DNA of 64,000 bases from Bacteroidia bacterium (GTDB taxonomy: Bacteria; Bacteroidota; Bacteroidia; JADZBD01), in contig JAGVMA010000055.1 in the NCBI GenBank assembly GCA_020054095.1, positions 1-64,000 of the forward strand, read 5' to 3'. Shown here piece by piece: positions 1 through 64,000 of the stretch. Position numbers and translations under genes: made by a program. The stretch's first letter is position 1. Every line of letters starts with the position of its first letter. The notes under the pieces were generated by a model, which did not search any database, was not told the origin of the DNA, and saw nothing but the letters and a program-made list of their open reading frames with translations.

Positions 1-269
1 AAACTAAAGGTGGAGAGCCGGTTCCAATGCGCTTGAGCGAAGTTAACCGCATACTTGGTAAAGTGGATGAGTTAGCAGAAAACGAAGCTACTGTGTTAAA
101 CAAGTTTACAGTTGGCGAAAGTGTTAAAGTTATAAATGGTCCGTTCAATACATTTAGTGGTACCATTGAAGATATAAATGAAGAAAAGAAAAAGCTAAAA
201 GTTATGGTAAAAATATTTGGCCGTAAAACTCCGCTCGAACTTGGATTCATGGAAGTAGAAAAAGAATAA
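1..269 (+). CDS. nusG: Transcription termination/antitermination protein NusG, C-terminal part (5' truncated by window edge)
   Basis: The open frame runs in from the window edge (frame starting at base 3) without a start codon, so only the C-terminal end of NusG is present. The visible part reads GGEPVPMRLSEVNRIL and then a KOW domain (VGESVKVINGPFNTFSGTIEDI). KOW binds ribosomal protein S10 or Rho in characterised NusG proteins, coupling RNA polymerase to translation or termination. The internal ATG at 27 is within the linker and is not the true start. The position just upstream of rplK is the usual bacterial order (secE-nusG-rplK-rplA). Identity is secure from sequence plus context. Confidence 0.95.
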   Translation, partial: TKGGEPVPMRLSEVNRILGKVDELAENEATVLNKFTVGESVKVINGPFNTFSGTIEDINEEKKKLKVMVKIFGRKTPLELGFMEVEKE

Positions 270-357
270 TAATAATCAGGTTTTAGGTTCAAAGTTTAAA
301 GTTTTTAAAAGCTTCCACTTTTAACTCGAACTCAAGAACTAAAAACTAAAAATAAAA

Positions 358-804
358 ATGGCAAAAGAAATAACAGCAATCATTAAACTCCAAATTAAAG
401 GAGGCGCTGCTAACCCGGCTCCACCAATTGGTCCGGCATTAGGTGCTAAGGGCGTTAACATTATGGAGTTTTGCAAGCAGTTTAATGCTCGCACACAAGA
501 TAGAGCAGGAAAAGTAACGCCTGTTATCATCACCGTTTATAACGATAAATCGTTTGAGTTTATCCTTAAAAACCCACCTGTGGCAGTTTCAATTTTAGAA
601 TCTACTAAAATTGCAAAAGGCTCAGGCGAATCTAATCGTAAAAAAGTAGGTTCAATATCGTGGGATCAGGTTAAAAAAATAGCCGAAGGAAAAATGCCCG
701 ATTTAAACTGCTTTACTGTAGAATCTGCAATGCTTATGGTTGCCGGTACTGCACGCAGCATGGGTATAAACGTAGAAGGCGGAACAGCGCCAGTTAAAAA
801 TTAA
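358..804 (+). CDS. rplK: 50S ribosomal protein L11
   Basis: 148 residues, close to the usual length. The proline-rich N-terminus ([21 protein letters not shown]) is the L11 signature and the C-terminal half carries the rRNA-binding domain ([23 protein letters not shown], then a motif ending MGINVEG). L11 forms the GTPase-associated centre with the L10/L12 stalk encoded just downstream and is needed for RelA-type sensing of stalled ribosomes. It follows nusG by 88 bases of AT-rich spacer with no strong terminator, so co-transcription with nusG is likely. Confidence 0.98.
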
Positions 805-823
805 AATTCAGTAAAGTTAAACC

Positions 824-859
824 CGATGGAGTTCGCCTTATGCGAACGCTCGCACATCG
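824..859 (+). promoter_or_regulatory. Hairpin between rplK and rplA, candidate L1 translational control site
   Basis: The spacer contains an interrupted hairpin: outer arms CGATG (824-828) and CATCG (855-859), inner perfect arms GTTCGC (831-836) and GCGAAC (842-847) around the loop CTTAT. No T-run follows, so it is not a rho-independent terminator. It ends 15 bases before the rplA start codon. In E. coli L1 represses its own operon through an mRNA structure that mimics its 23S rRNA site; a similar role here is an inference from position and shape only. Confidence 0.45.
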
Positions 860-873
860 AAAACTTTTAAACA

Positions 874-1569
874 ATGCCTAAAATATCAAAAAATCGCAAA
901 AAAGTAATCGGCAAATACGATGCTAACAAAGTTTATTCTTTAGCCGAAGCATCAAAAATCATTAAAGATATTACTACCACTAAATTCGATGCGTCAGTAG
1001 ATGTAAGCGTACGTTTAGGAGTAGACCCAAAACAATCGAACCAAATGGTGCGCGGCACGGTTGCCTTGCCACATGGCACAGGTAAAACCATTAAAGTACT
1101 TGTACTTTGCACGCCCGATAAAGAAGCCGAAGCGAAAGCAGCAGGTGCTGATTTTGTAGGTTTAGATGAATATTTAGAAAAAATAAAAGGCGGCTGGACC
1201 GATGTTGATGTTATCATCACTATGCCAAGCATCATGGGTAAACTTGGTGCATTGGGTAAAGTTTTAGGTCCGCGCGGATTAATGCCTAATCCAAAAACAG
1301 GTACAGTTACCATGGAAGTTGGCAAAGCAGTAAAAGAGAAAAAAGCAGGGTCAATTGATTTTAAAATTGACAAGCAGGCAATTATACATGCCTCAGTAGG
1401 GAAAGCATCTTTTGCGAGCGAAAAATTAACTGAAAACGCGAATGAGCTGTTACAATCAATAATTAAACTTAAACCGGCTTCCGCTAAAGGTACGTATCTG
1501 CGAAGCGTTTACATTTCATCTACGATGAGTGCAAGCGTGCAAATAGATACAAAAACTTTAGGTGTTTAA
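874..1569 (+). CDS. rplA: 50S ribosomal protein L1
   Basis: 231 residues, standard length. Typical L1 segments are visible: [26 protein letters not shown] near the N-terminus, the [29 protein letters not shown] block in the middle of domain II, and [15 protein letters not shown] at the end. L1 forms the mobile stalk near the ribosomal E site and in many bacteria is a translational repressor of rplK-rplA. It lies 69 bases after rplK, with a hairpin in the gap (824-859). Confidence 0.98.
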
Positions 1570-1620
1570 ATGTTTAATACAATTTAGTACAATTCTCATT
1601 ATTAAAAACAAAACAAGTTC

Positions 1621-2151
1621 ATGACCAAAGCAGAAAAAACAGCGGTTATTGACGAACTGGTTAAAGAACTGGCAGCAAGCGCCAACTTTTACTTGGCCGA
1701 TACATCTACCATTACAGGTGTAAAAACAAGTAAGTTACGCAGAATGTGTTTTGAGAAAAAAGTAAGAATGCGTGTAGTAAAAAACACACTGTTGCAAAAA
1801 GCAATGGAGCGTTCTGAAGGAAAAAATTTCTCTGAACTATTTCCTGCATTAACCGGAAATACTGCAATTATGTTTAGCGAATCGGGCTCAGTACCGGCTA
1901 AATTAATTAAAGAATTCCGTAAAGATGGCGGTGGCGACAAACCTGTTCTTAAAGCAGCGTACGTAGAAGAAACAATCTATGTGGGCGATAACCAATTAGA
2001 ATTCCTTTCGGCTATCAAATCGAAAAACGAACTCATTGGCGATATCGTTGGCTTATTACAATCTCCGGCTAAAAATGTTATTTCAGCTCTTAACTCGAGC
2101 AAACATAAATTAGCAGGCATTGTAAAAACATTGTCAGAAAAACCCGAGTAA
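1621..2151 (+). CDS. rplJ: 50S ribosomal protein L10
   Basis: 176 residues. The N-terminal region (MTKAEKTAVIDELVKEL, ADTSTITGVKTSKLRR) and VVKNTLLQKAME match L10, the base of the L7/L12 stalk; its C-terminal helix would carry L7/L12 dimers. It follows rplA by 51 bases, with no recognisable long L10 leader structure in that gap, in contrast to the long rplJ leader of E. coli. Confidence 0.97.
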   Translation: MTKAEKTAVIDELVKELAASANFYLADTSTITGVKTSKLRRMCFEKKVRMRVVKNTLLQKAMERSEGKNFSELFPALTGNTAIMFSESGSVPAKLIKEFRKDGGGDKPVLKAAYVEETIYVGDNQLEFLSAIKSKNELIGDIVGLLQSPAKNVISALNSSKHKLAGIVKTLSEKPE

Positions 2152-2199
2152 AACAAACAAAACAAAAACTAAAAATTAATCCTTTAAAAACAAAATAAA

Positions 2200-2577
2200 A
2201 TGGCAGACGTAAAAGCACTAGCTGATCAATTAGTAAACCTAACTGTAAAAGAGGTTAACGATTTAGCTAAAATTTTAAAAGACGAATATGGTATCGAACC
2301 GGCAGCAGCAGCAGTAGCTGTAGCAGCAGGTGGCGGTGCAGGTGGTGGCGCAGCAGCAGCTGAAAAAACTACTTTCGATGTAATACTTAAAAGTGGCGGA
2401 CAAGCTAAACTTGGTGTTGTGAAAATCGTAAAAGATATTACAGGACTAGGTTTAAAAGAAGCAAAAGACTTAGTTGACGGTGCACCAAAACCGGTTAAAG
2501 AAGGAATTGCAAAAGCTGACGCAGAAGCAATTAAAAAACAATTAGAAGAAGCAGGAGCTGAGGTTGAAATTAAATAA
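2200..2577 (+). CDS. rplL: 50S ribosomal protein L7/L12
   Basis: 125 residues with the expected two-domain layout: an N-terminal dimerisation domain (residues about 1-35), an Ala/Gly-rich hinge (about 36-55, with repeated GGGAGGGAAAA), and a C-terminal factor-binding domain ([21 protein letters not shown] ... [16 protein letters not shown]). It recruits translational GTPases. The gene is 48 bases after rplJ and is followed by a perfect hairpin before rpoB. Confidence 0.98.
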
Positions 2578-2602
2578 TCTCGCTCTATAATACTGCAGGT
2601 AA

Positions 2603-2624
2603 AGGTCTCCGTAACACGAGACCT
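2603..2624 (+). promoter_or_regulatory. Perfect hairpin in rplL-rpoB gap, probable attenuator or processing site
   Basis: AGGTCTC (2603-2609) and GAGACCT (2618-2624) form a perfect 7-bp stem around the 8-base loop CGTAACAC. Only a broken T-stretch follows (ATACTTGTTTT), so it should terminate weakly at best. In E. coli the rplL-rpoB gap carries a partial terminator and an RNase III site that lower RNA polymerase subunit output relative to ribosomal proteins; a similar role is inferred here from its position 63 bases before the rpoB start. Confidence 0.55.
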
Positions 2625-2686
2625 ATACTTGTTTTAAATCATTTGTTCGTTCTTGTATTTATACTAACTTTTTAAATTTTATCACT

Positions 2687-5600
2687 TTGGCTCAGCAAAA
2701 AAAATCACAGCGAATTAACTTCGCTAAGGCGAAACACCTTATCGATTATCCTGATTTTTTGGATATACAAATAAAATCCTTCCAGGATTTTATGCAATTA
2801 GAAACGACAGCTGAAAATCGCAAAAACGAAGGATTATACCGCGTTTTTAGCGAAAACTTTCCAATTTCAGATGCAAGAAACAACTTCGTGTTAGAGTTTC
2901 TTGATTATTACATTGACCCTCCTCGTTACGCCATTGATGAGTGTATCGAGCGCGGTTTAACACACAGCGTTCCGCTTAAAGCGAAACTAAAACTTTACTG
3001 TACCGACCCAGAGCATGAAGATTTTGAAACCATAGTACAAGATGTGTACTTGGGAACAATTCCTTACATGACTCCTCGCGGTAGTTTTATTATTAATGGT
3101 GCCGAGCGTGTTATTGTATCACAATTACACCGTTCACCGGGCGTGTTCTTCGGCCAAAGCCGCCACGCAAATGGCACCAAACTTTACTCTGCACGTATCA
3201 TCCCTTTTAAAGGATCATGGATAGAATTTGCAACCGATATTAATAGCGTGATGTACGCTTATATTGATCGTAAAAAGAAATTACCGGTAACCACATTGCT
3301 ACGTGCAATTGGCTACCAAAGCGATAAACAAATTTTAGAGATATTTGGCCTTGCTGATGAAATTAAAGTAACCGGAAAAGCAAAACTCAAAGAATACGTA
3401 GGCCGTAAATTAGCAGCGCGTGTTTTAAAATCGTGGGTTGAAGACTTTGTGGATGAAGATACAGGCGAAGTTGTTTCAATTGAACGTAACGAAGTATTAA
3501 TAGAGCGCGAAACTATTTTAGATGAATCGCATGTAGATTTAATTATTGATGGTAACGCTAAATCAATAATACTTCACAAAGAGAATGTGGACTCTAACGA
3601 GTACGCCATTATTTACAACACATTACAAAAAGATACAACCAACTCTGAAAAAGAAGCGGTTGAGCAAATCTACCGCCAGTTACGTAATGCCGAACCACCA
3701 GACGAAGAAACAGCACGCGGTATAATTGATAAACTTTTCTTCTCTGATAAGCGTTATGATTTAGGAGAAGTAGGTCGCTACCGTGTAAATAAAAAATTGG
3801 GCCTTAACATTGATGCAGATACTAAAGTTCTTACCAAAGAAGATATTATCTCCATCATTAAATACCTCATTGAATTAGTAAACTCTAAAACCGATGTGGA
3901 TGATATTGATCACTTAAGTAACAGACGCGTGCGTACTGTGGGTGAGCAATTACATTCACAATTTGGTGTGGGATTGGCTCGTATGGCTCGCACCATTCGC
4001 GAGCGAATGAACGTACGCGACAATGAAGTGTTTACGCCTATTGATTTGATAAACGCTAAAACATTATCATCAGTAATTAACTCGTTCTTCGGAACCAATC
4101 AGTTGTCTCAGTTCATGGATCAAACCAATCCGCTTTCAGAGATTACTCACAAGCGCAGATTATCAGCCCTTGGGCCCGGTGGTTTGAGCCGCGAGCGTGC
4201 AGGTTTTGAGGTGCGAGATGTTCACTACACTCACTACGGTCGCTTGTGTACAATCGAAACACCCGAAGGACCGAATATCGGATTGATTTCATCGCTTTGT
4301 GTGTATGCAAAAATTAACAAACTTGGTTTTATTGAAACTCCTTACCGCACCGTTACTAACGGAAAAGTGGATGTGGATAAACCAATTGTTTATTTAAGTG
4401 CCGAAGAAGAAGATCAAAAAACAATTGTGCAGGCAAACGTGCCAATTGATGAAAAAGGAAAATTTTTAGATAGCAAAATAGTTTCTCGTTTAGAGGCAGA
4501 TTATCCGGTAGTTGAACCTGCAAAAGTTCAGTTAATGGATGTTGCTCCTAACCAAATTGCATCTATAGCCGCATCACTCATTCCGTTCTTAGAACACGAT
4601 GACGCTAACCGTGCATTAATGGGATCGAATATGCAGCGCCAAGCAGTTCCGCTTATGCGCCCATCAGCTCCTATTGTTGGCACCGGCTTAGAAGCATCAA
4701 TCGCTCGCGATTCGCGTGTGTTAATTGCTGCCGAAGGCGATGGCGTAGTAGAATACGTAGATGCAAAAGAAATAATAGTAAGATACAACCGCACAGATGA
4801 TGAAAAGCTCATCAGCTTTGAAGGCGATGTAAAATCTTACAACATAGCTAAGTTCCGTAAAACGAACCAAAATACATGTTTCAGCTTACGCCCTACAGTT
4901 CGCAAAGGCGACAAAGTGAAAAAAGGACAAATAATGAGCGAGGGCTACGCTACCGAAAATGGCGAGATTGGATTAGGACGTAACTTAAAAGTCGCATTCA
5001 TGCCATGGAAAGGATACAACTTTGAAGATGCGATTGTTATTTCTGAAAAAGTAGTGCGCGAAGATATTTTCACTTCGTTACATATTGATGAATACTCGTT
5101 AGAAGTGCGCGAAACTAAACGCGGAATGGAAGAGTTAACAGCCGATATTCCCAACGTAAGCGAAGAAGCTACCAAAGATTTAGATGAGCATGGCATGATT
5201 CGAATAGGTGCCGAAGTGAAAGAAGGCGATATACTTATCGGAAAAATTACCCCGAAAGGCGAAACAGATCCTTCTCCGGAAGAAAAACTTTTACGTGCAA
5301 TCTTCGGTGATAAAGCAGGTGATGTGAAAGATGCATCAATGAAAGTTCCGCCATCTATCCGCGGGGTGGTTATCGAAAAACGCTTATTCTCTCGTGCTAT
5401 AAAAGATAAAAAAGCTAAAGCAGAAGAAAAAGTAGTTCTTGATAAAATGGAAAAAGAATTTAACGAGCAAGTGGGCGAAATTAAATCGCAACTCGTTGAA
5501 AAGCTTTTTGTACTTGTAAACGGAAAAACTTCGCAAGGTGTTTACAACACACTTAAAGAAGAAGTGATTAAGAAAGGCGAGAAATTCACTCAAAAAATTC

Positions 5601-6499
5601 TTGAAAAACAAGACTTTGAGAACATCAACCCTCGCCACTGGACAACTGATAAAGACAAAAACCAGCAAATAGAACGCTTATTACACAACTATAGCATTAA
5701 ATACAATGATCTGTTAGGTGCTTACAAACGCAGAACTTACGCTTTAACAGTTGGTGATGAGTTACCGGCGGGCATTGTTCAATTAGCAAAAGTATATGTA
5801 GCGAAAAAACGCAAATTAAAAGTGGGCGATAAAATGGCAGGCCGCCACGGTAACAAAGGTATAGTTGCACGTATTGTGCGCGAAGAAGATATGCCTTTCC
5901 TTGCCGATGGAACCCCTGTGGACATAGTACTTAACCCACTTGGCGTGCCTTCGCGAATGAACTTAGGGCAGATTTACGAAACTGTACTTGCTTGGGCCGG
6001 AGAAAAATTAGGATTAAAATTCGCTACACCAATTTTTGATGGAGCTACCATTGACGAGATTAACAAATACACTGATATGGCTGGCATCCCACGTTACGGA
6101 CAAACTTACCTGCACGATGGCGGAACAGGCGAACGCTTCGATCAGCCGGCTACTGTGGGTATCATCTATATGATGAAACTTGGCCACATGGTGGACGATA
6201 AAATGCACGCACGCTCAATCGGGCCATACTCGCTTATTACACAACAACCATTGGGCGGTAAAGCACAATTTGGTGGTCAGCGTTTTGGTGAAATGGAAGT
6301 GTGGGCAATTGAGGCATTTGGCGCTGCCAATATTCTTCAAGAGCTACTCACTGTTAAATCTGATGATGTCGTGGGACGCGCTAAAACTTACGAAACCATT
6401 GTTAAAGGCGAAAACTTGCCAATACCTGGAATTCCAGAATCATTTAACGTATTGTTACACGAGTTAAGAGGACTTGGATTAAATGTAACATTGGATTAG
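2687..6499 (+). CDS. rpoB: DNA-directed RNA polymerase subunit beta
   Basis: 1270 residues, the usual size in Bacteroidota. The start is a TTG codon (2687); the resulting N-terminus, [21 protein letters not shown], matches family members and no better ATG lies upstream. The rifampicin-binding region is at about residues 470-510 ([35 protein letters not shown]) with the sensitive-type Asp, His and Ser residues. Other landmarks are [14 protein letters not shown], the GRHGNKG motif and the C-terminal [19 protein letters not shown] lineage-type insertion of roughly 100 residues rich in Lys and Glu lies around residues 905-1010. Likely co-transcribed with rplL and rpoC. Confidence 0.98.
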
Positions 6500-6564
6500 T
6501 AAAACACCAAGCAGAAAAAAGAGCAACAAAAAAATTAATTCACATAAAATAAGATAACTAAAAC

Positions 6565-9500
6565 ATGGCTTTTAAACGCGATACAAAGTTGAAAAGTAAT
6601 TTCTCGAAAATTACTATATCGTTAGCATCTCCGGAGCAAATCCTGGAGCGCTCACACGGTGAAGTATTAAAGCCCGAAACCATTAATTACCGCACTTATA
6701 AACCTGAACGCGATGGTTTATTTTGCGAACGAATTTTTGGTCCGGTAAAAGATTACGAGTGCCACTGCGGAAAATACAAACGCATCCGTTACAAAGGAAT
6801 CGTTTGCGACCGTTGCGGTGTAGAAGTAACCGAGAAAAAAGTTCGCAGAGAGCGCATGGGACACATTTCACTTGTAGTTCCTGTTGCACACATCTGGTAT
6901 TTCCGTTCACTACCTAATAAAATAGGTTACCTGTTAGGTTTCCCTACCAAGAAATTAGATATGATTATTTACTACGAGCGTTACGTAGTAATTAATGCCG
7001 GTATAAAAGCCGACACTTTAAAAACGTATGATTTCTTAACAGAAGAAGAATACTTAAATATTTTAGAAACACTTCCAAAAGAAAATCAATATTTAGATGA
7101 TAGCGACCCAAATAAATTTATTGCAAAAATGGGTGCCGAAGCTTTACACGATTTATTAAAACGTGTGAACTTAGACGAACTATCTTATGAGTTACGCCAC
7201 AAAGCAAATACCGAAACATCGCAACAACGTAAAAACGAAGCATTAAAACGCTTAAACGTAGTAGAAGCTTTCCGTGCTGCCAATCGTAACATCACTAATA
7301 ATCCTGAATGGATGATAGTGCGCGTGGTACCTGTAATTCCACCGGAATTGCGTCCGTTAGTTCCATTAGATGGCGGCCGTTTCGCAACTTCAGATTTGAA
7401 TGATTTATACCGCAGAGTTATTATCCGTAACAACCGTTTAAAACGATTGATTGAGATAAAAGCACCTGATGTGATTTTACGTAACGAAAAACGTATGCTG
7501 CAAGAATCAGTTGATTCGTTATTCGATAACTCACGCAAATCAAATGCAGTAAAAACAGAATCTAACCGCGCATTAAAATCATTATCCGATTCATTAAAAG
7601 GTAAACAAGGCCGTTTCCGTCAAAACTTACTTGGTAAACGTGTTGATTACTCGGCACGTTCGGTAATTGTTGTAGGTCCTGAATTAAAATTACACGAATG
7701 CGGATTACCAAAAGAAATGGCGGCCGAATTGTTCAAGCCATTTATTATCCGCAAATTAATTGAAAGAGGAATAGTTAAAACGGTTAAATCAGCTAAAAAA
7801 ATAGTTGATCGCAAAGAACCAATTGTTTGGGATATTTTAGAAAACGTATTGAAAGGACATCCGGTTCTTTTAAACCGTGCCCCCACATTACACCGATTAG
7901 GTATTCAAGCATTCCAGCCAAAACTAATTGAAGGAAAAGCTATTCAGTTACACCCATTGGTTTGTACTGCATTTAATGCCGATTTCGATGGTGATCAAAT
8001 GGCAGTTCACGTTCCGCTGGGAAATGCTGCTGTGTTAGAAGCAAATTTATTAATGCTTTCATCACACAACATTCTTAACCCTGCTAACGGTGCGCCTATC
8101 ACAGTTCCATCGCAAGACATGGTGCTTGGATTATACTATTTAACAAAAGGCAAAAAGAATACTAAAGAAGATAAAGTGAAAGGCGAAGGATTAACATTCT
8201 ATTCGGCCGATGAAGTGGTGATAGCATTAAACGAAAAACGAGTTGACTTAAATGCAATCATCAAAATAAGAGTTACAAATCACAAAGAAGGCGATAAACT
8301 TGTAACTAAAGTTATTGAAACCACTGTAGGGCGTGTGTTATTTAACCAAGTGGTGCCAAAAGAAGTGGGTTACATTAATGAGTTATTGACCAAAAAATCG
8401 TTACGCGATATCATTGGCGAAATTGTTAAGAAAACCGACCTGCCTACAACTGCTAAATTCCTTGACGAGATTAAAGGTCTTGGATTTATGACCGCTTTCC
8501 GCGGAGGATTATCGTTTAACTTGGCAGACATTGTTATCCCTGACGAAAAAGAAAAACTAATTAAACAAGCTTATGGCGAGGTGGACGAAGTGTTAGGAAA
8601 CTATAACATGGGTTTCATTACAAACAACGAGCGTTACAACCAAATTATTGATATCTGGACGCACACCAATTCGCGCGTTACAAAATTTGTATTAGATAAA
8701 TTAAGTAACGATCGTCAAGGATTTAATCCGGTTTACATGATGCTTGATTCAGGCGCACGCGGTTCAAAAGAGCAAATTAAGCAGTTGAGCGGTATGCGTG
8801 GTTTGATGGCAAAACCAGGCAAATCAGGTTCATCGGGCGAGATTATCGAAAACCCGATTCTATCAAACTTTAAAGAAGGATTATCAATTCTTGAATATTT
8901 CATTTCTACTCACGGTGCTCGTAAAGGATTGGCCGATACAGCTTTGAAAACAGCCGATGCCGGATACTTAACACGTAGGTTGGTAGATGTGGCACAAGAT
9001 GTTATTATCACTATTGAAGATTGCGGAACACTGCGCGGCTTAGTTATGTCGGCATTACGCAAGCACGATGAGGTAGTGGAATCATTATACGACCGTATTT
9101 TAGGACGCGTAACCGTTCACGATGTATATCACCCAATATCGGGCGATTTAATAATAAATGCCGGGCAAGAAGTAACAGAAGAGTACGCTAAAAAAATTGC
9201 CGATTCACCAATCGAACACGTTGAAATTCGCTCGGTATTAACCTGCGAATCGCGTGTGGGTGTGTGTGCAAAATGCTATGGCCGTAACCTTTCTACCAGC
9301 AGGATGGTGCAAATGGGCGAAGCCGTGGGAGTTATTGCAGCACAATCAATCGGTGAGCCGGGTACACAGTTAACGCTTCGTACATTCCACGTAGGCGGTA
9401 CTGCAAGCAACATTGCATCGGCATCAAAAGTGGAAGCTAAATACGATGGTATAGTTGAACTTGACGAGTTACGTACCGTAGAGCGCAAAGCACAAAAAGG

Positions 9501-10854
9501 CGAAAAAGTGAATGTGGTAATTGGTCGTTCTACCGAGATGCGCATCATTGATGCTAACACGCATATTCTTTTAACTACCGCTAATATTCCTTATGGTTCT
9601 CAACTATACGTGAAACCTAACGAGAAAGTTAAAAAAGGACAATTGCTTTGCGATTGGGATCCATATAACGCAGTTATCGTTTCTGAATTTGGTGGTAAAG
9701 TTGATTTCGATAATATCGAAGAAGGTATTACTTTCCGTGAAGAATCTGATGAGCAAACCGGTTTCCGCGAAAAAGTAATTATCGAATCGAAAGACAAATC
9801 GAAAAACCCTGCAATTAAAATTGTGGCCGGTGGCGATACATTAAAAACTTACAACATACCTGTAAGTGCACATATAGTAGTTAACCAAGGCGATAAAATA
9901 GAGCCGGGACAAATACTTGTAAAAATACCACGAACATCGGGCAAAACAGGCGATATCACAGGTGGTTTACCACGCGTAACCGAATTGTTTGAAGCTCGTA
10001 ACCCAAGTAACCCTGCAGTTGTATCTGAAATTGATGGTGTAGTTTCTTTCGGGAAAATTAAACGCGGTAACCGCGAAGTAGTGGTAGAAAGCAAAACAGG
10101 TGATATTAAACGCTATTTAGTTCCGCTTTCAAAACACATCCTTGTTCAAGAAAACGATTTCGTTAAAGCCGGTGAACCATTATCTGATGGTGCAATTACG
10201 CCTAACGATATACTTGCTATTAAAGGACCTACTGCCGTGCAAGAATACTTAGTAAACGAAATACAGGAAGTTTATCGTTTACAAGGTGTGAAAATTAATG
10301 ATAAACACTTTGAAGTAATTGTACGCCAAATGATGCGTAAAGTAGATATTGACGATGCAGGCGATACTATGTTCTTAGAAAAACAATTGGTAAACAAAGC
10401 CGATTTCATGGATGAGAACGATCGTATTTTTGGTCAAATGGTGGTAGAAGATGCAGGTGACTCGGATGAGTTAAAAGCCGGACAAATTGTATCAGCTCGC
10501 AAATTGCGCGATGTAAATTCGTTACTAAAACGTAAAGACCAAAAACAAGCTACTGCTCGTATAGCATCATCAGCTACGGCTAACCCTGTGTTGCAAGGTA
10601 TTACACGCGCATCGTTACAAACTAACAGTTGGATTTCTGCGGCATCGTTCCAAGAAACAACTAAAGTACTTAACGAAGCAGCCGTAAGTGGTAAAGTGGA
10701 TCACTTGATGGGATTAAAAGAAAACGTAATTGTTGGGCATTTAATACCTGCAGGTACCGGCTTGCGTGCTTACGAGAAAATAATAGTAGGTTCAAAAGAA
10801 GAGTACGAAAAACTAATGGCTTCTAAACGCGAATCAGTAGAAGAAGAAGCATAG
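6565..10854 (+). CDS. rpoC: DNA-directed RNA polymerase subunit beta'
   Basis: 1429 residues. The N-terminal zinc finger ([20 protein letters not shown]) is near residue 66, the catalytic magnesium motif [12 protein letters not shown] near 470, and the bridge-helix/trigger-loop region includes the motif [20 protein letters not shown] second Cys cluster ([13 protein letters not shown]) and [17 protein letters not shown] follow near 895-930. It follows rpoB by 65 bases with no terminator between, and a strong terminator 36 bases after its stop closes the transcription unit. Confidence 0.98.
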
Positions 10855-10889
10855 TTTTTAATTAAACTACATATAAGTAGTATTGTATA

Positions 10890-10922
10890 AAACGCCCCTT
10901 TGCGATAAGCAAAGGGGCGTTT
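10890..10922 (+). terminator. Rho-independent terminator after rpoC
   Basis: A perfect 14-bp stem, with arms 10890-10903 and 10909-10922 (core ACGCCCCTTTGC / GCAAAGGGGCGT), surrounds the 5-base loop GATAA, followed by a T-rich tail (TTTCGTTTAAT). It closes the ribosomal protein-RNA polymerase transcription unit. Confidence 0.93.
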
Positions 10923-11196
10923 CGTTTAATGATTTTATGAAACGCGTTGTCAAGTAGCTGAATAACAGTTCATTGATTTAAACACAAACATAATCATCCG
11001 TAGCTCCTTTTACTCCAAGAGGATATGCTCTTGCTCCATCCGTAAGTCCTTTTATTGTATTCTTAATTCACAATACGTAAATCTCAATTGCTTTTTAGAT
11101 TTACCAAAATCGGTTTCGGATAAACAAAAACAAAAAACACCAATAATTTGAAACAAAGCCATAGTAAAGTATTGTTTTATATAAAGTATACATTCT
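10923..11196. other. Intergenic stretch with no supported gene
   Basis: Between the rpoC terminator and the next promoter I find no convincing gene. Two imperfect direct repeats (ATCCGTAGCTCCTTTTACT near 10998 and ATCCGTAAGTCCTTTTATT near 11038) lie here. On the minus strand they are part of a 29-codon open segment (about 11064 down to 10978) without a start codon; its predicted peptide ends GARAYPLGVKGATDDYVCV and could be the tail of a decayed gene. Confidence 0.4.
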
Positions 11197-11204
11197 TACC
11201 TTTG
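11197..11204 (+). promoter_or_regulatory. Bacteroidota-type -7 promoter box
   Basis: TACCTTTG matches the TAnnTTTG -7 element recognised by the Bacteroidota housekeeping sigma factor. A TTG at 11172-11174 lies 22 bases upstream, within the spacing seen for the -33 element. The start codon of the next gene is 14 bases downstream, which predicts a very short leader. Confidence 0.65.
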
Positions 11205-11218
11205 TTTTAGCTCATTAT

Positions 11219-11971
11219 ATGCGCATTCCATTTAAAATAGCAATACCTGTTTTTAAAACTAAAAACTATAAAATAGCTATTGCATTCCGTAAGCGATTTA
11301 AAACGAGCGAAAATATTATTTCGCTTGGCAGTGCCTGTCATCCTGCTTATTTACTCGATGCGATGGGATTCCGAAAAATGAGCATGCCATTTGATTGGCA
11401 ACTAACGCACCCCATTAATGGTTTAGAATATGTGTGCGATAATATTAAAACCAATTTCAGGTTTTTTATGGATGATTTAAAGCTGAATACCGAAAATCAA
11501 GTGTATGCATCGCGTAATCCGTTTGCCGTTTTTTTTCATTATCCTGATGTGATCAGTAATCCGGCAACAAAAGTAACATTTACTAAGCGGTGTGCGCGGT
11601 TTGCCGATTTTACAAAAAATAATAGATGCACATTTCTTTATTCAGCTACCAGCAGCGCAATAAATTCTGATGCAGCAGCTAATCAACTTTTACAATCGGT
11701 AAATGAGTTTAAGCAGCTAATGAAACCTGCCGACCGTTTGTTGATTTACGTAAACTTCACAGAATCGTTTTCGGAAAACAGCCAATATTGTGAGCAGTTT
11801 ATTAATGCAGCATCAGCCATAGAAAATGTGAAGGCAGCAAAGTTTTTACTGCAGCATTCAATATACGGGCAGTGGGGCTACGAAAATAATTATGCTTCCT
11901 TGTTAAAGCAACTTGGTTTTAAGTTCCGCAGCAGCATACCTTCAATAAAATTTCTAAAACAAAAAATTTAA
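11219..11971 (+). CDS. DUF1796 family putative papain-like cysteine peptidase
   Basis: 250 residues. After a basic N-terminus the protein has ISLGSACHPAYLLDAMGF followed by MPFDWQLTHP, the conserved opening of the DUF1796 family, which is predicted to be papain-like; the candidate nucleophile is Cys40. A second conserved-looking patch is NPFAVFFHYPD (about residues 99-109). There is no clear signal peptide, so a cytoplasmic or peripheral location is likely. Family members are often found near capsule or glycan genes, and here the next two genes make and transfer a GDP-sugar. The substrate is unknown. The family call is good; catalytic activity is a prediction. Confidence 0.75.
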   Translation: MRIPFKIAIPVFKTKNYKIAIAFRKRFKTSENIISLGSACHPAYLLDAMGFRKMSMPFDWQLTHPINGLEYVCDNIKTNFRFFMDDLKLNTENQVYASRNPFAVFFHYPDVISNPATKVTFTKRCARFADFTKNNRCTFLYSATSSAINSDAAANQLLQSVNEFKQLMKPADRLLIYVNFTESFSENSQYCEQFINAASAIENVKAAKFLLQHSIYGQWGYENNYASLLKQLGFKFRSSIPSIKFLKQKI

Positions 11972-11976
11972 GGCAG

Positions 11977-12888
11977 TTAAATTTTCACCCAACTATCGGG
12001 TACAATGTGCGGTGGTGTAAAATCATCGGTAGTGAACGACCACTGCTTAGGCGCAACAATTATTTTTTTATCGAACGAACTTAAATATGCTCCCCACCAC
12101 GAAAACGTACTGTGCGATGTAATGTGATGATGGCACTTGCCGATTAGATACAAATCTTCGGCCATGCCTTTTTTATTTTTTTCGGTTTTCACAAATACAG
12201 CACGCGGAATAAACTGTAAGTTTTGTATGCACCAATTGTAATCCTCAGAAAAAACAAAAAACTGTGCATTAGGAAAAAGATTTATAAAATAGTTTACAGC
12301 ATCGAGGTAATATGAAACATCTAAATTGCCATTTACCAAACCGCTTCGCACCACGTTTCCATTTTTATCTTTTACATAATCTTCGCGCCTAACGTGTATT
12401 GATATTGGCACAGCAGCATTGGCTATAGTTTCATTTGCTGTCGAATTTAAAAGCCAACTACTTTTGATTTTAAAATCAGCAATAATGGCCTCTTTTTTTT
12501 CTTCAAAATATTTTTCGCTTTGCCAGCGGCCTACAATACAAGTGTTGCTAGTCGCATTTAGGTGTTCGTGATTAAATAGGTGCTTGTCTTGTATCAGTAA
12601 ATTTCTTTTTCTGAAAACTTTGTCGGCTTTATGGAATGCCCTAAGTAAAATGTTTCCATCGGGGTAGCCGTTGTAAAAACTTATTTCGCTTTGCGATGCA
12701 AAATTTATAGTTGTTTCAAAAATATCTAAATCAAAATTGCGAATAACCGCATTTTCGTTTTTTAGGTTATCTGTTAAAAGCGAGGTGTCAATTTTTAGCT
12801 GCGTATTATTTTTAAGCGCCAACATTTTTCCAAATGCGTATTGAAATAGTTGGTTGCCAAGTCCGCCTTGAACGCGTGTTAAAATCAT
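11977..12888 (-). CDS. GT11 family alpha-1,2-fucosyltransferase-like glycosyltransferase
   Basis: 303 residues, normal for bacterial GT11. Motifs in order: VQGGLGNQLFQYAFGKML (residues about 6-23), the nucleotide-sugar site IHVRREDYV (164-172), and SHSTFSWWGAYL (about 258-269). GT11 enzymes usually move L-fucose from GDP-fucose to galactose or a related acceptor. The start codon overlaps the stop of the upstream epimerase gene by 4 bases, so the two are translationally coupled. Because that partner is a GDP-mannose 3,5-epimerase homologue rather than a GDP-fucose synthase, the real donor may be GDP-L-galactose. The donor is therefore uncertain; the fold family is not. Confidence 0.9.
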   Translation of the reverse strand: MILTRVQGGLGNQLFQYAFGKMLALKNNTQLKIDTSLLTDNLKNENAVIRNFDLDIFETTINFASQSEISFYNGYPDGNILLRAFHKADKVFRKRNLLIQDKHLFNHEHLNATSNTCIVGRWQSEKYFEEKKEAIIADFKIKSSWLLNSTANETIANAAVPISIHVRREDYVKDKNGNVVRSGLVNGNLDVSYYLDAVNYFINLFPNAQFFVFSEDYNWCIQNLQFIPRAVFVKTEKNKKGMAEDLYLIGKCHHHITSHSTFSWWGAYLSSFDKKIIVAPKQWSFTTDDFTPPHIVPDSWVKI

Positions 12889-13853
12889 TTTTGTTTATTA
12901 TCCAGCTGCTGTTTTATCCAGGTGTAAGTTTTTGCTAATCCTTCTGTAAGTGGTTTTGATGGTTTCCATCCGAGCTTGGTTTGTATCAAGTTGTTATCAG
13001 AATTTCTTCCTTTAACGCCAAGTGGACCGGGAATATTTTTTATCGTTAAATTTTTATTGGCAACAGTCATCACCATTTTTGCTAACTGGTTAATGGTTAC
13101 CATTTCGTCTGAGCCAATATTTACGGGTCCTGTAAAATCACTTGCCATTAATCGCTGCACAGCTTCCACACATTCATCTATGTAAAGAAAAGAGCGAGTT
13201 TGTAACCCATCGCCCCAAATTTCAATCGTTCCGCCTTCGGGTGTTTCGGCAACTTTGCGGCAAACAGCAGCAGGTGCTTTTTCTTTTCCGCCTTGCCAGG
13301 TTCCTTCTATTCCAAAAATATTATGGAAACGAGCAATGCGCACATTTAATCCGTAATTACGATTGTAGGCAAGATACAATCGTTCGCTAAAAAGTTTTTC
13401 CCAGCCGTATTCACTATCAGGTGCGGCAGGGTATGCCGAATCTTCTTGGCAATTTGGATTATTGGGATCTTCTTGGTTATGGGCCGGATACATGCAAGCA
13501 GATGAAGAATAAAATATTTTTTTTACGCCCACTTTACAAGCAACATTAGCAATGTTTAAATTAATGGTAGCTGAATTGTGCATCACATTTGCATCGTTTT
13601 CGCCCGTGAAAATATAACCTGCTCCACCCATGTCGGCAGCTAATTGAAACAATTCATCAAAAGGTAAATCGCAAACTTTTTCTACCACCGTAGGATCGGT
13701 TAAATCGCCAACTATAAATTCATCGGCAGGCGATTTGCTGTATTCGTTATTTTTTAAATCTACGGCTCGCACCCAATAGCCATCGGCTTTCAATTTTTTT
13801 ACTAAATGGCCGCCAATAAATCCTCCGGCTCCGCAAACAAGTGCTTTTTTCAT
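12885..13853 (-). CDS. GDP-mannose 3,5-epimerase-like NAD-dependent sugar epimerase
   Basis: 322 residues, extended SDR fold. The N-terminal NAD site is CGAGGFIGGHLV. Segments that I recognise from plant GDP-mannose 3,5-epimerase (GME) are LAADMGGAGYIF, SSSACMYP, FHNIFGIEGTWQGGKEKAPA, IWGDGLQTRSFLYIDECVE and GVKGRNSDNNLI. The GME catalytic set is present: Cys120, Tyr149-x3-Lys153, and Lys residues at 190 and 192. GME converts GDP-D-mannose to GDP-L-galactose and GDP-L-gulose, a step best known in plant ascorbate synthesis. Here it feeds a GT11 glycosyltransferase, pointing to surface glycan synthesis. Other SDR epimerases are possible but match less well. Confidence 0.82.
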   Translation of the reverse strand: MKKALVCGAGGFIGGHLVKKLKADGYWVRAVDLKNNEYSKSPADEFIVGDLTDPTVVEKVCDLPFDELFQLAADMGGAGYIFTGENDANVMHNSATINLNIANVACKVGVKKIFYSSSACMYPAHNQEDPNNPNCQEDSAYPAAPDSEYGWEKLFSERLYLAYNRNYGLNVRIARFHNIFGIEGTWQGGKEKAPAAVCRKVAETPEGGTIEIWGDGLQTRSFLYIDECVEAVQRLMASDFTGPVNIGSDEMVTINQLAKMVMTVANKNLTIKNIPGPLGVKGRNSDNNLIQTKLGWKPSKPLTEGLAKTYTWIKQQLDNKQK

Positions 13854-14002
13854 CTGTATATAATTTTAATGCTAAGGTCAATGGAATGCGCCATATATTC
13901 ATTTTAGTTGGTATGCCAAACGTATATGGCTATTTCATTTTTTATATTTCTTTCGCACGAAAATAATTAAAATATATTGAAGTAAAAATTGAGCTGATGC
14001 TT

Positions 14003-15913
14003 CTATTTTAGTTTGCCGAGCACAGTAACTCGCCCATATAACTCGTGGTAATATCCTTTAAAATCCATGAAGGTGAACATGCACACATATACGTCTGATT
14101 TTACTTGCTCGCCCGTGTTTTTAAATTTTCCGTTCCATCCTTCTGTTGGTTCTTTTGTTTCAAAAACAATGCTTCCCCATCGGTCGAAAATAAACATTTG
14201 GTAGCCATCTGTTTCTATGCCCGAGTATTCCGGGAAAAATAAATCATTGTTCCCGTTTCCATTTGGCGTAAAAGCATTTGGGAAATAAAATGTATAAAAC
14301 CCTTCAACTACCAATGTTTGGAAAATGGTATCCACACAGCCATAAGGATTTTGCACAATCAGCATTACGATATATGTTCCTTCGGCAGTATAAGTGTGAT
14401 TAGGGTTTGCCTGATAAGACGGGTTGCTGCCATCTCCAAAATCCCAAGTCCACTGAGTGGCGCCTGTTGCAGTGTTCGCAAATGTTACAATAGGATCGAG
14501 CAAGGTGGGTGTTTGTGGCAGAAAGGTGAATCCCGCAGTAGGTGGTGGCAAATCAGCAACTGTGCCGGTGGCAGTGGTGGTGCATCCGGCAGCATCGGTA
14601 ATTATCACGCTGTAATTTCCTTGCGCTAATCCGTTTACGGATGAAGTGGTGGCGCCATTGCTCCACAAATAACTATAGGGCACTGTTCCGCCCGAAGCAT
14701 TGGTATTTACCATTCCCACTCCACGCGAGCAGGTATCATCGGCCAAATTACTGTTGGGCAAAATTTGTGTGGGCGAAGTAATGGTTACGCTATCCACATA
14801 TTGGCACGAGCCATAAGAAATTGTTACTGTATATGTTCCGGCAGATAAATTAGTAATGGTATCGGTAGTAGCTCCATTGCTCCACAAATAGGTATAAGGG
14901 CCTCCGGCTGTGGTGCTAACTCCTGCGCTGCCATTGGCATAGCCAAAACATGTTTCATTCGTTCCTGATGCGTTAGCCGGTATGCCTACTACTACATTAA
15001 CCGAATCGGTATCATTCATATTACTACACGAATAATTTACAACAGCATAATACGTGCTATTTGCTGGCACATTCACGTTTACACTATTGCCGGTGCCAAT
15101 GTTCGTGTTAGTCATATCGAACCAATTAACCACATAGGGATTAGGCGGACCATTGGGCGTAAATCGTTGGGCATCGTTTACTGCAGTCCATTGTGTGGCA
15201 TTGCGACCAGTTACCGTAGCCGCTGCCAAGCCGGTGGCATCGTGTACGCCTTCCACCCCATTGCCATTAAACCAAGTTAAACAGGCGGGTTTGTTTAAAA
15301 TATTAATATCAATAATGTTTGTTGTTTCGTAGCAGATAATCTGGAAAGTGCCTGTGTTGTTGGTACATTGATACATGGCAAGATTTTCCCACGAAACAAT
15401 TAATCTGCGGAAAGGCGCAGTGCCTTGGGTTGTGTAACGCACATTGCCACTTGCAAACGGATACCAATCTTGCCAACAAGCCATGATGCAATTGCGTGGT
15501 ACATTAAACCCTGTGGATGGAATAGGAGTGGAGGCATTACCATTTACACTTTGTCCGGGCGCAAAAGATATCCAGCCATTGGTGCCGGCATAAAACTGAG
15601 TATAGGTATTTCCGAAAAAGCAAAAGGTAAAACCAATTGGCAATGCATTTGAAATATCTTCATCTAAATTACTCGGGAAATTAACAAGTGTGCCCGTGCT
15701 GTAAGGAAAAGGAACATAAGAAATAGTGCTTACTGCGTAAGAACTTGTACCATTAGTAGGTGTTACCGTTGCATTTAATGTAACATTACCCGGCTGACAA
15801 ATTACAGTATCGTTTCCGGCAAAAACCTGCGCTTTGGCTTGAGAGGCAAACAGTGCAGCAAGCAATACAAGCAAGAAGGAAAACAACCGTAAAATACGCT
15901 TTAGCCGATTCAT
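14003..15913 (-). CDS. Secreted surface protein with SprB-like repeats, PKD domain and T9SS type B sorting domain
   Basis: About 636 residues from the ATG at 15913; an in-frame ATG at 15928 adds five. A signal peptide (LRLFSFLLVLLAALFASQAKAQ) opens the protein. Around residues 315-465 two similar repeats end in PYTYLWSNGATTDTITNLSAG and PYSYLWSNGATTSSVNGLAQG, typical of SprB-type adhesin repeats. A PKD domain follows (WDFGDGSNPSY). The last 90 residues (FPNAFTPNGNGNNDLFFPEY ... FDRWGSIVFET ... GWNGKF) form the gliding-motility-associated C-terminal domain, a type B T9SS signal. It should be exported by T9SS and held at the cell surface or released. Confidence 0.9.
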   Translation of the reverse strand: MNRLKRILRLFSFLLVLLAALFASQAKAQVFAGNDTVICQPGNVTLNATVTPTNGTSSYAVSTISYVPFPYSTGTLVNFPSNLDEDISNALPIGFTFCFFGNTYTQFYAGTNGWISFAPGQSVNGNASTPIPSTGFNVPRNCIMACWQDWYPFASGNVRYTTQGTAPFRRLIVSWENLAMYQCTNNTGTFQIICYETTNIIDINILNKPACLTWFNGNGVEGVHDATGLAAATVTGRNATQWTAVNDAQRFTPNGPPNPYVVNWFDMTNTNIGTGNSVNVNVPANSTYYAVVNYSCSNMNDTDSVNVVVGIPANASGTNETCFGYANGSAGVSTTAGGPYTYLWSNGATTDTITNLSAGTYTVTISYGSCQYVDSVTITSPTQILPNSNLADDTCSRGVGMVNTNASGGTVPYSYLWSNGATTSSVNGLAQGNYSVIITDAAGCTTTATGTVADLPPPTAGFTFLPQTPTLLDPIVTFANTATGATQWTWDFGDGSNPSYQANPNHTYTAEGTYIVMLIVQNPYGCVDTIFQTLVVEGFYTFYFPNAFTPNGNGNNDLFFPEYSGIETDGYQMFIFDRWGSIVFETKEPTEGWNGKFKNTGEQVKSDVYVCMFTFMDFKGYYHELYGRVTVLGKLK

Positions 15914-16014
15914 TTTGAAGTATAGCAAAGATATAAAACCAGCCGAAATGGTTGCATTTATCGCAAGTCAGTAAAATGTTAAAAATTAGAACTTGTAGGT
16001 TTGTGTGCTATTTT

Positions 16015-16022
16015 TAATTTAG
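16015..16022 (+). promoter_or_regulatory. Probable -7 promoter box upstream of mdh
   Basis: TAATTTAG fits the TAnnTT(T/A)G -7 pattern that recurs in this window. It lies 26 bases upstream of the mdh ATG at 16049, which argues against a start at the upstream in-frame ATG (16001). Confidence 0.45.
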
Positions 16023-16048
16023 CTGCGATTTTAAAAAAAACTAAAAAA

Positions 16049-16987
16049 ATGAAAGTATCAGTAATTGGAGCAGGCAACGTGGGAGCATCGTGTGCCGAAT
16101 ACATTGCAGTTAACCGTATTGCAAGCGAAGTAGTAATATTAGACATAAAAGAAAATTTTGCCGAAGGCAAAGCAATGGATTTAATGCAAACGGCAACATT
16201 AAACGGATTTAACACGCGTATCACAGGCAGTACAAACGATTACACAAAAACAGCAAATAGCAATGTAGTTGTAATCACAAGCGGTATTCCGCGCAAACCC
16301 GGCATGACAAGAGAAGAGCTGATAGGCATTAATGCAGGTATTGTAAAAAATGTTACCGAAAATGTACTAAAACATTCGCCCGATGCAATTATTATTATCG
16401 TGAGTAATCCTATGGATACGATGGCTTACTTAGCATTAAAAGAAAGCGGCTTGCCTAAAAATAAAATTATAGGCATGGGCGGAATTTTAGATAGCAGTCG
16501 CTTTAAATATTATTTATCAAAAGCTTTAGCAGTTCCGGCAAGCGATGTGCAAGGTTACGTTATTGGCGGCCATGGCGATACCACCATGATTCCTTTAACA
16601 CGCCTTGCCACCTATAATGGTTTGCCTGTAACTAATTTACTGGATGCAGAAAAGCTTAAAAAAGTAGCTGCCGATACAATGGTAGGCGGTGCTACTTTAA
16701 CAGCTATGCTTGGCACCAGTGCTTGGTATGCACCAGGGGCATCGGTAGCTGCCTTAGTTGATAGTATAATTAACGACCATAAAAAAATGTACACCTGCTG
16801 CGTAAGTCTCGATGGCGAATACAACCAAAAAGATATTTGCCTTGGCGTGCCTGTGGTAATAGGTAAAAACGGATGGGAAAAAATAATTGATTTCAGTTTA
16901 ACAGACGAAGAAAAAGCCGCATTTAATAAAAGTGCTGATGCAGTTAGAGCTATGAATAAAGTTTTGAGTGAAATAAAAACAACTTAA
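16049..16987 (+). CDS. mdh: Malate dehydrogenase
   Basis: 312 residues from the ATG at 16049. An in-frame ATG at 16001 would add 16 residues of non-conserved, promoter-overlapping sequence, so I reject it. The NAD site is VIGAGNVGASCAEYIA; SGIPRKPGMTREELIGINA, VSNPMDTMAYLA and the active-site IGGHGDTTMIP with its catalytic His follow. It oxidises L-malate to oxaloacetate in the TCA cycle with NAD. The LDH-like form, common in Bacteroidota, is the better fit. A terminator follows directly. Confidence 0.96.
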   Translation: MKVSVIGAGNVGASCAEYIAVNRIASEVVILDIKENFAEGKAMDLMQTATLNGFNTRITGSTNDYTKTANSNVVVITSGIPRKPGMTREELIGINAGIVKNVTENVLKHSPDAIIIIVSNPMDTMAYLALKESGLPKNKIIGMGGILDSSRFKYYLSKALAVPASDVQGYVIGGHGDTTMIPLTRLATYNGLPVTNLLDAEKLKKVAADTMVGGATLTAMLGTSAWYAPGASVAALVDSIINDHKKMYTCCVSLDGEYNQKDICLGVPVVIGKNGWEKIIDFSLTDEEKAAFNKSADAVRAMNKVLSEIKTT

Positions 16988-17010
16988 TAGCTAATGGTAA
17001 TTTAATTGAT

Positions 17011-17042
17011 AAAAAGTCACCAAAATTTCGGTGGCTTTTTTT
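17011..17042 (+). terminator. Rho-independent terminator after mdh
   Basis: AAAAAGTCACC (17011-17021) pairs with GGTGGCTTTTT (17030-17040), with one G-U wobble, around the loop AAAATTTC, followed by further T. Flanking TTGAT/ATCAA can extend the stem. Confidence 0.85.
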
Positions 17043-17067
17043 ATCAAATAACAAAAAAATAAAAAAC

Positions 17068-17889
17068 ATGAAAACTACTATTAATTACATTGCCATTTTA
17101 TTTTTGGCAACAAGTTTTACCAGTTGTTATCTAGTTCAACCAGATGCAGGCCAAGAAAGTGTGTTGGTGTATAAACCTTATTTTTTTGGACATGGCGGAG
17201 TAGATGATACCCCCGTTACAACAGGCGCAACATGGTGTGCGTGGACCACTGATCACAAAGAGTTTCAAGTTACACCCATTACTGTTACCGAGGAGTTTAA
17301 CAACATGATTCCTTCTGACAATACACCTGTTTCGTTTAGCGCTTATCTTAAAATACAAATTCGAGGAGGGCAAACTCCTATTTTATATGAAAATTTTGGT
17401 GAAGAATGGTACCGCAATTCATTGCAACAAACATTCAGAACTATGGTGCGCGAAAAAGCAAGCATATTTAAAATGTTTGAACTGGCAAGTAAACGCGAAA
17501 TATCAGCACAATTAGAAAAAGATATTTTTAAAGACATTTTGGAATATGCACAAAAATTAAACTTGCCGGTGGATGTTCTGCAAGTATCCATTGGTGCCAT
17601 TACACCACCCGAACAAGTATTAACTGAAACAAAAAACACTGCTGCACAAAATCAAAGTATTTTAACTCAACAAGCGCGCGCTAATGCCGAATTGGCTCGT
17701 AAACAAGCAGAAATAAATAAAGCAATTGCCGACCAAGCATATAAAAATCAAATGGGAATGTCGGTTACTGAATATTTACATTTACGTCAATTGGAAATTG
17801 AAAAAGAAAAAGTAGAATTAATAAAAGACAACAAAAATGTTTCTATAATTTTTGGCGGGGGCGTGGGTACTAACTTGCAGGTGAAATAG
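17068..17889 (+). CDS. SPFH/prohibitin-family lipoprotein
   Basis: 273 residues. The N-terminus is a lipoprotein signal with a Bacteroidota-style lipobox ending at Cys20 (ATSFTSCYLVQ). The middle resembles the SPFH/Band 7 fold (QVTPITVTEEFNNMIPSDNTPVSFSAYLKIQI), followed by a long charged helix with QARANAELARKQAEINKAIADQ, typical of the coiled-coil part of prohibitin-like proteins. The C-terminus ends in a Gly-rich IIFGGGVGTNLQ. Unusual for the family, the anchor is a lipid rather than a transmembrane helix. The precise role is unknown; membrane scaffolding is the family expectation. Confidence 0.8.
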   Translation: MKTTINYIAILFLATSFTSCYLVQPDAGQESVLVYKPYFFGHGGVDDTPVTTGATWCAWTTDHKEFQVTPITVTEEFNNMIPSDNTPVSFSAYLKIQIRGGQTPILYENFGEEWYRNSLQQTFRTMVREKASIFKMFELASKREISAQLEKDIFKDILEYAQKLNLPVDVLQVSIGAITPPEQVLTETKNTAAQNQSILTQQARANAELARKQAEINKAIADQAYKNQMGMSVTEYLHLRQLEIEKEKVELIKDNKNVSIIFGGGVGTNLQVK

Positions 17890-17946
17890 CTTTTATTGAT
17901 TAGTTTTTCAATTTTATTCCAGCACAGTTTATTCTTATAATACTAA

Positions 17947-19062
17947 TTAAGCCGCTTGTGCTTGTGTTGATTTTTCAACATTGCCAAAATGTTTTAAAAC
18001 ACGAATGTGTGAACCCACCGCACCCCAAAATGTAGGGTTATCTAAGTATTCTATTCCAAACTCTTCGGCCGTACTTTTCACTATTTCTGAAATAGGGCGG
18101 TAATGCACATGGCAAATGGTAGGAAATAAATGATGTTCCACCTGAAAATTTAATCCGCCAACATACCAGCTAATAAATCTGTTGTATCGCGAAAAATTAA
18201 CTGTTGTGTTCATTTGGTGAATCGCCCATTCATTATCTACTTCTAGCTTTTCGTTAGGCAGCGGATGCGTGGTGTGTTCTACCGTGTGTGCTAACTGGAA
18301 AATAACACTTAAAACCAAACCACTTATACTGTGCATTACTAAAAATCCAATAAGTATTGTGCTAAAACTGTAATTTAAAAACACACAAGGTATAACAAAA
18401 GCGAAAAAAAAGTAAATCACTTTTGATGCAATTAAGATTAGTGTGCTGTTAACGTACTCACGCCTGCTCATATTATTTACACTTTCTGCACGATATTTTA
18501 TCAATTGAACAAAATCTTTTAGCGTTACCCAGTAAAGCGTTAAAATGGAGTAAAACGCAAAAACGTAAATGTGCTGAAAACGGTGATACCATTTTTTGTC
18601 ACTATGTGGCGAAAAGCGCATGGCAAGTTTACTGTCAATATCATCATCAAGCCCTGCAATATTAGTATAAGTATGGTGTAGTAAATTGTGCTGTATTTTC
18701 CAATTAAAAACAGCACCTCCGGCCAGGCAAAGCGAATAACCAATCCATTTGTTTGTAGTTTGGTTTGCCGAGTATGCATTGTGGTTAGCATCGTGCATTA
18801 CACTCATGCCAATCCCCGCCATCGCAAAACCCATGAGTACACAATTTGTAACTACCGCCCAAGTGGGTAAATTAAAACTAATAATTACAATATAGGGTAA
18901 AAGATAGGCACTTAAAAGTATAACCGTTTTGGCTACCATCTCAGCATTTGCGTGTTTAGATATTTTTTTGTCAATAAAATATTGATCAACTCGGGCACGA
19001 ACGGTGTTTAAAAAATTACTGCGGTTCTTATTCGTGAAACGTACTTTTTTCTTTTTTTCCAT
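17947..19062 (-). CDS. Membrane fatty-acid (acyl-lipid/acyl-CoA) desaturase
   Basis: 371 residues. The three His boxes of the membrane di-iron desaturases are present: HDANH (residues 90-94), HNLLHH (125-130) and QVEHH (about 306-310). The last is the QxxHH variant typical of front-end (delta-5/delta-6-like) desaturases, but there is no cytochrome b5 domain. Several hydrophobic segments (such as VILLSAYLLPYIVIISF) cross the membrane. It should introduce a double bond into an acyl chain, probably for membrane fluidity; regioselectivity cannot be read from sequence. It is divergent from the next gene, with a 62-base shared promoter region. Confidence 0.9.
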   Translation of the reverse strand: MEKKKKVRFTNKNRSNFLNTVRARVDQYFIDKKISKHANAEMVAKTVILLSAYLLPYIVIISFNLPTWAVVTNCVLMGFAMAGIGMSVMHDANHNAYSANQTTNKWIGYSLCLAGGAVFNWKIQHNLLHHTYTNIAGLDDDIDSKLAMRFSPHSDKKWYHRFQHIYVFAFYSILTLYWVTLKDFVQLIKYRAESVNNMSRREYVNSTLILIASKVIYFFFAFVIPCVFLNYSFSTILIGFLVMHSISGLVLSVIFQLAHTVEHTTHPLPNEKLEVDNEWAIHQMNTTVNFSRYNRFISWYVGGLNFQVEHHLFPTICHVHYRPISEIVKSTAEEFGIEYLDNPTFWGAVGSHIRVLKHFGNVEKSTQAQAA

Positions 19063-19124
19063 TAACTAAATTTTGGGCAAATAATAACAGTAACTTTAGG
19101 GCTACTTAATTATAGCAGCCACGA

Positions 19125-20129
19125 ATGTACGTTAAAAATCGGTTAACTGAGAGTTTAAATATTGATTTCCCGCTGATTATGGCACCCATGTTTTTGGTAA
19201 CAAACCTGGCAATGATGCAGCAGGGAATGGCTTGCGGGGTGGCTGCAGCTTTTCCCACATTGAATTACAGAACAGATCAAGAATTAAGAAATGTGCTCGA
19301 TGAATTAAATAAATTAAAGACAAAAATCACAAAAGGCAATTATGGAGTTAACCTTATTGTTCAGCGCAGTAATCCATATTATGAAAAGCACCTGCAAATA
19401 TGCGTTGAAAAAAAAGTTCCGTTTTACATCACTTCATTAGGCAATCCCGCAAAGGTGATAGAGCAAGCACACGCTTATGGAGCAAAAGTTTTTTGCGATG
19501 TTACAAATATGGAGCATGCTCAAAAATGTTACCATTTAGGTTGTGATGGGTTTATAGCTGTGGGACAGGGTGCAGGTGGGCATGCCGGGCCATTTCCGTT
19601 GCATGTTTTAGTGCCGGCCTTAAAAAACAAGTTTCCTGATAAAATTACCATCGCAGCCGGTGGCATTGCAACAGGAAGTTCAATTGTTTCGGCTATGGTG
19701 CTTGGGGCAGAAGGTGTTTCGGTAGGCACTCGTTTTATTGCCTGTACTGAAGCTAAGGTTAGTGTAGAGTATAAAAACGCAATTGTTAACGCAAATATGA
19801 CCGATATAGTTTTAACCGAAAAAATATCGGGCACACCATGCACCATTATAAATACGCCTTATGCAAAAAAAATTGGCTACAAGCAAAATTGGATCGAACG
19901 TTTACTTTCAACTAACAAGCGCACTAAAAAATGGTTTAAGATGCTGGTGCAATTGCGCGGATTTAAAAATTTAGAAGCAAGTATTTTACCCGCAAGTTAT
20001 AAAACGCTATGGTGCGCAGGCCAAAGCGTAGAACACATTAACGATATTTTACCATGTACAAAAATTATTGACCGCCTGAAAACTGAAACAGCAGTAGCGC
20101 TAAAAAATATAAACGCAGCTAACAGTTAA
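19125..20129 (+). CDS. Nitronate monooxygenase (2-nitropropane dioxygenase family)
   Basis: 334 residues with the TIM-barrel flavoprotein pattern: FPLIMAPMFLVTN near the N-terminus, GCDGFIAVGQGAGGHAG around residue 145, IAAGGIATGSSIVSAMVLGAEGVSVGTRF around 180-205, which binds FMN phosphate. Members oxidise alkyl nitronates such as propionate 3-nitronate, but many are uncharacterised flavin oxidoreductases. The downstream gene starts 18 bases after the stop. Family call is firm, substrate is not. Confidence 0.88.
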   Translation: MYVKNRLTESLNIDFPLIMAPMFLVTNLAMMQQGMACGVAAAFPTLNYRTDQELRNVLDELNKLKTKITKGNYGVNLIVQRSNPYYEKHLQICVEKKVPFYITSLGNPAKVIEQAHAYGAKVFCDVTNMEHAQKCYHLGCDGFIAVGQGAGGHAGPFPLHVLVPALKNKFPDKITIAAGGIATGSSIVSAMVLGAEGVSVGTRFIACTEAKVSVEYKNAIVNANMTDIVLTEKISGTPCTIINTPYAKKIGYKQNWIERLLSTNKRTKKWFKMLVQLRGFKNLEASILPASYKTLWCAGQSVEHINDILPCTKIIDRLKTETAVALKNINAANS

Positions 20130-20133
20130 TTTT

Positions 20134-20141
20134 TACTTTTG
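20134..20141 (+). promoter_or_regulatory. -7 promoter box that decides the start of the next gene
   Basis: TACTTTTG is an exact TAnnTTTG match. Its last three bases form the TTG at 20139 that would otherwise be read as a start codon. The ATG at 20148 lies six bases downstream, which predicts a leaderless or nearly leaderless mRNA. Confidence 0.6.
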
Positions 20142-20147
20142 AAAGCA

Positions 20148-20705
20148 ATGAAAGCCCATAATAACTATACACTCTCAAATATTTTAGCCGCTAACGATGC
20201 AGTTCTTGCGACTGATATTTTTTTGGTGATACTTTATGCAAACAGAATTCCGCCTCACTTGGCATTAACCATAAACGGAAAATTATTTACACTTACTGTA
20301 AAAGGAGCAACCGTAGACGGAGAAATAACAACGCTGCTTCGAACCATTAAAAAAAATAGTATCGAAACTATTTTTGTGCGCTTAAACATGCCGCAATTAT
20401 TTACTGTCGAACAGTTAAAGTCCGAAATAAAAAAATACACACTCGCCTATCCGCGGGTAGATGTGGGTGCGGCCACATGTCTTGCGCCTATAAAAGATTT
20501 TTGCCAATCAGTATACGCAACCGATACTAAAAATGTGAACTTTATTTTTGATTTGCTGCCAAAACTCGAACTGCAAAATAAGCTGAGCGATTGTTATCAC
20601 CTCAATATGGAAAAATACATGCAGAAAAATAATTTTGCCTTACACCAATACACGCTAAATGATATTTACGATTCGGTGCGACAAAACCAACTACTTACCA
20701 ATTAA
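20148..20705 (+). CDS. Hypothetical protein, unknown family
   Basis: 185 residues from the ATG at 20148. The in-frame TTG at 20139 lies inside a promoter box and is less likely. I do not recognise the family. It has no signal peptide or membrane helix and looks like a soluble alpha/beta protein: LATDIFLVILYANRIPP near the N-terminus, the beta-rich LTINGKLFTLTVKG, then IETIFVRLNMPQLF and a C-terminal helical part. Its stop overlaps the start of the next acetyltransferase gene (TAATG), so the two are likely co-translated. Confidence 0.75.
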   Translation: MKAHNNYTLSNILAANDAVLATDIFLVILYANRIPPHLALTINGKLFTLTVKGATVDGEITTLLRTIKKNSIETIFVRLNMPQLFTVEQLKSEIKKYTLAYPRVDVGAATCLAPIKDFCQSVYATDTKNVNFIFDLLPKLELQNKLSDCYHLNMEKYMQKNNFALHQYTLNDIYDSVRQNQLLTN

Positions 20706-21229
20706 TGATAAAAGGCGAAAAAATATTTTTGCGCGCCATTGAACCTGCCGATGTAGAAACACTTTATAACTGGGAAAACGACACTGCAATTTGGCGTGTG
20801 AGCAATAATTTAACTCCATTCTCAAAACAGTTGTTAAACGAATATGTTTTATCTGCAACCAATGATATATACACGCACAAGCAATTACGCTTAATGATTT
20901 GCAAGAACGATAACTTGCCGATAGGCGTAATTGATTTATTTGATTTTGATGCGATGCATTTGCGTGCCGGCATAGGAATTTTGATTGCCGATGATGCCCA
21001 GCGCGGAAACGGTTATGCGTCCGATGCGCTTGCAACTTTAATCATGTATTGCTTCAGCACACTTTTATTAAAACAAGTTTACTGCAATGTAGCCGATGAT
21101 AATCAGGCAAGTTTAAATTTATTTAAAAAACTAAATTTTGAAACTTGCGCCACTAAAAAAATGTGGCTCAGAACACCTGCCGGCTGGTGTAACGAGTTTA
21201 CATTGCAGCTAATAAACCCCCAACATTAA
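20705..21229 (+). CDS. GNAT family N-acetyltransferase (RimJ/RimL-like)
   Basis: 174 residues. It starts with MIKGEKIFLRAIEPADVETLYNW, the usual opening of RimL-like acetyltransferases. The acetyl-CoA pyrophosphate loop is DDAQRGNGYASDAL (variant of Q/RxxGxG/A) at about residues 98-111, and NQASLNLFKKLNFE is the C-terminal GNAT signature. It transfers an acetyl group to an amine on an unknown protein or small molecule. The gene overlaps the upstream hypothetical gene by one base. Confidence 0.87.
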   Translation: MIKGEKIFLRAIEPADVETLYNWENDTAIWRVSNNLTPFSKQLLNEYVLSATNDIYTHKQLRLMICKNDNLPIGVIDLFDFDAMHLRAGIGILIADDAQRGNGYASDALATLIMYCFSTLLLKQVYCNVADDNQASLNLFKKLNFETCATKKMWLRTPAGWCNEFTLQLINPQH

Positions 21230-21241
21230 CCGTATTATTGG

Positions 21242-21249
21242 TATTTTTG
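21242..21249 (+). promoter_or_regulatory. -7 promoter box upstream of the multihaem cytochrome gene
   Basis: TATTTTTG matches TAnnTTTG. The GTG start codon at 21257 follows after seven bases, so the transcript probably begins at or just before the start codon. Confidence 0.55.
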
Positions 21250-21256
21250 CAGTATT

Positions 21257-23278
21257 GTGAAAGTAAAATCAATTAATTATTTTTTTCTCTTTTTGTTTCT
21301 TTCAGTTGCCGCTTCACTTTCATTTTGTGGCGACAATAATAAACCTGTTTCGCAAAAAAATACTACTGACACCACATACCTTAATTTAAACGATACAGTA
21401 CAATACATGGGCGTGCAGCAGTGTATGAGTTGTCACGATGGTAAACATAAAACATTTGTACACACCGGCATGGGTATGAGTTTCGATTCGGCAACAAAAA
21501 AAAAATCAGCAGCAAAATTTGAAAAGCACACTGCTATCTATGATAAATACACCAATTTTTGGTATTCCCCATCATGGCACGGAGAAAATTTAGTAATAAC
21601 TGAATATAGATTAAGTGGTGCAGATACAATTTTTAGACGAACCGAAAAGGTTGATTATATTATTGGTTCGGGGCAGCATACCAATTCGCATATTTTCAAT
21701 ACCAATGGTTACTTGCACCAAATGCCCATGACTTTTTACACACAAAAAGGCAAATGGGATTTGCCACCCGGATTTGAAAACGGGGCTAACACGCGCTTTA
21801 GTCGTAAAATTGGATTGGAGTGTATGTCTTGCCACAATGCCTTACCACAATTTGAAATGGGTTCGGAAAATAAATTTACAAATGTGCCTAACGGAATAAC
21901 TTGCGAGCGCTGCCATGGCCCCGGAGAAATTCATGTGAAACAAAAATTGGCAGGCTTGATAGTAGATACTTCTAAATACATTGACTATACAATTGTAAAC
22001 CCCGGCAAGTTGCCTGCCGATTTACAGTTTGATGTTTGTCAGCGTTGCCACTTGCAAGGCAATGCGGTTTTAAAAGATGGCAAATCTTTTTTTTCGTTTA
22101 AACCCGGGATGAAACTGAGTGATGTGATGACTGTTTTTTTACCCAAATACGAAAACGCTGACGATGAATTTATTATGGCAAGCCATGCCGATAGATTAAA
22201 ACAAAGCAAGTGTTTTATCAATACATCGGCTAATAACGAAACAAGCAACAGCAGCTTAAAACCCTATAAAAATAAATTTACTTGTGTTACTTGCCACAAT
22301 CCGCATGTGAGTGTGAAAGAAACTAACACGGCAAAATTTAATACCGCTTGCGCTAATTGTCATACCCAAAACACCTGTAAAGAAAAACCTGAAACATTAA
22401 AAGCAAAACAAAACAACTGCGTAAGTTGCCACATGCCCAAGAGCGGTTCGGTGGATATACCGCACGTAACCGTTACTGACCATTATATACGTGTGCATAA
22501 AACCAAAAACGAAGTAAATGAGTTGAAAAAATTCATTGGTCTGTTTGCAATAAACGAAAAAACACCATCGGATAAAACCAAAGCAATTGCTTACATACAG
22601 CAGTACGAAAAATTTGAGTACAAGCCCTACTATTTAGATTCAGCAAAAAAATATTTGCCGGATAATACTGCCGATGATGTGAAAAATAATTTTCAGCCAT
22701 TGGTGCATTATTATTTTGTGAAACGGAACTACAAGCGCATTACCGAAATGGTAAATATAATTGATGCCGAAACAATTATAAAAACTATGCTCCTAAACAA
22801 AACTTGGGATAACGCCCACGCTTGGTGTAGTTATAGAATAGCCGAATCTTTTTACAACCAAAATAATTTAACACAAGCCATTTTGTTTTATAAAAATGCC
22901 GATGAACTTGCGCCTTTTATTTTAGAATTTAAAAATAATTACGCCCGCACAATTTTAGAAAATGGAAAAATAGATGAAGCAAAAACTATTTTCGAAAAAA
23001 TAATAGCTGAGAATAATAAGTTTGCCCCGGCTTATAATAATTTGGGTTATGTTTGGCTCTTGAAAGCCGATGTGAAAATGGGCGAGCAGTTAATTGATAA
23101 ATCATTGTTACTCGATCCGGATTACGAACTTGCACTCATTAACAAGGCGCAAGTTTATATTTTGCAAAACAATTTTTCTAAAGCTAAAACGCAATTGCAA
23201 TTGGTTTTAAAAAAATATCCTGAAAGTAAAAAAGCAATAGAAGCATTAGCTGCATTAACTAAATATATAAATGGGTAA
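21257..23278 (+). CDS. Seven-haem c-type cytochrome with C-terminal TPR repeats
   Basis: 673 residues, GTG start. An N-terminal export signal ends in LSFCGDNN (Cys24, possible lipid anchor). Seven CxxCH haem sites are visible: CMSCH at residue 56, CMSCH near 190, CERCH near 216, CQRCH near 261, CVTCH near 344, CANCH near 365 and CVSCH near 388. From about 535 to the end there are TPR-like units (AWCSYRIAESFYNQNNLTQAILFY, APAYNNLGYVWLLKA, ALINKAQVYILQNN). It should sit in the periplasm or on the outer membrane and carry electrons, or act on a redox substrate such as a nitrogen or sulfur oxyanion. The TPR part suggests a partner protein. No quinol oxidase gene is adjacent. Confidence 0.88.
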   Translation: MKVKSINYFFLFLFLSVAASLSFCGDNNKPVSQKNTTDTTYLNLNDTVQYMGVQQCMSCHDGKHKTFVHTGMGMSFDSATKKKSAAKFEKHTAIYDKYTNFWYSPSWHGENLVITEYRLSGADTIFRRTEKVDYIIGSGQHTNSHIFNTNGYLHQMPMTFYTQKGKWDLPPGFENGANTRFSRKIGLECMSCHNALPQFEMGSENKFTNVPNGITCERCHGPGEIHVKQKLAGLIVDTSKYIDYTIVNPGKLPADLQFDVCQRCHLQGNAVLKDGKSFFSFKPGMKLSDVMTVFLPKYENADDEFIMASHADRLKQSKCFINTSANNETSNSSLKPYKNKFTCVTCHNPHVSVKETNTAKFNTACANCHTQNTCKEKPETLKAKQNNCVSCHMPKSGSVDIPHVTVTDHYIRVHKTKNEVNELKKFIGLFAINEKTPSDKTKAIAYIQQYEKFEYKPYYLDSAKKYLPDNTADDVKNNFQPLVHYYFVKRNYKRITEMVNIIDAETIIKTMLLNKTWDNAHAWCSYRIAESFYNQNNLTQAILFYKNADELAPFILEFKNNYARTILENGKIDEAKTIFEKIIAENNKFAPAYNNLGYVWLLKADVKMGEQLIDKSLLLDPDYELALINKAQVYILQNNFSKAKTQLQLVLKKYPESKKAIEALAALTKYING

Positions 23279-24314
23279 AAAAGGAAAAATATTTTTAACA
23301 CTTACTATTATACTGCTTGGCGGTGCATCAGCGTTTTATTGGTTTTATAAAGATGTGTATTTCCCTAATGTGGATTTAGGTAACGAAAAATCGGTAGTGG
23401 TGTTTATTCTTACCGGTTCTACCTACGATGATGTGAAAAAAATACTTGCCGATAAACAAATATTAAAAAACGAAAAATCATTTGATTGGGTGGCAGAGCA
23501 AAAAAAATACAAAAACAATATAAAACCCGGCCGCTATCGGGTTACAAAAAACATGAGCAATAATGAATTGATAAATATGCTTCGTTCAGGCAATCAGGAA
23601 GCGGTTACACTTACGTTTAACAACATACGCACTAAGCAGCAACTGAGTGGGCGAGTGGCTCGCAAACTCGAAGTAGATTCTAATGAATTATATAAAGTGC
23701 TTAATGATGATGAACTGATGATGGAAAAATTTGGGTTGAAAGGTCAAGCAGTGTTGAGTATGTTTATTCCTAATTCATATCAATTTTATTGGAATACAAG
23801 TGCCGAAGAATTTTTAAAACGCATGGCTGCGGAATACAAAAAATTTTGGACAGAAGAGCGAAAGCAAAAATCGAAAACTATTAACCTTTCGCAAACAGAA
23901 GTAGCTGTGCTTGCATCTATAGTGCAAGAAGAACAAAACAGATTTGATGACGAAAAGAAAATTATTGCCGGACTTTACATTAATCGCATCAATAAAAAAA
24001 TGCCGTTGCAAAGCGACCCTACAGTAAAATTTGCTTTGGGTGATTTTGGCCGAACAAGAATATTAAATAAAGATTTGGAAATTGATTCGCCTTACAATAC
24101 ATATAAAAATACGGGGCTGCCGCCCGGACCAATTTGCATTCCTGAAATTTCATCGTTGGATGCGGTGCTTAACTACGAAAAAAATAATTACTTATTTATG
24201 TGTGCAAAAGAAGATTTTAGCGGCCGCCATAATTTTTCCAAAACACTTGAACAACATAATGTGTATGCGGCAAAATATAGAAAAGCATTGGATGCCCGAA
24301 ACATTAAACGCTAA
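23271..24314 (+). CDS. mltG: Endolytic peptidoglycan transglycosylase MltG
   Basis: 347 residues, usual length. There is one N-terminal membrane helix (IFLTLTIILLGGASAFYWFY), a LysM-like segment, then the YceG catalytic region: LASIVQEEQNRFDDEKKIIAGLYINR with the catalytic Glu, MPLQSDPTVKFALGD, and NTYKNTGLPPGPICIP. It cuts nascent glycan strands and ends their extension. It overlaps the 3' end of the cytochrome gene by 8 bases, which is surprising because the functions are unrelated; co-translation rather than shared function is the safe reading. Confidence 0.94.
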   Translation: MGKKGKIFLTLTIILLGGASAFYWFYKDVYFPNVDLGNEKSVVVFILTGSTYDDVKKILADKQILKNEKSFDWVAEQKKYKNNIKPGRYRVTKNMSNNELINMLRSGNQEAVTLTFNNIRTKQQLSGRVARKLEVDSNELYKVLNDDELMMEKFGLKGQAVLSMFIPNSYQFYWNTSAEEFLKRMAAEYKKFWTEERKQKSKTINLSQTEVAVLASIVQEEQNRFDDEKKIIAGLYINRINKKMPLQSDPTVKFALGDFGRTRILNKDLEIDSPYNTYKNTGLPPGPICIPEISSLDAVLNYEKNNYLFMCAKEDFSGRHNFSKTLEQHNVYAAKYRKALDARNIKR

Positions 24315-24322
24315 ACTATTTG

Positions 24323-24330
24323 TACTTTAG
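24323..24330 (+). promoter_or_regulatory. Probable -7 promoter box upstream of the acetyltransferase gene
   Basis: TACTTTAG fits TAnnTT(T/A)G and lies 8 bases before the ATG at 24339, in the 24-base gap after mltG. It suggests that the two glycan genes downstream have their own promoter. Confidence 0.45.
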
Positions 24331-24338
24331 CGTTCGCG

Positions 24339-24890
24339 ATGCAAAAAACCGATTTATCAAAATTTAATAACACTTGGTATAAAACAGGTGCTTCGGCATT
24401 TAAACGATTATGCTGGTATAAAACCAATGCGCTGTTTTTTAAATCATCGTTTCCGTTTAACGGATTTAAAATCTTTATGCTGAAAATTTTTGGCGCACAA
24501 GTAGGGAAAAGTGTGGTAATAAAACCGGGTGTAAATATTAAATACCCTTGGCTGCTTGCCATTGGCAATCATGTGTGGATTGGCGAAAATGTGTGGATTG
24601 ATAATTTAGCGCAAGTTACCATTGCCGATAATGTGTGTATATCGCAAGGAGCAATGCTGCTCACCGGAAATCATAATTATAAGAAAACAAGTTTTGATTT
24701 AATAACAGGCGTCATTTTATTAGAGCAAGGCGCATGGATAGGAGCCGGGGCAATGGTGTGCCCCGGAGTAAAATGTAAACAGCACAGTGTGCTATCGGTT
24801 ATGAGTGTTGCTACCAAAGATTTAGAAGCATACACTGTTTATCAAGGCAACCCTGCAGTAAAAATCCGCGACCGAAAAATTGAACTTTGA
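24339..24890 (+). CDS. WcaF-like colanic acid/exopolysaccharide O-acetyltransferase
   Basis: 183 residues with the left-handed beta-helix hexapeptide repeat pattern from about residue 60 on (IKPGVNIKYP, IGNHVWIGENVWIDNL, VTIADNVCISQGAMLLTGNHNY, AWIGAGAMVCPGVKC). The N-terminus (SKFNNTWYKTGASAFKRLCWY) is typical of the WcaF subgroup. It would acetylate a sugar of a surface polysaccharide with acetyl-CoA; TGNHNY contains the likely catalytic His. It overlaps the next glycosyltransferase by 4 bases. Confidence 0.88.
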   Translation: MQKTDLSKFNNTWYKTGASAFKRLCWYKTNALFFKSSFPFNGFKIFMLKIFGAQVGKSVVIKPGVNIKYPWLLAIGNHVWIGENVWIDNLAQVTIADNVCISQGAMLLTGNHNYKKTSFDLITGVILLEQGAWIGAGAMVCPGVKCKQHSVLSVMSVATKDLEAYTVYQGNPAVKIRDRKIEL

Positions 24891-25633
24891 TGCGCGTTAC
24901 AATAATTACTGCTTGTTATAACAGCTCCGCTACCATAGCCGATACTATCAAATCAGTACTTGCACAATCACATCCAAATATTGAATACATAATTGTTGAC
25001 GGACAATCAAGCGACAATACGCTTGAGATTGTAAAAAGTTTCGGAAATAAAATCAGTAAAACAATTTCAGAAAAAGACCGCGGCATTTACGATGCTTTAA
25101 ACAAAGGAATTGCTTTGGCCACTGGCGAAGTAATTGGCATTTTACATGCCGATGATTTTTATGCCGATGCCGATGTGATAAAGAATGTGGTTGCGCAATT
25201 TTATGCTACCGCTGCCGATGCACTTTATGCCGATTTGCAATACGTGAACCGCACCGATATAAATAAAGTAAAACGCTATTGGAAATCCGGAGCATACAAG
25301 CACGGTATGTTTCTTAACGGTTGGATGCCACCGCATCCCACATTTTTTTTAAGAACTAAATGCTATCAAAAATTTGGCAATTACAGTATGCTCTTTACCA
25401 CCGCTGCCGATTATGAACTAATGCTGCGCATGCTGCACAAGCACAAAATTACAATTACCTATTTGCCTCAAGTGATAGTGAAAATGCGAACAGGCGGTGT
25501 GAGCAATGTAAGTATTAAAAATCGTATCCGTGCCAATGCCGAAGATAAAATGGCATGGCAACTAAATAATTTAAAACCGCGCTTTTACACTTTTTTAGTA
25601 AAACCGCTTCGCAAAATTTTTCAATTTATTTAA
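24887..25633 (+). CDS. Family 2 glycosyltransferase
   Basis: 248 residues, GT-A fold. TIITACYNSSATIADTIKSVL opens the nucleotide site, followed by YIIVDGQSSDNTLEIV, EKDRGIYDALNKGI and ILHADDFYAD, whose HADD corresponds to the DxD metal site. A conserved MPPHPTFFLR and AADYELMLRM follow. No membrane helix. With the WcaF-like partner it probably adds a sugar that is then O-acetylated in an exopolysaccharide or lipopolysaccharide repeat unit. Donor and acceptor are unknown. Confidence 0.9.
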   Translation: MMRVTIITACYNSSATIADTIKSVLAQSHPNIEYIIVDGQSSDNTLEIVKSFGNKISKTISEKDRGIYDALNKGIALATGEVIGILHADDFYADADVIKNVVAQFYATAADALYADLQYVNRTDINKVKRYWKSGAYKHGMFLNGWMPPHPTFFLRTKCYQKFGNYSMLFTTAADYELMLRMLHKHKITITYLPQVIVKMRTGGVSNVSIKNRIRANAEDKMAWQLNNLKPRFYTFLVKPLRKIFQFI

Positions 25634-25751
25634 CCTGTTGAAATTTCTCTATGCCTACTTTTAGGTATGCCCTCGTTTAAAATTTACCTACAATAAGGTA
25701 TTGTTTAGAATTGGTTTAAATAACAGTTTTGCAGCGTAAAAAAATATTTCA

Positions 25752-25916
25752 ATGACAAAAAGCAGCAAACAGAAAAATCAAGAAGCATTGGCTGAAAAGC
25801 GCATAAAGTATTTTATGCAAATGCTAAACATAAATCGCGATACGAATATGACTCGCGTTTATTCAGTGATATCAAGTTCCAATTTTTTTAACACATCTAA
25901 AACAATCAACAAATAA
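25752..25916 (+). CDS. Small ORF upstream of the siderophore receptor (54 residues)
   Basis: An ATG at 25752 opens 54 codons ending with TAA two bases before the ATG of the receptor gene. The peptide is Lys/Gln-rich at the N-terminus (MTKSSKQKNQEALAEKRIKY), potentially helical, then polar with SVISSSNFFN. No signal peptide and no family that I recognise. The tight spacing (TAAACATG) suggests either a real small protein co-translated with the receptor or a leader peptide involved in its regulation. It could also be a chance ORF. Confidence 0.45.
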   Translation: MTKSSKQKNQEALAEKRIKYFMQMLNINRDTNMTRVYSVISSSNFFNTSKTINK

Positions 25917-25918
25917 AC

Positions 25919-28282
25919 ATGAAACAATTATTTATAATTTTATTTACAATAAATGCCGGAATTATTTTTTCGCAAACAGGAACCATACAAGGTTCATTAA
26001 AAAACACCGATGGCAAAGCCGCAGAAATGGTTAATGTATGGATTAAAGGCACCGCGCTAAAAACCACATCGGCTACTAATGGGCAGTATGAAATTAAAAA
26101 CATACCTGCCGGTAACCACTGGTTATTGTTTTCGTTTGTAGGTTTTAAAACCGATTCGGTAAACGTAAATGTAAAAGCTGGTGAAATTACTCAAGTGCCC
26201 ACTGTTACTTTGTTAGAAGACAGCAAAACACTTACCGAGGTTGACATCACCGAAAAAAAAGAAAAGCACTATGTAGAAACAATGCCCTCGCAATCATTGC
26301 GTATCACTACTCCATTAATTGAAACGCCACAAAACATATCTGTTGCAACTCAGCAAACCCTAAAAGATTTCGGAATTACCGGAACGGGCGAAATGAGTCG
26401 CTTAACAAGTGGAATCACCAAGCGATATGGAAATGATAACGACATTGCTTTTGTTATCAGAGGAACTGATGCAACCAACAATATTTTTAGAAACGGTGTA
26501 GGTAGTTATTGGTGGAACCAACAAAGCGATGCCTTTATGATTGACCGTGTAGAATTTGTGAAAGGCCCTGCCGGATTTATGATTGGGAACAGCGAACCCG
26601 GAGGTTTATTAAATGAAGTTACTAAACAAGCTGATGGATTTAAAACACGAGAATTTATGATTGGCTACGGAAGCTTTAATTTAATGAGAGCAGGAATTGA
26701 TTTAGGTGGAAAATTTTCTGATAAAAGTAAATTTAGTTACAGAGCAGTTATTGGCGGGCAATATACTAATTCATTTTATGATTTTTATAAATCTTATCGC
26801 TACTACGGTGTTGGATCATTACGCTATACGTACAAGCCCGAATCATTTGTACAAATTGAAGCTAATTACATGGATGGAATATTTAAAGCTGATAATTACA
26901 ATAACATTACTTACAATGGTAAAGATTTTATTTTTTCAGAAACATTTAATGCTGCTGACCCTAACGCACTAAAGGGGATGAAGACAAGCGATAACTATAT
27001 AAGAATATCACACCAACACAAATTCAAGAATGGTTGGAGTTTAAAAACACAAGCTGCTGATGTTCGTGGTAAATGGATTGGCGATGGAATGTATGTGTCA
27101 AATATGACCGCAAATTTTGATACGCTTTATCGTCAATTTTGGTATACTGATTGGAGAAACGGAGTAACTACTGCACAAACATTTTTAGATGGTAAATTTA
27201 AAACAGGAGAAAAAATAGAGCATACTATTTTAACAGGATTTGACTATGGAAACACACGGATTACATCTACTTGGGGTGAGGCCGGAAGCGATACTTGGGG
27301 AGAGAATAATCCGTTAGTTGTTGCTAACCCTAATTACAACTTAGATAACAATTGGATGAGTGACACAACACTATACGAGCCTTGGAAAGTAGGTACTAAG
27401 TGGCTTGCATGGTATGGACAAGATCATATTAAGTTTTATAATAAGATAATTTTAACCGTAGCGGGCAGGTATTCTTACACAGAATCGTTCGCAAGTTATG
27501 ATAGCATGACTGTCTTCGACACTAAATTTACGCCTCGCTTTGGATTAACGTATTTAATCACAAAGAAAATGTCGATATACGGACTGTATGACGAATCATT
27601 TTTGCCTCAAACAGGAAGAATGGCCGAAGGGCAATTACCAAAACCTCTTACTGGTACTAATATTGAGTTTGGTTACAAAGCTGAGCTATTAAATAATCGC
27701 TTAGCCATTAACTCATCGTACTTTAATACAGTTAAAAACAATGTCTTAATTCAAAATCCACTCACACAACTTTATGAAGAACGCGGACAAATAACAAGCA
27801 AGGGATTTGAGTTTGCAGTAATTGGAAATGTTACAAAAAATATAATGTTGAACGTGAATTATACATACACTGACGCAAAAATTACTAAAGATGTAGATAC
27901 AAGCATGATTGGGTTTCCGAATTATGGTGTTGCAAAACATACTACCAATGGAATGATTCGTTATAAGTTTACCGAAAAGAAATTAAAAGGATTATCATTT
28001 GGAGTTGGTGTGCAATATACAGATGATGTAAGTGTAGTTTGGGCAGGCTGGACTGATCCGGCAGATAAATACAAAACCTTACCTTCTTATGCACTATGGG
28101 ATGCCAATGCAAGTTACGATTGGAAAAAATTTACTTTTCAAGTAAATGTATTTAACTTAACCAATAAACGTGTATTGAGCAACGGTTGGTGGAATTCAAA
28201 TTCTGACCCAACTCAAGCGTATTTCAGTGGCTCAATGACAGCACCAACTAATTTTAGGTTAGCAATAAACTACAAATTGTAA
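25919..28282 (+). CDS. TonB-dependent siderophore receptor
   Basis: 787 residues. Signal peptide (residues 1-18, IILFTINAGIIFS), then a carboxypeptidase-regulatory-like domain (about 20-105: GTIQGSLKNTDGKAAEMVNV). The plug domain lies at about 125-235 with TPQNISVATQQTLKDFG, IRGTDATNNIFRNGV and VEFVKGPAGFMIGNSEPGG, the pattern of the siderophore-receptor subgroup (FecA/FhuA-like). The rest is a 22-strand beta-barrel ending in NFRLAINYKL. It imports an Fe(III)-siderophore across the outer membrane with TonB-ExbBD energy. The downstream PepSY protein supports an iron role. I did not find a clear Fur box. Confidence 0.92.
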   Translation: MKQLFIILFTINAGIIFSQTGTIQGSLKNTDGKAAEMVNVWIKGTALKTTSATNGQYEIKNIPAGNHWLLFSFVGFKTDSVNVNVKAGEITQVPTVTLLEDSKTLTEVDITEKKEKHYVETMPSQSLRITTPLIETPQNISVATQQTLKDFGITGTGEMSRLTSGITKRYGNDNDIAFVIRGTDATNNIFRNGVGSYWWNQQSDAFMIDRVEFVKGPAGFMIGNSEPGGLLNEVTKQADGFKTREFMIGYGSFNLMRAGIDLGGKFSDKSKFSYRAVIGGQYTNSFYDFYKSYRYYGVGSLRYTYKPESFVQIEANYMDGIFKADNYNNITYNGKDFIFSETFNAADPNALKGMKTSDNYIRISHQHKFKNGWSLKTQAADVRGKWIGDGMYVSNMTANFDTLYRQFWYTDWRNGVTTAQTFLDGKFKTGEKIEHTILTGFDYGNTRITSTWGEAGSDTWGENNPLVVANPNYNLDNNWMSDTTLYEPWKVGTKWLAWYGQDHIKFYNKIILTVAGRYSYTESFASYDSMTVFDTKFTPRFGLTYLITKKMSIYGLYDESFLPQTGRMAEGQLPKPLTGTNIEFGYKAELLNNRLAINSSYFNTVKNNVLIQNPLTQLYEERGQITSKGFEFAVIGNVTKNIMLNVNYTYTDAKITKDVDTSMIGFPNYGVAKHTTNGMIRYKFTEKKLKGLSFGVGVQYTDDVSVVWAGWTDPADKYKTLPSYALWDANASYDWKKFTFQVNVFNLTNKRVLSNGWWNSNSDPTQAYFSGSMTAPTNFRLAINYKL

Positions 28283-28284
28283 AG

Positions 28285-29448
28285 ATGACTTTCAAAAAAA
28301 TAATTGGATTTATTCACCTATGGCTCGGACTAACTTCCGGGCTTGTGGTTTTTATTGTAGCTATCACAGGTGCATTTTGGGCATTTGAGTCAGAAATTTC
28401 TGATATGATATATTCATACAGAACAGTAGAACCGCAAAACAAAGCATATTTATTACCATCAAAACTTAAAGAAATTGCACAGCCACATTTTGGCGATAAG
28501 CAAATAAAAAACATCAACTTCTTAGGAAAAGACCGTGCAGCTGAACTAAGCATGTATGAAGAAGTAAACGGCAAAGACAATCACATCAGCGTTTTTATGA
28601 ATCCTTATACAGGAGAGGTTTTACATATAGCAAAAAATGAACATAATTTTTTCGGAATCATTATTGAATTGCATGTGAATTTAATGCTTGGCGAAGTTGG
28701 TGGTTATATTGTAGATTACGCTACACTCATATTTTTAATCATGCTCATTAGTGGTATTATTCTTTGGTGGCCTAAAAATAAAGCAGCAGCTAAGCAGCGC
28801 TTTTGGTTTAAATGGAAACAAGGTTTAAAATGGAAACGAAAAAATTATGATTTGCATAACATACTTGGATTTTATGCGAGTTGGGTAGTAATTTTTATTG
28901 CGTTAACCGGTTTGGCATGGGGATTTACTTGGATGGATAGAACAATTTATTTTGTTGCATCAGGCGGAGAAGAATACAAAGAATGGGAAGAGGTGAAAAT
29001 AAAATCCGATTCTACATTAGTTAATTATACAAATATTGAGGATAAGGTTTACGCAGATGTAATTAAGCGTTATGGTAAATCTTACGAAAGTATTTATATG
29101 TATGCCCCCGAAAAAAAATCGGATAGTTATTATGCTTACATAAATCCTTCTTCTAAAACATGGTACAAAGCCGAAACATTTTATTACGATACCAAAACTG
29201 CCGACTTATTAAAATATGAGAATCCGAATGACTTAAATGGCGGACAAACTGTACGCAATATGTTTTACGACATACACATTGGCAAAATTTTAGGATTACC
29301 CGGACAGTTTTTGGTGTTTTTTGCGAGCTTGATAGTAGCAAGTTTACCTATTACAGGATTTTATATTTGGTATGGAAGAAGAAAAAAAACAACAGTAAAA
29401 AAGAATGAAGAGATTAATATTCCTGCCACTACTGTTGCTGTGGATTAG
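28285..29448 (+). CDS. PepSY-associated transmembrane protein, probable periplasmic ferric-siderophore reductase
   Basis: 387 residues with four membrane helices: IGFIHLWLGLTSGLVVFIVA near the N-terminus, YATLIFLIMLISGIILWW near 150, ILGFYASWVVIFIALTGLAW near 195, and FLVFFASLIVASLPITGFYI near 350. PepSY-like periplasmic loops lie between them. His residues in or near helices (HLWLGL, HNILGF, DIHIGKIL) could ligate haem, as in FoxB/FsrB-type reductases. Family members sit beside siderophore receptors and release iron by reduction. It starts 2 bases after the receptor stop, clearly one operon. Confidence 0.87.
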   Translation: MTFKKIIGFIHLWLGLTSGLVVFIVAITGAFWAFESEISDMIYSYRTVEPQNKAYLLPSKLKEIAQPHFGDKQIKNINFLGKDRAAELSMYEEVNGKDNHISVFMNPYTGEVLHIAKNEHNFFGIIIELHVNLMLGEVGGYIVDYATLIFLIMLISGIILWWPKNKAAAKQRFWFKWKQGLKWKRKNYDLHNILGFYASWVVIFIALTGLAWGFTWMDRTIYFVASGGEEYKEWEEVKIKSDSTLVNYTNIEDKVYADVIKRYGKSYESIYMYAPEKKSDSYYAYINPSSKTWYKAETFYYDTKTADLLKYENPNDLNGGQTVRNMFYDIHIGKILGLPGQFLVFFASLIVASLPITGFYIWYGRRKKTTVKKNEEINIPATTVAVD

Positions 29449-30640
29449 TTTTAAACTATCTGCCCAGTCAAACAAGCCAAGTCTTTTCATTAATTGCTCC
29501 AAAGAATGTTATCAGGATTTTTTGCGAACCGAATTAAGTTACTTTGATTTTGTAAGAGATCGGTTTGAAGCCGATATACAAATACTAATTATTGAACAAG
29601 AACAGTCCAACGGAGGAAAGCAATTTACACTTCAATTTAAAGGGACTAACGATTGGCAAAAAATAAACGACACACTGATTATTAATATTAAACAAGCGGC
29701 AACACCTGATGACGTAAGAGTTAAAATTGCGCAGAGCATTAGTCTATTTTTAATGCGAATTGTCCCAATAAAATATATTCCTGATAATGCCATAGTGCAA
29801 TTTCCCAAACGAGAAATTAACCAAATAGATTCAATTAAAGACAAATGGAACTTTTGGGTTTTTGCTCCGGGAGTTGAAGGTTGGGCTGAAGGTGGTACTA
29901 GTAATAGGTGGGCAGGATTAAAAAGCGACATTACAATCAGAAGAATAAACAGCAAATCGAAATTTATTGCTAAACCTTATTACAATTATTTTTCTTCATT
30001 TATAAAATTAGACTCTACCAGATTAACAGGGCAAGCCATTGATTATGGAATTAATCTGTTGCACGCAAAATCCATCAATCAGCATTGGAGTGCAGGCGCA
30101 ATTCTTCAGTATGGATATAATTCCTTCTTAAATATTTCCAACACAATAAAAGCTGCCCCTGTAATAGAGTACAACATATTTCCGTTCTCTATTAATACCA
30201 ATAAGCAAGTGAGAGTTGCCTACCAATTAGGTGTAAACAGTTTTAGTTATTTTGATACTACAATCTATAACAAATTAAATGAAGTGAGACCCTATCACAG
30301 AATTACTTTGAATATAGAATATAATCGCCCGTGGGGAAGCATTATGGCCGGAGTATATCATAATGCTTACTTAGATAACTATAATCAAAACAGAACCGGA
30401 TTTAATGCACTGTTTGCACTCAGGTTATTTGAGGGATTTGCATTAACATTTGAAGGACAAGGGTTTTATATGAACGATCAAATATCGCTTCTTAAAAATT
30501 CATTGTCGGACGAGGCTTATTACCTAGGTTCACAACAACTTCCAGCGAATTTCAATTACGAAATAAATTTTGGCATTAGATTTACTTTTGGTAGCATATA
30601 CAATAATATCGTAAATCCACGATTTAATAATATTGAATGA
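29405..30640 (+). CDS. Uncharacterised outer-membrane beta-barrel protein of Bacteroidota
   Basis: 411 residues. Signal peptide (LIFLPLLLLWISFKLSAQ). The N-terminal 130 residues form a soluble domain (SLFINCSKECYQDFLRTELS, YFDFVRDRFEADIQILII) that I have no name for. From about 145 on the sequence alternates as an outer-membrane barrel (WNFWVFAPGVEGWAEGG ... FNYEINFGIRFTFGSIYN). The gene overlaps the 3' end of the PepSY gene by 44 bases in another frame, an unusually long overlap that ties it to the iron operon. A role in siderophore or metal handling is inferred from context only. Confidence 0.75.
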   Translation: MKRLIFLPLLLLWISFKLSAQSNKPSLFINCSKECYQDFLRTELSYFDFVRDRFEADIQILIIEQEQSNGGKQFTLQFKGTNDWQKINDTLIINIKQAATPDDVRVKIAQSISLFLMRIVPIKYIPDNAIVQFPKREINQIDSIKDKWNFWVFAPGVEGWAEGGTSNRWAGLKSDITIRRINSKSKFIAKPYYNYFSSFIKLDSTRLTGQAIDYGINLLHAKSINQHWSAGAILQYGYNSFLNISNTIKAAPVIEYNIFPFSINTNKQVRVAYQLGVNSFSYFDTTIYNKLNEVRPYHRITLNIEYNRPWGSIMAGVYHNAYLDNYNQNRTGFNALFALRLFEGFALTFEGQGFYMNDQISLLKNSLSDEAYYLGSQQLPANFNYEINFGIRFTFGSIYNNIVNPRFNNIE

Positions 30641-30676
30641 TGTTCCAATAAAATCTTCTCAATTAAAAATATGAAA

Positions 30677-30703
30677 AAAACCTAAGTACAAAACTTAGGT
30701 TTT
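30677..30703 (-). terminator. Rho-independent terminator downstream of the tRNA pair
   Basis: Read on the minus strand, AAAACCTAAGT and ACTTAGGTTTT form a perfect 11-bp stem around a 5-base loop and are followed by more T. It lies just after the 3' end of the initiator tRNA gene. Confidence 0.85.
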
Positions 30704-30707
30704 AAAG

Positions 30708-30779
<72 letters not shown>

Positions 30780-30793
30780 ATGGAGTAATATTT

Positions 30794-30870
30794 TGGCGGA
30801 CCGGACGGGACTCGAACCCGCGACCTCTGCCGTGACAGGGCAGCATTCTAACCAACTGAACTACCGGTCC
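30794..30870 (-). tRNA. tRNA-Asp (GTC)
   Basis: Minus strand: acceptor arms GGACCGG and CCGGTCC, D-arm TTCAGTTGGTTAGAA, anticodon loop CTGTCAC (anticodon GTC), T-arm CGGGTTCGAGTCCCG, discriminator G followed by an encoded CCA (30794-30796). It lies 14 bases upstream of the initiator tRNA in the same transcript. The encoded CCA contrasts with its neighbour, which lacks one. Confidence 0.95.
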
Positions 30871-30949
30871 TGATTTTTAAGAACATACATCCCGAAAAAT
30901 GTGGCGCAAAAATAGATGAATTTTCTGATTGAGCAAATAAATAAAACAA

Positions 30950-30975
30950 AAAGCCCCGAGATTGCTCGGGGCTTT
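30950..30975 (-). terminator. Rho-independent terminator after the cold-shock gene
   Basis: AAAGCCCCGAG and CTCGGGGCTTT form a perfect 11-bp stem with the loop CAAT on the minus strand, followed by a T-rich tail (TTGTTTTATTT). It lies 20 bases after the csp stop codon. Confidence 0.92.
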
Positions 30976-30995
30976 AAAGGTACTGTGAGATAATA

Positions 30996-31187
30996 TTACT
31001 TCTGTAATTCTACGTTCACTGCATTTAAACCTTTTTTACCTTCCTGGATTTCAAATGTTACTTTGTCATCTTGGCGGATTTTTTCTTTTAATCCCGATAC
31101 GTGAACAAAAATTTCTTGTCCATCATCGTCTTTAATAAAACCATAACCTTTGGTTTCATTGAAAAATTTTACTGTTCCAACTTTCAT
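30996..31187 (-). CDS. Cold-shock domain protein
   Basis: 63 residues, a single OB-fold cold-shock domain. RNP1 (KGYGFIKD, about residues 13-20) and RNP2 (EIFVHVSGL, about 25-33) are intact. It binds single-stranded RNA or DNA and melts secondary structure. The gene is monocistronic with its own terminator. Confidence 0.96.
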   Translation of the reverse strand: MKVGTVKFFNETKGYGFIKDDDGQEIFVHVSGLKEKIRQDDKVTFEIQEGKKGLNAVNVELQK

Positions 31188-31256
31188 TTTAATTGTATTT
31201 TTTTAATAATTAAGGCGACAATAATACAATATTCCAATAAAACTGCCAAATAATAT

Positions 31257-33740
31257 TTAATGCCTTTTTTTTATAACTCCACGTACCGCCTTAGCTGTAA
31301 AAGGGTCTTCGGGCCACGAGTGTTTTGGGTAACGCACTTTTAATTCTTTCCGAACTTCCTGATAAGTGTTTTTCCAAAAGCTTGCTAAGTCTTGCGTTAC
31401 CTGCACTGGCCTGTATGCAGGAGATAACAAATGAATCATCAATTTTGTTTTGCCATTGTTTATCATCGGGGTTTCCATCATGCCAAATAATTCTTGCAGG
31501 CGCACGGCAAGTATTGGTGGCGAACCTTGTTGCGAATATTGAATAGATATAAACGAACCACTTGGCACTTCAATTTTTTCGGGAGCAAGTTCATTTAATT
31601 TTTTCTGCTCTTGCCAGCTAAGGCGGCTTAAAAATATTTCAGCTAAGTTTAATTTTTTAAAATCATCGCGCTTGCGCACACCCGATAAAAATGGCAGTAA
31701 CCATTTTTCTAAGTCCGATTTTAAATCATCGTTATTCATGGGCGGAAAAACGAGCGAACTATTCCATTTATTTAAAGCATTAACTCTCGCAATTAAAGTT
31801 TTTGCAGCATCGGTCCATTCAAAAATAGTTTCCCATTCGTTTATAGCTACATCTCGCAGTACGGGCAAAATCAAATCATCCGTAACATTTTTTATCGGCT
31901 CAGCATTCAGCACCAAAGCTCCAATACTTATTTCTTTCTGCGCCACAATAATTCCGGTTTGTGTGTCCCACGAAATGTTTTGTTTTTCCATTGCCAAGTG
32001 CGTAATATCCTGTTTGCCGATGGGTGCAGCCAAAAATATTTTTCCCTCATTAGTGCCGGCATCCATTTCTGCTACAGCAAGATATTCGGCCGAGCACAAC
32101 GCATCGTGTTCGGCAATTTTCGCAAACCTTCCGTTTGATAATCTATACTTAGTACTACTGCCAACTCGTTTTGCAATTCGCTCGGGGTAAGCCCATGCAA
32201 TAAGTTTCCCCGCCTCTTCATCTATTGGCGAACTATTATCAGCAGTTGTTTTTAAAATTTTTCTCCACGCATCGGCAACTCTATCAATACGCTCAAGTAT
32301 TTTCTTATCTGCATTTACAAATTCTTTTTTTCGCCATTTTCTTAGTGCATCTATTCGCAGTGTAATATTTACGCTTGTTTCTTTTTGTAACGGGCTGCGC
32401 TCATCAAGCACGGCAATCGCATCCATAGCAAGTGCTGTTAAATTTGCCGATTTACTTTCTAAAATCATGTGAGCCATTCGCGGATGAGTGGGCAATTGCA
32501 GCATTTCTCTGCCTTTTTTTGTGATAAACCATTCGGCAGAAATTGCTTCTAAATTTATAAGCAAAGATTTTGCAGCACTAACAGATGATGCCGGAGGAGG
32601 CGAGAGCCAGCACAAATCGTTTATATTTTGTTTGCCCCAATTTGCCAGTTCCAAAACAGTGGGAGTTAAGTCGGCATCCATTATCTCCGGGTTGCGATGT
32701 TTAGTTAAACTATGTTGCAATGCCTCATTCCATAAACGGTAACAAATGCCGGGCCCAAGTCGCCCTGCTCTTCCTGCACGCTGCTCGGCAGTATCTTTTG
32801 TTATACGCACTGTTTTTAATTTTGTCAGTCCGCTTCTCAAGTCATATTGCGGGATGCGAGCATAGCCACTGTCAATCACAATTTTTACGCCTTGTATTGT
32901 TAAACTTGTTTCGGCAATAGATGTGGCAAGCACTATTTTTCTTCGCCCGTTTTTATCGGGCATAATTGCAAGTTGTTGTTCGCGCATCGGCAAGTCGCCA
33001 TACAAAGGATAAATAATTGCATCAATGTATTGCTGTTGTAAAATCTCATTTGTTTTTTGAATATCGGCTGCTCCGGGTAAAAAAGTTAAAACATCACCAT
33101 CGTGTTTTTCAATAGCAATTTTTATTGCATCCGCAATTTGTGCTGCTAATGGTATTTGCTTTTTCTCGTCTATATAATAATGAGTAATGGGATATTGCCT
33201 GCCGCTGCTTGTTATTATTGGCGCATTCCCTAATAGGGCAGCTAATTTTTCGCCATCAAGCGTAGCCGACATGATAATAATTCGTAAATCGTTTCTTAAA
33301 ACCTGTTGTGCTTCTCGTGTTAATGCCAATGCTAAATCAGCATGTAAGCTGCGCTCGTGAAATTCATCAAAAATTACACAACCCACATTTTCTAATGCAT
33401 TATCGCTTTGCAACATTCGGGTTAAAATACCTTCCGTTAAAACTTCTATACGTGTGTTCTTGTTGGTTTTGTTTTCAAATCGGATGCGATAGCCAATTGT
33501 GTTTCCTATTTCCTCATTTATTATATCAGCCATTCTGTTTGCTACCGATCGGGCTGCAATTCTTCGCGGCTCAAGCATTAGTATTTTTTTCCCGCCAAGC
33601 CATGCTTCGTTCATTAGCGCTAATGGCAGCACGGTACTTTTTCCTGCTCCGGGCGATGCCTGTATAATGGCGATGTTGCGCTCGTGCAAGGTGCGCTTTA
33701 CATCAGGTATAATTTCGTGGATTGGAAGTTGCTCGTGCAT
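31257..33740 (-). CDS. hrpB: ATP-dependent RNA helicase HrpB
   Basis: About 827 residues from the ATG at 33740; a TTG at 33749 overlaps a promoter box and is rejected. DEAH-box helicase core: Walker A QASPGAGKSTVLPLA (about residue 26), DEFHERSLHADLAL as motif II, SATLDGEKLA as motif III, TSIAETSLTIQGVKIVIDSGYAR as motif V and QRAGRAGRLGPG as motif VI. The C-terminal HrpB-specific domain ends PKHSWPEDPFTAKAVRG, which is characteristic. The cellular role of HrpB is not well defined. Confidence 0.95.
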   Translation of the reverse strand: MHEQLPIHEIIPDVKRTLHERNIAIIQASPGAGKSTVLPLALMNEAWLGGKKILMLEPRRIAARSVANRMADIINEEIGNTIGYRIRFENKTNKNTRIEVLTEGILTRMLQSDNALENVGCVIFDEFHERSLHADLALALTREAQQVLRNDLRIIIMSATLDGEKLAALLGNAPIITSSGRQYPITHYYIDEKKQIPLAAQIADAIKIAIEKHDGDVLTFLPGAADIQKTNEILQQQYIDAIIYPLYGDLPMREQQLAIMPDKNGRRKIVLATSIAETSLTIQGVKIVIDSGYARIPQYDLRSGLTKLKTVRITKDTAEQRAGRAGRLGPGICYRLWNEALQHSLTKHRNPEIMDADLTPTVLELANWGKQNINDLCWLSPPPASSVSAAKSLLINLEAISAEWFITKKGREMLQLPTHPRMAHMILESKSANLTALAMDAIAVLDERSPLQKETSVNITLRIDALRKWRKKEFVNADKKILERIDRVADAWRKILKTTADNSSPIDEEAGKLIAWAYPERIAKRVGSSTKYRLSNGRFAKIAEHDALCSAEYLAVAEMDAGTNEGKIFLAAPIGKQDITHLAMEKQNISWDTQTGIIVAQKEISIGALVLNAEPIKNVTDDLILPVLRDVAINEWETIFEWTDAAKTLIARVNALNKWNSSLVFPPMNNDDLKSDLEKWLLPFLSGVRKRDDFKKLNLAEIFLSRLSWQEQKKLNELAPEKIEVPSGSFISIQYSQQGSPPILAVRLQELFGMMETPMINNGKTKLMIHLLSPAYRPVQVTQDLASFWKNTYQEVRKELKVRYPKHSWPEDPFTAKAVRGVIKKRH

Positions 33741-33746
33741 ACACCG

Positions 33747-33754
33747 CAAAAGTA
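33747..33754 (-). promoter_or_regulatory. -7 promoter box of hrpB
   Basis: On the minus strand TACTTTTG (33754 down to 33747) matches TAnnTTTG exactly and is six bases before the ATG at 33740. The TTG inside it explains a spurious longer reading frame. A leaderless transcript is predicted. Confidence 0.6.
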
Positions 33755-33805
33755 TTTAATTAGTTAAACCGAAATTAGTTTTAGTAAATTCGCAAAACAA
33801 TTTTT

Positions 33806-34684
33806 ATGCATAAAGCAGGTTTTGTAAATATTATAGGCAATCCCAATGTGGGCAAATCAACGCTGATGAATGCGCTGGTGGGCGAAAAAATATCTATCAT
33901 CACATCCAAAGCGCAAACAACAAGGCACAGGATTATGGGAATTGTGAGTGGCGAAAATTTTCAGATAATTTACAGCGATACACCGGGCATTCTTAATCCG
34001 AAATACAAATTGCAGAAAAGCATGATGAATTTTGTGGATGATGCCGTTTCGGATGCCGATATTTTTTTGGTAGTGATTGATGTAAAGGCTGACGATTCGC
34101 CTGAGGAGAAAATTTTGCAGCGTATTATAAAATCAAATGCTGCAGCCATTGTTATACTTAACAAGTGTGATTTAGTGAATCACGAAAAGCAATTGGCACT
34201 TGCTTTAAAGTGGAGTAAAATTATTCCGAAAGCAGAAATAATTCCGGTATCGGCATTAAAAAAGCATAAAATAAATATTGTGTTTGATGTTATTATGAAA
34301 TACTTGCCCGTGCATCCGGCCTATTTTGATAAAGAACAGTTAACCGATAAAAACGACCGTTTTATTATGTCGGAAATAATTCGCGAAAAAATATTTACGC
34401 ATTACGATAAAGAAATACCTTATGCATGCGAGGTGATAGTGGAGGCATTTAAAGATGAAAATAAAATTATTAGGATTGCAGCAAATATTTTAGTTGAGCG
34501 CGAAACTCAAAAAGCAATTATTATAGGCCATAAAGGAAGTTCGCTAAAAAAAATAGGCACAGCAGCACGCTTGGATGCGGAGGAGTTTTTCGGCAAAAAA
34601 ATATTTTTAGAATTATTTGTTAAAGTAGATAAAGACTGGCGCAACAGCGACCGTGAGCTAAAGCGATTTGGCTACAGCGGATAA
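33806..34684 (+). CDS. era: GTPase Era
   Basis: 292 residues. G1 is [17 protein letters not shown]3 DTPGIL and G4 NKCD. The C-terminal KH domain contains IIIGHKGSSLKKIGTAARLDAE. Era binds the 3' end of 16S rRNA and helps 30S maturation. It is followed by der 53 bases downstream, a common pairing in Bacteroidota. Confidence 0.97.
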   Translation: MHKAGFVNIIGNPNVGKSTLMNALVGEKISIITSKAQTTRHRIMGIVSGENFQIIYSDTPGILNPKYKLQKSMMNFVDDAVSDADIFLVVIDVKADDSPEEKILQRIIKSNAAAIVILNKCDLVNHEKQLALALKWSKIIPKAEIIPVSALKKHKINIVFDVIMKYLPVHPAYFDKEQLTDKNDRFIMSEIIREKIFTHYDKEIPYACEVIVEAFKDENKIIRIAANILVERETQKAIIIGHKGSSLKKIGTAARLDAEEFFGKKIFLELFVKVDKDWRNSDRELKRFGYSG

Positions 34685-34698
34685 AGATTATCCCCGAA

Positions 34699-34706
34699 TA
34701 CATTTG
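34699..34706 (+). promoter_or_regulatory. -7 promoter box upstream of der
   Basis: TACATTTG is an exact TAnnTTTG match in the 53-base era-der gap, with a weaker second box (TATATTCG) immediately after. It indicates that der can be transcribed on its own. Confidence 0.5.
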
Positions 34707-34737
34707 TATATTCGCACACTAATTTAAAAAGCACAAG

Positions 34738-36048
34738 TTGGGAAATATAGTAGCCATAGTAGGCCGGCCGAATGTTGGTAAAAGTACATTGTTCAACAGA
34801 TTAATAGAAAGCCGCAAAGCAATAGTTGCCGAAATTGCTGGCGTTACGCGCGACAGGCATTATGGCAAAGCCGAGTGGAACGGGCAAGAATTTTCAGTGA
34901 TTGATACGGGCGGTTATGTGCATGGCTCCGATGATATTTTTGAAGGCGAAATTCGCAGGCAAGTAGAACTTGCATTGCAAGAAGCAAACGTAATTTTATT
35001 TGTAGTAGATGTTTCAACAGGTGTTACGCATTTAGATGATGAAGTGGCAAAGTTGCTGAGACGAACAAAAAAGAAAATATTTTTAGTAACCAATAAAGTA
35101 GATAACCCCGAAAGGCAAACATTAACTGGCGAATTTTATTCGCTTGGACTGGGCGAAGTATATGCCATTAGCGCCATAAGCGGCAGTGGCACTGGCGAAT
35201 TGCTCGATGAAATGGTTAAAGTATTTGATAATTCAATAGAAGAAAAAATATCAGACTTGCCTAAGTTTGCAATCGTGGGCAGGCCCAATGCCGGTAAGTC
35301 ATCGCTTGTAAATGCACTGCTTGGCAAAGACCAAAACATAGTTACGCCCATTGCAGGCACCACCCGCGATAGTATCAACACCCGTTACAATTATTTTGGC
35401 CACGATTTTATTTTGGTTGACACGGCAGGCATCCGCAAAAAAAGCAAAGTAGAAGAAGACATTGAGTTTTATTCCGTGATGCGTGCCATACGCGCCATTG
35501 AAGATAGCGATGTGTGTTTGCTCATGCTGGATGCAACACTCGGTATCGAGCAGCAAGACCTTAATATTTTTCAGCTTATAGAAACCAATCGCAAAGGACT
35601 TGTGATACTCGTTAACAAATGGGATTTGGTGGAAGACAAAGAAGCCAACACGGTGAAAAAATTTGAAGAAGAGATAAAAAGCAAAATTGCTCCGTTTAAA
35701 GATGTTCCTATTTTATTTATTTCGGTGCTTAATAAGCAGCGCATTATGAAAGCCGTAGAACTTGCCGAAGAAGTTTACAAAAACAAGTTTCAGAAAATTC
35801 CTACTCGCAAATTAATGGATGCTATGATTCCGGTGATAGAACTAACACCACCTGCAGCCATTAAAGGAAAAGATATCCGTATAAAATTTATTACTCAGTT
35901 ACCTACACGCAACCCTAATTTTGCTTTTTACGTTAATCATCCGCAATATGTGCAAGAATCATACAAGCGTTTTTTGGAAAACAAAATGCGCGAGCATTTT
36001 AATTTTTGCGGAGTACCTATTGAAATTGTTTTAAAGAAAAAAGAATGA
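34738..36048 (+). CDS. der: Ribosome-biogenesis GTPase Der (EngA)
   Basis: 436 residues, TTG start giving [20 protein letters not shown], the family N-terminus; no upstream ATG is in frame near. Two tandem G domains are present: [14 protein letters not shown] (residue 8) with DTGGYVHG, and [16 protein letters not shown] (near 181) with [17 protein letters not shown] and NKWD are the G4 motifs. A C-terminal KH-like domain follows. It acts in 50S subunit assembly. Confidence 0.97.
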
Positions 36049-36078
36049 TCTTGCTGTTTGTAATTAAATGAGTCAGTC

Positions 36079-36099
36079 AGTCTGAGCCTGTCGAAGACT
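36079..36099 (+). repeat. REP-like palindrome
   Basis: The 21-base segment begins AGTCTGAGCCTG and ends TCGAAGACT; its ends AGTCT/AGACT are inverted repeats. Very similar TCTGAGCCTGTCGAAGA sequences are familiar as dispersed intergenic repeats in many bacterial genomes. Confidence 0.5.
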
Positions 36100-36132
36100 T
36101 CTTAAGGCATAAATTAAAAGCACTTTTTGCAA

Positions 36133-36618
36133 ATGAATTTAACATCGTTGCTTGTTAAGGCGAAGGCGAATAAAAAAGAAAACAAATCTTTTTTTGAAAA
36201 AATAAAACGCCACACGCCACGCAATTTAGATGATACGGTGCAAAATCTGCACCACGAAACATTTAAAACCATAGATTGCCTTACTTGCGCCAATTGCTGC
36301 AAAACCACAAGCCCTATTTTTAGGCCCAATGATATTGATCGCATTGCCAAGCACTTGAAAATGCGCCCGGCCGAATTAATAGATAAACATTTGCACATAG
36401 ATGATGATGGAGACTATGTACTTAACACAGCGCCCTGCACATTTTTAAACGAAAATAATTATTGCAAAATTTACAATGTGCGCCCCGCAGCTTGCCGCGA
36501 ATATCCGCACACGGATAGAAAGCGATTTCACCAAGTGCTTGAGCCTACACTAAAAAATGCCGAAATATGCCCGGCTGTTTCTGCCATCATCGAAAAAATG
36601 AAAACTATTTATAAGTAA
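36133..36618 (+). CDS. YkgJ family cysteine-cluster protein
   Basis: 161 residues from the ATG at 36133 (a TTG at 36127 would add two). The cluster motifs are CLTCANCCKTTSP (about residue 47), APCTFLNENNYCKIYNVRPAACREYP and a last Cys in AEICPAV. This spacing is the UPF0153/YkgJ pattern thought to bind Zn or an Fe-S cluster. No signal peptide. The function of the family is unknown. Confidence 0.88.
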   Translation: MNLTSLLVKAKANKKENKSFFEKIKRHTPRNLDDTVQNLHHETFKTIDCLTCANCCKTTSPIFRPNDIDRIAKHLKMRPAELIDKHLHIDDDGDYVLNTAPCTFLNENNYCKIYNVRPAACREYPHTDRKRFHQVLEPTLKNAEICPAVSAIIEKMKTIYK

Positions 36619-36644
36619 CAGTGATACATCCCTTATTGCACACC

Positions 36645-36756
36645 CGTCATTGCGAGCGAAGCACGGCAATCTCAATTAAGTTAGTATTATTTTTTGAGAT
36701 TACTTCGCTCGCGAAAAACTCGCTCGTAATTACGTGGTTTGTTTTCGCCCCTCATT
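36645..36756 (+). repeat. Dispersed palindromic repeat, copy A
   Basis: Begins CGTCATTGCGAGCGAAGC, then GGCAATCTCAATTAAGTTAG, and returns as an imperfect inverted copy (TTGAGATTACTTCGCTCGC ... CGCTCGTAATTACG). Its full length is nearly matched by copy D (39962-40080). It can form a long stem-loop. Confidence 0.8.
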
Positions 36757-36763
36757 GCACACC

Positions 36764-36802
36764 CGTCATTGCGAGCGAAGCGACCGAAGCAATCTCAATT
36801 AG
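36764..36802 (+). repeat. Dispersed palindromic repeat, copy B (truncated)
   Basis: Direct repeat of the left end of copy A: CGTCATTGCGAGCGAAGC followed by GAAGCAATCTCAATTAG. The preceding bases ATTGCACACC are also duplicated from copy A. The right half is missing. Confidence 0.75.
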
Positions 36803-36843
36803 TTTTTAAATTACCCGTCTGCCACAGGCAGCTCCCAACAAAT

Positions 36844-37305
36844 TTATTTTGACCAATAGCTCTCAATTGCCGATTTTATTTCCGGCCTTTCAAATTCGTA
36901 ACTCGGATGTTCTAAAATATATTCTAAAAATAACCTGATTGCACCTCTCTGTTTTTGAGATAATAACCCGAATTGAGATTTTGAATAATCCGATAAATTA
37001 GTTAGTGCGAAAGACATTCCGAACTTATATTCTTCATTAATGTCGGCTATCATAAATGCAGGAAGATGAAATTGCATACCCTCTGCATCAAAAAAACTCA
37101 AACTGCAATTGTATTTATTTAGATTATCTGCGGTAATCAAATTCCAGTTATGTTTCTCGTCATTTTGCCTGCATTCTGTCCTTAATTTTAAATCAGCGTA
37201 TGAATCTATGGCATCAGCTTCACTCAAACCAATGCCATTGCCAAGCACCACATCTTTAAATGCATCATTAATTTCCGAAATTAATTTCACCTTGTTTACA
37301 CTCAC
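36844..37305 (-). CDS. DUF6714-like hypothetical protein
   Basis: 153 residues, soluble, no signal peptide. The pattern LSEADAIDSYADL, ITADNLNKYNCSLSFFDAEGMQFHLPAFMIAD and GAIRLFLEYI resembles the DUF6714 family (FxxxEGxxFxLPAFM core). Function unknown; proteins of this kind often occur as isolated small genes near toxin or immunity-type loci. The upstream fragment of an acetyltransferase gene ends 15 bases before its start, so expression may depend on a promoter left in that fragment. Confidence 0.65.
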   Translation of the reverse strand: MSVNKVKLISEINDAFKDVVLGNGIGLSEADAIDSYADLKLRTECRQNDEKHNWNLITADNLNKYNCSLSFFDAEGMQFHLPAFMIADINEEYKFGMSFALTNLSDYSKSQFGLLSQKQRGAIRLFLEYILEHPSYEFERPEIKSAIESYWSK

Positions 37306-37320
37306 TGTTTTAAATCCTCA

Positions 37321-37443
37321 TTAGGCCGCATTAGCAATGTCCGCATTAGCAATACCGCTGTTACCGGTTTCAATGCCTTGTTTATAAATTTCAGAAACGC
37401 TTTTCCAGTCTTCTGCTATCATTGGTCTAAAAATAATTCTCAT
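37321..37443 (-). pseudogene. 5' fragment of a GNAT acetyltransferase gene
   Basis: An ATG at 37443 opens 40 codons and stops at 37321. The first 27 residues (MRIIFRPMIAEDWKSVSEIY, then KQGIETG) match the N-terminus of phosphinothricin-acetyltransferase-like GNATs, but the frame then runs into a short tandem repeat (IANADIANAA) and ends. More than 100 residues, including the acetyl-CoA site, are missing, so it is a stump left by a deletion or recombination. Confidence 0.65.
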
Positions 37444-37489
37444 TATTGTCAACTTATTATCATTTCTTTTGTCAAAGGTGTTTTTTCAC

Positions 37490-37612
37490 AACCTAACGGT
37501 TTGGTACTTGGCAAAGGTGGCGATTTTCACCACCAATGTTGATGCAAAGAACCAAACTTTGATTAACCACAAATGTGTTTGCGAAGCACCGGGCCGCTCG
37601 CTATCGAAGCAA
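37490..37612. repeat. Palindromic element next to small genes, cassette-like
   Basis: Nested inverted repeats: GGTTTGGT (37498-37505) against ACCAAAC, and an inner perfect hairpin GGTGG/CCACC around CGATTTTCA (37517-37535). The tail (ATTAACCACAAATGTG, GCGAAGCACCGGGCCGCTCG) follows to the stop codon of the next minus-strand gene. It resembles intergenic elements that I have seen next to single small genes in Bacteroidota. GTTAGGT occurs at its left end on the minus strand, like an integron R' core site, but the matching R'' core is absent. Confidence 0.4.
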
Positions 37613-37620
37613 TTTGTTGC

Positions 37621-38244
37621 TCATGTTTTTTGTTTCTCTGATTTAATATTTGCAAAGTCATCATGTTTTGTAAAATATTCAAGTCCTAAAACCAATAGTA
37701 TTGAACTTATAGAATATACTTTCTGCATTATAAAAGCTAATTTCAAATAACTAAATCCATATAGAAAAAAGAAACAGTAATAAGTTAATAAGCATATTAT
37801 ACAGCAAAATTTAAGCAAATGTAGTTTTGATTTAAGGACAAAAAAAGTAATTATAAATAGGCCAAACAATGTTAAAACAATTGAAATTGTTCCCACATCG
37901 CGGTAAGGTGTTGCAATTAAAAAAATAAATAAAATGTTAGCAAATCCTATGTATTTTAAAACATTGCCCCATGCGTTAAAAAAAAACTTTTTCGACATAT
38001 TTATAAAAAAAACACCATATCCAACCGATTGGAAAGCCATTCCAATAATCGCCCAAATCCGGCCAGGGTTTTCTGAACCATTTATTGCTTTTGTTTCAAA
38101 CAAATTGCTAATAAAATTTTTTGACCAACCAAAACCCACCGAATTTTTGTCAAGCAACGATCCGCCCGGATAGGATACCGCTGCTATTACTATTAATAGC
38201 ACCGAAATAATCATACATATAAAAACCAAATACCTTTTTATCAT
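37621..38244 (-). CDS. Six-helix integral membrane protein (DUF998-like)
   Basis: 207 residues, very hydrophobic. About six membrane segments: YLVFICMIISVLLIVIAAVS, IWAIIGMAFQSVGYGVFFI, YIGFANILFIFLIATPY, ISIVLTLFGLFIITFFV, FCCIICLLTYYCFFFLYGF and SISSILLVLGLEYF. The N-terminal motif YPGGSLLDKNSVGFGWSKN-ISNLF is reminiscent of the DUF998 family. Function unknown. It is AT-rich and sits alone between repeat elements, which fits acquired DNA. Upstream (minus strand) TATTTTCG may be its -7 box. Confidence 0.65.
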   Translation of the reverse strand: MIKRYLVFICMIISVLLIVIAAVSYPGGSLLDKNSVGFGWSKNFISNLFETKAINGSENPGRIWAIIGMAFQSVGYGVFFINMSKKFFFNAWGNVLKYIGFANILFIFLIATPYRDVGTISIVLTLFGLFIITFFVLKSKLHLLKFCCIICLLTYYCFFFLYGFSYLKLAFIMQKVYSISSILLVLGLEYFTKHDDFANIKSEKQKT

Positions 38245-38507
38245 CTGTTTAATATTTTAGCGAAAATAGTTATAAAGCGGTAGCATAGCAGTATGCACCG
38301 CCACTAACGATTTGCAGATTTGCCATGGGCAATTTTTTTTACCACACACCAGCCTGCGGCAAGCAGGCACAGGTTCAAAAATAAAGAATCGCTCATTATT
38401 AAGCTAATATAAAAATTACTACTCACAGTAAAAAAATACACTGCACAGTTAATCAATAATTACTGCCCTTTGCCACACACTTGGCTTGGCACGGCACGCA
38501 AGCCCGT

Positions 38508-38714
38508 TTATTTTATTATCCCTGCCTGGCGCAGGGCGGCAATGGCAGTGGTTTTATTATGGCAATTGGTTTTTTGGCGGATGTGCTGCAAGTGGGTGCG
38601 CACGGTATTATTACTCACAAATAAAAATTGGGCAATTTGCCTGCTGGTGTGGCCAAGTGCCATAAGCTGTGCCACTTCTGTTTCGCGGAGCGATAAAATA
38701 ATTGTTTGTGCCAT
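38508..38714 (-). CDS. Orphan LuxR/GerE-type helix-turn-helix protein
   Basis: 68 residues from the ATG at 38714 (a TTG at 38735 would add seven). It consists of only the GerE DNA-binding domain: LSLRETEVAQLMALGHTSRQ then IAQFLFVSNNTVRTHLQHIR, with the recognition helix at NNTVRTHLQHI. No receiver, PAS or ligand domain is present. It may compete with or heterodimerise with full-length regulators, or act by itself. An inverted repeat (38737-38792) lies directly upstream and is a candidate autoregulatory site. Confidence 0.8.
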   Translation of the reverse strand: MAQTIILSLRETEVAQLMALGHTSRQIAQFLFVSNNTVRTHLQHIRQKTNCHNKTTAIAALRQAGIIK

Positions 38715-38736
38715 TGTAAAAAAGTTTTTTAACAAA

Positions 38737-38792
38737 TGCCACTGTGGTTTTTTGTTGGGTTATTTAATCCCTAAAAAAATTACACAGTGGCA
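38737..38792. promoter_or_regulatory. Inverted repeat upstream of the HTH gene
   Basis: Perfect 10-base arms TGCCACTGTG (38737-38746) and CACAGTGGCA (38783-38792) are separated by 36 bases of AT-rich DNA. The left arm is 22 bases from the HTH start codon. The arrangement would suit a DNA-binding dimer or tetramer, or a hairpin in RNA. Confidence 0.5.
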
Positions 38793-38918
38793 CATTATGA
38801 ATGGGGATGCGTACTAATAACGCCAATTGCTGCTTTTTATTGTGTTAGCCTCAAAAATCATCCTTTGGTATGATGTTTTTCATCCTTTTGCAGTATTTAC
38901 AAGGGCATTGGCGTGCTA

Positions 38919-38926
38919 TAACTTTG
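38919..38926 (+). promoter_or_regulatory. -7 promoter box of the heptad-repeat micro-gene
   Basis: TAACTTTG is an exact TAnnTTTG match that ends five bases before the ATG at 38932. This supports 38932, not the upstream in-frame ATG at 38827, as the true start. Confidence 0.55.
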
Positions 38927-38931
38927 TTTTC

Positions 38932-39108
38932 ATGGATCAAAAACTTGGTTTCGGAACTTTAAAATGTACGTTAGGAAGTTTAAAACGTACGTTAAAAAGT
39001 TTACAACACCCGTTAAAAAGTTTAAAACTTGCGTTAGAAAAATTTAAGCGTTCATTGGCAAATATAAAATGGCTTGTATTAAATCGCGGCAGTCCGTTTT
39101 TGATTTAA
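38932..39108 (+). CDS. Small basic heptad-repeat protein
   Basis: 58 residues. After MDQKLGF come six 7-residue units of the form (G/K)SLKxxL: GTLKCTL, GSLKRTL, KSLQHPL, KSLKLAL, EKFKRSL, ANIKWLV. The hydrophobic positions i and i+4 would line one face of an amphipathic, strongly basic helix, so a coiled coil, a nucleic-acid-binding or a membrane-active peptide are all possible. The DNA is a 21-bp tandem repeat. No family that I can name, though similar Lys-Ser-Leu repeat peptides occur in Bacteroidota genomes. A promoter box precedes the start. Confidence 0.55.
   Translation: MDQKLGFGTLKCTLGSLKRTLKSLQHPLKSLKLALEKFKRSLANIKWLVLNRGSPFLI
38953..39078 (+). repeat. 21-bp tandem repeat, six units
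   Basis: Six consecutive 21-base units start at 38953, 38974, 38995, 39016, 39037 and 39058. The best-conserved core is AAGTTTAAAAC followed by CGTTA; the last two units are degenerate. The period keeps the reading frame and yields a heptad repeat. Confidence 0.85.
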
Positions 39109-39144
39109 TACTTAATAGTATTGATTAAATAGAACATAATTTTC

Positions 39145-39221
39145 GTCATTACTATCCGCCTCGGGCGGAGAAATAATCTCAAAAATAAATTGAGATTGCC
39201 GCACTTCGCTCGCAATGACGG
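39145..39221 (-). repeat. Dispersed palindromic repeat, copy C (inverted orientation)
   Basis: On the minus strand it begins CGTCATTGCGAGCGAAGTGC, continues GGCAATCTCAATTTATTTTT and GAGATTATTTCTCC: the same left half as copies A and D with a different right end. Confidence 0.75.
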
Positions 39222-39262
39222 ATACATCACCATAAAACATAAACCTATAAAACCCAAAAATC

Positions 39263-39946
39263 ATGGCAATTCCACGTAACGATAACAAGTTTAATAATTT
39301 TTTAAACTCATCTAATACATACTTAAACGCATCATCGGGCGGCATAATTAATTATGTGCGCCTGGGCATAACCGTTCCTGAGCGCAATAAATGGAACAAT
39401 TATGCTAACACACAATGGGCCGAAGTGTGGGATAAATTAATTGACCCTTCGCAAAAAACAAAATCAGTAGTTGATATTAAAGACGATTTAAAATTAGAGA
39501 TTATAAATTTTATGTCGCCAATTTTAATTCGCGTAAGCGTAAACTCAGCCGTAAATCCCACTGACCGCAATACGCTAAATCTGCCATTGCCCGATAGGCA
39601 GCCCACACCGCGCGGCCCCATATTAGATGTGCCGTATGCTAATTTAATCTCGTTTGCCGGAGGGCGAGTAGAAATTCGCACGCGGCTAAATGAAGATGCC
39701 AGCCGTGCCAGCATGCACCCGCTTGCCGATGCCGTGGAAATGCGCTACCAAATAGGCGGCACGCCTCCCATCACCGCTGCCGATTGTGTGCAGTATCTGA
39801 TGAGCAAAAAAGCACTGTTTGAGTTTTTGGCAGGGCAAGAAAACGGTAACCAATCATTGTATGTTTTTTTGCGTTGGGTAAATTTATCAAACCCCGAAAA
39901 CAGCGGCCAGTGGACTACTGTGCATAGTGTAACTATTCAGAAATAA
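39263..39946 (+). CDS. Bacteroidota-specific hypothetical protein
   Basis: 227 residues, no signal peptide. The opening MAIPRNDNKFNNFLNSSNTY is one I have seen in a family of Bacteroidota hypotheticals of similar length that appear in variable intergenic regions. The C-terminal half (VEIRTRLNEDASRASMHPLADAVEMRYQIGG ... YVFLRWVNLSNPENSGQWT) has the rhythm of a fibronectin type III-like beta-sandwich. Function unknown. It lies between inverted copies C and D of the dispersed repeat. Confidence 0.75.
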   Translation: MAIPRNDNKFNNFLNSSNTYLNASSGGIINYVRLGITVPERNKWNNYANTQWAEVWDKLIDPSQKTKSVVDIKDDLKLEIINFMSPILIRVSVNSAVNPTDRNTLNLPLPDRQPTPRGPILDVPYANLISFAGGRVEIRTRLNEDASRASMHPLADAVEMRYQIGGTPPITAADCVQYLMSKKALFEFLAGQENGNQSLYVFLRWVNLSNPENSGQWTTVHSVTIQK

Positions 39947-39961
39947 TTGTGAATTAATGCG

Positions 39962-40080
39962 CGTCATTGCGAGGGAGCCAAGCGCGGCAATCTCAATTAA
40001 GTTAGTAGTGTTTTTTGAGATTACTTTGCTCGTAAAAAAACCCGCTCGTAATGGCGTGCTTTGTTTTTGCCCGTCATTAC
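39962..40080 (+). repeat. Dispersed palindromic repeat, copy D
   Basis: CGTCATTGCGAGGGAGCC, GGCAATCTCAATTAAGTTAG, TTTTTTGAGATTACTTTGCTCG, CGCTCGTAATGGCGTGC and CCCGTCATTAC follow in the same order as in copy A, with scattered differences. Confidence 0.8.
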
Positions 40081-40120
40081 TTACTTATAATCACGCGCTG
40101 CAAATAAAATTCTTTTTTCT

Positions 40121-40128
40121 TACATTTG
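40121..40128 (+). promoter_or_regulatory. -7 promoter box upstream of the T9SS type A protein
   Basis: TACATTTG matches TAnnTTTG and lies 25 bases upstream of the ATG at 40154. Confidence 0.5.
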
Positions 40129-40153
40129 ATTTGCTAAAAAATCTCTCCATCAA

Positions 40154-42958
40154 ATGAAACAAAAATTTATTTTAATAACAGCTTCTTTTATTGCCGCATC
40201 GTTTTTAGTTTTTTTGCACAGCACGCACTCGGGGCAAAAAACGGTTAGCAATAAAAACATGGGCGCACCCACATCGGTAGAAGGTGAACGCGGCAGCAGT
40301 TTTTATGAATATGAATTAATTCGCTTGCGCGATCCGGCAAGCGGAAAAATTCCGGCTAACATTCGTCAGCTCGAATTAGAATACGCATCCACCTTACCCA
40401 ATGATGCAAATATTGCCAATAATAGGTTTCTGCCACAGGCAGTGTGGAATCAGCGTGGCCCTTGGAATTTAGGTGGCCGCACACGCGCTTTTGGTATAGA
40501 TGCTGCCAATGAAAATAATTTAATTGCAGGTTCGGCATCGGGTGGTATGTGGCGTTCTACTAACGATGGACAAACTTGGCAGCGCACGTTTGCAAACAAT
40601 CAGTGGTTAAGCATCACTTGCCTGGCGCAAGATAAACGTGTGGGAAAACAAAATAAATGGTTTGCAGGTTCGGGCGAAGCGTATGGTGCTTCGGCAAGTG
40701 CTACGGGCGCATATTATTTGGGCGATGGCTTGTGGACATCGGCCGACAGCGGTGTTACGTGGACAAAAATTGCGGCTACAAGTTCTAACAGTCCGTATAT
40801 TTTTAATAGCGAGTGGGATATTATTTGGAACGTAGCAGTAGATAATTCGGAAACGGTGAACGATGAATTATACGTAGCCCGATATGGTTCAATTATGCGC
40901 AGCACTAATGGCGGCACAAGCTGGACAATGGTGCGAGGCGCTACGGGCAACAATACTTCTTACTTTACTGATGTGGCAGTTACATCCACCGGAGTGGTTT
41001 ATGCTACATTAAGTTACGATGGAACACATGCCGGAATATGGCGCTCGGCTGATGGTACAACATGGACCAATATCACACCGCAAACTTTTCCCGATTCGAT
41101 GAACAGAGTAGTTATAGCAATTTGCCCTACTGACGAAAACCAAATTTGGTTTCTCGGAAACACGCCCGGTGATGGCCAGCCTGATACAAATTTTGTGGGA
41201 GCAGTGGAGTGGAATAGTTTGTGGAAATATACTTTCCTTTCCGGAGATGGCGATAGCAGTGGTGGCTATTGGCAAAACAAATCGGCAGCGCTGCCTACCA
41301 CAGGCGGCCTGTTCGATAAATTTTCGGCACAAGGTTCTTATAATTTAGTGGTTGCGGTTCATCCATCTGATACCAATATTGTTTTTATTGGCGGAACTAA
41401 TTTATATCGGTCAACAAATGGTTTTGCTGATGATTCGCAAACTACATTTATTGGTGGTTATCAGCAAGGCGCTACTTTGCCAATCGTAAATATGTATGCA
41501 AATCATCATCCCGATCAGCATGTGCTTATGTTTAAGCCATCAAATAATAATATTATGTATTCTATCACCGATGGCGGAATACACAAAACAACAAATTGTT
41601 TAGCGCCCACGGTGAGCTATCAATCGCTTAACGATGGTTATATCACATCAATGTTTTACACCGTTGCTATTGATCATGCAGGTACAAACAATGTAATTGT
41701 AGCCGGTGCGCAGGATAATGGAAGCTGGTTTACGAATAGTGCAAATTTGCAAACGCCTTGGGTAACTCCGCGCGGTGGCGATGGCTCGTATTGCGCTGTT
41801 GCGAATAATTTAGCAATGTATTACCTGTCCATCCAAAACGGAAAAATGATGAAAGCGCAATTAGGTGTAAACGGAAATTTGCAAAACTATGCGCGCATAG
41901 ATCCTATTGGAGCATCGGGCTATTTATTTATTAATCCTTATATTATTGATGGGAATAATAATAATGTTATGTATTTGGCAGGTGGTTCGTTTGTGTGGCG
42001 AAACAATGATTTAAGTCAAATACCGTTGATTAATAATTGGGATACCATCAGTACAAACTGGGTTCGCTTGCCCGATAGTTTAACAGCGGGGGCAAAAGTT
42101 TCTGCACTGTCTGTTTCTAAAACTCCGGCTAACCGCTTGTACTACGGAACTACAAATGGTAAACTCTATCGAATTGATAATGCACACACCGGAACTCCCA
42201 CTCCCACTAATGTTACATCCACCACACCATCGCACATATTTCCTAACGGGAGTAATATTAGTAGCGTGGCTGTTAATCCTAATAATGCCGATGAAGTGAT
42301 GGTTACGTTTTCTAACTATTCTACACAAAGTGTGTTTTATTCAGCTTCGGGCGGATTGCCTGCAAACACATCGTGGAGCAGAGTAGGCGGTAATCTTGAA
42401 CCATCAAACGGTAGTGGCCCATCGGTGCGCGGTGCAGCAATTATTCCGGTTAGCGATGGAAAAGTTTACATGGTTGCAACAAGCGTAGGTTTATTTGCAA
42501 CCGATACATTGAAAGGAATAAACACGGTGTGGGTTCAGCAAGGTGCTAATACAATTGGCAATTCGGTTTGCAACATGATTGATTTCCGCACCACCGATGG
42601 TTTGGTGGTGGTTGCCACGCACAGCAACGGAATTTTTTCTACTTACATTACTTCTGTTGCCGATATAGTTACGATAAAAGAATATGAAAAATTTGGTAAT
42701 CAATTGGGCTTAACTAATTTCCCAAATCCTGTTTACGACCAAGCTACCATTGAATTTAATTTACCTGCAAAAACAACTGTAACGCTCCACATTATTGATA
42801 TAAGCGGAAAAATTACAGCAACGCCTATTAACGCACAGGCAATGCTATCGGGCAAACAGCAAGTGTTATTTAATCGCGAAAAATTTGCTGCCGGCATTTA
42901 TATCATCCGATTAAGCGCAGGAGAAATTACCGAAACCAAAAAGATGATTCTGAAATGA
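40154..42958 (+). CDS. Secreted beta-propeller (BNR/sialidase-like) protein with T9SS type A sorting domain
   Basis: 934 residues. Signal peptide or anchor at residues 6-22 (ILITASFIAASFLVFLH). Residues about 95-830 carry repeated propeller-blade motifs of the SxDGGxTW type: SASGGMWRSTNDGQTWQR, LWTSADSGVTWTKI, IMRSTNGGTSWTMV and IWRSADGTTWTNI. The last 80 residues (LTNFPNPVYDQATIEFNLP ... VLFNREKFAAGIYIIRL ... KKMILK) are a type A T9SS sorting signal. Exported to the cell surface or medium. Sialidase activity is not implied; the blades resemble the VPS10/BNR class. Terminated by the hairpin at 42982. Confidence 0.88.
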   Translation: MKQKFILITASFIAASFLVFLHSTHSGQKTVSNKNMGAPTSVEGERGSSFYEYELIRLRDPASGKIPANIRQLELEYASTLPNDANIANNRFLPQAVWNQRGPWNLGGRTRAFGIDAANENNLIAGSASGGMWRSTNDGQTWQRTFANNQWLSITCLAQDKRVGKQNKWFAGSGEAYGASASATGAYYLGDGLWTSADSGVTWTKIAATSSNSPYIFNSEWDIIWNVAVDNSETVNDELYVARYGSIMRSTNGGTSWTMVRGATGNNTSYFTDVAVTSTGVVYATLSYDGTHAGIWRSADGTTWTNITPQTFPDSMNRVVIAICPTDENQIWFLGNTPGDGQPDTNFVGAVEWNSLWKYTFLSGDGDSSGGYWQNKSAALPTTGGLFDKFSAQGSYNLVVAVHPSDTNIVFIGGTNLYRSTNGFADDSQTTFIGGYQQGATLPIVNMYANHHPDQHVLMFKPSNNNIMYSITDGGIHKTTNCLAPTVSYQSLNDGYITSMFYTVAIDHAGTNNVIVAGAQDNGSWFTNSANLQTPWVTPRGGDGSYCAVANNLAMYYLSIQNGKMMKAQLGVNGNLQNYARIDPIGASGYLFINPYIIDGNNNNVMYLAGGSFVWRNNDLSQIPLINNWDTISTNWVRLPDSLTAGAKVSALSVSKTPANRLYYGTTNGKLYRIDNAHTGTPTPTNVTSTTPSHIFPNGSNISSVAVNPNNADEVMVTFSNYSTQSVFYSASGGLPANTSWSRVGGNLEPSNGSGPSVRGAAIIPVSDGKVYMVATSVGLFATDTLKGINTVWVQQGANTIGNSVCNMIDFRTTDGLVVVATHSNGIFSTYITSVADIVTIKEYEKFGNQLGLTNFPNPVYDQATIEFNLPAKTTVTLHIIDISGKITATPINAQAMLSGKQQVLFNREKFAAGIYIIRLSAGEITETKKMILK

Positions 42959-42981
42959 TGAATTAACATTTAAGGTTTAAT

Positions 42982-43018
42982 AAATCCGTAAACGAAAAAG
43001 TTTACGGATTTTTTTTTA
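42982..43018 (+). terminator. Rho-independent terminator after the T9SS type A gene
   Basis: AAATCCGTAAAC (42982-42993) and GTTTACGGATTT (43000-43011) form a perfect 12-bp stem with the loop GAAAAA, followed by a run of T. Confidence 0.94.
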
Positions 43019-43021
43019 AGA

Positions 43022-43029
43022 TAAGTTTG
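43022..43029 (+). promoter_or_regulatory. -7 promoter box of the UPF0316 gene
   Basis: TAAGTTTG matches TAnnTTTG and ends five bases before the ATG at 43035; the upstream part of the promoter overlaps the preceding terminator. Confidence 0.5.
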
Positions 43030-43034
43030 TACTC

Positions 43035-43622
43035 ATGCTATTGCAAGTGAGTTTTGATTACTACCAGTGGGTATTGCTTCCGCTGCTGATAATGGTTTCG
43101 CGTATTTTTGATGTTTCGCTTGGCACATTGCGCCATGTGTTAAATGCGCGAGGCGTAAAAAATTTATCGCCCATACTTGGTTTTTTTGAGGTTTTAATTT
43201 GGATAGTAGTTGTGAAGCAAGTGATGAATGCAGCCGATAATTGGATGTGCTACATTGGCTGGGCGGGTGGTTTTGCACTTGGTAATTACATAGGTTTGAT
43301 AATAGAAGAGCGCCTTGCATTAGGCATGCAGGTAATGCGAATAATTACCAGCAAAGATGATACAGAGCTTATAAAAGCACTCAGAAAAGATAATCATGGA
43401 ATAACTGTTATTGATGGCGAAGGTGCAAACGGCCCGGTGAAAATTATTTTTTCGGTAATGAAAAGAAAAAACATAATGGATGCCGAAAAGTTAATTGCAC
43501 AATTTCACTCCGATGCGTTTTACTCAATTGAAGATGTAAAAGAATCGAGCCATGGTGTGTTTACCAAGAAAGATAAGCGTATGCAAATTTTACGCCAGCT
43601 CTTTCCTGAAAGAAAAAAGTAA
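43035..43622 (+). CDS. UPF0316 family membrane protein (DUF2179/DUF5698)
   Basis: 195 residues. Three N-terminal membrane helices (WVLLPLLIMVSRIFDVSLGT, ILGFFEVLIWIVVVKQVM, YIGWAGGFALGNYIGLIIEE) are followed by a soluble DUF2179 domain (MQVMRIITSKDDTELIKALR ... HGITVIDGEGANGPVKIIFS). RIFDVSLGTLRH and FALGNYIG are typical of UPF0316. Function unknown; the DUF2179 domain is shared with membrane proteins such as YitT. Confidence 0.9.
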   Translation: MLLQVSFDYYQWVLLPLLIMVSRIFDVSLGTLRHVLNARGVKNLSPILGFFEVLIWIVVVKQVMNAADNWMCYIGWAGGFALGNYIGLIIEERLALGMQVMRIITSKDDTELIKALRKDNHGITVIDGEGANGPVKIIFSVMKRKNIMDAEKLIAQFHSDAFYSIEDVKESSHGVFTKKDKRMQILRQLFPERKK

Positions 43623-44255
43623 TTATTCTTGAATTGTATTGGAACGAACAAGGCACTTGGGCAGTGCCCACACTCCGGTGTAAGTTTTTAAATCAATTGG
43701 TTTGTAATCGCAGTTATAATAGTTTCCGCTTTTGTCTTTAAGTAGTATTCTTAAATTTCCTTTTTTTATCTCGGCAATTATTTCCTTTACCAGTTTTTCT
43801 TTATTTATTTTTTTGTATTCGCTGTTGTGCCTAATGCCCATTTCAATTCCAATTTGGTTATTGATAATATCCATTGCAATACTCATCGAGTCGGGCACTT
43901 CGCCATCTTCTTTTTCATTGTTCTTAAACTGCAAGCGGTTACCAAATTCGTGAGCTTGTCCGAGCTTGTAAGCTTTACCTGGTTTTATGTACTGGCATAA
44001 CATTGCCATCCACAATGCGTGCCTAAAGGCATCTAATTGGTCGCCATTTCCGTTACCTGTAAAAACCGAATCTTTTTTTATTGAATCGCAAATGTGAATT
44101 ACAGCTTGTGTAACTCTGAATGTTTTTTTTGCAATGAACGGATGCCCAAGCACCCAGCGCTTTTCGTACTTCGATAATATTTTATAAGAATGAAAACTTT
44201 GTGCATTTGTATGCACAGTAAAGAAGCATAATAGGGTTGCAAAACAGAGTCTCAC
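43623..44255 (-). CDS. Secreted DUF6973-like hypothetical protein
   Basis: 210 residues. A signal peptide (LCFATLLCFFTVHTNAQ) is followed by a helical domain with GNGDQLDAFRHALWMAMLCQYIKPGKA and LGQAHEFGNRL. The DAFRHALW and AHE motifs resemble the DUF6973 domain; the conserved His and Asp could bind a metal. A Lys-rich middle part and KDKSGNYYNCDYKPIDLKTY close the protein. Likely periplasmic. It abuts the convergent UPF0316 gene with no spare bases. Confidence 0.68.
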   Translation of the reverse strand: MRLCFATLLCFFTVHTNAQSFHSYKILSKYEKRWVLGHPFIAKKTFRVTQAVIHICDSIKKDSVFTGNGNGDQLDAFRHALWMAMLCQYIKPGKAYKLGQAHEFGNRLQFKNNEKEDGEVPDSMSIAMDIINNQIGIEMGIRHNSEYKKINKEKLVKEIIAEIKKGNLRILLKDKSGNYYNCDYKPIDLKTYTGVWALPKCLVRSNTIQE

Positions 44256-44348
44256 GAGCAGTTAAACGAAAGTTTAAACGAAAGGTTTCGGTTTTAAAAT
44301 TAAGATTCAATTTTGTTTTTAACTTTAAAATGTTTTATAAAAAGCAAT

Positions 44349-45224
44349 ATGTCGAAAAAAATAAAAAGCCAAACAGTTTATAGGCTCTCACAATCTTTAC
44401 TCGAAATGCCCGATACCGAACCTAATTTTGATGAGGCATTTAAAGTAAAAGAAACACATTATAATAATGATGGCACAATAAGCAAAGAGGCCGAATATAA
44501 TCCTGATGAAACTGAGGCCGAGCGATATGAGCGAGATTATGAAAATGGAAAAATAATTGAAAGCCGCCACTTTTTTGAAACCGAGCTAAGTGAAACAAAC
44601 AAGTTTTTGTATAACGAAAAAGGGCTGATGCTTCAAGACATTACAATATATGCTGATGGCGGAGAACTAAAAGCAAATTTTGAATACGATGAGCAGGATA
44701 ATAAAATAGGTGTTAAAACTACTGATACTGATGGTGTATTGGAGGCAGAGGAAAATTGGGAATACAAAAACAAACTCGTGCTAAAACATACAAAGTTTGA
44801 CGCTGAACATAATATGAGCGAAGAATTAAGGCTAACCTACAAGAATGATGAGGGCGATATTGCTGAAGAGCATTTAACAATTATGGCTAATAGTATAGAA
44901 CTTCGCACCGTTTATTTAGATAATGAATCGGGTTCAATCACTTATAACAAAGATGGAAAGGTGTATGGCAAATCAAAAAATATTTTTGATGATAAAGACA
45001 GATTAAGCCAGCTAATACAAGAAACATACAAAGGCAATTATGTTACAAAATATTTTTACGATGAAAACGACAATATTATTGAGGAGGAGAAACAAGTGGA
45101 CGGAACGGTTTATTTCAGGGCTATTTCGAGTTACGATGAAAACAACGAACTGAAACAACGAACTGTAACTGAAATGAGTTCGGGCACGTTCACCGATTAT
45201 TACCAATACAGCTATTTTGAATGA
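44349..45224 (+). CDS. YD-like repeat protein of unknown function
   Basis: 291 residues from the ATG at 44349 (an upstream in-frame ATG at 44313 adds a non-conserved 12 residues). Very acidic and repetitive: HYNNDGTISKEAEYNPDE, FLYNEKGLMLQDITIYADGG, FEYDEQDNKIGVKTTDTDG, NIFDDKDRLSQLIQETY, KYFYDENDNIIEEEKQVDG. The (Y/F)D(E/D)xxxxI units resemble YD/RHS-type beta-strand repeats, but there is no signal peptide, so the protein is probably cytoplasmic. Its stop overlaps the start of the next gene (ATGA), a tight coupling. Confidence 0.72.
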   Translation: MSKKIKSQTVYRLSQSLLEMPDTEPNFDEAFKVKETHYNNDGTISKEAEYNPDETEAERYERDYENGKIIESRHFFETELSETNKFLYNEKGLMLQDITIYADGGELKANFEYDEQDNKIGVKTTDTDGVLEAEENWEYKNKLVLKHTKFDAEHNMSEELRLTYKNDEGDIAEEHLTIMANSIELRTVYLDNESGSITYNKDGKVYGKSKNIFDDKDRLSQLIQETYKGNYVTKYFYDENDNIIEEEKQVDGTVYFRAISSYDENNELKQRTVTEMSSGTFTDYYQYSYFE

Positions 45225-46423
45225 TCAATATTTGTAAAGTAAAAAAAGATAAAGCAGTAATTGGTTTTGAGTTTGTTTTAGCAAGTTCAATTGCGGGTAT
45301 AGATGTGGTTAGCTGGGATAAGTTAGCGGCCAGTAATTTGTTTTTGCATAGCACATATTTAAAATGTATTGAAACTTGCGGGCCGAAAAATCTGCACCAT
45401 AAATATTTTTCTATACAGGATGAAAAAGGAACTGCTGCTATTTTTTATTTTCAGATAATTGATTTTTCGGGCAATAGTTTTGGAACTGCGATTGAAAAAA
45501 AAGGCGAAACAAATGCCCTTAAATCACAATTCAAAAAACTGCTTAAACGAAACGCTAAAAATTTTGATATTAGATTATTGGTTTCGGGTAATACATTTAT
45601 AAGTGGCGAGCATGGCTTTGCTTTTCGCGATGATGTGGATTCATCGGCAGTTTTTCAGCTTATACATTACGCAAGTAAATTAATAATTGATGGGGAGAAG
45701 AAAAACGAAAAAATAACTGCAATACTCGTTAAGGATTTTACTGATGCAGCAAAATACAATAGCGCATTCCTTGATAAGAAAAAATATTACAAGTTTACTG
45801 CCGAGCCCGTCATGGTTGTAAATGTAAACAGTAGTTGGAATGTTTTTAACGATTACCTGGCAGCGCTATCATCAAAATATAAAAAACGTGCCGCAGCAAT
45901 TTTTAAAAATGGTACAGTACTAAAGCGAGTTAGTTTTAACAGCGACAATATAAAATCAAACGCTGATGTGATAAATAAACTTTATCTGTCGGTATATAAT
46001 AATGCACGATTCCGGCCCGCAGCCCTCGATGCTGCCTATTTTGCTGCGATGCAAAAAGCATTGCCTAATCAGTTTTTCTTTACTGCCTATTATTTAGATA
46101 ACACAATTGTGGCTTTCAGAACTTCATTTTTAAACAAGCATATTCTCGAAGCACACTTTATAGGCTTGGATTACGAAAAAAATAAAACATATAATATCTA
46201 CCCAAATATATTGTACGATTATCTGAACGAAGCAATTTACTTAAAAGCAAGTAAGTTGCACTTTGGCCGCACTGCAGCCGAAATGAAAAGTAATACTGGT
46301 GCAGTACCTGTTAATTTAGTTTGTTTTGGCCGGCACCGTAATGCAATTCACAATCATTTGATAAAACCATTTTTAGGTCATTCTGAGCCTGAACCCTGGG
46401 TGCAGCGCAACCCATTCAAATAG
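45221..46423 (+). CDS. FemAB/BioF2-like acyltransferase (GNAT superfamily)
   Basis: 400 residues with a tandem GNAT fold. The second half carries the family pattern YLAALSSKYKKRAAAIF, LYLSVYNNARFRPAALD, QFFFTAYYLDNTIVAFRTSF, EAHFIGLDYEKNKTYNIYPN and LHFGRTAAEMKSNTGAVP, ending in WVQRNPFK. Relatives attach acyl or aminoacyl groups to peptidoglycan precursors, lipids or amines; the substrate here is unknown. It overlaps the YD-repeat gene by 4 bases and converges on the NlpC/P60 gene with an 8-base overlap. Confidence 0.8.
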   Translation: MINICKVKKDKAVIGFEFVLASSIAGIDVVSWDKLAASNLFLHSTYLKCIETCGPKNLHHKYFSIQDEKGTAAIFYFQIIDFSGNSFGTAIEKKGETNALKSQFKKLLKRNAKNFDIRLLVSGNTFISGEHGFAFRDDVDSSAVFQLIHYASKLIIDGEKKNEKITAILVKDFTDAAKYNSAFLDKKKYYKFTAEPVMVVNVNSSWNVFNDYLAALSSKYKKRAAAIFKNGTVLKRVSFNSDNIKSNADVINKLYLSVYNNARFRPAALDAAYFAAMQKALPNQFFFTAYYLDNTIVAFRTSFLNKHILEAHFIGLDYEKNKTYNIYPNILYDYLNEAIYLKASKLHFGRTAAEMKSNTGAVPVNLVCFGRHRNAIHNHLIKPFLGHSEPEPWVQRNPFK

Positions 46424-46937
46424 CATGTTTTAATCGCCCACCTTTGTAAAAATATTTTTTGAAATAGGGCTCGTCCATGCTGCTAATCATTACTCCTTTT
46501 TTACTGCTAGCGTGCAAAAACTTTTTGTTTTGCAGGTAAACTCCAACGTGTGTTATTTTATTTGATTCAATTTTATAAAATACCAAATCACCTTCTTTCA
46601 AATTGCTTTCTTTTACTGTTTCGCACAGCTCAATTATTTTTGTGGCGGGCGGCTGCAAATTTCTGCTGTAAACCGATTTGTAAAGTTGGCAAGTTAAACC
46701 TGAGCAGTCTATTCCGGTTTTATCTTTACCGGCATACTTGTAAGGCACTCCGTACCATTCATCAATAAAGAGATAAAGTTTGGTATTTATCACTTCGCTT
46801 TCTTTTACGCCTAATATTTTTGCATATTTTTCTTTTAACTCTTTGTGTTTATTTTGATTACTGCTGCTGTTATCTTTTGTGCTGCGGCACGAAAAAATAA
46901 AAATAGGAATTACGACAAGAGTCAGCAGTTTTCGCAT
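46416..46937 (-). CDS. NlpC/P60 family peptidoglycan endopeptidase lipoprotein
   Basis: 173 residues. The lipoprotein signal ends at Cys17 (IPIFIFSCRST). The C40 peptidase domain starts at about residue 60: WYGVPYKYAGKDKTGIDCSGLTCQLY with the catalytic Cys, LKEGDLVFYK, then ITHVGVYLQNKKFLHAS with the catalytic His. It should cleave D-Glu-meso-diaminopimelate bonds in stem peptides at the outer membrane. Confidence 0.93.
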   Translation of the reverse strand: MRKLLTLVVIPIFIFSCRSTKDNSSSNQNKHKELKEKYAKILGVKESEVINTKLYLFIDEWYGVPYKYAGKDKTGIDCSGLTCQLYKSVYSRNLQPPATKIIELCETVKESNLKEGDLVFYKIESNKITHVGVYLQNKKFLHASSKKGVMISSMDEPYFKKYFYKGGRLKHAI

Positions 46938-47003
46938 ACACTAATTTAGCGTGAAGGGCGCTGCGTTTATATCTTTTACACAATAATTATTAAACGCTCT
47001 TTG

Positions 47004-49403
47004 TTAAAACTCCATTTGCATGCCTATTGAAGGTAAAACAGTGCCGTTAGTGTTTTGGATAAAATAGGTTTTGTATGATGATGGATTGTTGGGATTGGTA
47101 ATTGGGTTGCCATTGGCATCGCGATATACATTTAAAAAAGGAGCGGCTTGCGCCTGAAAATTATAAATGTTTTGCACATCAATATAAATATTTAAAGCCC
47201 ATTTTTTAAAATTCCATTTTTTGTCAACTCTAATATCTAAACCATGCGAAAGCGGTAATCGTTCGGTATTTAGTTTTGTCCAATCAGCTATTCCTTGCTG
47301 GTTTGCATCCCACACTTGCTTTATGGATGATAGCTGTACATTTATTGGTGTGTAAGGTGCGCCACCCAGTAATCTGAATTTGACACCGGCTTCCCAATTT
47401 TTTTTAAATCTTCGGCCAAGAGTTAAATTTAAAATATGTCTGTTGTCCCAAGCTGAGGGAACAAGGTTTCCATTTTTATCTGTGAATTCACTTTTTACAT
47501 AAGTATAAGATAATAATCCGTAAAAGTTTTTAGCAAGCTTTTGCTGAGCAAAAAATTCTACACCATAACTTCTGCCTTCTGAAATCGGACTTACCGGTTC
47601 GTTGCCTATCACGCCAAAATCGCCACCCAAGTTGGCAAGCGAAATACTATCGCGCAATGTGAAAGGATAATTGCTATAAGTTTTATAAAAACTTTCTACC
47701 GTTATTTTTAAATACTCGTTGGCATTATATTCCACGCCACCCACAAAGTGAGCACAGCCAATGTATTTTATTTTATTGTTTCTGTTTTCAAGTTCGTTGT
47801 TTTGATTTCTGTACCCTATTACTGTATATGCCGGCAATTGATAGTAATAACCGGTGTTTAAGTTTAGCCCCCATTTTTTAGAAAAAGAATAGGAGAGCGA
47901 AAAGCGCGGTGATAATTGCTCTAATGGGTTTTGCATCTCTGCGGAGTAATCAGCAAAATCGGTTCGTAAGCCAAAGGATACAATAGCTTTATCGTTCAAT
48001 AAAGTTTTGCTTGCTTGCCCAAATGCTGCGTATTTTCCAAAACTTAATTCCGAATTAAAGTTGACAGTAATCACTGTATCGAGTATGCTTACTTTTTTAA
48101 ATGTGCTATTGGTGTATGTTGCAAATTCATAACTCACGCCATAATTTATTTTCCAATTATTTTTTCGCCAAGTGTTTTCTATTCGCAGTTTGTTTTCTAT
48201 TTCTTGCGATTGATAATCAAAAATCTTTAAACTGTCCACTTCTATATTATCAATATATTTTAATGCCGAGTTGTTTAAATGATTGCGGCTAATCACCATT
48301 AAAAAATTATTGTTTCCTTGATAGTGTTGCCATTTAGCACCAGCAGTATAGTTCCATTGGTTGTTCACCGGAATATTGCTGAGTATATATTTGTTTCGTT
48401 CCAGAACAGTAGAATCTGTTACACCATCGTTTGCCGATTGGTTTAACTCAAAATCATCTATTGCGCCCAAACCTAAAATTGTAATTCGGTTTTTGTCATT
48501 AATAATAAAACTTTGCTTGTACTGGAAATCGTTATAAGTAGGAAGGAATGGAAGTTTTAATGCACTGAACAAAAATTGCAAATAAGAACGTCTTGCTGAA
48601 AAAACAAAACTCGATTTTTTCCCCATCGGTCCATCTAAGGTTAATCCAACATCACTTGAGCCTAGCGTAAAAGTGGTAACTAATTTTTCGGTGTTACCTT
48701 CTGTTAATTTCATTTCCATTACCGAGCTTAGTGTGTTACCTCTATTGGCAGGAAATGCTCCGGTGTAAAAATCAACTTCGCGTATAAAATTTACATTTAT
48801 CATTCCCACCGGGCCGCCCGATGAACCTTGTGTTGCAAAATGATTGATGTTGGGTACTTCTATTCCATCAATAAAAAAACGATTTTCGTTAGGCGCACCG
48901 CCTCTTATAATTATATCGTTACGAAACGATGCCGATGATGCAACACCCGGCAACGACTGTATTACTTTTGAAATATCGCGATTACCACCCGGGTTTCTAA
49001 AAATTTCTGATGAGTTTATTGTCCGCATACTATTCGGACTTTCTTCTTTTTTATTAAATGGCGATGCAGTAATTGTAATGGAGTCGAGTGTGGTAATTTC
49101 TTCTTCCATTGCGATATCTACCGCTGCCGCTTTCACATTTGTAACCTGAATTTCGTAAACAATTATTTTTTTGTAGCCAATAAAACTTGCGCTTACGGTG
49201 TAAAGCCCGGCATTAATATTTTGAAAAATATAATTGCCATTGATATCGGTAAGCACAGTTTTTCCTATTTCAATTAATGTAACCGATGCCGATGGAATGG
49301 GTTCGTTAGTGGCAACATCCACTACTTTGCCTTTGATGGTAGCATTTTGTGAATAGCCGAAAAAAGAAATTAAGAAGAAAAACGATAAAAGAAAAATTCT
49401 CAT
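47004..49403 (-). CDS. TonB-dependent receptor with carboxypeptidase-regulatory-like domain
   Basis: 799 residues. Signal peptide (IFLLSFFFLISFFGYSQ), then a CarboxypepD_reg-like domain (ATIKGKVVDVATNEPIPSAS, about 21-105), a plug domain (SKVIQSLPGVASSASFRNDI, IIRGGAPNENRFFIDGIEVPN, NRGNTLSSVMEMKLTEG) and a C-terminal barrel ending LPSIGMQMEF, with the terminal aromatic typical of outer-membrane proteins. The substrate cannot be predicted: no SusD partner or siderophore signature is adjacent. Its start lies 82 bases after the 3' end of ssrA on the same strand, so read-through is possible. Confidence 0.92.
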   Translation of the reverse strand: MRIFLLSFFFLISFFGYSQNATIKGKVVDVATNEPIPSASVTLIEIGKTVLTDINGNYIFQNINAGLYTVSASFIGYKKIIVYEIQVTNVKAAAVDIAMEEEITTLDSITITASPFNKKEESPNSMRTINSSEIFRNPGGNRDISKVIQSLPGVASSASFRNDIIIRGGAPNENRFFIDGIEVPNINHFATQGSSGGPVGMINVNFIREVDFYTGAFPANRGNTLSSVMEMKLTEGNTEKLVTTFTLGSSDVGLTLDGPMGKKSSFVFSARRSYLQFLFSALKLPFLPTYNDFQYKQSFIINDKNRITILGLGAIDDFELNQSANDGVTDSTVLERNKYILSNIPVNNQWNYTAGAKWQHYQGNNNFLMVISRNHLNNSALKYIDNIEVDSLKIFDYQSQEIENKLRIENTWRKNNWKINYGVSYEFATYTNSTFKKVSILDTVITVNFNSELSFGKYAAFGQASKTLLNDKAIVSFGLRTDFADYSAEMQNPLEQLSPRFSLSYSFSKKWGLNLNTGYYYQLPAYTVIGYRNQNNELENRNNKIKYIGCAHFVGGVEYNANEYLKITVESFYKTYSNYPFTLRDSISLANLGGDFGVIGNEPVSPISEGRSYGVEFFAQQKLAKNFYGLLSYTYVKSEFTDKNGNLVPSAWDNRHILNLTLGRRFKKNWEAGVKFRLLGGAPYTPINVQLSSIKQVWDANQQGIADWTKLNTERLPLSHGLDIRVDKKWNFKKWALNIYIDVQNIYNFQAQAAPFLNVYRDANGNPITNPNNPSSYKTYFIQNTNGTVLPSIGMQMEF

Positions 49404-49412
49404 AAATATTAG

Positions 49413-49432
49413 TAGTGGAGCCAGTGGGATTT
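49413..49432 (-). repeat. Second copy of the tmRNA 3' end (possible attachment-site remnant)
   Basis: TAGTGGAGCCAGTGGGATTT at 49413-49432 repeats the ssrA 3' terminus at 49483-49502 with one mismatch in 20 bases, exactly 70 bp away and in the same orientation. The 3' end of ssrA is a classic integrase target, so this may be a scar from integration and loss of an element. Confidence 0.6.
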
Positions 49433-49485
49433 AGCTCATTCTTTTTTTTGTATTCGTGAATCCCACCGTTATATAAATTATTTAG

Positions 49486-49851
49486 TGGAGCCGGTGGGAT
49501 TTGAACCCACGTCCAAACAGGGAGCAAATAAACTTTCTACATGTTTATCAAATTTTTGATTGTAGATATTACTTGGCAAACTTGCAAGCCATCGCAATAC
49601 TTAGCTGCTTTAATTTCGCCATTGGGCACAGCCACCAATAGCTATCCTCGCATTTTCGAAGCTTAAAATCGGGTCGCGGCAAGGAGGTGCTACCCGCAAA
49701 GCTAAGGCACTTATTCGCTGAGCGATTAAGCAGCCATGGCGTAGTTATTCTCGCCAGTTGTGATTGTGAGAGTTAGTTTTAGGGTGCCATATTCACAACG
49801 CACCACATGCTTATTTACTCGTTCGTCCTGCTGTCAAAACCGTTCGGCCCC
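49486..49851 (-). ncRNA. ssrA: Transfer-messenger RNA (tmRNA)
   Basis: 366 bases on the minus strand. The 5' end is GGGGCCGAACGGTTTTGACA and the 3' end GGGTTCAAATCCCACCGGCT-CCA with an encoded CCA; the two ends pair as a tRNA-like acceptor stem (GGGGCCG with CGGCTCC). The tag reading frame (49755 down to 49726) is GGC GAG AAT AAC TAC GCC ATG GCT GCT TAA, giving GENNYAMAA. This agrees with tags known from Bacteroidota, which begin with Gly-Glu. With SmpB it rescues stalled ribosomes and marks the product for proteolysis. Confidence 0.96.
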
Positions 49852-49917
49852 ATTATTATTTTTAAAAAATGTTCAACAAAACTTTAATCAAAGAACTGCA
49901 TCAAAGGTACAAAATAG

Positions 49918-49925
49918 TACTTTAG
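49918..49925 (+). promoter_or_regulatory. Probable -7 promoter box
   Basis: TACTTTAG fits TAnnTT(T/A)G, 18 bases upstream of the ATG at 49944 and divergent from ssrA. Confidence 0.45.
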
Positions 49926-49943
49926 CCGCTTAATTTTTATACT

Positions 49944-51149
49944 ATGAGTAAAATTAAAATCGGAATTTTACGAGAGCACAAAATGCCGCGCGATAAGCGT
50001 GTGCCTTTTTCTCCTGAACAGTGCATTGCGATCGAAAAAATATTCACTTCTGTGGAAGTTTATGTGCAGCCAAGCGACTGGCGCTGTTTTAAAAATGACG
50101 AGTATGAAAAGCTTGGTGTAAAACTAAAAGAAGATTTATCGGATTGCGATGTGCTGATGGGAATAAAAGAAATTCCGGCAGACTATTTAATTGCTGATAA
50201 AAAATATTTTTTCTTTTCGCACACTATCAAAAAACAAGCGCATAATAAAAAGTTGATGAGCGCACTCATCAGCAAAAAAATTCAGATGATTGATTACGAG
50301 TGCCTTACCGATTCGGATTTTAATCGCATCATTGGTTTTGGGCATTATGCCGGAATAGTGGGAGCTTACAATGGTATTTTGGGTTATGGTAAAAAATATA
50401 ATTTGTTTGATTTAAAACCCGCCAATGAGTGCCATGATAGAGCTGAAATGAGAAACGAGTTTCAGAAAATAAGATTGCCCAATGTGAAAGTTATTGTAAC
50501 AGGCAATGGCAGAGTTGCTAACGGAGCAATAGAACTATTGGGTGGTTTGCATTTGCGAAGAATTACTCCGTTTGAATTTTCTAATTTTTCGTATCGCGAA
50601 GCAACATATTCGCAATTACATTCTAATAATTACAACGAAACAGCAGATGGCTCGGTGTGGGACACCCAAAATTTTTACAACCATCCCGAAAAATTTCGTT
50701 CTACGTTTAGTAAATACACCAAGCACTGCGATTTGCTAATTCATTGCTCTTATTGGAATCCGAAAGCACCTGTTTTGTTTTCAAAAACAGATATGCGCTC
50801 GCCTGATTTTAGAATTAGTGTTATTGCAGATGTTACTTGCGATATAAATGGTTCTATTCCTTCCACACAAAGAGCATCGTCCATTGCCGAACCGTTTTAT
50901 GGTTACAATCCTGCTACTGAACAAGAAGGTGCGCCTTTCTCAAACGATACAATAACTGTGATGGCGGTTGATAATTTGCCATGTGAGTTGCCTCGCGATG
51001 CATCAGAAGATTTCGGGAAAGAATTAATAGATAAAGTTTTACCTGCGCTTATTATTAATGATAATGATGGTTTAATTGATCGTGGTAGTATATGTAAAGC
51101 AGGTAAACTCACAAGCCGCTTTGAGTACTTGGCGGATTACGCCTATTAG
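49944..51149 (+). CDS. Saccharopine/alanine dehydrogenase-like NAD(P)-dependent oxidoreductase
   Basis: 401 residues. The N-terminal AlaDH/PNT-type domain starts KIGILREHKMPRDKRVPFSPEQC, and FSHTIKKQAHNKKLMSALI contains the conserved His and Lys residues. The Rossmann site is VIVTGNGRVANGAIELLGG (around residue 180). DLLIHCSYWNPKAPVLF and VIADVTCDINGSIPST are typical of saccharopine dehydrogenases of the LYS1-like (lysine-forming) type. Probable role in lysine or a related amino-acid dehydrogenation; the exact substrate is not certain. Confidence 0.8.
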   Translation: MSKIKIGILREHKMPRDKRVPFSPEQCIAIEKIFTSVEVYVQPSDWRCFKNDEYEKLGVKLKEDLSDCDVLMGIKEIPADYLIADKKYFFFSHTIKKQAHNKKLMSALISKKIQMIDYECLTDSDFNRIIGFGHYAGIVGAYNGILGYGKKYNLFDLKPANECHDRAEMRNEFQKIRLPNVKVIVTGNGRVANGAIELLGGLHLRRITPFEFSNFSYREATYSQLHSNNYNETADGSVWDTQNFYNHPEKFRSTFSKYTKHCDLLIHCSYWNPKAPVLFSKTDMRSPDFRISVIADVTCDINGSIPSTQRASSIAEPFYGYNPATEQEGAPFSNDTITVMAVDNLPCELPRDASEDFGKELIDKVLPALIINDNDGLIDRGSICKAGKLTSRFEYLADYAY

Positions 51150-51700
51150 CTTTTAGTGCATGTGAAAACAAATGCCGGTGGAAAATTAATGGGCGTGAAA
51201 TTTGTTTTTATACTCTGAAAAATTTCTTTCAGTTTTTTCTTACTCGACAATGAGTATTGAAATTGTATAAACGAGCCGCCTTTTTTTAAAGCACGCGAAG
51301 CAGCATTTAAAATATTGTATTCAATTTCTTTAGGAATGATAGCAAGTGGCAATGATGAAACTACAAAATCAACTTTTTCTATTCCATCTTTATTCAAATA
51401 AAGTTCAATTTTTTCGGCAGAATCTTCAATCAGTTTAAATCGAACATCATCTATTTTTTTTAACTCATCGGCAAACTCTTTATTAATTTCAAATGCATAA
51501 AGGCGGCCATCGCTTTTAAGGTGCTTTAAAATTTCGGTAGTAATTACGCCTGTACCTGGCCCAAATTCAACAATCACATTCGCATTTTTAAAATCAATGG
51601 GATCAATCATTTTTTGCACCAAATATTTTGAGCTTGGTGTAACCGAGCCCACTTTGTTTTCGCGCTTAAAAAACTGTGTTAAAAAATTTACTTTTCCCAT
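51146..51700 (-). CDS. Class I SAM-dependent methyltransferase (PmtA-like)
   Basis: 184 residues. The SAM-binding motif I is VIVEFGPGTGVITTEIL and the acidic strand LYAFEINKEF ends motif II; VVSSLPLAIIP corresponds to the SGLPL motif of phospholipid N-methyltransferases. The N-terminus (FLTQFFKRENKVGSVTPSSKYL) is also typical of that group. It may methylate phosphatidylethanolamine, though rRNA adenine methyltransferase relatives are similar. It converges on the upstream dehydrogenase with a 4-base overlap. Confidence 0.8.
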   Translation of the reverse strand: MGKVNFLTQFFKRENKVGSVTPSSKYLVQKMIDPIDFKNANVIVEFGPGTGVITTEILKHLKSDGRLYAFEINKEFADELKKIDDVRFKLIEDSAEKIELYLNKDGIEKVDFVVSSLPLAIIPKEIEYNILNAASRALKKGGSFIQFQYSLSSKKKLKEIFQSIKTNFTPINFPPAFVFTCTKS

Positions 51701-51736
51701 TTTTTATTGTGTATGAAAATAGTCAAATATTTTCGG

Positions 51737-52216
51737 CTACATCAAATAATTCTGTCTGCATTTTTTAGTAATCACGCCTTTGTGTTTAAGTAGCCATTCT
51801 TTTCGCCACACACCGGCTGCATATCCGGTTAGTTTTCCTGTGCTGCCAATAACTCGGTGGCAAGGTATTATAATGGCTATTGGATTTTTCCTGTTAGCAT
51901 TTCCCACGGCACGTGTTCCGTTTTTGTCGCCCATTTTTTTTGCGATGTGTAAATAGCTGCAAGTTTGGGCAATAGAAATTTTCATTAATTCGCTCCACAC
52001 CTTTTGCTGAAAAATTGTTCCGTTGGGCGATAAGGGTAAATCAAATGCTTTTCGCTTACTTGAAAAATATTCGGCTAATTGATAAACCGCTAAACTCAAT
52101 ATGTCATTCGAATTCTCACTCACAATAGTTTCTGAAAATTGTACATGCGTTAATCCCAAATTGGTAGATATTAATTGAATATTTCCGATTGGTGATTGAT
52201 AGTTTGTGCTATACAT
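51737..52216 (-). CDS. ogt: Methylated-DNA-protein cysteine methyltransferase
   Basis: 159 residues. The active-site motif is IAIIIPCHRVIGSTGKLTGYAAG, with the acceptor Cys in PCHR; FQQKVWSELMKISIAQTCSY and ARAVGNANRKNP-like segments (GTRAVGNANRKNPIA) form the DNA-binding helix-turn-helix. It repairs O6-alkylguanine by suicidal transfer of the alkyl group. Only the Ogt-type core is present, without an Ada regulatory domain. Confidence 0.95.
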   Translation of the reverse strand: MYSTNYQSPIGNIQLISTNLGLTHVQFSETIVSENSNDILSLAVYQLAEYFSSKRKAFDLPLSPNGTIFQQKVWSELMKISIAQTCSYLHIAKKMGDKNGTRAVGNANRKNPIAIIIPCHRVIGSTGKLTGYAAGVWRKEWLLKHKGVITKKCRQNYLM

Positions 52217-52270
52217 GATTGAGTAACTAAAATAATTATAAAAATAATAAGGTTAAATTAAATCTCTGAT

Positions 52271-52278
52271 TACATTAG
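52271..52278 (+). promoter_or_regulatory. Probable -7 promoter box of kynA
   Basis: TACATTAG fits TAnnTT(T/A)G, 15 bases upstream of the ATG at 52294 and divergent from ogt. Confidence 0.4.
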
Positions 52279-52293
52279 CGTAAAATTTTCAAC

Positions 52294-53334
52294 ATGCAAA
52301 AGGATGTACATTACAGCGATTATTTAGAGTTAGAAAAAATTTTAAATGCCCAGTTTCCTGAAAGCGATAAGCATAAAGTAGAGGCGCACGATGAAATGCT
52401 TTTTATCATCATTCATCAAGCGTATGAGCTTTGGTTTAAACAAATTTTATTTGAAATAGATTCTATATCAGCAATACTACAAAAACCTACTGTGGATGAC
52501 AATTCGCCTGAGCTGCAAGCTGTGGTTCACCGTTTGAGCAGGATAGAAGTGATATTAAAGGTGCTTGTTCAGCAAATAGATATTATGGAGACCATGACAC
52601 CGATGGATTTCCTTGATTTCAGAAATTTATTACGCCCTGCATCTGGTTTTCAAAGTTGGCAGTTTAAAATAATAGAAGCTAAACTGGGACTGAAGTTTGA
52701 ACACCGGCACGGGCAAGGCTATTACACATCGCAATTACGCCCGGCACAAGTGGAGATGATAAAAAATGTGGAGAGCCAACCAACTTTGCTTGAGTTATTA
52801 AATAAATGGCTTGAGCGTATGCCTTTTTTTAATGAAGATGCAAACTGGGAAAATTATAAAGCTGCAAGTTCTAATACAAGTTCTCATCATATTTTTTGGA
52901 ACGATTACCGAGAATTATATATGCAAAGTTTAGTGGAAGGAGAAAAAAACAATATAAAATTTTTTGATGATTTATTTTTATCTGATAAAAAGCAAGAGAA
53001 CAGTTCGCTTTCTCCGGCAGCATTTAGAGCGGCTTTGTTTATAAACGTATATCGTGGTTTCCCGATGTTGCAATTACCTTTTAATTTGCTCAATAGTTTG
53101 CTGGAGATTGATGAATTGCTGAGCACTTGGCGTTTCAGGCATATAAATATGGTGCATCGCATAATTGGTATGCGAACAGGTACAGGCGGAAGCACAGGTA
53201 AAGAATATTTAAAAGGAGCACTCGATAAGCATTATATTTTCAAAGAAATTGCAATGCTTAATAGTTTTTTAATTGAACGCAGAAAACTGCCCGTGCTTAG
53301 CTCCGAAATGCAAATGCGATTAGGATTTAAATAA
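52294..53334 (+). CDS. kynA: Tryptophan 2,3-dioxygenase
   Basis: 346 residues. Conserved blocks: HYSDYLELEKILNAQFP, HDEMLFIIIHQAYELWFKQI, MTPMDFLDFRNLLRPASGFQS, and WRFRHINMVHRIIGMRTGTG with the proximal haem-ligand His, then GTGGSTGKEYLKGAL. It opens the indole ring of L-tryptophan to N-formylkynurenine with haem iron. The other kynurenine-pathway genes are not in this window. It ends 2 bases before the convergent acyl-CoA dehydrogenase gene. Confidence 0.96.
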   Translation: MQKDVHYSDYLELEKILNAQFPESDKHKVEAHDEMLFIIIHQAYELWFKQILFEIDSISAILQKPTVDDNSPELQAVVHRLSRIEVILKVLVQQIDIMETMTPMDFLDFRNLLRPASGFQSWQFKIIEAKLGLKFEHRHGQGYYTSQLRPAQVEMIKNVESQPTLLELLNKWLERMPFFNEDANWENYKAASSNTSSHHIFWNDYRELYMQSLVEGEKNNIKFFDDLFLSDKKQENSSLSPAAFRAALFINVYRGFPMLQLPFNLLNSLLEIDELLSTWRFRHINMVHRIIGMRTGTGGSTGKEYLKGALDKHYIFKEIAMLNSFLIERRKLPVLSSEMQMRLGFK

Positions 53335-53336
53335 AA

Positions 53337-55112
53337 TTAAAAGCAATATTTGTTTTCGCTTATCAATTTTGCAGCCACTGTTCTTCGAGCTTCTTTCACA
53401 TTGAGCGGTTCTATTTTTGTAAAGCGCTTAATGCCCATTAACATTGCTCGTTGCTCATCACCGGTAGCAAAACTATTTATAGCATCGCGGCCATTTTTAT
53501 TTATTCTATCAGCAGCATCGTTAAAATACACTCGCATAATTTCTAATTCTGCTTTGCAATTTTCTGCACCACGCATTTCAGTTAATTTTTCTACTCTTAA
53601 TTGAAGCGATTCGCACACATATAAATCAATAAGTATATCAGCAATATTCATGAGCACCTCTTGCTCTTTTGCTAATTCCATCATTAATTTTTGAGCTGCA
53701 CCACCCGCAACCATCAGCGCTGCTTTTTTAAAATTTTTCAAATATTTTTTTTCTTTTGAAAAAAGTGTTTCTTCTTCTGTTGTAAAATCAGGGATAGACA
53801 TTAATTCGGCTGCAACGGCTTGTGCCGGCCCCATTAAATCTAATTCTCCTTTCATGGCGCGTTTCAGCATCATATCAACAATAAGCATTCTGTTTATTTC
53901 GTTAGTACCTTCAAAAATTCGGTTGATGCGCGAATCGCGATACGCTCTATCCATAGGGGCATCGGCACTATAGCCCATGCCACCATAAATTTGCACACCT
54001 TCGTCCACAACATAATCAAGCGCTTCGCTACCGGCAACTTTTAAAATTGCTGCTTCCGGTGCAAATTGTTCCACTCCTTTTAAAATTGCTTTTCCGTGGG
54101 GCATGCCCGATGCAGTAAGGGCATTAATTGCATCTTCTATGTTTTGCGATGCTCTGTAAAGTGCTGATTCCACAGCGTAAATACGAATTGCTTGTTCGGC
54201 AAGTTTGTAACGTATAGCGCCATACTTCGAAATTGGTCTGCCAAATTGATTTCGCTCATTTGAATACTGAACAGATTTTTCAGCAGTTTTTTTTGCTCCG
54301 CCTAAAGCGGCTGCAGCTAATTTTATGCGACCTACATTTAAAATATTAACAGCAATTTTAAAACCATTTTGTCTTTCTGACAATAAATTTTCTATCGGCA
54401 CCTTGCAATCATTAAAAAATACTTGGCGAGTTGAACTCCCTTTAATTCCCATTTTGTGTTCTTCCGGATTCAATGATATGCCGCCAAAACTTTTTTCAAT
54501 TATAAACGCACTTAAATTTTCATCGTTATCAATTTTTGCAAACACAACAAACACATCTGCAAAACCACCATTTGTAATCCACATTTTTTGCCCGTTTAAA
54601 ATATAATGTTTGCCATCGGCTGATAAAACTGCTTTTGTTTTTCCTGAATTTGCATCAGAACCCGACCCCGGTTCGGTTAAACAATAACAAGCTTTCCACT
54701 CACCATTAGCTAGTTTAGGTATGTATTTTTGTTTTTGCTCATCGTTGCCATAATATAAAATTGGAAGCGTGCCTATGCCCGTGTGTGCCGATATAGAAAC
54801 TGCAAACGAATGTCCGGCTCCCAAAACTTCGGTGGCGAGCATACCTGTTACGAAATCTTTTTCAAAACCTCCAAACTGCTCAGGAGCATTAATGCCGAGT
54901 AAACCAAGTTCGGCAGCTTTATCTAAAAGTTTTACTGTTAAACCATCTTCTTGCGCATCTATTTTATCGAGCTGTGGCCAAATCTCCTGCGCTAAAAAAT
55001 CGGTACAGGTTTGTATTATCATTTGCTGCTCTTCGCTTGCTTGCTCAGGAATAAATATGTCTTTTGCTTCGGTTTCTTTTATCAGAAATTCTCCGCCTTT
55101 TGTAATTGCCAT
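53337..55112 (-). CDS. Acyl-CoA dehydrogenase (long-chain type, with C-terminal extension)
   Basis: 591 residues, longer than the 380-residue core because of a C-terminal helical extension, as in very-long-chain acyl-CoA dehydrogenases. Core motifs: YCLTEPGSGSDANSGKTKA (substrate/FAD loop), KMWITNGGFADVFVVFA, and VDEGVQIYGGMGYSADAPMDRAYRDSRINRIFEGTNEINRMLI. It makes 2-enoyl-CoA in the first step of beta-oxidation, using FAD. In related Bacteroidota this gene directly follows the fadN-fadA pair; here a 4.5-kb glycan block stands between. Confidence 0.95.
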   Translation of the reverse strand: MAITKGGEFLIKETEAKDIFIPEQASEEQQMIIQTCTDFLAQEIWPQLDKIDAQEDGLTVKLLDKAAELGLLGINAPEQFGGFEKDFVTGMLATEVLGAGHSFAVSISAHTGIGTLPILYYGNDEQKQKYIPKLANGEWKACYCLTEPGSGSDANSGKTKAVLSADGKHYILNGQKMWITNGGFADVFVVFAKIDNDENLSAFIIEKSFGGISLNPEEHKMGIKGSSTRQVFFNDCKVPIENLLSERQNGFKIAVNILNVGRIKLAAAALGGAKKTAEKSVQYSNERNQFGRPISKYGAIRYKLAEQAIRIYAVESALYRASQNIEDAINALTASGMPHGKAILKGVEQFAPEAAILKVAGSEALDYVVDEGVQIYGGMGYSADAPMDRAYRDSRINRIFEGTNEINRMLIVDMMLKRAMKGELDLMGPAQAVAAELMSIPDFTTEEETLFSKEKKYLKNFKKAALMVAGGAAQKLMMELAKEQEVLMNIADILIDLYVCESLQLRVEKLTEMRGAENCKAELEIMRVYFNDAADRINKNGRDAINSFATGDEQRAMLMGIKRFTKIEPLNVKEARRTVAAKLISENKYCF

Positions 55113-55222
55113 AGGTTTATTTTTTTAATTTTTACATATAGGAGTAAAGTTAATATAAATCTGTATTGCATAAATTAATACGGTTTAATATTATTTGTAT
55201 TTTCAATTCATCAAACTACATA

Positions 55223-56624
55223 ATGATTAAATCATTTATATATAAATCACTTTTTTTTATTTCCGTTTTTATTTCCATCCGAATTTTTATTCCATTTAAT
55301 GGATTATACGGACAAGATGGACACGAATATTACAGATATGCAGTACAGCTAAAAAACTTTTTTCTCAACGGTGATAATCCAGGAACATATTTTTGGCCTT
55401 ACGGCTACCCTGCATTGGGAGCGTTGCTATCTTTTTTCTTCTTGAGCATTGATTTATCATTACAAATTGTATCAGTACTTGGCGCGTTAATGTGCTTTTA
55501 TTTTTCTACACGAATTATAAAAGAGAACTATGGTGATAATAAAATCGCGGAAAATTATATTTTTCTTTTTCTTTTGCTCTCTCCATTTGTGATTCGCCAA
55601 TCATTATTAGTAATGGCTGATATGATAGCTGCCGGTTTTATAACCGCTGCTTACTATTATTGCGTTCGTTACTTTAAAACTGAGAATGTTAAGTATGGTT
55701 TGTTTTTTTTTTGTTTTTTGCTGCGCTGCATTTTTTTTCAGGTATGGATCCTTTTTATTACTCTTTATTCCGGCTTGCTGCATTGCTTATTCGTTAATCA
55801 AAAAAAAGAATACACTTAGTGTTTTAATGATATTGATGGTTGGGCTGCTTTTTTTTATTCCACATCTTTTACTAAATGTAAATGCGGTTGATTTTTTAAA
55901 TCATAATTTACTTTCCAGCTGGAATATATTTAATTTTCTAAAAAGCGATTTTAACACAATAGATGGTCGCAGTCAATACATGTTTCCAAATTTGGTTTAT
56001 ACAGTTGTCCGCCTTTTTCATCCCGGCTATTTTGTTGCCGGAGTGTTTTTTCTTGCTATAGCTATTTTCAAACACAAGTTTTTAGCGATTGAAAAAATAA
56101 TGATGTTTTCGGTTTTAGCCTACTTTGTTTTCTTGATGGGAGCTCCATTTCAAAATTCACGCTTTTTCATCATAGCAATGCCATTATTGGTTGTTACTTC
56201 GTTTTTTGGTTACTGTTTTTTGATGGATAGAATTAAGTTTAATAAGTATTTGATTTTTAGTTTTATTGTAACCCTTCAACTTGTTTTATTTTGGCAATCT
56301 GCACAAGTGTTTTTTCAAAGAAATAAGTTAGAATTATCAATTTCAGAATATATTAAAACTAATACAGCGAGTAAAAACATTTATTCGTTTGATATGGATG
56401 TTTCATTGAAAACATACATAAGCGATAGAAACATAATTGGGTTGTATGCAAAAGTCCATTCATCGTTTGAGCACAATAGCTTGGTGCTTTTCAACGAAAA
56501 ATTATTTTCAACTCAGTGGAGCCAAAAAAATCCAATGCTTAACTGGTATGAATTAACAAATAATTACATGCTTGTGAGCATTAAAAAATTTGAAAACGGT
56601 TGGCAACTTTATGAAATCAAATAA
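55223..56624 (+). pseudogene. GT-C type membrane glycosyltransferase, split by a +1 frameshift at a poly-T tract
   Basis: Frame 1 runs from the ATG at 55223 (or 55166) to 55819; the same protein continues in a second frame from about 55686 to 56624. Removing one T from T10 at 55703-55712 (or T8 at 55731-55738) joins the two into 466 residues. The N-terminal half has FNGLYGQDGHEYYRYA after helix 1 (an Asp in the first loop, as in GT-C catalysts) and PYGYPALGALLSFFF. Many membrane helices follow. The end is soluble (YISDRNIIGLYAKVHSS ... FENGWQLYEIK). Such proteins transfer sugars from lipid carriers. It may be phase-variable, broken or a sequencing error. Confidence 0.72.
55703..55712 (+). repeat. 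Homopolymer T10 at the frameshift
   Basis: Ten consecutive T bases, followed within 20 bases by T6 (55714-55719) and T8 (55731-55738). It lies where the two halves of the glycosyltransferase go out of frame. Confidence 0.9.
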
Positions 56625-57675
56625 GCATATAGTTTGGCTTTGCCAGGGCTTTGCGGCAAATGAGCAAGATGACACTTGCATTCCGGCTCAGCAGGTTTTT
56701 TTAAAATCTTTTCAAACGCACCACCCTGATTTTCAGATTACGATTATCAGTTTTCAGTATCCGTTTTTTGCTGGTATATATAATTACCACGCAACAAAAG
56801 TTTATTCTATTGGTGGTAAAAATAAAAAATGGCTCAAAAAAATTCATACTTGGAAAAAAGCATGCGATATTTTTAAGCAGTTGCACAGTGAAAAACCAAT
56901 CGATTTAATTCATTCGTTCTGGTTTTCGGAGTGCATGGTAGTTGGTAATTATTTGTCGCGTAAATATAAATTACCGCATATAAATACATTAATGGGGCAA
57001 GATGTTTTACCTGCTAATCGGTACCTGAGAAAATATTTTTACGATAAAACCCTAACTGTTGCATTGAGTAAAAGGCATGCAAATGAGTTTACGAAAAACA
57101 CATCTAAAATCCCTGATTACATTATTCCATTTGGAATAGATGAAATTGAGCTTGACGAAACATCAATAAAAGACTATGATGTAGTTGCGGTTGGCTCATT
57201 AGTAAATGTGAAACGCTATCAATTGTTGATGGAGGCAGTTTCAATAATTAAAAAAAAGCGAGCGGAATTTAAGGCAATAATTATTGGTGATGGTCCAGAA
57301 AAAAAGGGCCTCATGCAAAAGGCAGGGCAATTTGGTTTAGGCAATAGTGTTTTTTTTGCCGGTAGTTTACCACGCAGCGAGGTGTTAGATATGATGAGTA
57401 GATGTAAAGTTTTTGTTCACACTTCTGCTTTTGAGGGAGTTGGCTTTGTTTATTTGGAGGCAATGCTTTGTGGCTTACCCATTGTGTCTTATCCAGCGGG
57501 TATTATTGAAAATTCAGAAACTGCAAAAATTGTAAACTCGGTAGATGAATTGGCAGATGCTGTTTTGTTTTTCTTAGATTCCCAAATTATAACAAAACGT
57601 AAACTGCCTATCACGGCCAAGCAAACTGCCGATGCCTACTATCAGTTGTATCAAAAAGTATCTAAATCACCGTAG
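56611..57675 (+). CDS. Family 4 glycosyltransferase
   Basis: 354 residues from the ATG at 56611 (an in-frame ATG at 56590 adds seven). GT-B fold: N-terminal acceptor domain with DLIHSFWFSECMVVGNYLS and NTLMGQDVLPANRYL, C-terminal nucleotide-sugar domain with VVAVGSLVNVKRYQLLMEAV, IIIGDGPEKKGLM, FFAGSLPRSEVLDMMSRCK and the EX7E motif in AFEGVGFVYLEAMLCGLPIVS. It retains donor configuration. It overlaps the end of the GT-C gene, forming a unit with it, and converges on the GNAT gene with a 25-base overlap. Confidence 0.9.
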   Translation: MKSNKHIVWLCQGFAANEQDDTCIPAQQVFLKSFQTHHPDFQITIISFQYPFFAGIYNYHATKVYSIGGKNKKWLKKIHTWKKACDIFKQLHSEKPIDLIHSFWFSECMVVGNYLSRKYKLPHINTLMGQDVLPANRYLRKYFYDKTLTVALSKRHANEFTKNTSKIPDYIIPFGIDEIELDETSIKDYDVVAVGSLVNVKRYQLLMEAVSIIKKKRAEFKAIIIGDGPEKKGLMQKAGQFGLGNSVFFAGSLPRSEVLDMMSRCKVFVHTSAFEGVGFVYLEAMLCGLPIVSYPAGIIENSETAKIVNSVDELADAVLFFLDSQIITKRKLPITAKQTADAYYQLYQKVSKSP

Positions 57676-58589
57676 TTAAATCGTAGTTTTTCAAGTGGTA
57701 TTTTGGTGTTAAACGCTTTATATACAATAGCCCATGAAGAGAATGTGTTGAAGTGCTTTTGTAAAATAAGTTCTTGTTTACTTCTTGGATGGTATTGTAG
57801 CACAATCTCTCTCAATCCCCAACTACGCGCAATTTTTTTCAATTCAAAGATTGTTTCATGAAGTTTTGATTCATCATCGGTGTCAATATCTCCCACTTGT
57901 AAAATTTCATCTGCTTTAAGCCAAGCATTTATGCCATTAATGTTTGCAATAAAATTTGGTGCAAAAGATTTGTATTTGTAGAACTGCTCATCACGCAGTA
58001 CAGTTGCAAATTCATCATTGTTTAGCGAGTGCGGAAAGTACTGAGCGATGTTACGAGTGCCAAATGATTTATTTTTTACGAATCTTTGATAAATACCTTT
58101 TAAGCCAAGTCTTCTGCAAATAAACTCAATTGGCAACGCATTTGTTTTTATTTTAAATCCGATCACTCGCTCCGTGTGTTGCCATTTTAATTTGTTTATA
58201 TACGTGTACTCCGAATTTTGATTAGGCAAACCGTAAGCGAAATTAACACCATCTTTTTTTAATTCATTTTCAAGCATTGTGCCTAATAGTGAAAAAATTC
58301 CTTTGCCGTTATATTCTTTTAGTGTCATTCCATCGCCAAACTGCGCACCAAGCTCCGTAATGTCTTTATATTTTATTCTGAACAACACGCATCCGTGAAA
58401 GCCAATTGGTTTATTATTTACATCAAATGCTATAAAGCCGTAATATGATTTACCTAAATATGACGTATCGTATTTTCCTTTTAAATATGCTAATGAAACT
58501 TTTTTACCAAATACATTTTTATACAAATGAATCAAGTGGAAGATGTTTTCTTCGTTTAATCTTTCTGCTTTATGAAATGGCAATTGCAT
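57651..58589 (-). CDS. GNAT family acetyltransferase of a glycan cluster
   Basis: 312 residues. The N-terminal GNAT domain shows YYGFIAFDVNNKPIGFHGCV and the acetyl-CoA loop region QFGDGMTLKEYNGKGIFSLL (residues about 86-105), then NFAYGLPNQNSEYTYINKL. A second GNAT-like half follows. Members of this type occur in polysaccharide clusters and acetylate amino sugars or lipids. The start overlaps the stop of the deacetylase gene by one base, so deacetylation and re-acylation of one glycan is a fair hypothesis. Confidence 0.75.
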   Translation of the reverse strand: MQLPFHKAERLNEENIFHLIHLYKNVFGKKVSLAYLKGKYDTSYLGKSYYGFIAFDVNNKPIGFHGCVLFRIKYKDITELGAQFGDGMTLKEYNGKGIFSLLGTMLENELKKDGVNFAYGLPNQNSEYTYINKLKWQHTERVIGFKIKTNALPIEFICRRLGLKGIYQRFVKNKSFGTRNIAQYFPHSLNNDEFATVLRDEQFYKYKSFAPNFIANINGINAWLKADEILQVGDIDTDDESKLHETIFELKKIARSWGLREIVLQYHPRSKQELILQKHFNTFSSWAIVYKAFNTKIPLEKLRFNYGDLDTF

Positions 58590-59581
58590 TAGTAATATGT
58601 GTTATTGAAAATTGCAGTCATTTGGTTGAATAGTGATATGTGAGTATTAACAACTAACCTTGTTTTTAAAATTGGAGTTTCATTTGCCTTGCTTAAATAA
58701 TCTTCGGTGGTGAGCAGTTTTGTATAGCCCACATTGAACGCTTTATTGCAAAGTTCTTCTGAATATGATCCATCAGGAAAAGCAAGTGAGTCAATTTTTT
58801 TCTGCATTACATTTTCCAAATACAATTTGGATTTTATGAGTTCTGTTTCCGCATCCTGGATCTTTATTTTATCTAAACAATTGTGATAATAGCCATGTGC
58901 TCCTATATTTGCATACTTTGATTCACTTAATAACTTAATTTCATTTTCACTTAGAAGTTGCCAGTATTCATTATAATATTTGTTTGACGTAATCTCTTTT
59001 GCACCCGGCAAAATTTTCATCATCTCGACTTTGTAAGAGTAATCACTTCCCTTGCAAATTTGCTTTAGTGTAGCATTTGTTTTAGCAGATACGTAGCCTT
59101 TTTGGGGTTTGTAAATAAACTTTTCATTGCGTAGGTAAAAATCGCTTTGATTTGCATTGCTTGCCAGATCTAAGCAATCTGCCCAAAGCATATCACTCCC
59201 TGAATTGCGAATGGTGGTGATAAAAAATGTAGCGGGTATTTTATATTGCTCAAGTAATGGCAAGGCACGATGTAAGTTATTTGCATAGCCATCATCAAAT
59301 GTTATTACAACGGTTGGAGACTGCTCGTCAAAGTTTTTATTGTAATAATCGTTTAGTGAAATTACGTTGCAGTTTTCGTTGAAAAATTTTATATGTTGCT
59401 CGAAAATATTTTCGCTAATGAATCTTGAATTGAACTTGGTATTGTTAATCTCATCTATACCGTGATAAACCAAAATAATACATGTCGGTTTTACTGTCGA
59501 AGATATTTTTTTAATATTTAAACCAAACAGCGCATCATTTATTTTCCATTTTAAATGCTGTTTTGCTTTTTTAATAATCAC
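58589..59581 (-). CDS. Polysaccharide deacetylase (NodB-type carbohydrate esterase 4)
   Basis: 330 residues, GTG start 12 bases after the thiolase stop. NodB motif 1 is VVITFDDGYANNLHRALPLL (catalytic base and metal Asp); motif 2 is IGAHGYYHN (HxxxH metal site); FPDGSYSEELC is a later conserved element. ILVYHGIDEI near the N-terminus is typical. No clear signal peptide, but the N-terminus is hydrophobic enough for peripheral binding. It removes N-acetyl groups from a polysaccharide or lipid-linked sugar. Confidence 0.9.
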   Translation of the reverse strand: MIIKKAKQHLKWKINDALFGLNIKKISSTVKPTCIILVYHGIDEINNTKFNSRFISENIFEQHIKFFNENCNVISLNDYYNKNFDEQSPTVVITFDDGYANNLHRALPLLEQYKIPATFFITTIRNSGSDMLWADCLDLASNANQSDFYLRNEKFIYKPQKGYVSAKTNATLKQICKGSDYSYKVEMMKILPGAKEITSNKYYNEYWQLLSENEIKLLSESKYANIGAHGYYHNCLDKIKIQDAETELIKSKLYLENVMQKKIDSLAFPDGSYSEELCNKAFNVGYTKLLTTEDYLSKANETPILKTRLVVNTHISLFNQMTAIFNNTYY

Positions 59582-59593
59582 ACCAGTTTCGTT

Positions 59594-60769
59594 TTACAAC
59601 ATTTCAAATATTCCAGCAGCGCCCTGGCCTGTACCAACGCACATACTTACAATTCCGTATTTTTTATTCTGACGTTTTAATTCTGAAAATAATTGCACCG
59701 ATAATTTTGCTCCGGAACAACCCAACGGATGTCCGAGTGAAATTGCTCCGCCATTTACATTCACAATTTCTTGGTTGATGTTTAACTCTCTGCAAACTGC
59801 TAAAGATTGAGAAGCAAATGCTTCGTTCAATTCGATCATATCAATTTGACCTAAATTCATTCCGGCTAATTTCAAAGCTTTTGGGATAGCGGCAACCGGA
59901 CCGATTCCCATGATTCTTGGAGGAACACCAGCAGCAGCAAAACTCACCATTCGCGCAATTGGTTTTAAATTATTTTCTTTCAAAAATTTCTCGCTTACAA
60001 TCATTACAAATGCTGCTCCGTCACTTGTCTGAGATGAGTTACCGGCAGTCACACTTCCTTTTGCATCAAATACTGGTTTTAATTTTGCCAATGCCTCAAG
60101 CGTTGTATCGGCACGCGGACCTTCATCTGTTTCTACAATAAAATCTCTGGTTTTTTTCTTTTCGTTTTCATCAAGATACGTTTCAGAAATTTTAACTGGA
60201 ACGATTTCGTTTTTGAATTTCCCTTCTTTGATGGCTTTGATTGCTTTCATGTGTGAATTGAAAGCAAATGCATCTTGGTCTTCACGACTGATTTTATATT
60301 CATTCGCAACGGCTTCTGCAGTCAATCCCATTCCCCAATAATGATCAGGATGCGCGAGTGCAACACCAGCATGTGGAACAATTCTCCAGCCACCCATTGG
60401 AATTAAACTCATACTTTCTGCTCCACCGGCAACAATGCAATCAGCCATACCTGCGTGAATTTTTGCAGCAGCTATTGCTATTGTTTCTAATCCCGAAGCA
60501 CAATATCTGTTCACGGTCATGCCTGCTACTTTGTCGGTGTTAAAAGCCATTAACGAAATCAATCTCGCCATGTTTAATCCTTGTTCTGCTTCGGGCATTG
60601 CGTTACCAACAATCAAATCATCTACTTGATCATGTGCAATGTTCGGAACGCTAGCCATCAAATGTTTGATAACATCTGCTGCCAAATCATCCGGACGGGT
60701 GAATCTAAATCCACCTCTGTTAGCTTTTCCTACTGCGGTTCTAAAACCTGCTACTATAAATGCATTCAT
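59594..60769 (-). CDS. fadA: Acetyl-CoA C-acyltransferase (3-ketoacyl-CoA thiolase)
   Basis: 391 residues. The nucleophile is Cys90 in MTVNRYCASGLETIAIA; the other catalytic elements are NGGAISLGHPLGCSGAKL (His) and MCVGTGQGAAGIFEM (Cys) at the end. It performs the thiolytic last step of beta-oxidation. It follows the fadN-type gene by 3 bases, a clear operon. A biosynthetic acetyl-CoA acetyltransferase role is less likely in this context. Confidence 0.95.
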   Translation of the reverse strand: MNAFIVAGFRTAVGKANRGGFRFTRPDDLAADVIKHLMASVPNIAHDQVDDLIVGNAMPEAEQGLNMARLISLMAFNTDKVAGMTVNRYCASGLETIAIAAAKIHAGMADCIVAGGAESMSLIPMGGWRIVPHAGVALAHPDHYWGMGLTAEAVANEYKISREDQDAFAFNSHMKAIKAIKEGKFKNEIVPVKISETYLDENEKKKTRDFIVETDEGPRADTTLEALAKLKPVFDAKGSVTAGNSSQTSDGAAFVMIVSEKFLKENNLKPIARMVSFAAAGVPPRIMGIGPVAAIPKALKLAGMNLGQIDMIELNEAFASQSLAVCRELNINQEIVNVNGGAISLGHPLGCSGAKLSVQLFSELKRQNKKYGIVSMCVGTGQGAAGIFEML

Positions 60770-60772
60770 ATT

Positions 60773-63148
60773 TTAGTTTCTTAAAATTTTACCACCTGTA
60801 ATAATTGACTGTAATCTTTCCAATGTTTTTCTTTCTCCGCAAAGCGATAAAAATGCTTCACGTTCTAAATCCAACAAATATTGTTCGCTTACCAATGTTG
60901 GAGATGATAAATCACCACCGCATAAAACGTAAGCTAATTTTTGAGAAATTTTTACATCGTGTTCGCTAATGTAATTTCCAACCTGCATAGAGTTTGCACC
61001 TAAGTAGGCCAATCCTAATGCTTGTTTTCCAAGTACACGGATATCTTTGCGTGCCGCAGGTTTTGTATAACCTGCTTCTGCTAATTCAATGCAATTTAAT
61101 TTTGCTTCTGATAAAACACGATTGCGAGAAACTACAACTACATCTTTTCCTTTACGCAAATAACCTAAATCAAATGCTTCATATGCAGATGTTCCTACTT
61201 TTGCTTGTCCGATTGTTAAGAAACGATCACGGAAATTATTCAATTCAATATCTCCATCTTGTAATTCATCCGATAAACGAACTGCAAACTCTTTTGTTCC
61301 GCCACCGCCCGGGATTAAACCTACACCAAATTCTACCAATCCCATATAGGTTTCGGCATGAGCAACTACTCTGTCGGAATGCATACTCATTTCGCAAGCG
61401 CCACCCAATGCTAAATTGTGAGGTGCTACAACAACCGGAATGGAAGAGTAGCGTACACGCATCATGGTGTTTTGGAAAGTTTTGATTGCGAAATTTAATT
61501 CATCGTATTCTTGTTCAACCGCCATCATAAAGATCATTCCCACATTTGCTCCTGCAGAAAAGTTTGCTCCTTCGTTGGAGATAACCAAACCTCTGAAATC
61601 TTTTTCTGCTATCTCTATTGATTTGTTGATCCCTTCAATAACTTCTGCACCAATGGAATTCATTTTTGTATTCCATTCTAAGTTCAAAATTCCATCTCCA
61701 ATATCCGTCAATGTTGCACCGCTGTTTTTCCAAACTGTTTTGTTGGCACGAATATTATCCAAGATGATAAACGATTCTGTTCCAGGAATTACTTTAAATG
61801 TTTTTGATGGAATGTCGTAATATTTTTTGCTTCCGTTTTCTACTTTATAAAAAGAAGTTGCTCCGGAAGAAAGCATATCGTAAATCCATTGTGCGGGTTT
61901 GTTGCCTGCCGCTTCCATGGCTTTCACTGTTTCTGCAACGCCCAATGAATCCCAAGCTTCAAATGGTCCTAGTTCCCAAGCGAAACCGGCATTCATGGCT
62001 GCATCAATTTTATATAGTTCGTCTGTGATTTCGGGAATGCGATTGCTAACGTAAGCAAACAAACCGTAAAAAGAAGTGCGATAAAAATCTCCAGCTTTAT
62101 CTTTTCCTGCTAACAATACTTTCATTCTATCGCGAAGGTTGTCGATCGTCTTAGTTTGTTCTAATGTTGCAAATTTTGCTTTTACCGATGGTTTGTATTC
62201 CAATGTTTTTAAATCCAACGAATGAATTTCAGATTTTCCACCAGCACCCTTTACCTTTTTGAAAAAGCCTTGTTCTGTTTTACTGCCCAGCCATTTGTTT
62301 TCTACCATTTTAGAAACATAACCTGGGATTTTGAAAACGTCAATGGCTTCGTCTTTCGGACAGCTGGCTGCAACTCCGTTGGCAACGTGTACCAATGTAT
62401 CTAATCCTACAACATCGCAAGTACGGAAGGTTGCAGATTTCGGTCGGCCTAAAACGGGTCCAGTTAATTTATCTACTTCATCAATGGTTAAACCCATTTT
62501 TTCAACGGTGTGAAACAAACTCATGATTCCGTAAACTCCAATTCTATTAGCAATAAATGCTGGAGTGTCTTTACATAAAACAGTAGTTTTCCCTAAATAC
62601 AATTCGCCATACTTCATTAAAAAATCAACTACTTCAGGTGACGTTTTTGGTGTTGGAATAATTTCCAACAATTTTAAATAGCGTGGAGGATTAAAAAAGT
62701 GAGAGCCACAAAAGTGCTTTTGAAAATCTTCACTTCGTCCTTCATTCATCAAATGAATGGGAATACCAGAAGTATTAGAAGTAATTAATGTTCCAGGTTT
62801 GCGGAATTTTTCTACGTTACCGAAAACTTGTTTCTTGATATCTAATCGTTCAATTACAACTTCAATAATCCAATCGCAAGTCGCGATGTCTTTCATGTTA
62901 TCATCAAAGTTGCCGGTTGTAATACGTTTTGCAAATGCTTTGCGATAAATAGGAGAAGGGTTCGATTTTAAAGCAAACGCCAATGCATCATCCACAATTT
63001 TGTTTCTGGATTTTTTATCCGCAGCAGCATCTTTTGGCACAATATCCAAAAGAATCACTTCAATACCAATGTTAGCAAAATGACAAGCAATTCTGCTTCC
63101 CATTACACCTGAACCAAGAATGGCTACTTTTTTAATTGTTCTGTTCAT
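60773..63148 (-). CDS. 3-hydroxyacyl-CoA dehydrogenase/enoyl-CoA hydratase (FadN type)
   Basis: 791 residues. The NAD-binding hydroxyacyl-CoA dehydrogenase domain comes first (VAILGSGVMGSRIACHFANIG at the N-terminus; FCGSHFFNPPRYLKLLEIIPT with the catalytic His; KDTPAFIANRIGVYG) and the crotonase domain second (SSIPVVVAPHNLALGGACEM, GLVEFGVGLIPGGGGTKEFA with the catalytic Glu residues). This order, reversed relative to E. coli FadB, is that of Bacillus FadN. It performs steps two and three of beta-oxidation and is co-transcribed with fadA. Confidence 0.95.
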   Translation of the reverse strand: MNRTIKKVAILGSGVMGSRIACHFANIGIEVILLDIVPKDAAADKKSRNKIVDDALAFALKSNPSPIYRKAFAKRITTGNFDDNMKDIATCDWIIEVVIERLDIKKQVFGNVEKFRKPGTLITSNTSGIPIHLMNEGRSEDFQKHFCGSHFFNPPRYLKLLEIIPTPKTSPEVVDFLMKYGELYLGKTTVLCKDTPAFIANRIGVYGIMSLFHTVEKMGLTIDEVDKLTGPVLGRPKSATFRTCDVVGLDTLVHVANGVAASCPKDEAIDVFKIPGYVSKMVENKWLGSKTEQGFFKKVKGAGGKSEIHSLDLKTLEYKPSVKAKFATLEQTKTIDNLRDRMKVLLAGKDKAGDFYRTSFYGLFAYVSNRIPEITDELYKIDAAMNAGFAWELGPFEAWDSLGVAETVKAMEAAGNKPAQWIYDMLSSGATSFYKVENGSKKYYDIPSKTFKVIPGTESFIILDNIRANKTVWKNSGATLTDIGDGILNLEWNTKMNSIGAEVIEGINKSIEIAEKDFRGLVISNEGANFSAGANVGMIFMMAVEQEYDELNFAIKTFQNTMMRVRYSSIPVVVAPHNLALGGACEMSMHSDRVVAHAETYMGLVEFGVGLIPGGGGTKEFAVRLSDELQDGDIELNNFRDRFLTIGQAKVGTSAYEAFDLGYLRKGKDVVVVSRNRVLSEAKLNCIELAEAGYTKPAARKDIRVLGKQALGLAYLGANSMQVGNYISEHDVKISQKLAYVLCGGDLSSPTLVSEQYLLDLEREAFLSLCGERKTLERLQSIITGGKILRN

Positions 63149-63394
63149 AGCATTATATTGTAATTTAAAGCCCTAAAGTTAGATTATAAAGTATCAAAAT
63201 CAGCACGAAAAAATGTATTCCTGCATTAACAAACCGTGACTTTTAAAAAACATACCCGAATTAAATTTAAATAACTGATTTTTAGTAGGTTAAATCTCAG
63301 GTTGTTTTATTAAATCTGCAATCTTAAAGCAACTTTTGGCTTAAGAAAGTTGTCTCTGATGAGTATATTAGTTTAATTAGTAAAAAATTCCCCT

Positions 63395-64000
63395 ATGAAT
63401 CTCAACATCTCCCTGAAAAAAATTTCAAAGCAGTTAATTGCTGCTTCAATTCTTTTCACAACAGCATCAGCACAAACTGCAAAATGGTCGGCCGACCCTT
63501 TTAACCAAAAAGTGTTTGTTGAAAACAACGGTCAGTTTGATAAAAACACCGATAACCCCAATATTCCTGTTTTTTTTGGTGTAAGAAGCACCGGTACCGA
63601 AGTGTACTTTACAGCAAAAGGTATTTGTTACAAGCACGACCAAGTGGAGAACATGAACGAGCAAGAGCGTGAAGCAGTTATTGCCCAAATGCCAGGTTAC
63701 AAACCAAAAGATAATGTATCGGAAGAGGAGAACAGAAAACACTTTAAAAAATCAATTCCACATTATTTGACCATGGAGTGGGTGGGTGCTAATCCTAACA
63801 CTACGGTAGTTACAGGTGTTGCAGTTGACCAATATTTTACTTACCCTAAAGATGCATCGGTTAACTCGGCAACCATAACTGCTAAAGCATACAAATCAAT
63901 TATCTATAAAAATCTTTACCCGAATATTGATGTGGAATATGTGATGCCAACCGATAAAGATGGCATTAAATACAATTTGATTTTACATCCGGGTGCCGAT
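63395..64000 (+). CDS. Secreted SBBP-repeat/DUF7948-type protein, 3' truncated by window edge
   Basis: The frame opens at ATG 63395 and is still open at the window end (202 codons). Signal peptide: LIAASILFTTASAQ. Then KVFVENNGQFDKNTDNPNIP, VYFTAKGICYKHDQ and NLYPNIDVEYVMPTDKDGIK, ending YNLILHPGAD. The FVENNGQ and DVEY-G(I/L)KY-HPGAD pattern is the N-terminal domain of Bacteroidota surface proteins with SBBP repeats and T9SS type B ends. The T9SS signal would lie beyond the window. Confidence 0.82.
   Translation, partial: MNLNISLKKISKQLIAASILFTTASAQTAKWSADPFNQKVFVENNGQFDKNTDNPNIPVFFGVRSTGTEVYFTAKGICYKHDQVENMNEQEREAVIAQMPGYKPKDNVSEEENRKHFKKSIPHYLTMEWVGANPNTTVVTGVAVDQYFTYPKDASVNSATITAKAYKSIIYKNLYPNIDVEYVMPTDKDGIKYNLILHPGAD

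Follow-up and report, generated by a model that had tools for sequence, protein, structure and literature searches.

In Vibrio cholerae O1, which offers a close described counterpart of the locus presented here, poly-A tracts lie in the O-antigen genes wbeL and manA, and a slip of one base truncates the product (PMC3441752). That report describes isolated variants, demonstrated reversion of manA and a wbeL tract that is conserved in strains, as well as a wbeL allele, one base short, from which some product was nevertheless made through non-standard decoding of its A7. Elsewhere, A/T runs of nine nucleotides are described as slippage-prone in many bacteria (PMC1088944), an A11 run in Citrobacter leads to about 20% of full-length TssM (PMC4256274), and two-ORF dnaX genes with an A10 are published as predicted recoding (PMC3711429). 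The gene that we describe, a putative membrane glycosyltransferase of the GT-C type broken at a run of ten T (T10), resembles the V. cholerae case in that an A/T homopolymer lies in a surface-glycan gene and a one-base slip truncates it; it differs in encoding a GT-C protein and in being known from one assembly. It resembles two-ORF dnaX in that an A/T run coincides with a frame change while the sequence is conserved on both sides, and dnaX of the same genome shows this too, whereas a tract of this kind is widespread across the class in dnaX but not in the GT-C gene. Our literature searches found no report linking a poly-T tract, a glycosyltransferase, slipped-strand mispairing and phase variation, and the sole match to a search for Flavobacterium phase variation with homopolymeric glycosyltransferase genes concerned Clostridium flagella.

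The window, that is, the whole stretch of 64,000 nucleotides analysed here (C68:1-64000), belongs to a draft genome of 3.17 Mb (87 contigs, 35% GC). The 5′ part of the GT-C gene, ORF1, has its listed start at a TTG at 55166; from the ATG at 55223 (MIKSFIYK...) it extends to 55819 on the forward strand, comprising 198 codons and a stop at 55817-55819, and encodes 163 amino acids up to T10 (55703-55712). The 3′ part, ORF2, occupies 55686-56624 of the same strand in the +1 frame and has 312 codons from its first ATG. The two frames overlap over T10, a T6 run (55714-55719) and a T8 run (55731-55738). ORF1 up to T10 followed by ORF2 from T10 gives a single polytopic protein of 466 residues, and in a MAFFT alignment with 22 homologues the two parts join at T10 without a gap. 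As the family frame through both T6 and T8 in this alignment is that of ORF2, the break is at T10, and a break at T6 or T8 was rejected. The idea of two separate proteins was rejected as well, because the homologues are single frames and the ATG of ORF2 lies just 17 bases 5′ of T10. The original prediction, in which frames overlapping across these three T runs formed one GT-C gene of 466 residues interrupted at T10, thus agrees with both the coordinates and the alignment. A mononucleotide tract within this gene sets its frame by its length, which is one of the features by which SSR phase-variable genes are recognised.

T10 is the longest T run of the window, in which a first-order model expects 2.7 runs of at least ten T and one is seen; genome-wide, there are 24 A/T runs of length 10, seven of length 11 and none longer. 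The tract forms codons of a Phe run and, since Phe is written as TTT in about 83% of cases in this genome, three Phe codons yield T9 without any special selection. As such, T10 is no rarer than chance; what goes beyond chance is that the frame of a family protein conserved in both halves changes at precisely this point. Relatives have not retained the tract. The original prediction had proposed a check of orthologues for a similar tract: no T run longer than 7 occurs at the join in the 22 class homologues, nor in those named relatives whose join could be located, 62 of 80 (longest run 7 in both sets). Such retention is not required of every phase-variable gene. Likewise, relatives have no conserved slippery run at the frame change, by which programmed transcriptional slippage would be recognised, and this lack of conservation, together with the origin of the tract in three Phe codons, argues against an evolved contingency locus.

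Neither half of the window gene matched any Pfam family, and a PDB sequence search with the GT-C family profile gave no match. When five homologues were scanned with Pfam, L010 (PMT_2, 27.8 bits, cut-off 26.1) and L011 (EpsG, 32.0, cut-off 30.1) passed, L013 and L016 stayed below the cut-off and L031 had no match; three further homologues, L238 (26.0), L227 and L244, were all below it. We take PMT_2 and EpsG to be GT-C families. For the Kordia jejudonensis homologue L238, modelling with AlphaFold2 (pLDDT 92.7, pTM 0.90) gave a multi-TM GT-C fold. Foldseek ranked ArnT first (5ezm, E 2.0e-6), as did VIA-align (5f15, Z 26.0, with an rmsd of 4.1 over 419 residues; 5ezm tied), and PMTs, ALG12 and oligosaccharyltransferases came next. 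An alignment of 42 homologues contains an invariant F-x-GLYGQD block together with an invariant Met, two Arg and a Glu. The Asp of GLYGQD, invariant in all 42 and corresponding to residue 32 of the N part of the window gene, lies in the first outer loop, where GT-C enzymes are expected to carry a catalytic acidic residue, and a putative catalytic role may thus be assigned to it. As in ArnT, this Asp sits in the loop that follows the first helix, and we assume that it is equivalent to the ArnT catalytic Asp; the differences are an identity of 9-10% and the FNGLYGQD motif that marks the present family. The predicted identity of the gene as a GT-C superfamily member, probably an ArnT-like membrane glycosyltransferase, is thus supported through the fold modelled for the homologue L238. 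On this model T10 falls near residues 178-180, inside helix 175-187. The N part contains the GLYGQD loop and the C part an invariant Arg just past the break, the later Arg and the Glu, so that the product of the present frame, consisting of ORF1 only, should be inactive.

The family frame is well preserved among relatives. It was matched without an internal stop in 22 of 22 class homologues (in L029 it runs up to the end of the contig). Of the 80 named relatives, 72 have a frame of 420 codons or more, five are cut by the locus edge and three were missed by the motif; the two sets overlap by at least 11 loci. No match to the gene was found in G001, the only genome of the same family that was searched, and a first scan of the genome contigs with the C part as query returned no relative. 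The window gene keeps 28 of 33 consensus residues in the N part and 33 of 40 in the C part, which is within the range of 15 intact members (31/47 to 40/43 for the C part), and the C part bears no second lesion. As both halves keep the consensus as well as intact members do, the frame break would be either young or not real, and the view that two intact halves make decay unlikely has held up.

The setting of the gene points to surface glycans. Its 3′ end is overlapped by a GT4 glycosyltransferase gene (56590-57675, forward strand), followed on the reverse strand by a gene for a GNAT-like acyltransferase (57651-58589, Pfam match just below the cut-off) and by a polysaccharide deacetylase gene (58589-59581). 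We searched a few kilobases around the GT-C gene in 83 loci (the 80 named relatives and three other stretches), and relatives of the three neighbours occurred in 45, 11 and 10 of them, respectively. These neighbours suggest that the window gene stands in a small surface-glycan module, and the GT4 and deacetylase genes in particular bear out the surface-glycan context that had been proposed. The four glycan genes are flanked by fatty-acid oxidation genes, namely an acyl-CoA dehydrogenase and a thiolase/hydratase pair (window 53337-63148). In L011 and L313, thiolase and hydratase/dehydrogenase genes also adjoin the GT-C gene, and L313 has hydratase, thiolase, GT-C and GT4 together.

We then considered how the genome as a whole treats long A/T runs. 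In a sample of 306 genes (372 kb, made up of the window and 20 hand-chosen stretches, one of which, C36:60001-80000, was taken for its polysaccharide genes), sense runs of at least nine A were seen 10 times against 55.1 expected from synonymous shuffles, and sense runs of at least nine T five times against 18.4 expected, with none of 60 synonymous shuffles as low. In-gene A/T runs of at least nine are thus depleted 3.7- to 5.5-fold while runs of eight are not, and selection against runs begins at nine, the same length at which slippage is described for many bacteria (PMC1088944), which indicates that such runs are either unstable or misread in this genome. A census covered all 31 A/T runs of at least ten and 102 of the 213 runs of exactly nine. 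Of its 134 tracts (one run of at least ten being counted twice), 93 lie in ORFs of at least 100 amino acids, 90 ORFs altogether, and the remaining 41 were inspected by eye, the breaks among them being those in L077 and L147. Pfam was run on 49 of the 90 ORFs and on the window part, and the rest were classed by eye. In total, 83 ORFs with runs of at least nine are unbroken versus five clean broken genes, so long runs are not generally misread.

Besides the window gene, the clean breaks concern four genes. A second polytopic, GT-C-looking gene (L067:818-2451; C19:25218, 25659) is broken at a T9 and a T10; its homologue L124 is one frame of 563 codons and matched no Pfam family. In a GT4 gene (L077:1358-2528; C36:63853), the N-terminal 54 codons lie in another frame ahead of an A11, and this 54-residue piece likewise had no Pfam family. 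A TMTC-like membrane protein gene with TPR repeats (L147:1320-3021; C28:110022) is broken at a T9, and all five fetched homologues are continuous. The fifth broken gene is dnaX. Genes broken at A/T runs of at least nine are thus mostly glycan or membrane glycosyltransferase-like genes plus dnaX, a pattern recognised post hoc. In Fisher's test, four broken glycosyltransferase-like genes against nine intact Pfam glycosyltransferases (one of them, the EpsG protein L149, below its cut-off) and 74 other intact ORFs gave p = 0.0014, a post hoc value that depends on looser labels for two of the genes; when the labels were restricted to those backed by Pfam or by a fold, p was 0.12. The duplicate L149/L070, the ambiguous L056 and L059, which has several breaks, were excluded from the tables, and L073:2870, an unbroken GT4-like frame, stands outside them.

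Runs of G or C were also encountered. A G14 run (C49:16425-16438; L221:1495-2007) splits a lipoprotein gene whose remainder lies in another frame, and it is the strongest-looking poly-G candidate for phase variation that we found in the genome; in Neisseria meningitidis, the strong candidates for phase variation most often carry G/C runs (PMC5084427). A C11 run (C17:7398-7408; L222:1429-3000) lies close to where a large secreted protein begins, with two possible ATGs in different frames relative to it, and the length of this tract might select the N-terminus of the protein. A9 runs stand at the starts of a GT4-like gene (L056:1500; C19) and of a possible secreted protein gene (L042:1230; C10), where the main frame is without an obvious start codon; perhaps they act as start-codon frame switches.

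Frame breaks are not confined to long runs. A methyltransferase gene (L172:2334-3020) and a MORN-like repeat gene (L076:663-1672), both on C36, appear frame-split at A7, and a membrane protein gene (L059, about 490-2330; C20:13891) is broken at a T7, a short G run and a T9, so that it is either a decayed gene or a stretch of poor consensus. A frame HMM was applied to 464 kb with 135 same-strand junctions, of which it flagged 14. By eye we accepted two of these as breaks, neither of them at a homopolymer (L205:4391 on C8 and L214:9190 on C79), and regarded the others as gene ends or noise, three of them near runs of 7-8 (L198, L202, L211). Within its own sample the HMM missed the window T10, the C36 GT4 gene at A11 and the C36 methyltransferase at A7; it therefore undercounts, and its near-silence elsewhere is weak evidence. 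Both scattered consensus indels and a mutator would yield such a pattern of breaks at short runs. As regards a mutator, the sole MutS_V gene of the genome (C62; L315:1-2252) is frame-broken, with a frame of 758 codons followed by 124 C-terminal codons in another frame. Its C-terminal part was sought in 20 relatives and matched in 19; the frame that contains it has 867 codons or more in 18 of these and 452 in G009. By its C-terminal domain mutL is whole, with a frame of 624 codons. The mutS break lies near a short A run (A4) with no long homopolymer, and it is either a true indel, which would make the strain a possible mismatch-repair mutator, or a consensus error. In Vibrio, mutS deletions raised indels 102- and 142-fold, the single-base ones falling mostly in homopolymers (PMC5854121); if the mutS break is true, slippage at runs like T10 could by analogy rise about a hundredfold.

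The dnaX gene offers a different perspective. In this genome it leaves the tau frame at an A11 (L092:876-2664 / L093; C84:121043). We compared 30 loci, i.e., the own gene and the best 29 of 58 relatives with a match, and an A9-A11 run stands at the same place in 23 of them, sometimes in the tau frame and sometimes out of it. The frame is broken there in five of the 30, own gene included, while a sixth short one (L098) is merely cut by a contig end. The dnaX A-run thus appears to be a recoding site that is common but differs in polarity from one relative to another. This pattern suggests that RNA polymerase of this lineage likely slips on runs of such length, so that the T10 gene need not be wholly silent. 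Classic slippery A/U heptamers lead to -1 ribosomal frameshifting; the frame change required at T10 is +1.

How should the T10 break be understood? We lean, with slightly better than even confidence, towards a genuine, slippage-made OFF allele of an otherwise intact GT-C gene. Other slippage-type breaks in the genome, in dnaX and at least three further genes at A/T runs of nine or more, speak for slippage. They have to be set against the chance of a consensus or assembly error, in which case the true tract would keep one frame and there would be nothing to switch. A homopolymer of ten is a classic error site in a draft of 87 contigs, and the breaks at short runs in mutS, the methyltransferase gene, the MORN-like gene and L059 are compatible with scattered consensus indels. 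However, the preponderance of unbroken ORFs at runs of nine or more (83 to five) is not what general misreading would give, and errors would not be expected to single out glycan or membrane genes, where most of the breaks at long runs lie, if one bears in mind that this concentration was noted post hoc and has p = 0.12 under strict labels. Error therefore seems to us unlikely, though not negligible.

If RNA polymerase slipped on T10 so as to yield a constant fraction of full-length product, the gene would be set low rather than off, as in dnaX. The own dnaX gene outside the tau frame at A11, the A9-A11 runs in 23 of 30 loci with five broken, and the published observations on A10 dnaX genes (PMC3711429) and on runs of nine A or T (PMC1088944) all fit such recoding; but the GT-C tract is not conserved, unlike that of dnaX, and genes avoid runs of nine or more as if slippage were harmful, and we find this explanation improbable, if a serious alternative to an OFF state. 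Plain decay, in which a mutator lineage with broken mutS irreversibly lost the GT-C gene and others under relaxed selection, could draw on the mutS break itself, on the several breaks of L059 and on the other genes broken at A7. Against it stands a C part that is free of further lesions and retains the consensus at 33 of 40 residues, and slippage at T10 is reversible in principle; we consider decay quite improbable. Very improbable, finally, is a coupled system in which loss of the mutS frame raises slippage at every A/T run of at least nine, such runs having been left mainly in surface-glycan glycosyltransferases (with the G14 lipoprotein in addition), so that a mutS switch would set the rate of whole-surface variation.

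For the favoured OFF allele, the following course of events may be proposed. The intact enzyme would work on the outer side of the inner membrane and draw its sugar from a polyprenyl-linked donor, both donor and acceptor being presumptive. Slipped-strand mispairing during replication would alter the length of the T tract in vivo. Translation from the ATG at 55223 would then leave the family frame at T10 and stop at 55819, with about 300 residues lost, including the invariant Arg and Glu, and the present allele would be OFF. As the lost part is still conserved, the allele should be recent, and it would be potentially reversible by the same slippage, with a corresponding change in glycan phenotype. 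Such tracts would become hypermutable once MutS is lost. A little full-length enzyme might still arise through RNA-polymerase slippage on U10, in which case the OFF allele is possibly leaky. Selected phase variation at T10 is plausible, and the allele, which would work like homopolymer phase variation, is a candidate member of that class.

Homopolymer on/off instability is a well-known kind of switch, and the window GT-C gene would most likely be another case of it. For annotators, a note of caution follows: when a glycosyltransferase gene in such a genome is split between frames, this does not have to mean an error or a pseudogene. If the proposed reading is true, homopolymer slippage diversifies the surface glycans of a Bacteroidota-type bacterium, and this would be relevant to phage resistance and to niche adaptation beyond the well-studied pathogens.
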